A stretch of 21,922 nucleotides of DNA from a virus, in the IMG/VR virus record IMGVR_UViG_3300031787_000944, positions 1 to 21,922 of that record; one strand, 5' to 3'. The notes under the pieces were generated by a model. That model saw only the letters and a program-made list of their open reading frames with translations. It had not been told where the DNA came from and did no database searches. Below are positions 1-21,922 of this stretch, piece by piece; the stretch's first letter is position 1, and the number at the start of each line of letters is the position of its first letter. The translations under genes and the position numbers were made by a program.

Positions 1-851
1 CGCCATGGCGCCCGCCGGTTGCGTCGGCGTTCAACCCGTCACGCATCACGCCACGGCTGGTGGCGCCTGGCACGCTGGACGATTCCGTCAGCATTGACGA
101 CGGCAACGGCAACGCCCGAGTGATCGTCGCTGGCGTCCAGGCGGGAACCGTTACGGATGGGCAGGCCATCACGTTCACGCCGGCCTATGCGCGAGTTCCG
201 CTGATTGCCTTCAACCCCACAGGCCTGACCTACAACAGTGCTTACAGCGCGAGCTCTCACGCGCTGGTCGTGGAGGCGCGCAGCCTGTCGGCGTCAGGGT
301 TTACCGCCTACGCCAAAGTGCGCCAGCTTGCCGCCACCATCACGGCGCGCACCGATACGACGCCCACCGATTTGGGTTCTGGCTTGCTGCCGCGTTACGT
401 CATCCAAAAAAGCCAAGCGGCCGAAGCGTGGGATGACCGGTACAAGTTCAATTTCTCTGCGACGGTCAATAATGTCGCGGACTTTGAACCGGGCTGGAAC
501 GGCTACACCCCAGGGCAGTTGGTGGTTGGGTTGTACATCGCAACGGCCGACAGCGGCAGCCCCAACTTCACGCCGACGTGGACTTTGGTGGGCACTTACA
601 CGGTCGGCGGCGGCGGCGGCGCGAGCGCATCGACTACCCGCTCCGGGCTGAGCATGGTTGTTACACGTGACGGGCTTGGCCAGCGCGGCGGCACCACACC
701 GGAATTCGGGATCGGCATCTACTCCGAGCTGGTCACCGGCGGAAGTGTCACGTTCACATCAGTCACCTATGACACCGCCACCGCGCCCACTGAAACATCA
801 GCCACGGCTGCTGGCATCTCGCCGATTCCGTTCACGGTCATTCCGCAATGA
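1..851 (+). CDS. Phage tail/fibre structural protein, C-terminal part (5' partial)
   Basis: The reading frame is open from base 3, so the gene enters from outside the window and only about 282 residues are visible. A GTG at 60 could be mistaken for a start, but the frame upstream (residues like FNPSRITPRLV) reads as coding. The sequence is rich in Gly, Ser, Thr and Val with alternating polar and hydrophobic residues, as in beta-structured tail proteins; a Gly5 run (about residue 200 of the visible part) looks like a hinge before a last beta domain. There is no transmembrane segment or enzyme motif. It overlaps the next gene by 4 bases (ATGA). Its place just before the end of the late operon suggests a tail-tip or fibre component; the exact role is not recognisable. 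Confidence 0.6.
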   Translation, partial: PWRPPVASAFNPSRITPRLVAPGTLDDSVSIDDGNGNARVIVAGVQAGTVTDGQAITFTPAYARVPLIAFNPTGLTYNSAYSASSHALVVEARSLSASGFTAYAKVRQLAATITARTDTTPTDLGSGLLPRYVIQKSQAAEAWDDRYKFNFSATVNNVADFEPGWNGYTPGQLVVGLYIATADSGSPNFTPTWTLVGTYTVGGGGGASASTTRSGLSMVVTRDGLGQRGGTTPEFGIGIYSELVTGGSVTFTSVTYDTATAPTETSATAAGISPIPFTVIPQ

Positions 852-1498
852 GCACCAACTACCAACAACACCTGATGCTCCACGATCCCGAGCTGTCCGC
901 TCGCTGGCGCGGTGACATCGAGCGCCATCAGTGCCCCATCTGTCAGGGCTGGACGTCCGCTTCCCTGATCGCGGATGTCACCGGCGTCACGGCGGATCTC
1001 ACGCTGGGCCAGCGCTGGGCCTGCGATTCCTGCTGGACCGAATGGCAGCGCCAGCAGCTGCCGCTATCGCTGGGGGATGTGTTTGTCACACACGAAGAGT
1101 GGTTTGTCCGGTTCTGCGAGCTGACCGGCAGGGACGGTGGCAACCGGGACGCGTTCTTGGGGCGCCAGTACGCGCTCGAGGCCGACCGTCTGCGGGGCGT
1201 GCTGTCACGCTACGCCTTGGGCTCTGCCGAGGCCACAGAAGCGCAGGCGCGGCTGGATCTGGTGCTGTCGCGGTCAGCGTTTCCCGGCGCGTGGGACAAG
1301 CTGGACATCACAGCCGACGGCATCGATGCGGCCACGCTGTCGGGTGTTCCACATGGAACCGAGATCGAGTGCGATGGCGTGATCTACGTCATCGAGGACG
1401 GTGACTTCAGTCTGGCCACGTCAACGCCTGGGGCGTTTACGGTGACCGCCCGGCATCCGCGATACATCTGGCAGACGTGGAGCATCCATGCGAGTTGA
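848..1498 (+). CDS. Tail-region protein with CxxC pairs and C-terminal beta domain
   Basis: This 216-residue protein starts at an ATG that overlaps the stop of the tail gene (ATGA). Near the N-terminus two pairs, C29-C32 and C59-C62, look like a four-cysteine zinc knuckle. The C-terminal 60 residues (ITADGIDAATLSGVPHGTEI, then CDGVIYVIEDGDF and a PGAFTV stretch) resemble the small beta-sandwich module that ends many phage tail accessory proteins, with its pattern of 'GLP-G-V-VDG...PG-YTV'. I recognise the module pattern but not a named family. It lies inside the late operon between a structural gene and two small genes. An assembly or fibre-accessory role is inference. Confidence 0.6.
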   Translation: MSTNYQQHLMLHDPELSARWRGDIERHQCPICQGWTSASLIADVTGVTADLTLGQRWACDSCWTEWQRQQLPLSLGDVFVTHEEWFVRFCELTGRDGGNRDAFLGRQYALEADRLRGVLSRYALGSAEATEAQARLDLVLSRSAFPGAWDKLDITADGIDAATLSGVPHGTEIECDGVIYVIEDGDFSLATSTPGAFTVTARHPRYIWQTWSIHAS

Positions 1499-1661
1499 AG
1501 TCACGAAGCCGCCGGCCGAGTCCGAGGATTACCAGGCGCTGGCGGCAGTCGCCGGCACAGACGCCGACATCGATGCGCGCATCGACACCATCACCGATCT
1601 GGCCGCCGCACGCGAAGAGCTGCGCCGGCTGGCCCGAGCCGTTCGGACGCTGGCTCGATGA
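1488..1661 (+). CDS. Small charged late-operon protein (57 aa)
   Basis: A short frame (start MRVEVTKPPAESEDYQ, end RAVRTLAR) begins at ATG 1488 inside the last codons of the preceding gene, with GGAG 5 bases before it, and its TGA overlaps the ATG of the next gene (ATGA). The 11-base overlap upstream and 4-base overlap downstream fill the space between two real genes exactly, which is the main support. The second half (about residues 26-57) is a likely amphipathic helix with an Ala/Arg/Leu heptad pattern. Small helical proteins of this kind are common near the tail end of late operons. Function unknown. Confidence 0.6.
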   Translation: MRVEVTKPPAESEDYQALAAVAGTDADIDARIDTITDLAAAREELRRLARAVRTLAR

Positions 1662-2209
1662 TTGTTCTCGACGTCCCGCCGCACAAGGTCGTCAGGATCG
1701 ACGCCGAGCATGTGGACGAGGCGCTCGAGCTCGTGCGCCCGATGCTCCAGCTGAGCGTCCAGCATCTGGCCGGGTTCCGCAGTCTGGATGAGATGGTGGA
1801 GTCGCTCCGCGATGGCTGGCGGGATTGGCAGCTCTGGCTGATCGTGACGCAAGAGCAAACCGTCGGGGCGTTCATCCTGACGATGGAGCGCCTGGGCGGC
1901 GAGCTGGTGGCCACGTTTGAGCTGCTGGCCGGCGTCGATGCGCAGGCATGGATCGGGCCGCTGATCGGGAAGTTTGAGGCCTATCTGGCGGGGATGTTTG
2001 GCGTGACCCAGACGCGGGTCATCGGCCGGAAGGGCTGGGAGCGGTGGCTTTCGCGGCATGGATACGAGCCGTCCCACTTCATCACGTCGAAGCGGCTGGT
2101 GCGGGATTGCCTGCCGTACTCTGAGAGTGACGCCGTGGCACGTTTCCACCACACTTTACCCACACTTTGCACGAACGATAGCGATTTGCTGTGCAGCGAA
2201 AATTTGTAA
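1658..2209 (+). CDS. GNAT-like phage protein
   Basis: The 183-residue product has the layout of the GNAT-like proteins found at the end of phage late operons: an N-terminal segment with residues WRDWQLWLIV (about 54-63), central beta strands (GAFILTMERLGGELV, 70-84), and the block VIGRKGWERWLSRHGYE (121-137), which matches the 'GR-GW-R-L-GY' end of that family. The classical acetyl-CoA binding loop (R/QxxGxG/A) is not evident, so catalytic activity is doubtful. It starts at ATG 1658 overlapping the preceding TGA. Residues 164-170 are encoded by the left integrase-arm repeats, so the last 20 or so residues may be constrained by attP rather than by protein function. It is the last late gene before attP. 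Confidence 0.65.
   Translation: MIVLDVPPHKVVRIDAEHVDEALELVRPMLQLSVQHLAGFRSLDEMVESLRDGWRDWQLWLIVTQEQTVGAFILTMERLGGELVATFELLAGVDAQAWIGPLIGKFEAYLAGMFGVTQTRVIGRKGWERWLSRHGYEPSHFITSKRLVRDCLPYSESDAVARFHHTLPTLCTNDSDLLCSENL
2149..2167 (+). repeat. Left arm-type integrase sites (two CCACACTT repeats)
   Basis: Two copies of CCACACTT (2149-2156 and 2160-2167) stand 11 bp apart, one helical turn. The same pair with the same 11-bp step recurs at 2342-2360, on the other side of the tRNA-derived core and in the same orientation. A 14-base block TTCCACCACACTTT is shared by 2144-2157 and 2348-2361. Paired direct repeats flanking a core are what arm-binding domains of lambda-type integrases recognise. The assignment is inferred from geometry. 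Confidence 0.65.
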
Positions 2210-2381
2210 GCCATTGAAATATAAAGACGCAGCACGCACACCAATCCACCATATGACATACTGCGCGGGTTCGAATCCCTCCCTCACCACCATCTATAGC
2301 GTTGTTTTTACTAGGAATTGTGTTTAGCGCCCGCTCCGCTACCACACTTCCACCACACTTTTGATCAGGTCGAGCGCCTAA
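2210..2381 (+). other. attP intergenic region with tRNA 3'-end core
   Basis: This AT-richer gap of about 170 bases lies between the last late gene and the first early-side gene. Bases 2265-2292 read as the 3' end of a tRNA: T stem GCGGG, loop TTCGAAT, T stem CCCTC (one C-T mismatch), acceptor strand CCTCACC, discriminator A, then encoded CCA. There is no matching 5' acceptor GGTGAGG, D arm or anticodon arm upstream, so it is not a working tRNA. Phages that integrate into a tRNA gene carry just such a 3' fragment so that the target gene is restored. With arm repeats on both sides this is best read as attP. The tRNA identity cannot be fixed from this fragment. Confidence 0.8.
2342..2360 (+). 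repeat. Right arm-type integrase sites (two CCACACTT repeats)
   Basis: CCACACTT occurs at 2342-2349 and 2353-2360, again 11 bp apart and in the same orientation as the left pair. The pair sits between the tRNA-derived core and the start of the small gene at 2382. Survival of both arm pairs around one core fits attP; attL or attR would each keep only one. Confidence 0.65.
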
Positions 2382-2639
2382 ATGCGGCAGATTGGACGTG
2401 CGCAACTGGAGTCGATCACAGGCGCAAAGACGCCAGCGGAGCAGTGCGATGTGCTTCGTCAGATCGGGGTGTTGCCGATCATCCGTAAGGACGGATCGGT
2501 GTGCGTGTTCGATGATGTCCTGAAAGAGGCGATGCTGATTCGCGGCTCAGAGCGTGACGATCAGCAGCCGAACTGGGATGTCTTTGACCGGCCTACATCT
2601 CAAACTTTGCGAGCTCGGCGCGGTCCCGATCACCGCTGA
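2382..2639 (+). CDS. DUF4224-like small protein convergent with the integrase
   Basis: The 85-residue frame has the DUF4224 pattern: an N-terminal 'L-x-x-ITGAKTPAEQCDVLRQIGV' helix pair, then residues like PIIRKDGSVCVFDDVLKEAM, matching the usual 'TG-K-...Q---L---GI-...RPDG-P-V----' layout at about residues 8-51. Such proteins sit beside phage integrases and may act as recombination directionality factors; that role is not proven. The Shine-Dalgarno is weak. It is read towards the integrase, and its last 47 bases overlap the integrase 3' end tail to tail, so residues after about 70 may be non-conserved. It is the only plus-strand gene in the integration module, so it would be expressed separately from the leftward operon. 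Confidence 0.5.
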   Translation: MRQIGRAQLESITGAKTPAEQCDVLRQIGVLPIIRKDGSVCVFDDVLKEAMLIRGSERDDQQPNWDVFDRPTSQTLRARRGPDHR

Positions 2640-3645
2640 TCCAGCGGGCGTAGTGCCGCAGCACTGTCTCCAGTCGATCACCCAACTGGGCGGCCACCCA
2701 TGACGGCTGGCAGCCGGCCATAAGCGCGCGCGTGGCGAAGCTGTGCCGGCAGTAGTACGGCCGACGGTAGCGAACGCCTGCTCGGGTGCAGGCGAGCTTG
2801 AAAGCAAACGTCAGGCCGCGATCAATCGAGTAGGGCTCGCCGTACTGCGTCAGGAACACATGCTTGCCAGCGAACCGGCTGGATGTGTGGCTCTTCAGCA
2901 GCTCCTGTGCCGCTCGCGTGAGCAGCACGCTCCGCCCCTGGTGCGTCTTCGTGCTGCCGTCTTCTCCGCGATAAACACTGCGCTCAATGCGCAGCGTATC
3001 CGTCCCAACGTCTGCCCAGCGCAGGCCCATCAGCTCGCCAGTTCTGGCACCTACCTCAAACATCAGGCCGTAGAACACTCTGGCCGTGCCATCCAGTTCG
3101 GCCATGATCTTGCCCCGCTCTTCATCCGTGAACGCATCAATCTCTGGCCGCTGCCAAGCTCCAGCCCTAAGCCGGGTCGCCGGGTTGTCGTCTGTGAGCT
3201 CTTCGGCGATCGCCCAGGCAAACACTCCGCGCAGCACCGAGTGCGCATCTTTTCGCGTCTTCTGGCTTTTCCACTCTACCGCGCGGTCCAGTGTCTTCAG
3301 GTCTGTCAGCTTGATGGCGCGGATGTCCATGGCCGCCAATGGTGACCAGTAGAACTCGAGCTTGGAGCGGTAGCCGTCAATCGTAGACGGCTTCAGGGTT
3401 GAGGCTTTCTCCGCCAGAAACAGCCGGCAGCACTCCTCAAACGATTGGGTCGCTGGCGCTTCTGGTTTAGCCGTATCACCGGCAAGCCGGGCAGATTCGA
3501 TCAGCCTCTGGCGGAGCCGAGCCGCATCCGCGAGGTTGCGATCGGTGGGCGGTTTGTCCACGAGCTGCCAGTGGCGGGCTCCGCGCACCTGGTAGTCAAT
3601 TTGTATGCGGTTGCCTTTTGGCGTGACGCCTCGGTATCGAGCCAT
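2593..3645 (-). CDS. int: Tyrosine-family phage integrase
   Basis: This 350-residue site-specific recombinase would insert and excise the phage at a tRNA 3' end. The N-terminus (MARYRGVTPKGNRIQIDYQV) is an arm-binding domain of the DUF3596 type, residues about 68-150 are the SAM-like core-binding domain, and the catalytic domain follows. Visible catalytic residues are R201 in GARTGEL, a lysine near K233, box II around 297-301 (Y-x-x-R-H with R300), and the nucleophile Y332 in RHYARW. The usual GH before the tyrosine is GD (D323), and the box II histidine position holds Y297; similar variants exist in other phage integrases. The start at 3645 follows AGAGG and agrees with the family N-terminus. 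It is the last gene of the leftward operon and overlaps the excisionase-like gene by 145 bases. Confidence 0.95.
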   Translation of the reverse strand: MARYRGVTPKGNRIQIDYQVRGARHWQLVDKPPTDRNLADAARLRQRLIESARLAGDTAKPEAPATQSFEECCRLFLAEKASTLKPSTIDGYRSKLEFYWSPLAAMDIRAIKLTDLKTLDRAVEWKSQKTRKDAHSVLRGVFAWAIAEELTDDNPATRLRAGAWQRPEIDAFTDEERGKIMAELDGTARVFYGLMFEVGARTGELMGLRWADVGTDTLRIERSVYRGEDGSTKTHQGRSVLLTRAAQELLKSHTSSRFAGKHVFLTQYGEPYSIDRGLTFAFKLACTRAGVRYRRPYYCRHSFATRALMAGCQPSWVAAQLGDRLETVLRHYARWISGDRDRAELAKFEM

Positions 3646-3797
3646 TGCTGCATCGCCTCTAGGTCAAAGAAGGTCTTGTGCTCAAGTACCATGAAGTGCC
3701 GACCCCGCTCAAGCGTGCCGCGCTGGACCATGCCGCGCAGCTGCCCAGCCGTCAGACCCATTTGTTGCGTCACGATGTGGCCCAGCACCCACTTCAT
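3501..3797 (-). CDS. Excisionase-like small HTH protein
   Basis: The 98-residue product has the phage excisionase pattern in its first 55 residues: a helix-turn-helix (TQQMGLTAGQLRGMVQRGTL, about 10-29), then RGRHFMVLEHKTFFDLEAMQ (31-50) and W52, close to the usual 'G-x-x-x-x-x-x-W-EG-HF----g---id---i--W'. It would direct the integrase towards excision. The ATG overlaps the upstream stop by 4 bases, with a GGGGTGG site before it. The end of the gene lies in another frame of the integrase for 145 bases; residues 62-98 are Arg/Ser/Thr-rich and probably not part of the fold. Overlap of xis and int is also known in lambda, and may couple their translation. Confidence 0.6.
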   Translation of the reverse strand: MKWVLGHIVTQQMGLTAGQLRGMVQRGTLERGRHFMVLEHKTFFDLEAMQQWLDTEASRQKATAYKLTTRCAEPATGSSWTNRPPIATSRMRLGSARG

Positions 3798-4006
3798 TTT
3801 CCACCCCTCTCCAGAATCGCCTCAGCGCACCTACGCGCCGTCAGCCAGTCGTACTTCCCGCTCATCTCGGCGCACGCTTTGGCGCAGGCTCCCCGCTCGA
3901 TCTGGAGCAGGCGCTGCGCGAAGTTCTGAAAGTGCGCCTCAATGCCCCACGACTGATACCGTGGGGCCGTCTCGTTCACCAGATGCATGATCTCGTCGCG
4001 CGTCAT
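3794..4006 (-). CDS. Small early phage protein with EREACA-type helix (70 aa)
   Basis: The protein starts MTRDEIMHLVNETAP and carries LLQIERGACAKACAEM (about residues 33-48) followed by RRCAEAILERGGK at the end. This is the 'EREACAKVCE...CA-AIRARG' tail that recurs in many small phage proteins of unknown function, and its neighbour at 4009-4314 has a second copy. GGGG lies 6 bases before the ATG; the gap to the upstream gene is 2 bases, and the stop overlaps the excisionase start. The regular Cys/Ala helix suggests a helical hairpin; any metal binding is a guess. Confidence 0.65.
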   Translation of the reverse strand: MTRDEIMHLVNETAPRYQSWGIEAHFQNFAQRLLQIERGACAKACAEMSGKYDWLTARRCAEAILERGGK

Positions 4007-4008
4007 AG

Positions 4009-4314
4009 CTAACCCCGCGCGCGGATGGCTTTAGCGCAGTCAATGCACGCTTCGTTGTACTCAATCTCGGACCACGCAGCAGTGACCTGTTCACAGACCA
4101 GCGCGCACGCCTCGCGCTCTGCCAGCACAGCCTGACGCAGCCGCTCCTCGGCACGCTCAAGCGCACCACACGCATCCCACAAAAGCCGGTGGGGCTTGTC
4201 CGTCCAGTCGTAAGCTCTCGGGCCTTCGCCAGACACCGCAAGCCGGAGCTCGTAGGTCAGGTCTGTCGGCAAGTGCGGGATGCCCGCCAGCCGCTGAAGC
4301 TCCTGCTTGGTCAT
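4009..4314 (-). CDS. Small early phage protein, EREACA-type paralogue (101 aa)
   Basis: I chose ATG 4314 (MTKQELQRLAGIPHLP) because GGAG lies 10 bases upstream; the frame stays open to a GTG at 4341. The middle (about residues 41-68) is a helical region, and the C-terminus QAVLAEREACALVCEQ ... ACIDCAKAIRARG shares the motif with the gene downstream at 3794-4006. The long N-terminal half is not shared, so these are paralogous tails on different bodies, as often seen in phage accessory genes. The function is unknown. It belongs to the leftward early operon. Confidence 0.65.
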   Translation of the reverse strand: MTKQELQRLAGIPHLPTDLTYELRLAVSGEGPRAYDWTDKPHRLLWDACGALERAEERLRQAVLAEREACALVCEQVTAAWSEIEYNEACIDCAKAIRARG

Positions 4315-4353
4315 GTTTGATTTGCTCCGGTTTTTCACCACGTCACGCGAACA

Positions 4354-4370
4354 TGTAACCGTCGGTTACA
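4354..4370. other. Perfect 7-bp inverted repeat at a gene end
   Basis: TGTAACC at 4354-4360 is the exact reverse complement of GGTTACA at 4364-4370, with a 3-base loop. It overlaps the stop codon of the minus-strand gene at 4366-4572 and lies before the next minus-strand start. No T-run follows on either strand, so it is not a standard terminator. It could be an mRNA hairpin between cistrons or a protein site. Confidence 0.4.
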
Positions 4371-4572
4371 CGTTGCCGGCCACCCACTTCGCGACGCCGC
4401 CCGTCAGCGCAAACTTCCCCGGCTGCAGGAAGACGTAGGCCTGCCCGCCGCCCGGCACCTGCGCGTATGCCATCACGCGGCTGCCGCTGACTTCGTTCAC
4501 TGTCACCAAGCATCCGCCGAACATCTCAACGTCTGGGTCAATCTGTACGATGTCGCCAACCTGAAGTTCCAT
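4366..4572 (-). CDS. Small phage protein, SH3-like beta fold likely (68 aa)
   Basis: The product begins MELQVGDIVQIDPDVEMFGG and continues CLVTVNEVSGSRVMAYAQVP, then GGGQAYVFLQPGKFALTGG and KWVAGNV. 'VGD-V-I------FGGCL--V-E' followed by a 'G-QAYV-' strand resembles small phage proteins that probably form an SH3-like barrel. AGGAG lies 7 bases before the ATG. A binding role is possible, but no function is assigned. Next to it upstream is the short gene at 4574-4813. Confidence 0.6.
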   Translation of the reverse strand: MELQVGDIVQIDPDVEMFGGCLVTVNEVSGSRVMAYAQVPGGGQAYVFLQPGKFALTGGVAKWVAGNV

Positions 4573-4573
4573 G

Positions 4574-4813
4574 TCACAGCTCCTGCGCGTATGGCTGCAG
4601 GGTTTGTCGCGCTACCGCCGGCATGTCAGGAAAACAGTCAAAGCTTCGCTGAATCACGCGCAGCAGCTGCTCCGTCTGCTCGCGGAAGAACGCCGCCTCG
4701 CGGCGGGCGGACTCAAGCTCGGCATTCAGCCTGTCGGTTTCGGTCATAACTACCCCCTTTAAGCAATGGATACACTGATTAATCGGCGTCATGTGCAGGC
4801 ATATGGCGTCCAT
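4574..4813 (-). CDS. Small protein with two in-frame starts; optional Zn-knuckle N-terminus
   Basis: From ATG 4813 (overlapping the exonuclease stop as TGATG, with GAGGTG 7 bases before it) the product is 79 residues and begins with C5-x-H7 and C14-x-x-C17, a possible zinc knuckle. A second in-frame ATG at 4747 has a strong site (AAAGGGGGT, 4 bases before the start) and would give a 57-residue coiled-coil protein starting MTETDRLNAELESARREAAF. Both starts look usable, so two products are possible. The shared part is rich in Glu, Arg and Leu with a heptad pattern. The function is unknown. Confidence 0.55.
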   Translation of the reverse strand: MDAICLHMTPINQCIHCLKGVVMTETDRLNAELESARREAAFFREQTEQLLRVIQRSFDCFPDMPAVARQTLQPYAQEL

Positions 4814-5460
4814 CAGGCCGCACCTCGCAGCGCCGTCAGATCGGCCACGATGGCCGTGACTTCGGCGTCAGCCCGTGCGCACTCAGCCCGCAGCTCAGCA
4901 ATGGCCGCCTCGTCGCGGAAGACGCGGTGGATCGCCAGTTGCAGCCCATCAGGCCATCGCGGATCAAAGCTCACGACGTCGCACCAGGCGCGATCGGTTA
5001 CCCACAGCTGACCCTGCACCTGCCACCGGTACTCCGTGGCATGGGCGCAGCTGCGCAGTGCTTCCAAGTGCTTCGCCATGGCGGCTGGGCACTTGATCTC
5101 AATCAGCCCATCCGAACCGACCAGCCCATCCGGCGACACGCCGACACAGTCGAGCTCGGCCGACTCGCAGAACCCGACTTCTTCGACCAGAACTTCGCGC
5201 AGCGATTCGTAAGCCGACCGCGCGACCGGCTCCAGTTCGGTGCCGCGGGCCATCGCAGCGTTCGTGAACATCTCAACGCATTGCCCGGTAATGCGCTCCA
5301 CCGCCAGCGTGGCCAGCAGGTTGGTGCGACTGGTGGATGGGCCGCTCTTCGTGCGGGCCATCAGGTCGGCGAAACGGGAGCCGGTGAACTTGCCGGCACG
5401 GGCTGCCAGCCAAGCTGGATTGGCGCTGCCGTCGTCCAGGTGCTGCTGAATGAAAAGCAT
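4813..5460 (-). CDS. YqaJ/lambda-type viral recombinase exonuclease
   Basis: This 215-residue protein is the 5'-3' exonuclease of a Red-like recombination pair; it would resect double-strand ends for annealing. Motifs in order: PAWLAARAGKFTGSRFADLM (15-34), the helix MARGTELEPVARSAYE (70-85) with E75/E77, GVSPDGL with D111, EIKCP with E121 and K123, and EYRWQVQGQLWVT (143-155) with Q147. These are the PD-(D/E)XK residues of the YqaJ family, and the length is normal. The start overlaps the stop of the upstream annealing-protein candidate by one base (TGATG), so the two are probably translationally coupled. Confidence 0.92.
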   Translation of the reverse strand: MLFIQQHLDDGSANPAWLAARAGKFTGSRFADLMARTKSGPSTSRTNLLATLAVERITGQCVEMFTNAAMARGTELEPVARSAYESLREVLVEEVGFCESAELDCVGVSPDGLVGSDGLIEIKCPAAMAKHLEALRSCAHATEYRWQVQGQLWVTDRAWCDVVSFDPRWPDGLQLAIHRVFRDEAAIAELRAECARADAEVTAIVADLTALRGAA

Positions 5461-5993
5461 CAGGCAGCCTCCAATGCTTTCCTGCGTGCTGTGAACGCAG
5501 CCCGCAGCTTCTTCTTTGATTGCTCGTCAACATCCAACTTCGCCAACCCGGCACCGACTTCACCCAGCGCGGCGGCATCGTTCGCGGCAGCGATGCGGGC
5601 CATGGCTTCGGCCATAACGTCTGGCGCGGCCGGTGGACTTGCCACAACTGCCGACTGGTGGCGCAGTGAACTGGCCAACTCGTCAGCGCTGGCGAACTCC
5701 GAGCCACCGAAACCAGCGCAGGCAAGCGCTCGACCAATCGCCGACGTCTGGCAGTTCTCAACGGCTGACGTCTTATTGATCTGCGACGACGCGCGCCATT
5801 CTTCAGCGAAGCCATCAGCCAGCAGGCGGCCGGATTCGTCCAGGATCTCGGCGCGCATCAGCACCTGGTCGGCGTCGATGTGGACGATCTCCGAGCGGAT
5901 CGTCCAGTGCGGGTGATTGGCGCGGAACTTGGCCACGCGAAGCGCGACCGTTTGATATTCTTTTCCACGGATGTTGATGATCCCGGTATCCAT
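5460..5993 (-). CDS. Putative single-strand annealing recombination protein
   Basis: The 177-residue protein belongs to a family common in phages beside exonucleases: an N-terminal part starting MDTGIINIRGKEYQTVALRV, strands around SEIVHIDADQVLMRAEILDE (34-53), then NKTSAVENCQTSAIGRALA (73-91) followed by GFGGSEFASADEL (94-106). The 'NKTS-(V/L)EN--TSA-GRALA--GFGG-E-ASADE' block is its hallmark. The C-terminal part is Ala-rich and helical. No catalytic motif is seen. The place directly upstream of the exonuclease argues for a Red-beta or Erf-like annealing partner, but that role is inferred. A GTG one codon earlier (5996) is an alternative start. Confidence 0.65.
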   Translation of the reverse strand: MDTGIINIRGKEYQTVALRVAKFRANHPHWTIRSEIVHIDADQVLMRAEILDESGRLLADGFAEEWRASSQINKTSAVENCQTSAIGRALACAGFGGSEFASADELASSLRHQSAVVASPPAAPDVMAEAMARIAAANDAAALGEVGAGLAKLDVDEQSKKKLRAAFTARRKALEAA

Positions 5994-6184
5994 CACGCGC
6001 CACCCGCCAGCAGGCGCAGCAGGCCTGCGAAAAACGCCATGACGACGGCGGCGCTGACGCCGACCGCGATGATGCCGATAGCTACGCCAGCTGCGCGCTG
6101 AAGCTGCGCGTTGTCAGCCCACGGCGCGAACTGGATGCCGGCCTCGGCCTGCGTGCGAAAAAACTCTCTTTCGATGGTGCTCAT
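5993..6184 (-). CDS. Small single-pass membrane protein (63 aa)
   Basis: The first 30 residues are soluble (MSTIEREFFRTQAEAGIQFA). Residues about 31-57 form one hydrophobic segment (AAGVAIGIIAVGVSAAVVMA then FFAGLLRLL), so a single transmembrane helix near the C-terminus is expected. The ATG overlaps the upstream stop by 4 bases. Early-operon membrane proteins of phages include superinfection-exclusion proteins and lysogeny factors, but nothing in the sequence identifies this one. Confidence 0.6.
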   Translation of the reverse strand: MSTIEREFFRTQAEAGIQFAPWADNAQLQRAAGVAIGIIAVGVSAAVVMAFFAGLLRLLAGGA

Positions 6185-6405
6185 GCGTCCTCCCGTGCCA
6201 GGCGCAAAATGGCCTGTAGTGCTTCGTTGATTCCAATCACCGTCTGCCGAAGACCGACAAGCCGGTCAGTCAGCTGCTCAATGCGTTCCTGTTCGTCGTC
6301 TGGAAGCGGTAAGCGCGTTGCCGCGACAGACGACTCCAGCCGGCTGCTGAGGGCGCCGATGAACTCCAGCGCGACCTGTTCTGCTTCTGCGTCTTGAAAG
6401 CGCAT
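6181..6405 (-). CDS. Small helical early protein (74 aa)
   Basis: I take ATG 6405 (MRFQDAEAEQVALEFIGALS), with GGGAG 8 bases upstream and the preceding stop 1 base away. The frame extends to 6507, but that part is a frame shadow of the upstream gene, rich in Cys, Thr and Arg. The protein is predominantly helical, with a likely coiled coil at about 35-70 (EQERIEQLTDRLVGLRQTVI). The function is unknown. It is part of the leftward early operon, between two other small genes. Confidence 0.6.
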   Translation of the reverse strand: MRFQDAEAEQVALEFIGALSSRLESSVAATRLPLPDDEQERIEQLTDRLVGLRQTVIGINEALQAILRLAREDA

Positions 6406-6406
6406 A

Positions 6407-6748
6407 TCACGGCTCCCAGTCGGCGCTGTCGATGTCCTGCACCGCTGCGCGCTGGACGCAGTCGTGCAGGTCGTCCACAACGGCAAGCACAAACGTCTCC
6501 GCATCACTGATCGGTTTGTTGCGGCACAGGCTCAGCCGCCTGGCGCAGTCGCGCAGCAGGGTGGCTGTGCGCAGGGTGAAGGGCAGGCCGTCGTACTCAA
6601 GTGCGGCCGAAAGCAGGTCAGCGTCGGCCCAGATTTCATCGAAGCGCGCCGAGACGGCGTCATCGCGCGCGTCTTCGCGGCGGGTGTCTGGCGGAAGCGG
6701 CATCGACGCGTAGCCGATGGCGTAGTCGGTGAGGGCGGCGCGCTTCAT
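6407..6748 (-). CDS. Early phage protein of unknown function (113 aa)
   Basis: ATG 6748 overlaps the stop of the first operon gene (ATGA), which decides the start over a GTG at 6760. The product begins MKRAALTDYAIGYASMPLPP, is acidic in the middle (TRREDARDDAVSARFDEIWA), and has conserved-looking residues DLLSAALEYDGLPFTLRTAT and LLRDCARRLSLCRNKP. I recognise no family. It could be a nucleic-acid or host-protein binding factor; no evidence distinguishes these. Confidence 0.6.
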   Translation of the reverse strand: MKRAALTDYAIGYASMPLPPDTRREDARDDAVSARFDEIWADADLLSAALEYDGLPFTLRTATLLRDCARRLSLCRNKPISDAETFVLAVVDDLHDCVQRAAVQDIDSADWEP

Positions 6749-6963
6749 GCTGCGGCACACTCAGCAATCCGAGCGGTAAAAAGATTTACGCGCGCTTCAA
6801 GGTCAGATGCGGAAAACCCGCGAACTTTTTTTCCGGTTAACTCAGCGTGAGCAAAGTCGGCGCGCAGTTGACTTAAGTTGAGCTCATATTGCGCTGCCAA
6901 CTGCGGCAGTGAGCAACGCATGATTCGTGCTATGTCTTGCACGGGTAAATGGGTGGCTGGCAT
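6745..6963 (-). CDS. First gene of the leftward operon, HTH-like (72 aa)
   Basis: The product starts MPATHLPVQDIARIMRCSLP and continues QLAAQYELNLSQLRADFAHA. The segment PVQDIARIMRCSLPQLAAQY (about 7-26) has a helix-turn-helix look ('-IA--M-CS--QLA--Y'). AGAGGA lies 7 bases before the ATG, and the PL promoter-operator is about 40 bp upstream, so it is the first product made from PL. Its place corresponds to lambda N, but it is not Arg-rich like N and I do not call it an antiterminator. Confidence 0.6.
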   Translation of the reverse strand: MPATHLPVQDIARIMRCSLPQLAAQYELNLSQLRADFAHAELTGKKVRGFSASDLEARVNLFTARIAECAAA

Positions 6964-7000
6964 GTTGTTGTCCTCTGATGTGCGGCCTGCTGTCCCAAGT

Positions 7001-7044
7001 AATACTACCTAGGTATTCCGTGCAGTCAATACCCGCGTAGTATT
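7001..7044 (-). promoter_or_regulatory. PL promoter with operators OL1 and OL2
   Basis: On the minus strand a -35 TTGACT (7029-7024) and a -10 TAGTAT (7007-7002) are 16 bp apart. Two 17-bp operators AATAC-N7-GTATT lie at 7001-7017, covering the -10, and 7028-7044, touching the -35; their starts are 27 bp apart. OL1 has the perfect core TACCTAGGTA. The same operator and the same geometry occur at PR. This promoter drives the leftward early operon from 6963 and should be closed by CI and modulated by Cro. Confidence 0.85.
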
Positions 7045-7079
7045 TTTTTTCGAGCGCTTAGCACCGAGGTGCTTAAGGC

Positions 7080-7760
7080 TTAACGGAACTTGGTGTGAGC
7101 TTCGCGCACGACGCCGATGATGCGGGCTTCACCGAGCGGCTTGATGGGATAGCGGGGGTTCAGCGGCTGGAGGTACATCTCGCCGCCGTCGCTGACAAGC
7201 TTCTTAAGCGTTGCCTGCTCGCCGTTGCCGGCTATGACGTAGTCGCCGATGTTGGCGCTGATGTCGGGCTCGACGACGATGCGCATCCCTGCGGTAAACA
7301 CGGGTTCCATGCTGTCGCCCTCGACGATTAGGGCGAATGTGTGTCGGTTGACTGGCACGCCGGTGTCTATCCATTCATCGGCGTCACCTGGCGCAAAATT
7401 GTCCACGACGTCGGTTAGATTTCCCGCCTGTACTGCCGAGATAACCGGCACTCGACCGCGGGAAGCCGGTGCGACTCGAACGTTAGAATCGGATCCGAGC
7501 GTGGCAAAAGCGGTCACACCAACAACTGCAGATGCAGCGAGATCCACCACAAGCCGCGGGCCGTCGCCAGTCGCGAGCCACAGCGCGTTGACGCCAAGCG
7601 CGCTTGCCAGCTTGACCGTGTGCCGCGATTCGTCCTGATCGCCGCGCTCAATCTTTGAGATGGAGCCCTGACCGACCCCGCACTTGTCCGCAAGCTGCTG
7701 CTGGCTCCAGTTAAGTGCCTCGCGTGCAGATTTAAGACGTGCGCCGAATTCCGTGCTCAT
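7080..7760 (-). CDS. cI: CI-like prophage repressor (HTH + S24 LexA-type peptidase)
   Basis: This 226-residue repressor maintains lysogeny by binding OL and OR. Residues about 7-60 are an HTH_3 domain (ARLKSAREALNWSQQQLADK, then VGQGSISKIERG). Residues 104-226 are the S24/LexA fold: cleavage pair A112-G113 in VQAGNL, catalytic S150 in EGDSMEP, and K186 in ATLKKLV, followed by MYLQPLNPRYPI as in lambda CI and P22 C2. It should therefore self-cleave when RecA is activated. It lies between PL and PR on the minus strand. The promoter candidate puts the -10 only 6 bases before ATG 7760, with no clear Shine-Dalgarno, so a leaderless mRNA is likely. Confidence 0.93.
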   Translation of the reverse strand: MSTEFGARLKSAREALNWSQQQLADKCGVGQGSISKIERGDQDESRHTVKLASALGVNALWLATGDGPRLVVDLAASAVVGVTAFATLGSDSNVRVAPASRGRVPVISAVQAGNLTDVVDNFAPGDADEWIDTGVPVNRHTFALIVEGDSMEPVFTAGMRIVVEPDISANIGDYVIAGNGEQATLKKLVSDGGEMYLQPLNPRYPIKPLGEARIIGVVREAHTKFR

Positions 7761-7766
7761 ACGCCT

Positions 7767-7795
7767 AGTCTACTACTTTAGTAGACCCCATCCAA
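7767..7795 (-). promoter_or_regulatory. PRM-like promoter with OR3-like palindrome, leaderless cI start
   Basis: On the minus strand a -35 TTGGAT (7795-7790), a 17-bp spacer and a -10 TAGACT (7772-7767) precede the cI ATG (7760) by 6 bases, so transcription would start at or near the A of ATG. A perfect 8-bp inverted repeat with a 3-base centre (GTCTACTA/TAGTAGAC, 7768-7786) covers the -10 and spacer; its TACTAC half resembles the half-site of the other operators. It is the natural candidate for OR3, where a bound regulator would block cI transcription. Confidence 0.6.
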
Positions 7796-7835
7796 CTACC
7801 TAGGGCTTGACGCGTGCGAATACGTGGGTAGTATT
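7792..7835 (+). promoter_or_regulatory. PR promoter with operators OR1 and OR2
   Basis: A -35 TTGACG (7807-7812) and a -10 TAGTAT (7829-7834) have a 16-bp spacer. OR1, AATACGTGGGTAGTATT (7819-7835), covers the -10. A degenerate copy, 12 of 17 bases equal to OL1 with the core ACTACCTAGG intact, lies at 7792-7808 and touches the -35, again 27 bp from its partner. The promoter drives cro and the rightward early operon; the mRNA should start near 7841, just before the GGGGAG site of cro. Confidence 0.85.
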
Positions 7836-7858
7836 CGCCCGTATTGATGGGGAGCAAC

Positions 7859-8080
7859 ATGAGCCTAAAAGAATTTCGAGAAGCATCAGGCCTATCGCAG
7901 AAGCAGCTTGCCGCCGCATCAGGCGTCAGTCAGCAGCTCATCTCACACATCGAGACAGGGCAGCGCAGCCCGGCAGAGCTTGGGCTCGACCGCGCCAGGG
8001 CTATCGTTTCTGCGCTGGCGACGGCTGGCGCCGACTGTGACCTCGATGACGTCTTCCCGCCGGGGAGGGCGGTTGCATGA
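7859..8080 (+). CDS. cro: Cro-like repressor (XRE family)
   Basis: The 73-residue protein is almost entirely an HTH_3 domain: MSLKEFREASGLSQKQLAAA (1-20), SGVSQQLISHIETGQRSP (21-38), then a short C-terminal helix and tail. Divergent from cI and first in the rightward operon, it should act as Cro. I chose ATG 7859 with GGGGAG 4 bases upstream; a TTG/ATG start at 7844-7847 would lie on the PR transcript start and is unlikely. It overlaps the next gene by 4 bases. The helix 3 region SQQLISHIE is the likely operator reader. Confidence 0.88.
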   Translation: MSLKEFREASGLSQKQLAAASGVSQQLISHIETGQRSPAELGLDRARAIVSALATAGADCDLDDVFPPGRAVA

Positions 8081-8376
8081 ACCAGATCGCCATCGACTGG
8101 GAAGCCAACGCCCGCGAATCCGATCCCTGGACAAGCCACGCAGCAGCTGCGCGCGTGCGCGAATTCGCCAGCGGCCACATCGCCATCATTCTCGACTGCC
8201 TGCGCGAGCACGGGCCTGCTACGGCCGACGAGATCGCCAGTCGGGTTGGGTTGCTGTCGCATCAGGTCAATAAGCGGCTGAGCGATTGCCAGAAGCGCCA
8301 ACTGGCGAGGCCGACGGGATTGTGCCGGTTGTCGGCGAGCAATCGGCTTGAGCGAGTGTGGGAGGTTGTTGCATGA
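8077..8376 (+). CDS. Winged-helix DNA-binding phage protein
   Basis: The 99-residue product has the order known from small phage winged-helix proteins: RESDPWTSHAAAARVREF (13-30), helix HIAIILDCLREHGPATADEI (34-53), recognition helix SHQVNKRLSDCQKRQLARPT (61-80) and wing CRLSASNRLERVWEVV. It lies where lambda has cII, directly after cro with a 4-base overlap, so a regulatory role is plausible, but CII and this fold are not the same family. The ATG overlaps the cro stop and the TGA overlaps the next ATG. Confidence 0.75.
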   Translation: MNQIAIDWEANARESDPWTSHAAAARVREFASGHIAIILDCLREHGPATADEIASRVGLLSHQVNKRLSDCQKRQLARPTGLCRLSASNRLERVWEVVA

Positions 8377-9569
8377 GCAGTCTTGTCATAGACCCCGAGT
8401 TCAAAGCGCTGATTCCGCCGCTGCGACCCGATGAGCGTGCCGAGCTGGAGTTGAGCATTGCATTCAGTGGGTGTCGCGACCCGCTCACGGTGTGGGGCGA
8501 TGTTCTTGTGGACGGACACAACCGCCACGAAATCTGCACACGGCTGGGGGTTCCGTTTGCTGTTGTGCAGATTCAGTTCAACGACCGCCTCGATGCGTTT
8601 ATCTGGATTCGCAAAAATCAACTGACGCGCAGAAACCTAACGGACGACCAGCGCGCCATGAATTTTGAAGGCCTGCGGCGGCTTGAGAGTGAGAAGCTCA
8701 GGCGGGCGCGGGCCAAGGCGGGGGGGCAGCAGGGTGGGCGCGGGCGCGCAGCGGATAGCTTGTCGCACACTGTGTGCGACAAGCTATTTCAAGCTGACGC
8801 CACAGACGCAAAAGCATCAGAGAAAACACCCGGGCCGCGATCAAAGCCCGCCAAAGAACAAAAGCGTGACACACGCAATGAAGCTGCAAAGGCAGCAAAT
8901 CTGCCTCGGCGAAAACTTTCCAAAGCCGCACTCGTCGTTGATGCCCGTCCAGACCTAGCCGACCAGGTGGAGCGGGGTGAAATCAAACTGGCCGACGCCG
9001 TTCGCCAGATCAAGCGCGCCGAAGTAATCGAAAAGCTAGAAAGCGTCGAGGCGCGCGAGCAAAAAGAGCTGGCAGGCGAGTACGACGTGATCGTTATTGA
9101 CCCGCCATGGCCGATGCAGAAGATTGAGCGGGACGAGCGCCCGAATCAGTCGCAGTTTGACTACCCCGTAATGCAGGAAACCGAGCTGGCGGCGATGACG
9201 ATGCCGGCCGCTCGTGACTGCCATATGTGGCTCTGGACGACGCACAAGTTCTTGCCGATGGCGTTGCGGCTTCTGGACGCCTGGGGGTTCAAATACGTTT
9301 GTACGTTCGTATGGCACAAGCCCGGCGGGTTCCAGCCAATCGGGCTGCCGCAATACAACTGCGAATTCGCGCTGTACGCGCGGAAAGGATCGCCAAAGTT
9401 CATAGACACCAAAGCATTCCCTGTTTGCTTTGAGGCGTCTCGAGGTGCGCATAGCGAGAAACCCGAAGAGTTATACGACGTGGTGCGCCGGGTCACTGCC
9501 GGTAGGCGCATCGATATATTCAACCGCAGAGCGATTGACCAGTTCGACGTGTGGGGGAAAGAGGCATGA
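8373..9569 (+). CDS. ParB-N domain fused to MT-A70 adenine methyltransferase
   Basis: The 398-residue protein joins two modules. Residues about 10-90 are a ParB/sulfiredoxin-like N-domain (DPLTVWGDVLVDGHNRHEIC at 36-55, then IRKNQLTRRNLTDDQRA). Residues about 168-215 (AAKAANLPRRKLSKAALVVD and the 'ARPDLADQVERGEIKLADAV' segment) look like the helical DNA-binding part that follows ParB-N in phage proteins. Residues 235-398 are an MT-A70 N6-adenine methyltransferase with DPPW at 243-246, WLWTTHKFLP, and SEKPEELYDVVRRV with DIFNRR. It probably methylates phage DNA at adenine, perhaps guided by the ParB part. ATG 8373 overlaps the preceding stop. The linker (111-168) is rich in Gly, Ala and Lys and is encoded partly by a perfect palindrome. 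Confidence 0.88.
   Translation: MSSLVIDPEFKALIPPLRPDERAELELSIAFSGCRDPLTVWGDVLVDGHNRHEICTRLGVPFAVVQIQFNDRLDAFIWIRKNQLTRRNLTDDQRAMNFEGLRRLESEKLRRARAKAGGQQGGRGRAADSLSHTVCDKLFQADATDAKASEKTPGPRSKPAKEQKRDTRNEAAKAANLPRRKLSKAALVVDARPDLADQVERGEIKLADAVRQIKRAEVIEKLESVEAREQKELAGEYDVIVIDPPWPMQKIERDERPNQSQFDYPVMQETELAAMTMPAARDCHMWLWTTHKFLPMALRLLDAWGFKYVCTFVWHKPGGFQPIGLPQYNCEFALYARKGSPKFIDTKAFPVCFEASRGAHSEKPEELYDVVRRVTAGRRIDIFNRRAIDQFDVWGKEA
8755..8787. repeat. Perfect palindrome with 16-bp arms inside the ParB-MTase linker
   Basis: ATAGCTTGTCGCACAC (8755-8770) is followed by one T and its exact reverse complement (8772-8787). It lies in frame and encodes part of the linker between the ParB-N and HTH/MTase parts. 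No T-run follows, so it is not a terminator. The context allows a binding site for the ParB-like protein or an mRNA hairpin; neither is shown. Confidence 0.85.
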
Positions 9570-10087
9570 CCGGCTGGCAAAACGACAAAAAATGGGCCGA
9601 CCAGTTTATGCCGCCGATAAAGCGGATTCTCGGGGAGCACCTGATAGGTGAGCCGCCAGTTGCAGAGGATCAAGAACGAAACACAGACCTCATGGTGCTT
9701 CGAATGGACGCTGTGCGGATCGGTTGCCGGATGCGGAAAGCCGACCAGTTGGAAAGATGTCCTAACTACGCCAACGAGTTCACCATTCGCACGGTTCGCC
9801 CGAGCGGAATGCAGACTGAACTGGCTAAGATTATTGCCGGATGGGGCGACTACTTTTTTTACGGCTTTGGACACTCGTCCGGCGCGGTTCATCCTTGGGC
9901 TCTCTGCGATCTTCGTGTTTTCCGGCTTTGGCACAGCGCGCAACTCGTTCGTGATCGTGGGCAAATGCCTGGCGTTGAAAAGGCAAATCACGACGGCTCA
10001 AGTGCGTTCCGCGTTTTTGAGTTCCGACACCTTCCGGCTGAGTTCCTAGCTGCTTCGTACGGTGTCGCAAGCAGGGAGGCCGCATGA
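9566..10087 (+). CDS. Conserved early phage protein, nuclease-like fold possible (173 aa)
   Basis: This matches a phage family I know only as hypothetical: WQNDKKWADQFMPPIKRILG (4-23), EDQERNTDLMVLRMDAVRIG (34-53) and, after C54, the segment RMRKADQLERC; then EFTIRTVRPSGMQTELAKII (71-90) and WGDYFFYGF (93-101). The alternation of a TDL acidic site, strands and a following R-x-R/K could suit a PD-(D/E)XK-type fold, but the key residues are not certain. ATG 9566 overlaps the MTase stop by 4 bases, and the TGA overlaps the O-like gene start. The C-terminal 60 residues are less regular. A role in DNA metabolism is inferred from the neighbours. Confidence 0.65.
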   Translation: MTGWQNDKKWADQFMPPIKRILGEHLIGEPPVAEDQERNTDLMVLRMDAVRIGCRMRKADQLERCPNYANEFTIRTVRPSGMQTELAKIIAGWGDYFFYGFGHSSGAVHPWALCDLRVFRLWHSAQLVRDRGQMPGVEKANHDGSSAFRVFEFRHLPAEFLAASYGVASREAA

Positions 10088-10785
10088 AGTGGTTCAAAGT
10101 CCACGCCGAAATCATCAACGATCCCAAGATCCGCGCTTTGGCGTTTGAGGACCGCTGGCACTTCGTGGCCGTCATGGCGTTGACCGCAGACGGTACGCTG
10201 GACGAGCCAGCCGAGCTGCGGGACGAGCTGGTGTCTGTGGCTCTCGGCCTGCATGGAATCGACCTCGAGAAAGCAAAAGCCAGGCTGATGCGCCTGCGTT
10301 TGATCGGCGGCGACTGGAAGCCGATCCAGTGGGAAAAACGGCAGGCAAGCGCCGACCCAACCAGCGCCGAACGGCAGCGGCGGTGGAAGGAAAGCCGCGC
10401 ACAATCAAAGGCATACGAAGACAACACCGTTAGTAACGCGTTACCTAACGGTGCAAGTAACGGACAGAAGAAGAAGGAGAAGAGAGAAGAAGAATTAGAA
10501 GAGACATCTTGCGATGTCTCGCGCGCCCGCAAAGCGCCTCGGTTTTCACCACCCACCGCCGAAGACGTAAACCGCTATTGCCGGGAGACCGGCCACCACA
10601 TCGACGCCGAGCGCTTCATCGACCACTACGCATCAAACGGCTGGCGGGTTGGGAAAGTCCCGATGAAGTCGTGGCAGCACGCCGTGGCCGGCTGGTGGCG
10701 ACGCGACCAGGACAAAGCCATCCCGCGCGGCGGCACCCGTGCGCGCTCCATCGCGGAAGACCTAACCGACCGGAGCTGGGCATGA
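10084..10785 (+). CDS. O-like phage replication protein (replisome organiser)
   Basis: The 233-residue protein has a DNA-binding N-terminus (WFKVHAEIINDPKIRALAFE, 3-22, then DRWHFVAVMALTADGTLDEP), the SAERQRRWKESRA segment (94-106), a very hydrophilic linker with KKKEKREEELEE (129-140), and a C-terminal module PPTAEDVNRYCRETGHHIDA (156-175), AERFIDHYASNGWRVGKVPM and KSWQHAVAGWWRRD, as in phage replication initiators. It would bind the phage origin and recruit a helicase or loader. No P-type loader is recognised downstream, so the host helicase loader may be used. As in lambda O, the gene carries an origin-like sequence in the linker-coding region (10425-10520). Its start and stop overlap neighbours by 4 bases. 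Confidence 0.78.
   Translation: MKWFKVHAEIINDPKIRALAFEDRWHFVAVMALTADGTLDEPAELRDELVSVALGLHGIDLEKAKARLMRLRLIGGDWKPIQWEKRQASADPTSAERQRRWKESRAQSKAYEDNTVSNALPNGASNGQKKKEKREEELEETSCDVSRARKAPRFSPPTAEDVNRYCRETGHHIDAERFIDHYASNGWRVGKVPMKSWQHAVAGWWRRDQDKAIPRGGTRARSIAEDLTDRSWA
10425..10520. other. Candidate replication origin inside the O-like gene
   Basis: At 10425-10453 two 9-bp arms CACCGTTAG and CTAACGGTG enclose a TAACG/CGTTA stem, with one bulged C; the pentamer TAACG or its complement occurs five times between 10428 and 10462. A purine-rich stretch of about 40 bases (10464-10505) follows, then a perfect 8-bp inverted repeat GAGACATC/GATGTCTC with a TTGC loop (10501-10520). Iteron-like palindromes beside an easily melted stretch within the initiator gene is the lambda ori plan. 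This is inference from layout. Confidence 0.55.
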
Positions 10786-11030
10786 CCAAAGCAAAACCGC
10801 GAATTACGGACGCCGACGTCAAGCCGCCGCGCTTGATTGATTCCACCGACATCGCCGGAGACGTCGAGCGGTTTCTGGCAGCCGGCGGGAAGATTGACCG
10901 GCCACAGTTTCGGCAGGACCGGTGCGAAGTGTCAGCCGGTGATTCAGCGCGCACCAGGCGCAGGTGGCAGATCAATCAGATGCCGCCGGAGTTGCGAGAG
11001 TTTCAACAACGTGGGGGATCGAAGAAGTGA
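10782..11030 (+). CDS. Small early phage protein (82 aa)
   Basis: The frame MTKAKPRITDADVKPPRLID ... DVERFLAAGGKIDRPQFRQD ... RTRRRWQINQMPPELREFQQ starts at an ATG overlapping the O-like stop (ATGA) and ends overlapping the next GTG (GTGA). The 'DVERFLAAGGKI' stretch is common at the end of small phage proteins. The C-terminal half is basic (RTRRRWQ), fitting nucleic-acid binding, which is a guess. Longer reading of this frame upstream would cross the O-like gene and is not coding. Confidence 0.65.
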   Translation: MTKAKPRITDADVKPPRLIDSTDIAGDVERFLAAGGKIDRPQFRQDRCEVSAGDSARTRRRWQINQMPPELREFQQRGGSKK

Positions 11031-11293
11031 ACGACAAAGTTTTCGTGAATGGCATGGTCGTAAAGCGCAACGACAACGCGCCGGAGTACGTGCTGGCGAA
11101 CCTGTCCATCAAGCGCACCGACCTGATCGAGTTCCTGCGCCAGCAGGACAGCGACTGGCTGAACGTGGCGCTGAAGCGTGCCAAGTCCGGCAAGTGCTAC
11201 GCCGAGCTGGATACGTGGAAGCCGACGGAGAAGTTGGCTGACGTTGCGCGCGGGCCGGCAGCTGCTGCGCCTGACGACGAAATCCCGTTCTGA
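11027..11293 (+). CDS. Small protein with SSB-type acidic C-terminal tip (88 aa)
   Basis: GTG 11027 overlaps the preceding TGA (GTGA) and gives an 88-residue product: NDKVFVNGMVVKRNDNAPEY (2-21), VLANLSIKRTDLIEFLRQQD (22-41), WLNVALKRAKSGKCYAELDT (44-63), and a last stretch ending PDDEIPF. The tip DDEIPF is nearly the DDDIPF tip by which bacterial SSB proteins recruit partners, and an Ala/Pro linker precedes it as in SSB. The body is shorter than a standard OB fold, so it could be a reduced ssDNA-binding protein or a protein using an SSB-mimic tail. The frame extends upstream to an ATG at 10964, but that part lies in the preceding gene. Confidence 0.7.
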   Translation: MNDKVFVNGMVVKRNDNAPEYVLANLSIKRTDLIEFLRQQDSDWLNVALKRAKSGKCYAELDTWKPTEKLADVARGPAAAAPDDEIPF

Positions 11294-11322
11294 GCACCGA
11301 CAAATGGCCGCGCCAGCACGCC

Positions 11323-11535
11323 ATGGACATCGCCAACCTGCCGACGCGGGAGATGCGTGCGGAAGCGTTGGCACGCGTGCCTGCGCATTGGCGCGAGCTT
11401 GTCCAGTCGCACGTCATCAACGCGTTCCGGCTGCGGGCCGTACAGCGTGAAAGCCATCTTCGTGAAGAGTCACGACGGCTTGCGGCCAGCCAGCGACGAA
11501 GCCGTGCGGGTTCTCGCCCGGTATCGCGCCGGTGA
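11323..11535 (+). CDS. Small nin-region protein (70 aa; possible CTG start at 11290)
   Basis: Residues MDIANLPTREMRAEALARVP then AHWRELVQSHVINAFRLR match a small phage family of the form 'I--LPTRE-R--AL--VP-H-RELV--HV-NAF-LR'. The frame is open back to 11275, and the residues before the ATG (STDKWPRQHA) look family-like, yet the only other start in that stretch is CTG 11290, which would overlap the preceding stop as CTGA. The 3' end runs 89 bases into the next gene in another frame, and residues after about 40 become Arg/Ser-rich, so its true functional part is short. Unknown function. Confidence 0.55.
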   Translation: MDIANLPTREMRAEALARVPAHWRELVQSHVINAFRLRAVQRESHLREESRRLAASQRRSRAGSRPVSRR

Positions 11536-11857
11536 CGAAGTGCTGCTCGAGCATAAGCGCGGGCGTAGCGCCGCAAACCACCGCCGTTTCTTCGCGTTTG
11601 TGTCCACCACGTTCGACTGGCAAGACGTCTACGACGAGATCGAGATCTGGCGGAAAGTGCTGGAAATCGCTGCCGGCCACTTCGACCTGGTCATCGACAA
11701 GCACGGCGAGACGCACTACTGGCCGCGGTCGATTGCTTGGGACGAGCTGGACGAAGACGAATTTCGCGCACTGTTTTCCAAAGTCGTGAACGCGTACCTG
11801 GGGCGGTTCGGCGCCGGGCTGAACGACGCGCAGATCAATCTCGTCGTGGGGTTCTGA
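11447..11857 (+). CDS. DUF1367-like phage protein
   Basis: From GTG 11447 the 136-residue product begins with residues KAIFVKSHDGLRPASDEA, then RYRAGDEVLLEHKRGRSAAN (20-39), HRRFFAFVSTTFDWQDVYDE, a YWPRSIAWDELDEDEFRALF stretch and VVNAYLGRF. This follows the DUF1367 layout ('GL-PA--EA---L---K-GD-V-----R-RN--HHR-FFA-L', then 'SI-F--MDE-EF--L-----V'). The family is typical of the lambdoid nin-like region between replication and Q genes; its function is not established. The frame is open further upstream to an ATG at 11357, but that part is out of family. The stop overlaps the next ATG as TGATG. Confidence 0.65.
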   Translation: MKAIFVKSHDGLRPASDEAVRVLARYRAGDEVLLEHKRGRSAANHRRFFAFVSTTFDWQDVYDEIEIWRKVLEIAAGHFDLVIDKHGETHYWPRSIAWDELDEDEFRALFSKVVNAYLGRFGAGLNDAQINLVVGF

Positions 11858-12030
11858 TGACACCGCAACCGCCAAACATGTGCCCGTTCTGTTTCGAGAC
11901 GTTCGCATCCGCCATCTCGGCCGCAGAGCACCGCGTCGGTAATCCGCGCCGGTGCCTGACACCTGACGAACTGGTCAAAGCGGGAATGCGCAAAGACCGC
12001 CTCGGCGTCTGGAAGCGTCTGCGCCGATGA
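11857..12030 (+). CDS. Small FDXHR-type putative zinc-binding protein (57 aa)
   Basis: The product carries C9-x-x-C12, F16, H25-R26 and C33 (CPFCFETFASAISAAEHRVG, then NPRRCLTPDELV), followed by GMRKDRLGVW. This is the layout of the small phage zinc-binding family usually labelled FDXHR ('C--C---F----FD-HR-G-----RCL-P-E', then 'G-W'). Here FD is replaced by AE. The start overlaps the previous stop (TGATG), and the stop overlaps the nuclease start by 4 bases. Nucleic-acid binding is likely from the fold type, but the target is unknown. Confidence 0.75.
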   Translation: MTPQPPNMCPFCFETFASAISAAEHRVGNPRRCLTPDELVKAGMRKDRLGVWKRLRR

Positions 12031-12386
12031 AGCATTCCGAAGACGACATCCAGCGGCAGCTGATGGCGTGGATGCGGCGCACGTACCCAAAGCACGCCGA
12101 CTGGATGCATCACAGTCCAAACGGTGGGCAGCGCAATGCGGCTACGGGCGCACGACTGAAAGCCGCAGGCACCCGGCGCGGGTTCCCGGATCTGTGCTGG
12201 TACACGCGTCGCGGCGAGTTCAGCGGGCTGGCCATTGAGCTGAAAGCACCCGGCGGGCGCGTGACGCCGGAGCAGACGGCATGGCTGGATCATCTGGCGG
12301 CTGAGGGCTGGCTGACGGCGCTCTGCTTCGGGCTGGAAGCCGCGCAGCAAACCATCGTGTCCTACGAGAGGCTGGGGGAGCCATGA
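12027..12386 (+). CDS. VRR-NUC domain nuclease
   Basis: The 119-residue protein is a stand-alone VRR-NUC nuclease. Residues seen: E5 in the N-terminal helix SEDDIQRQLMAWMRR, HHSPNGGQRNAATGARLKAA (28-47), GTRRGFPDLCWY with D55, IELKAPGGRVTPEQ with E71, K73 and Q83, then a helix and GLEAAQQTIVSYERL. E-D-ExK-Q is the PD-(D/E)XK set of this family, which cuts branched or structured DNA; in phages it may resolve recombination or packaging intermediates. Its place in a nin-like region recalls the Rap and RusA resolvases. The start and stop overlap neighbours by 4 bases. Confidence 0.9.
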   Translation: MKHSEDDIQRQLMAWMRRTYPKHADWMHHSPNGGQRNAATGARLKAAGTRRGFPDLCWYTRRGEFSGLAIELKAPGGRVTPEQTAWLDHLAAEGWLTALCFGLEAAQQTIVSYERLGEP

Positions 12387-12610
12387 CGACCAGGGGAATC
12401 TCGCTGCGCCGAAAAGACACGCTGGTGCCTGCGCTCCCATCGGACGCGTTGCGTGCCGATCTGCCGGTTGCGCGGCGGGACACCATCCTGCAGGCGCTCG
12501 AGGTGCTGAAGCTCGAAGCCACCGATGTCACGCTGACCCGCTCCGAGCGGCGCGAGCTGCGGGGGCGCATCAACAAGCTGCGCAACCTGCTTGGGTGGCC
12601 CGCGCTGTGA
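12383..12610 (+). CDS. Small phage protein (75 aa)
   Basis: The sequence MTTRGISLRRKDTLVPALPS leads into a helical C-terminal half (DTILQALEVLKLEATDVTLT, then RSERRELRGRINKLRNLLGW). The C-terminal helix is basic and amphipathic. I recognise no family. It is held in place by 4-base overlaps on both sides (ATGA before, GTGA after), which supports its being real. Confidence 0.6.
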   Translation: MTTRGISLRRKDTLVPALPSDALRADLPVARRDTILQALEVLKLEATDVTLTRSERRELRGRINKLRNLLGWPAL

Positions 12611-12960
12611 GCATCACCCACCTCGAGGCGCACATTTTGGTCAGCGAGTGGGCTGCGGCCGAACTCCACGAAGTGCGTGAAGTGTGGTATCCCGCCGTCG
12701 CGCCCGGCTTCGTAGACCACCAGTCTGGCTATCGCCAGCTCGCAACTGCAACAACGCGAGACGCGCGCATTGAGGCCACGGGCTGGATCATGTGGGTGCT
12801 GTTGGCCAACAAGCCGCTGCACCACAACACGCTGAAACGGCACTACCTCGACGGCAGACCAGTGGGCGGCAGGGCGCGCCGAGCTGCACTGGATGCATTC
12901 GCGCGAGCGCAAGCCGCGTGGGTGGCGACGCTGGAAGAGCCGCCGGAGACTTTCGACTAA
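12607..12960 (+). CDS. Putative Q-like late gene regulator
   Basis: From GTG 12607 the 117-residue product begins with residues SITHLEAHILVSEWAAAELH, then WIMWVLLANKPLHHNTLKRH, YLDGRPVGGRARRAALDAFA. The 'L---T-K-HYLDG------R' segment resembles the sigma-region-4-like helix-turn-helix of phage late regulators (Q and RinA/ArpU-like families). It is the last early gene, and directly after it come a dyad, a TTGACA box and a strong terminator before the lysis genes, exactly where lambda Q acts. Sequence support alone is weak; position carries the call. An ATG 4 codons earlier (12595) would lie inside the previous gene. Confidence 0.45.
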   Translation: MSITHLEAHILVSEWAAAELHEVREVWYPAVAPGFVDHQSGYRQLATATTRDARIEATGWIMWVLLANKPLHHNTLKRHYLDGRPVGGRARRAALDAFARAQAAWVATLEEPPETFD

Positions 12961-12980
12961 AAACGAACAGGTCACCCGTT

Positions 12981-13006
12981 CACTGCTGGCTCCCGCAGTG
13001 TTGACA
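12981..13006 (+). promoter_or_regulatory. Dyad and TTGACA box before the lysis genes (late promoter candidate)
   Basis: CACTGC (12981-12986) and GCAGTG (12995-13000) form a 20-bp dyad that directly abuts a consensus -35 TTGACA (13001-13006). No good -10 is seen 16-18 bp further (the bases there are GC-rich), so the promoter would need a helper, possibly the protein encoded just upstream. The placement matches lambda pR'. Moderate to low certainty. Confidence 0.4.
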
Positions 13007-13052
13007 TATGCCCGACGAACTGCGCCCGCAATTTGTCCTCGGTCCTCCAATT

Positions 13053-13080
13053 GCCCGGCTTTCACGCCGGGCTTTTTTTT
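13053..13080 (+). terminator. Rho-independent terminator (tR'-like)
   Basis: GCCCGGC (13053-13059), loop TTTCAC and GCCGGGC (13066-13072) are followed by eight Ts (13073-13080). It is a textbook intrinsic terminator. It lies between the early operon end and the lysozyme start, 11 bases before the latter, so late genes need either antitermination or a promoter read through it. Confidence 0.93.
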
Positions 13081-13091
13081 GGTCGCACACC

Positions 13092-13505
13092 ATGGACGTT
13101 GTAGAGCTCATCAAGCGCCACGAAGGCTACAGCCAGTCGGTATATCGCTGCACGGCTGGCCGGCAGACCATCGGCTTCGGCCGCAACCTCGACGACGTCG
13201 GCATCAGCCGCGAGGAAGCCGAATGGCTTCTCAAGCGCGACATCGAGCGCGCTATCGGCAGCCTGCGCACTGAACCCTATTGGCTCGATCTGTCGGAAGT
13301 TCGGCAGGCCGTGCTGATAGACATGGTTTTCAATCTTGGCTGGGCTGGCTTCGCCAAGTTCGCACGCCTGCGCATGGCGCTTGGGCGTGGTGACTGGGAT
13401 GTGGCATCAAACGAAATGCGCGCCAGCCTCTGGTTCAAGCAGGTGGGCGTTCGTTCTCAGCGGCTTTGCGTGATGATGCAGACAGGGCTCTGGCCCCGGT
13501 CCTGA
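13092..13505 (+). CDS. T4-type lysozyme (endolysin, GH24)
   Basis: The 137-residue enzyme cuts the glycan strand of peptidoglycan. MDVVELIKRHEGYSQSVYRC aligns position for position with T4 lysozyme: catalytic E11, T26 in QTIGFG, but position 20 is Cys instead of Asp. The E-x8-C-x5-T form is found in many phage lysozymes and the T4 D20C variant is known to be active, so it should be functional. The downstream helices (EAEWLLKRDIERAI, QAVLIDMVFNLGWAGFAKF) fit the fold. There is no signal peptide, so a holin is needed. I chose ATG 13092 since the frame upstream crosses the terminator; no clear Shine-Dalgarno precedes it. The TGA overlaps the next ATG. Confidence 0.9.
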   Translation: MDVVELIKRHEGYSQSVYRCTAGRQTIGFGRNLDDVGISREEAEWLLKRDIERAIGSLRTEPYWLDLSEVRQAVLIDMVFNLGWAGFAKFARLRMALGRGDWDVASNEMRASLWFKQVGVRSQRLCVMMQTGLWPRS

Positions 13506-14686
13506 TGGCCCGCGACTACGATTTCGACGCGCTTTTGAGCGTCGCCGACACGGATTCCCAGCGCAAAAAGATCGAAGCCGTGCGCAAGTTCGGCGTGTCG
13601 CAAGGTGCGCGCGAACTGAAAATCACACGGCGCGCCATGCAGATGGTGCTGCAGCGTCTCGTCCGACTGGCTGCCAGGCGCGGGCTTTCGGTCCAGCACG
13701 ACATGACTCACGCAGTTCCGGCTGAGTACGAGGTGCGGGGAGTCTCGACGCTGTACAACGCCGAGGGCAAAGTTAGCCAGCAGTGGGTGAAGTCCCGGCT
13801 GCGGGATGACGACGCGGCGCGGGCGATGCGGGAAGCCATCGAGGAGATGGCCGCAGAGCACCGTGGCACTGCTAAGCCGGTGAAAGCGCCGGCCAGAAGC
13901 ATGGCGGGCCTGCTGTCGGTCTATCCCATGGGCGACCCGCATATCGGTGCCTATGCCTGGGCTGCCGAAGCCGGCGAAGACTTTGACGTGAACATTGCCC
14001 GGCAGGATCTGCTCGCAGCAGCTGGCCGACTGGTGGACGTGGCGCCGCCATCTGAGCGTGCGCTGATCGTCAATTTGGGCGACTTCTTCCACGCCGACAG
14101 CCTGTCCCAGCTGACCAAGTCCGGCCACAAGCTGGACGTGGACACGCGCTGGCCTCGAGTCCTACGGCTCGGCTGCCATCTGATGGTGGATCTGATCACT
14201 CTGGCACTGCGCAAGCACGCCAAAGTGGAAGTGATCAACGCCATCGGCAACCACGACGACCACTCGTCGATCATGCTGTCGGCATTTCTGGAAGCATGGT
14301 TCCACGCTGAGCCTCGGGTGCTAGTGCATCCGACGGCATCCAAATTCCACTACGTGACGCACGGCCGCTGCCTTATCGGTGTCACCCACGGCGACACGGT
14401 GAAGCACGCGGCGCTCGGTGAGCTGATGGCATCCGACCGGCCGGAAGACTGGGGAAAGACCAGTCATCGGTACTGGTATACCGGCCACATCCACCACACC
14501 AGTAAGACGGAACTTCGCGGCGTGGTCGTCGAGTCGTTCCGCACGCTCGCGGCTCGGGATGCCTGGCACACCGCCTCGGGCTACCGCTCAGGCCGCGATA
14601 TGTACGTGATTGTTCTGGACGCCATGCACGGCGAAGTTGAACGGCACCGCTGCGACATCAGGCAGGTGAGAGATGGCAACACTTAA
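13505..14686 (+). CDS. HTH-metallophosphoesterase of unknown phage role
   Basis: The 393-residue protein has an N-terminal helix-turn-helix (QRKKIEAVRKFGVSQGAREL, 19-38, then KITRRAMQMVLQRLVRLAAR) and a C-terminal calcineurin-type phosphoesterase. Metal motifs are complete: D144 and H146 in GDPHIG, D193 in LGDFFHAD, N249-H250-D251 in GNHDDHS, H295 in THGD, and H328/H330 in GHIHH. Such proteins are known from phages beside lysis or packaging genes and are sometimes annotated as nuclease or DNA-repair-like; the substrate is unknown. The HTH suggests it acts on DNA. It sits between the lysozyme and the holin candidate. The start overlaps the lysozyme stop by one base (TGATG), and the end overlaps the next gene by 14 bases. 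Confidence 0.85.
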   Translation: MARDYDFDALLSVADTDSQRKKIEAVRKFGVSQGARELKITRRAMQMVLQRLVRLAARRGLSVQHDMTHAVPAEYEVRGVSTLYNAEGKVSQQWVKSRLRDDDAARAMREAIEEMAAEHRGTAKPVKAPARSMAGLLSVYPMGDPHIGAYAWAAEAGEDFDVNIARQDLLAAAGRLVDVAPPSERALIVNLGDFFHADSLSQLTKSGHKLDVDTRWPRVLRLGCHLMVDLITLALRKHAKVEVINAIGNHDDHSSIMLSAFLEAWFHAEPRVLVHPTASKFHYVTHGRCLIGVTHGDTVKHAALGELMASDRPEDWGKTSHRYWYTGHIHHTSKTELRGVVVESFRTLAARDAWHTASGYRSGRDMYVIVLDAMHGEVERHRCDIRQVRDGNT

Positions 14687-14882
14687 GCCCATCAAAAGCC
14701 GCCGGCAGGCTGATGTCGAGGTCGTGAAGTTGCGGTGCAACTGTGGCGACCAAAGCTGGCATTTCCGAATAACTCTGGTCGGCAATCAGGTCACAGCGGA
14801 ATGCGCTGAATGCCTAGCCGACTGGGGGCCATTTTTCGTTTCACCCGTTCAACCCGTGAGACAAGACGATGAGCCAAGCTGA
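14673..14882 (+). CDS. Small zinc-ribbon protein (69 aa)
   Basis: Two cysteine pairs, C22-x-C24 (LRCNCGDQSWHFRITL) and C44-x-x-C47 (TAECAECLADWGPF), flank a beta hairpin, so a zinc ribbon is likely. The N-terminus is basic (MATLKPIKSRRQAD). It overlaps the preceding gene by 14 bases and the following gene by 14 bases. The role is unknown, but it is in the lysis/late region and may partner the phosphoesterase. Confidence 0.65.
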   Translation: MATLKPIKSRRQADVEVVKLRCNCGDQSWHFRITLVGNQVTAECAECLADWGPFFVSPVQPVRQDDEPS

Positions 14883-15060
14883 ACCGAAAAAGATGCGTAA
14901 GAGCCGCACAATGTGGGCGGCTATCGCAACTGCCGCAATCGGCGCCGCACTCACCGCAGCGCCCGAGGCCATGCCGCAAGCCGCGACCGGCCCCGGCCTG
15001 ATTCTGATCGCCGCGATCAATGCCGCGCTGCGCGTTTTGACCTCTCAGCCGGTCAAGTAA
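14869..15060 (+). CDS. Holin candidate (63 aa, two membrane segments)
   Basis: After a basic N-terminus (MSQAEPKKMRKSRT) come two hydrophobic stretches, about 15-33 (MWAAIATAAIGAALTAAP) and 40-57 (GPGLILIAAINAALRVL), then a short tail. This fits the small two-segment holins or holin-like proteins that follow phage lysozymes, and the enzyme upstream needs one because it has no signal sequence. Sequence identity alone does not prove function; pairing with the membrane protein that follows is likely. Confidence 0.6.
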   Translation: MSQAEPKKMRKSRTMWAAIATAAIGAALTAAPEAMPQAATGPGLILIAAINAALRVLTSQPVK

Positions 15061-15062
15061 TC

Positions 15063-15266
15063 GTGGATACAGAGGCGATCGTTGCCGGCCTAGTCATGGC
15101 CGTGCTGGTGTCCATTGTCACCGGCGCCATTGCCGGGAACGTGGCCAGCCAAAGAACGATTGCGGCACTGATTGTTCACATCGACTACCTGCGGTCGCAC
15201 ATCGACCGCCACGAAGAAACCATCTCACGAGCCCACCGTCGCATCGACGATCTCGAAAAGCGTTGA
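15063..15266 (+). CDS. Small membrane protein with coiled-coil tail, lysis-cassette type (67 aa)
   Basis: From GTG 15063, 2 bases after the holin candidate stop, the product starts with residues DTEAIVAGLVMAVLVSIVTG, one transmembrane helix at about 5-28, then a helical tail RTIAALIVHIDYLRSHIDRH and ETISRAHRRIDDLEKR with heptads. That layout is seen in XhlA-like haemolysin/holin helpers and in inner-membrane spanins, although this one is short for Rz. A lysis role is inferred from its neighbours. Confidence 0.55.
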   Translation: MDTEAIVAGLVMAVLVSIVTGAIAGNVASQRTIAALIVHIDYLRSHIDRHEETISRAHRRIDDLEKR

Positions 15267-15276
15267 GGATTGAACC

Positions 15277-15714
15277 ATGTCCGCGATGAGCGATTACCTC
15301 GAAAACAAACTGATTGACCTGACCCTGCGCGGCCAGGCGTTCACCGCGCCGGCTACTCTGTACTTCGGCCTGCATACCGGCGCCACGACGGACGCAGGCG
15401 GCGGCACCGAGGTGACCGGCGGCAGCTACGCTCGCGTGGCAGTTACGGCCAGCTTGGCGAACTTTGCCGGCACGCAGGCCGCGGCTAGCACGACCGCATC
15501 GAGCGGAACCGGCGGCGTGACCAGTAACAACGGCAGCATCACGTTTCCCGCGCCGACCGCGAACTGGGGCACGGTCACACACTGGTCCGTTTGGGACGCC
15601 AGCACGAGCGGCAACATGCTTTTCCACGGCGCGCTGACCACCAGCAAAACGATCAACAACGGCGACGCAGCGCCGAGCTTCGCAGCCGCCGCGCTCGTCC
15701 TGACGTTCGCTTGA
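15277..15714 (+). CDS. Tail-fibre-type beta-structured phage protein (145 aa)
   Basis: The protein follows a family common in phage tail regions: LENKLIDLTLRGQAFTAPAT (8-27), LYFGLHTGATTDAGGGTEVT, GGSYARVAVTASLANF, SITFPAPTANWGTVTHWSVW (about 89-108), then FHGALTTSKTINNGD. The 'TLYFGL-T--------GTEV-GGSYAR--' and 'F--PTA-WGTVTH--I-DA--GGNLL--GAL' patterns are its marks. It is probably a virion surface or fibre component. GAGGAT lies 6 bases before the ATG. It opens the structural cassette between lysis and terminase. Confidence 0.72.
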   Translation: MSAMSDYLENKLIDLTLRGQAFTAPATLYFGLHTGATTDAGGGTEVTGGSYARVAVTASLANFAGTQAAASTTASSGTGGVTSNNGSITFPAPTANWGTVTHWSVWDASTSGNMLFHGALTTSKTINNGDAAPSFAAAALVLTFA

Positions 15715-15722
15715 GCTGAGAC

Positions 15723-16475
15723 ATGGCTGACAACTTCCCGCAAACGCCAGGCAGCGGGCGCAACGTCGCCTCGGATCAGGTCACGTACAGCGGCGACACC
15801 GCGGACGTGCAGCTGGTGCGCGTGGTCAACACGACGGGCGCGGAAGGCTCGCGTGTCGTCACGGACAAACCGGTTTTTCAGACTGAAGACCTCGCGCATA
15901 CGGACGGGGATTTAGGCGTCCTGATGATGGGCGTCAGGAATCACACCACCGGCTCAACAGCCGACGGCGATTACAGCGCGATCTCTGTCTCTAGCACGGG
16001 CGACCTCCACACCATCGCCCGGCGAGACTTGCAGCGAATTTCTGTCGCGGTCGCAGGAACCAGCACTAGTGCTTACGCGGCAGGCGACCAAGTCGGCACC
16101 ATGTGCACGCTCGCCAACGCAGCGCGGATTTCAGGCGGAACTGGCACCATCGTCGGCGTGGCTGTGCAGGGCTACAACGACGGCATGGGTGGGTGGGATG
16201 TCGTGTTCTTCGACAACTCAAGCGTCACGCTTGCGGCCGACAACGCCGCATTCAACCTCGCCACAGATGCCGACATTCTGGAATCCGTAGCCGTCGTTCC
16301 GCTATCAGGTTCATACGACCTCGGCGCAAACCGCGTTGCGCAGGCATTCAACCTTGCCGTGCCCTATTACTGCTCGGGCGGTACCTCGCTTTACGCCGCA
16401 CTTATTACCCGCACTGGGTTTACCAACGCCGCTGGTGAAACCTTACAGCTTGTCGTGTATGTTGAGCGCAACTGA
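15723..16475 (+). CDS. Phage structural protein (250 aa)
   Basis: The product begins MADNFPQTPGSGRNVASDQV, then TYSGDTADVQLVRVVNTTGA. Proteins with the 'MADN---TPGSG--IA-D----D--VQ-VR-V--TG-EGS' start are a known group of phage virion proteins near fibre genes. The rest is beta-rich with no enzyme motif (for example LAVPYYCSGGTSLYAALITR). It overlaps the next gene by one base (TGATG). The role in the tail or on the capsid surface is not resolved. Confidence 0.65.
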   Translation: MADNFPQTPGSGRNVASDQVTYSGDTADVQLVRVVNTTGAEGSRVVTDKPVFQTEDLAHTDGDLGVLMMGVRNHTTGSTADGDYSAISVSSTGDLHTIARRDLQRISVAVAGTSTSAYAAGDQVGTMCTLANAARISGGTGTIVGVAVQGYNDGMGGWDVVFFDNSSVTLAADNAAFNLATDADILESVAVVPLSGSYDLGANRVAQAFNLAVPYYCSGGTSLYAALITRTGFTNAAGETLQLVVYVERN

Positions 16476-17284
16476 TGGCCTACACTTTCGGCGGCACAAC
16501 TGGCGATGACCTCACATGGACGGAGTCAACCAGCAACTGGGGCGCGACTCAGCGGTCCGGTCTTATTTGTGGGTGGTATTACCCGACGACGTTGACGGCC
16601 GGTCGGGCACTGTGGAGCGTGGGCGCTGTTCACCGCGCCGTTATCGCGGCAACTACAAGCGAAATCGATTTGTGGTTTGACCGCACGACGGATACGCAAT
16701 GGCGTACAAGTGGGCTGGGGCTGGCCACGAATACATGGCATTTTATTGCTTTCCTCAACAATTCATTTAACACAGGCCCGGTCACAAACTGGAAAGTCTG
16801 GCGGTCTGTTGGCACTGACATTCCTACGCCGGTCACGGTTTCGCAAATAGCAGCCGGGTCTGGGAACGCGACCAGCAACACCGTTGTAACGGTCGGAAAT
16901 ATCGAGGCGGCCGGGACGAGCGCATTTGAAGGCGATATCGGGCGCTTTGATTATTTTGTGGGGACGCTTGCCAACTCGTTTATCGATAACACAAATGGGT
17001 CAATAGGTGCGGAAGCCGAGCGCATCGCGTTTGAGCAAGTGGTTATTCCTATTTGGAAAGGTGAATTCCCTACCTTTCTTAAGAGTGGAACTCAATCAAA
17101 CAACTCTATAACGCATATCACGTGGGATTTTGACCTCGTAAACCCGCGAGGCATTTCGTACAAAAATGGCGGAACGATTCAAACGAACAACCGCAGCGCA
17201 ACCGTAAACGCAGTTTTTTCGCAAAATAGACGCCCGATTCCGCAGTTAAATCAACTCGGCAGCTTCGACCGCGTAAGGCGCTAA
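16475..17284 (+). CDS. LamG/concanavalin-like putative receptor-binding protein
   Basis: The 269-residue product starts MAYTFGGTTGDDLTWTESTS; residues about 25-175 have the strand order of a LamG/concanavalin-like lectin (SGLICGWYYPTTLTAGRALW, SEIDLWFDRTTDTQWRTSG, TWHFIAFLN, AFEGDIGRFDYFVGTL). 'NTWHFIAF' and 'G-IG-FDYF' are typical of that fold. It probably binds a surface glycan. Its DNA is clearly more AT-rich than its neighbours, strongest after about 16740, which suggests recent exchange of the receptor-binding module. The last 80 residues differ in style (NPRGISYKNGGTIQTNNRSA). Confidence 0.6.
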   Translation: MAYTFGGTTGDDLTWTESTSNWGATQRSGLICGWYYPTTLTAGRALWSVGAVHRAVIAATTSEIDLWFDRTTDTQWRTSGLGLATNTWHFIAFLNNSFNTGPVTNWKVWRSVGTDIPTPVTVSQIAAGSGNATSNTVVTVGNIEAAGTSAFEGDIGRFDYFVGTLANSFIDNTNGSIGAEAERIAFEQVVIPIWKGEFPTFLKSGTQSNNSITHITWDFDLVNPRGISYKNGGTIQTNNRSATVNAVFSQNRRPIPQLNQLGSFDRVRR

Positions 17285-17287
17285 AAA

Positions 17288-18481
17288 ATGTCATTGCTGC
17301 TGCTGTTTCAAAGCGCAGCGGCAGCCGGCGCCGCACTTGATGCAAGCGAAAGCGTAAGCGTCACCAGCTCGGCGGCGCTGACAACACAGATCCGGCTTGC
17401 TGCATCGGCGAGCGCCGCAGTCACGGCATCAGCCGCGCTCACGACGCAGATCAGGCTGGCATCAACTGTCAGTGCATCGGCGACCTCGAGCGCGGCGATC
17501 ACGACGGCCGTACGCCTGGCATCAAGCCTGAGCGCATCGGTAACGCAGGCCACTGGGCTCACGTCGGTCATCCGTCTGGCTGCATCGGTCTCGGTATCCG
17601 TCACCTCGACGGCGGCTCTGACCGCACAGATCAGGCTGGCAGCTTCAGCCTCGGCGGCTGTCACAGCGACCTCAGACCTGACGACCAGCACGGCAGGCGC
17701 GGCACTGGCCGCCTCGGTCAATGTGTCGGTATCGCAGGACTCGCTGCTTACGGCACAGACGCGCTTTGCGTCATCGGTTCAGGTAGCCGTCACTGCGACG
17801 GCAGGCCTCACCACACAGATCCCGCTGGCCTCATCGGTCAGCACGACAGCGACAGCATCGGCTGCACTGTCCACGCAGATCCGGCTGGCTGGCTCACAGA
17901 CCGCGTCGGTCACGCAGACCAGCGCACTGACAGCCCCAGGCGCAGGGCTTACCGCATCTGCGTCGGTATCGGTAACGTCCAGCGCGGCACTGACGACAGC
18001 GGCAGGGTTTGCTGCCTCGGCGCAGGCAAGCACCACCGCCTCGGCCGCACTGACCACTGCCGTGCGGCTGGCGGCATCAGCCAGTGTCAGCGGTACCGCA
18101 TCGGCAGGCCTGAGCACAGCGATCCCGCTCAACGGATCAGGATCGGCAACCACAACCGGCAACGCAGCGATCACCACAGGCATTCGCCTGGTGGCATCGA
18201 ACGGCGTGCTGGTGACGGGTGCGGCAGGCCTAAGCACCGGCATCCCACTGGCTGCACAGGCTGCGGTGGCAGTGACTGGCAGCGTCACGCTGACGGTGGT
18301 TACGGCCGTCGCGACGCCGGCGATCCGCACGTTCCGCGTCGCGGCAGATGATCGGGTGTTTATCGTCACAGCCGACCGGCGTGCGTTCACGGTCGAGGAC
18401 ACGCGCACATGGGTCGTGCCGTTTGAGAGCAGACAGTTCACGGTGACAGCGGAGGATCGTTCATTCGCCGTCGCAGCATGA
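17288..18481 (+). CDS. 20-residue-repeat fibre-like protein
   Basis: The 397-residue protein is built of about 16 tandem repeats of exactly 20 residues (consensus LAASASVSVTASAALTTQIR) from about residue 17 to 340; an Ala/Gly insertion shifts the phase near 135-142. It is nearly all Ala, Ser, Thr, Val and Leu with one Arg or Pro per unit. The last 50 residues differ: RTFRVAADDRVFIVTADRRA and SRQFTVTAEDRSFAVAA contain 'R-F-V-A-DR' hairpin repeats known from small phage structural proteins. The N-terminus MSLLLLFQSAAAA is hydrophobic but short. A repeated rod such as a fibre shaft with a C-terminal attachment module is likely. The DNA repeats favour length variation. Confidence 0.6.
   Translation: MSLLLLFQSAAAAGAALDASESVSVTSSAALTTQIRLAASASAAVTASAALTTQIRLASTVSASATSSAAITTAVRLASSLSASVTQATGLTSVIRLAASVSVSVTSTAALTAQIRLAASASAAVTATSDLTTSTAGAALAASVNVSVSQDSLLTAQTRFASSVQVAVTATAGLTTQIPLASSVSTTATASAALSTQIRLAGSQTASVTQTSALTAPGAGLTASASVSVTSSAALTTAAGFAASAQASTTASAALTTAVRLAASASVSGTASAGLSTAIPLNGSGSATTTGNAAITTGIRLVASNGVLVTGAAGLSTGIPLAAQAAVAVTGSVTLTVVTAVATPAIRTFRVAADDRVFIVTADRRAFTVEDTRTWVVPFESRQFTVTAEDRSFAVAA
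17336..18307 (+). repeat. Degenerate 60-bp tandem repeats in coding DNA
   Basis: About 16 units of 60 bp encode the 20-residue repeats. Bases such as CAGATCAGGCTGGCA recur near 17447, 17627 and, as variants, at many unit ends. Units are related but not identical. Recombination between units could change the number of repeats. Confidence 0.8.
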
Positions 18482-18490
18482 GGACATCAG

Positions 18491-18772
18491 ATGGCGACGT
18501 TCGAAACCTACACCGCGACCAAAGATCCGAACTCCACGCTGGACTACACCATCAACTGGTCCAGTTGGTTGACGACCGACACGATCAGCACGGTCGCATG
18601 GACCGTCGAGACCGGCATAACGCAGACCGCGACCAGCAACACCACCACGACCGCGACCATTTGGCTGAGCGGTGGCGAGGCGGGGACCGAGTACACGGTG
18701 ACGTGCCGGGTCACGACGACGGCAGGGCGCATCGATGAGCGATCGATCGCGATCAGGGTCGCCCAACGATGA
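18491..18772 (+). CDS. Phage fibre-tail adaptor-type protein (93 aa)
   Basis: The product MATFETYTATKDPNSTLDYT ... INWSSWLTTDTISTVAWTVE ... TATIWLSGGEAGTEYTVTCR ... RIDERSIAIRV follows a well-populated phage family: 'KDP---LDYTI-W--WL--DTI---W-V', 'T-T-IWLSGG--GT-YTVT-R--T--GR-DERS'. It is a single small immunoglobulin-like beta domain, often labelled a fibre-tail adaptor. GAGG lies 7 bases before the ATG and overlaps the preceding stop. It closes the structural cassette. Confidence 0.72.
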   Translation: MATFETYTATKDPNSTLDYTINWSSWLTTDTISTVAWTVETGITQTATSNTTTTATIWLSGGEAGTEYTVTCRVTTTAGRIDERSIAIRVAQR

Positions 18773-18801
18773 CGGGTCCTTCCCAGCAAAGCCGTGCGGG
18801 T

Positions 18802-18831
18802 TTGAGCTGCCCGGCAAAAACGGCCTATATA
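18802..18831 (+). promoter_or_regulatory. Possible promoter before the terminase genes
   Basis: TTGAGC (18802-18807) and TATATA (18826-18831) are 18 bp apart within the 85-base gap between the adaptor gene and the terminase small subunit. This gap is the one place in the late operon with room for a promoter. A cos site might also be expected near here, but I cannot recognise one. Confidence 0.3.
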
Positions 18832-18857
18832 TTTCATGCACTTAGCGAGGATGCCCG

Positions 18858-19361
18858 TTGGCCACAATGAAAGAGGTCGGGGAGCACCTCGATCTCGGGC
18901 TGACATCCATCAAAGAACTCCTGCGTGACGGCACCATTCCAGGGGCAAAAGGGCCGGGTGGTCTGGACTTGGATGAGTGCCGCATCGCCTACATCCGCAA
19001 CCTGCGTGGCAAGGCGGCGGGGCGTATCAAGCAGGCACCGATGCCTGTGCCGGATGGTGCGCTTGAGCTAAACGCCGAGCGGGCACGGCTCGCGCACCAC
19101 CAGGCAAACAAGGCCGCGCTCGATGAGCAAGAAGTCCGCGGCGATCTGGTGCGCGCCGAGGACGTGACGCGCTCCGTGTCGGATGCGTTCCGCCGCGTGC
19201 GGGCTCGACTGCTGTCCCTGCCGACCAAGCTCACACCTATCGTGCTTGGATCGACCGACACGGTTGAGGTTAAAGACGCGATCGAGGCGGGCGTTCTGGA
19301 AGCGCTGGCCGAGTTGACCCGCGAGACGGTGGAGGACGATGGACCAGAAGAGAGCGAATAG
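18858..19361 (+). CDS. Terminase small subunit, Nu1-like
   Basis: The 167-residue DNA-recognition subunit of the packaging motor starts at TTG 18858, with GAGG 7 bases before it; this gives MATMKEVGEHLDLGLTSIKE, the usual Nu1 start, whereas ATG 18867 would be 16 bases from that site. The N-terminal winged helix (KEVGEHLDLGLTSIKELLRD) binds DNA; a linker with PVPDGALELNAERARLAHHQ leads to the helical assembly part (ANKAALDEQEVRGDLVRAED), and the C-terminus is acidic (TVEDDGPEESE) and would meet the large subunit. It overlaps the large subunit gene by 23 bases. Confidence 0.87.
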   Translation: MATMKEVGEHLDLGLTSIKELLRDGTIPGAKGPGGLDLDECRIAYIRNLRGKAAGRIKQAPMPVPDGALELNAERARLAHHQANKAALDEQEVRGDLVRAEDVTRSVSDAFRRVRARLLSLPTKLTPIVLGSTDTVEVKDAIEAGVLEALAELTRETVEDDGPEESE

Positions 19362-21204
19362 CCTCGTCTCGTCCTGCTTTGCCGCATTCGCGCCGCCACC
19401 GAAACAGACCGTTTCGGAGTGGGCTGATACGCATCGGCAGTTGTCGAGCGAGGCAAGCGCAGAGCCGGGAAAGTGGATCACATCGCGCGCTGAATACCAG
19501 CGCGGGATCATGGATTCGATCTCTGATCCGCGCGTTGAAACGGTTGTCGTGATGTCGTCGGCGCAGGTCGGCAAGACCGAGGTGATCAACAACCTGGTTG
19601 GCTACCTGATGCACCGGGACCCGTGCCCGATACTGGTGCTGCAGCCAACGATCGAGATGGCGCAGGCATGGTCCAAGGACCGGCTCGCGCCAATGATGCG
19701 CGACACCAGCTGCCTGTCCGAGCTGGTGCATGTCGGCGGTCGGCGCGAGTCGTCGAACACGCTGCTTCACAAGATTTTTCCCGGCGGCCACATCACGCTG
19801 GCCGGCGCCAACTCACCGGCATCACTGGCATCGCGCCCTATCCGCGTACTGCTCTGCGACGAGGTGGACCGCTACCCGGTGTCAGCCGGGACCGAGGGCG
19901 ACCCGGTAAACCTCGCGCGCAAGCGGACCGCGACGTTCTGGAACCGGAAGATCTTGCTGACGTCCACCCCGACGGTGAAGGGCGCCAGCCGCATCGAGCT
20001 GGAGTTTGAGGCCTCAGACCAGCGGCGATTCTTCGTGCCGTGCCTGCACTGTGGTGAATACCAGGTGCTGAAGTGGGCCAACGTTTCATGGCCGAGCGGC
20101 GAGCCACAGAAAGCGCAGTACGCCTGCGAGAGCTGCGGCGGCCTGCTGAACGACGGCCAACGTATCGCGATGATCCGGCGAGGCGAGTGGCGGGCGACGG
20201 CGCCGTTCACCGGGCGGGCAGGATTCCATCTCTCTGAGCTCTATTCGCCATGGTCCACGCTGGGCGGTATTGCGCAGGCATTCGTTGAAGCCAAGCGCTC
20301 GCCCGAAACTCTGAAGACGTGGGTGAACACGTCGCTCGGCGAGACGTGGGAAGACAGCGGCGAGGGTGTCGATGACACCGGCCTGCTCTCGCGTCGCGAG
20401 GAATACACAGCAGAAGTGCCCGACCGCGCGGTGCTGTTGACTGCAGGCGTCGACGTCCAGTCCGACCGCCTCGAGATGGAAGTGGTCGCGTGGGGCGACG
20501 GCGAAGAAAGCTGGTCCATTGATTACCTGGTCATTCACGGTGATCCGGCGCGCGGGGATGTATGGGCTGCGCTCGATGCGGCGCTGACCCGCACATACCA
20601 GCACGAGACCGGCACGGCGATGCACATCACCGCCACCGGCATCGACTCCGGCGGATCGCATACGCAGGTTGTTTACGACTACTGCCGCAGGCGCGCCATA
20701 CGCCGAGTGTTTGCTCTGAAGGGCGTGGCGGGCGCCGGGCGTCCGGTGGTGACGCTGAGCCGCAAGCACCAGGGCGGCGGGAACCGAAAGGTGGACCTGC
20801 ACCTGGTGGGCGTTGATGACGCCAAGGGCACCATCTACTCACGCCTGAAAATCGACGACGTGGGGCCGGGCTACTGCCATTTCCCGTTCGAGCGTTCCGA
20901 CGATTACTTCCTGCAGCTGACCGCCGAGCGAATCGTCACACGATTCAGCAAGGGCTTCCCGCGCAGAGAGTGGGTGAAGGTCCGCGCACGCAATGAAGCG
21001 CTTGATTGTCGCGTCTACGCATACGCAGCGCTTCGCATTTTGAATCCCGTCTGGTCTGCCGTCTCTCGACGCGTTGCACAGCAGGAACGACAGGCACCGC
21101 CACCGGCGCCGACTGAAGATCCGATCAATCGCATCGTCCAAACCCGCAAGCCAGCGCGAGCGCGCAGGCCTGGCGGTGGATGGTCCACAGGGTGGAAGAA
21201 ATGA
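19339..21204 (+). CDS. Terminase large subunit, lambda gpA type
   Basis: The 621-residue packaging ATPase-nuclease shows the Walker A-like SSAQVGKTE (73-81), Walker B LLCDE (171-175), and coupling motif TSTP (208-211). Paired cysteines C235/C238 and C263/C266 form the zinc insertion (PCLHCGE and YACESCGG). The nuclease part follows with GVDVQSDR (D372), ATGIDSGGSH (D436) and the RNEALDCRVYAY end (551-562). This is the full gpA layout, so packaging is likely from cos-type ends. Length and order are normal; the tail is Pro/Arg-rich. Confidence 0.95.
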   Translation: MDQKRANSLVSSCFAAFAPPPKQTVSEWADTHRQLSSEASAEPGKWITSRAEYQRGIMDSISDPRVETVVVMSSAQVGKTEVINNLVGYLMHRDPCPILVLQPTIEMAQAWSKDRLAPMMRDTSCLSELVHVGGRRESSNTLLHKIFPGGHITLAGANSPASLASRPIRVLLCDEVDRYPVSAGTEGDPVNLARKRTATFWNRKILLTSTPTVKGASRIELEFEASDQRRFFVPCLHCGEYQVLKWANVSWPSGEPQKAQYACESCGGLLNDGQRIAMIRRGEWRATAPFTGRAGFHLSELYSPWSTLGGIAQAFVEAKRSPETLKTWVNTSLGETWEDSGEGVDDTGLLSRREEYTAEVPDRAVLLTAGVDVQSDRLEMEVVAWGDGEESWSIDYLVIHGDPARGDVWAALDAALTRTYQHETGTAMHITATGIDSGGSHTQVVYDYCRRRAIRRVFALKGVAGAGRPVVTLSRKHQGGGNRKVDLHLVGVDDAKGTIYSRLKIDDVGPGYCHFPFERSDDYFLQLTAERIVTRFSKGFPRREWVKVRARNEALDCRVYAYAALRILNPVWSAVSRRVAQQERQAPPPAPTEDPINRIVQTRKPARARRPGGGWSTGWKK

Positions 21205-21752
21205 CAGACATCGTGGAGCCGTCTGGAATCGTCGCGGGCGATTCAGCGTCATGGACCAAAAACCTGCCGCAGTATCTGCCGGCGAACGGCTGGGTGCTCA
21301 GCTACGCCATCGTGCGCGACGGCATCCGGCTCTCGGTTACCGGCACAAACAACGGCGACGGCACGCACCTGGTGACGCTGGCGGCAGCAACAACTGCAGC
21401 GTGGACACCGGGCCAATACGCGTGGCAGGCCTATGTCACCAAGTCCGCCACTTCTGAGCGCTACACCGTCGCCGCCGGCCAGATCAAGGTCGAGGCCAAC
21501 TTCGCCACCGGCGCGGTTGATGGCCGCTCGCATGTGCAGCGCACGCTCGATGCGCTGGAGGCGACGCTCGAGGGCAGGGCGTCATCGGATCAGCTGGCCT
21601 ACTCCATCGGCGGGCGCTCGATTTCCAAGATGAGCCCCGAGCAGCTGCTGACGTGGCGCGACAAATACAAGGCAGAGCTTGCAGCGGAAGAGAAGGCGCA
21701 AAAGATCGCCGCAGGGATGGGGGCCGCCGGCACCATCCGCGTGAGGATGTAG
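21201..21752 (+). CDS. Putative head-joining protein with N-terminal Ig-like and C-terminal gpW-like part
   Basis: ATG 21201 overlaps the terminase stop (ATGA). The 183-residue product has an N-terminal beta domain (MTDIVEPSGIVAGDSASWTK, VLSYAIVRDGIRLSVTGTNN, GQYAWQAYVTKSATSERYTV; about 1-100) and a C-terminal helical/beta part (SHVQRTLDALEATLEGRASS, then DQLAYSIGGRSISKMSPEQL and LTWRDKYKAEL). The latter resembles gpW-like head-joining proteins ('-Y-IG-RS---M---EL--W-D-L'). Lambda has gpW between terminase and portal in the same place. The extra N-terminal domain is not in lambda gpW. The function is inferred. Confidence 0.6.
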   Translation: MTDIVEPSGIVAGDSASWTKNLPQYLPANGWVLSYAIVRDGIRLSVTGTNNGDGTHLVTLAAATTAAWTPGQYAWQAYVTKSATSERYTVAAGQIKVEANFATGAVDGRSHVQRTLDALEATLEGRASSDQLAYSIGGRSISKMSPEQLLTWRDKYKAELAAEEKAQKIAAGMGAAGTIRVRM

Positions 21753-21753
21753 C

Positions 21754-21922
21754 GTGGGCCTGCTCGATTTGTTCCGGCGAAAAGCAACCGCCGGAGGATC
21801 AGCCGTGCGCGCGTTTCAGCCGGCGACGCGGTACTACACCGCCGGCGCACCTGACCGCCTGACATCGAGCTGGACGACGACCGTCGTTTCTGTTCACGAC
21901 GTCACGCAGAAAAACCTGCGAG
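21754..21922 (+). CDS. Phage portal protein, lambda gpB type (3' partial)
   Basis: GTG 21754 is one base after the preceding stop (TAG at 21750-21752), with GAGGA 8 bases before it. The 56 visible residues begin MGLLDLFRRKATAGGSAVRA and contain YYTAGAPDRLTSSWTTTVVS, then HDVTQKNLR. 'Y--A---RLT-SW---------D------LR' is the usual start of lambda-type portal proteins, and the place after terminase and the joining protein is right. The gene runs out of the window. Confidence 0.75.
   Translation, partial: MGLLDLFRRKATAGGSAVRAFQPATRYYTAGAPDRLTSSWTTTVVSVHDVTQKNLR

Follow-up and report, generated by a model that had tools for sequence, protein, structure and literature searches.

Canonical parS sites are 16 bp long, strongly conserved and present in several chromosomal copies. 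KorB, Noc and VirB are ParB-like clamps without a role in DNA partition, their CTPase domain and helix-turn-helix (HTH) domain being loaded at a palindromic site. A protein can also have its binding sites inside its own gene, as is the case for the ori iterons in the O gene of lambda, which encodes a replication initiator, an unrelated protein. In Bacillus subtilis, parS-359 is a ParB site inside the parB/spo0J coding sequence (PMC4442127). Plasmid ParABS systems, for example those of the Burkholderiales, have element-specific centromeres (PMC5450999). A survey by Kaljevic et al. in 2025 reported fusions of the ParB-CTPase fold with MT-A70 or N6_N4 methyltransferases, which are orphan and enriched in mobile elements, and its authors suggested anti-defence or phage-host roles for them (PMC12704722).

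The window analysed here (the whole stretch of 21,922 bp) is an entire IMG/VR viral record. In addition to the gene under study it contains an integrase, a LexA-like repressor, a YqaJ-type exonuclease and a terminase-like ORF (the last assigned by our reading of the sequence), which identifies the record as all or part of a temperate phage. The window, which may be a fragment, contains no deviant Walker A motif of a ParA; as it holds no recognisable ParA gene, partition proper is unlikely for this phage. Elsewhere in the window, an ORF at 17288-18481 encodes a protein with a repeated unit (ALTTQIRLAASASAAVT-like) that is ~27 residues long; at the DNA level, Tandem Repeats Finder reports no repeat there.

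The AlphaFold2 model of the encoded protein has an ordered ParB-like domain at residues 1-118, a stretch of low confidence at 120-162, an HTH at ~166-200 and an MT-A70 domain at ~232-397 (Table 1). This placement agrees with the preliminary description of the locus, in which the palindrome was said to code for the linker between the ParB-N part and the HTH and methyltransferase parts. The sole Pfam match was MT-A70 (residues 237-397), PADLOC returned mainly a type II methyltransferase call, and an NCBIfam search of the protein gave nothing useful. A profile of relatives matched the pNOB8-like ParB-N structure 5k5a (E 2e-8) and Spo0J 1vz0 (E 0.0075), and the profile match to Thermus Spo0J takes in the HTH as well as the CTPase domain. 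Because METTL3-type chains filled the fold search when the whole protein was used, a separate model of the N-terminal part was made for fold comparison; its leading matches were pNOB8-like ParB-N (Z 11.8), the ParB proteins of M. xanthus and C. crescentus, Noc, KorB and PadC (Z 9-11 for ParB, Noc and KorB). The AlphaFold2 model covers both domains of KorB and Noc. The nucleotide-binding motifs (G..R of Box II and R of Box III) are present, with D46, G47, R50, R85 and R86 invariant in A3 and aligning with GERR / R of Spo0J. The protein combines a ParB-CTPase domain with a ParB-type HTH and an MT-A70 methyltransferase, and nucleotide binding is predicted.

Table 1. Features of the ParB-methyltransferase gene and its palindrome (positions in the window).
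Feature	Position	Strand	Remarks
ParB-N / HTH / MT-A70 methyltransferase protein, 398 aa	CDS 8373..9569	+	
ParB/Srx (CTPase) fold domain	8376..8729	+	DGHNR (Box II-like), NQLTRRNL (Box III-like); profile and fold matches
Linker, predicted disordered, contains the palindrome	8733..8861	+	pLDDT <50 across most of residues 120-162
HTH domain	8871..8975	+	Collinear with the parS-binding HTH of Spo0J
MT-A70 adenine methyltransferase domain (DPPW)	9069..9569	+	Pfam PF05063 E 4e-17; METTL3 fold Z ~18
Perfect palindrome, proposed parS-like site	8755..8787	no strand	16-bp arms and 1-nt centre
Palindrome core TTGTCGCACACTGTGTGCGACAA	8760..8782	no strand	Near-identical in L004 and L005

The palindrome reads ATAGCTTGTCGCACAC-T-GTGTGCGACAAGCTAT and was found exactly as first described, i.e. 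16/16 arm bases are paired around a single-base centre, and pairing stops outside the arms. It lies in frame within the gene, starting at codon 128 (D S L S H T V C D K L F), and the window has no other strong perfect inverted repeat. When up to 3 mismatches were allowed, the window held neither a second copy of the palindrome nor a further match to its core. The early judgement that such a repeat is very unlikely by chance was borne out: base composition leads to an expectation of ~1e-4 repeats with 16-bp arms per window, and the linker repeat score of 15.75 compares with a maximum of 12.75 in 500 synonymous-codon shuffles of the gene. The palindrome is real and far beyond chance.

Phages, plasmids, genomes and viral contigs all served as sources of relatives of the gene. 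We measured conservation in 121 non-redundant genes from viral and genome contigs, with near-duplicates removed, a set biased to genes caught by the DGHNR and RRNL motifs; in each, the linker was scanned from RRNL+20 to +65 aa and the best inverted repeat was scored. The mean score of the best linker repeat was 8.57, whereas synonymous shuffles averaged 4.50 and windows elsewhere in these genes 4.54. Scores of at least 8 were reached in 72/121 linkers (59.5%), in 1.6% of the shuffles and in 1.6% of the windows elsewhere; for scores of at least 11 the corresponding proportions were 24%, 0.04% and 0.3%. Where the best repeat anywhere in the gene scored at least 9 (52 genes), it lay in the linker in 48 cases. 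The presence of a strong linker repeat in so many homologous genes shows that the palindrome is not restricted to this genome, a case that the preliminary description had named as counter-evidence. A strong palindrome is missing from ~40% of the homologues; only a short or degenerate version is present in several that are ~68% identical to the window protein and in some of the near relatives (L006-L017).

Pairing of the arms stayed at ~0.9 up to a distance of 12 bp from the centre, then dropped sharply to 0.28 by 15 bp. The letters differ among relatives (e.g. TTGTCAcAAAaTGACAA, TTGTCAGATATCTGACAA, GATCAAAATGATC and TGGAAACTTCCA), and an archaeal example, Methanoculleus virus L4768, has TTTTGGAGAATTCTCCAAAA in the same linker position. 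The palindrome is kept at the same place in phage, archaeal-virus and plasmid relatives while its letters change. In the closest divergent homologue (L004, 84% amino acid identity) both arms have changed symmetrically relative to the window, altering the peptide on either side (DSL..KLF to ERL..KRS). Close homologues with the same linker peptide but no pairing had been named at the outset as evidence against a function of the palindrome; this homologue instead changes both arms compensatorily, an outcome in favour of such a function. The same changes bear on the suggestion that a conserved peptide (e.g. L-S-x-N-D-K) explains the palindrome as its consequence. QNDK, QxSDK and GQNDH do recur, and palindrome centres prefer 3 of the 6 phases, but the peptide is altered by compensatory change, shuffles that preserve it destroy the palindrome and the linker is predicted to be disordered, and we regard this explanation as next to negligible.

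The 16 viral records with a match to the site pattern have one site each. Searches of the window, of two whole plasmids and of 22 viral records detected no site outside the linker, the pattern being too strict for the linker site in 6 of the 22; as viral records are mostly fragments, 'single copy' holds per record. A mobile palindromic element is unsupported, as the records searched contain no other copies. In the flanks of genes with no linker site, a relocated site was clear in L095 only. In L153 a palindrome with 13-bp arms lies near +64 nt of the ORF, in the N-terminal part and not the linker, and is perhaps a relocated site. A more distant ParB-methyltransferase gene (L127) has a perfect loopless 40-bp palindrome (20-bp arms) at linker +50 aa, and two genes without a strong linker palindrome (L007 and L014) share an imperfect inverted repeat with long arms of 27 bp (GCCCACT...AGTGGGC), which lies upstream of the gene's ORF by 185 bases in L007 and by 102 in L014.

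The alternative offered in the preliminary description was an mRNA hairpin that slows translation between the domains, to which control of mRNA decay may be added. The strand folds well (z -3.0) and the palindrome sits at a domain boundary, both of which would suit a hairpin. However, the arm pairs in homologues comprised 1121 Watson-Crick, 8 G.T, 27 A.C and 34 other pairs, with G.T:A.C ratios of 2:19 in the inner region, 7:20 in the outer region and 67:161 in the flanks. As G.T, the mismatch compatible with G.U pairing in RNA, is not enriched over A.C, the unit is a DNA palindrome of 26-30 bp and not an mRNA hairpin. Moreover, several plasmid palindromes lie in non-coding DNA after parB; in L095, L247 and L249 the site is 3' of the parB coding part, so that translation of the linker cannot be affected, and in L250 it overlaps the parB stop. 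These results disfavour the hairpin, which we consider very improbable.

Comparison of pairs of homologues revealed that similarity of the inner core climbs from 0.46 to 0.90 with HTH identity, whereas outer-arm similarity is 0.41 even when HTH identity exceeds 90%. In partial Mantel tests the core was associated with the HTH (r 0.33, 0/500 permutations) much more than with the N-domain (r 0.10, 17/500 permutations). Core similarity was 0.83 for pairs with a similar HTH and a divergent N-domain but 0.44 for pairs with a similar N-domain and a divergent HTH, and in one homologue (L038) the N-domain is divergent (57%), yet the HTH and the core are the same. The core therefore tracks the HTH rather than the N-domain, as a site recognised by the HTH in a sequence-specific manner would. 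The outer arms pair at 0.93 with their own partner compared with 0.45 when swapped between near-identical proteins (sister genes), and in the Persicobacter plasmids at 1.00 compared with 0.42. Free variation of the outer half-arms at >90% identical HTH is something that a simple sequence-specific site would not predict.

In Bacteroidota plasmids and contigs the family gene comes immediately after parA, and there are often several copies of the palindrome. The linker contains three near-identical copies in L096 and two in each of L237, L238, L244, L245 and L246; L247 and L249 have two palindromes each just downstream of parB, and L248 has one in the linker and one downstream of parB. Scanning of whole plasmids (Emticicia pEMTOL03 and Runella unnamed3) found the palindrome as two linker copies and nowhere else. 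Co-resident plasmids have distinct sites in Emticicia (four plasmids), Runella rosea (three) and Spirosoma oryzicola (three), each set from one strain. In Persicobacter JZB09, 6/7 plasmids read contain a palindrome in the linker, its core being GACAATTTGTC, and four have their own arms; the exception is the pair of co-resident plasmids 10 (L254) and 9 (L256), which have the same palindrome and are ~97-100% identical in the parB region. On the whole, the pattern is what would be expected of a centromere family under incompatibility pressure, and the tandem palindromes in or just after parB (L096, L237, L238, L244-L247 and L249) are candidate plasmid centromeres.

Tandem copies within a plasmid have the same sequence, outer arms included, and this bears on two further explanations. 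If the palindrome served as a DNA secondary structure (a cruciform or single-strand hairpin) in replication or recombination, pairing would matter and sequence would not; the outer arms do vary freely while remaining paired, and G.T is not tolerated, as DNA pairing predicts. Such a structure would not call for identical tandem copies, nor for an inner core that is conserved with the HTH and differs where the HTH differs, and centres of 0-2 nt make poor hairpin loops; we consider it quite improbable. Alternatively, the inner part could be an operator selected for protein binding, with the outer symmetry a by-product of template switching (quasi-palindrome correction) in replication. This explanation agrees with the parS-like reading about the core and would fit an inner part that is conserved and an outer part that is free yet symmetrical. 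It is unlikely, though, given that in unrelated members the symmetry breaks off sharply at a distance of 13-15 bp from the centre and that tandem copies have their outer arms in common.

We consider it probable, on comparison of the homologous genes, that the palindrome, embedded in the gene, serves the encoded protein as a parS-like loading site. A site for the gene's own ParB part had been proposed from the start, and it gains support from the fixed position, the covarying arms and the core that follows the HTH, as well as from the one site per record searched and the tandem copies beside parA in plasmid relatives. The ParB-CTPase domain and HTH, collinear with those of Spo0J, KorB and Noc, also count in favour of a parS-like site, while the homologues without a strong palindrome and the shared site of Persicobacter plasmids 9 and 10 count against it. 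The probable reason for the use of the linker is that no other stretch of the protein is free enough to hold a 30-bp DNA sequence.

According to the parS-like reading, a dimer would bind the palindrome via its two HTHs, and the ParB-CTPase domain would then presumably close as a clamp, like canonical ParB, KorB and Noc, resulting in NTP-dependent loading and spreading. What would follow in the phage is less certain: loading at a single site might bring the attached methyltransferase onto the DNA in cis and thereby lead to preferential methylation of the phage's own genome, and/or the bound protein might be a roadblock that represses its own gene. The likeliest uses in the phage would be autorepression and loading of the methyltransferase on the genome in which its gene resides; methylation control and autoregulation, initially listed as separate roles for the palindrome, may be consequences of the site. 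A self-addressing methyltransferase, i.e. one whose clamp loads only on DNA with its gene, slides and methylates the phage genome in cis, is a tentative and somewhat doubtful extension. If it were true, self-recognition would consist of a fast-diversifying address (the palindrome) and its reader (the HTH) within one gene.

The analysis predicts where the members of a large family of phage ParB-methyltransferase fusions bind, proteins for which roles have so far only been suggested (PMC12704722), and it predicts centromeres for the partition systems of Bacteroidota plasmids. It also offers dozens of natural reader/address pairs in which to study the evolution of ParB-parS specificity, with co-resident plasmids as built-in specificity tests, and a clear case of a coding sequence that stays palindromic at the expense of its peptide.

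The fusions surveyed earlier resemble the window protein in joining a ParB fold to an MT-A70 methyltransferase, although the main text of that survey mentions neither a palindrome (the string 'palindrom' is absent) nor an embedded site (PMC12704722). The closest solved relative of the N-domain is pNOB8-like ParB-N (PDB 5k5a, 5k5d), but the profile match covers only the N-terminal domain and the start of the linker, and pNOB8-like ParB has no methyltransferase. KorB and Noc match the window protein in fold; they and VirB differ from it in lacking a methyltransferase and in having sites spread across other loci. Plasmid ParABS systems are similar in their ParA-ParB operon, repeated palindromic sites and different sites on co-resident replicons (PMC5450999). 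They differ in that most of the sites described here lie in the linker of parB, and in that no parA is seen in the phage members, which possess a methyltransferase. We found no published description of a diversifying, linker-fixed site in the open-access papers searched. The likeness to parS-359 is that a ParB site, predicted in our case, lies within the parB coding sequence; compared with parS-359 and canonical parS, the palindrome here is longer (26-33 bp), is fixed in the linker between CTPase domain and HTH and diversifies among relatives. A parS inside parB was already known, and it is the fast-diversifying parS-like site fixed in the linker that is, as far as we could find, new.
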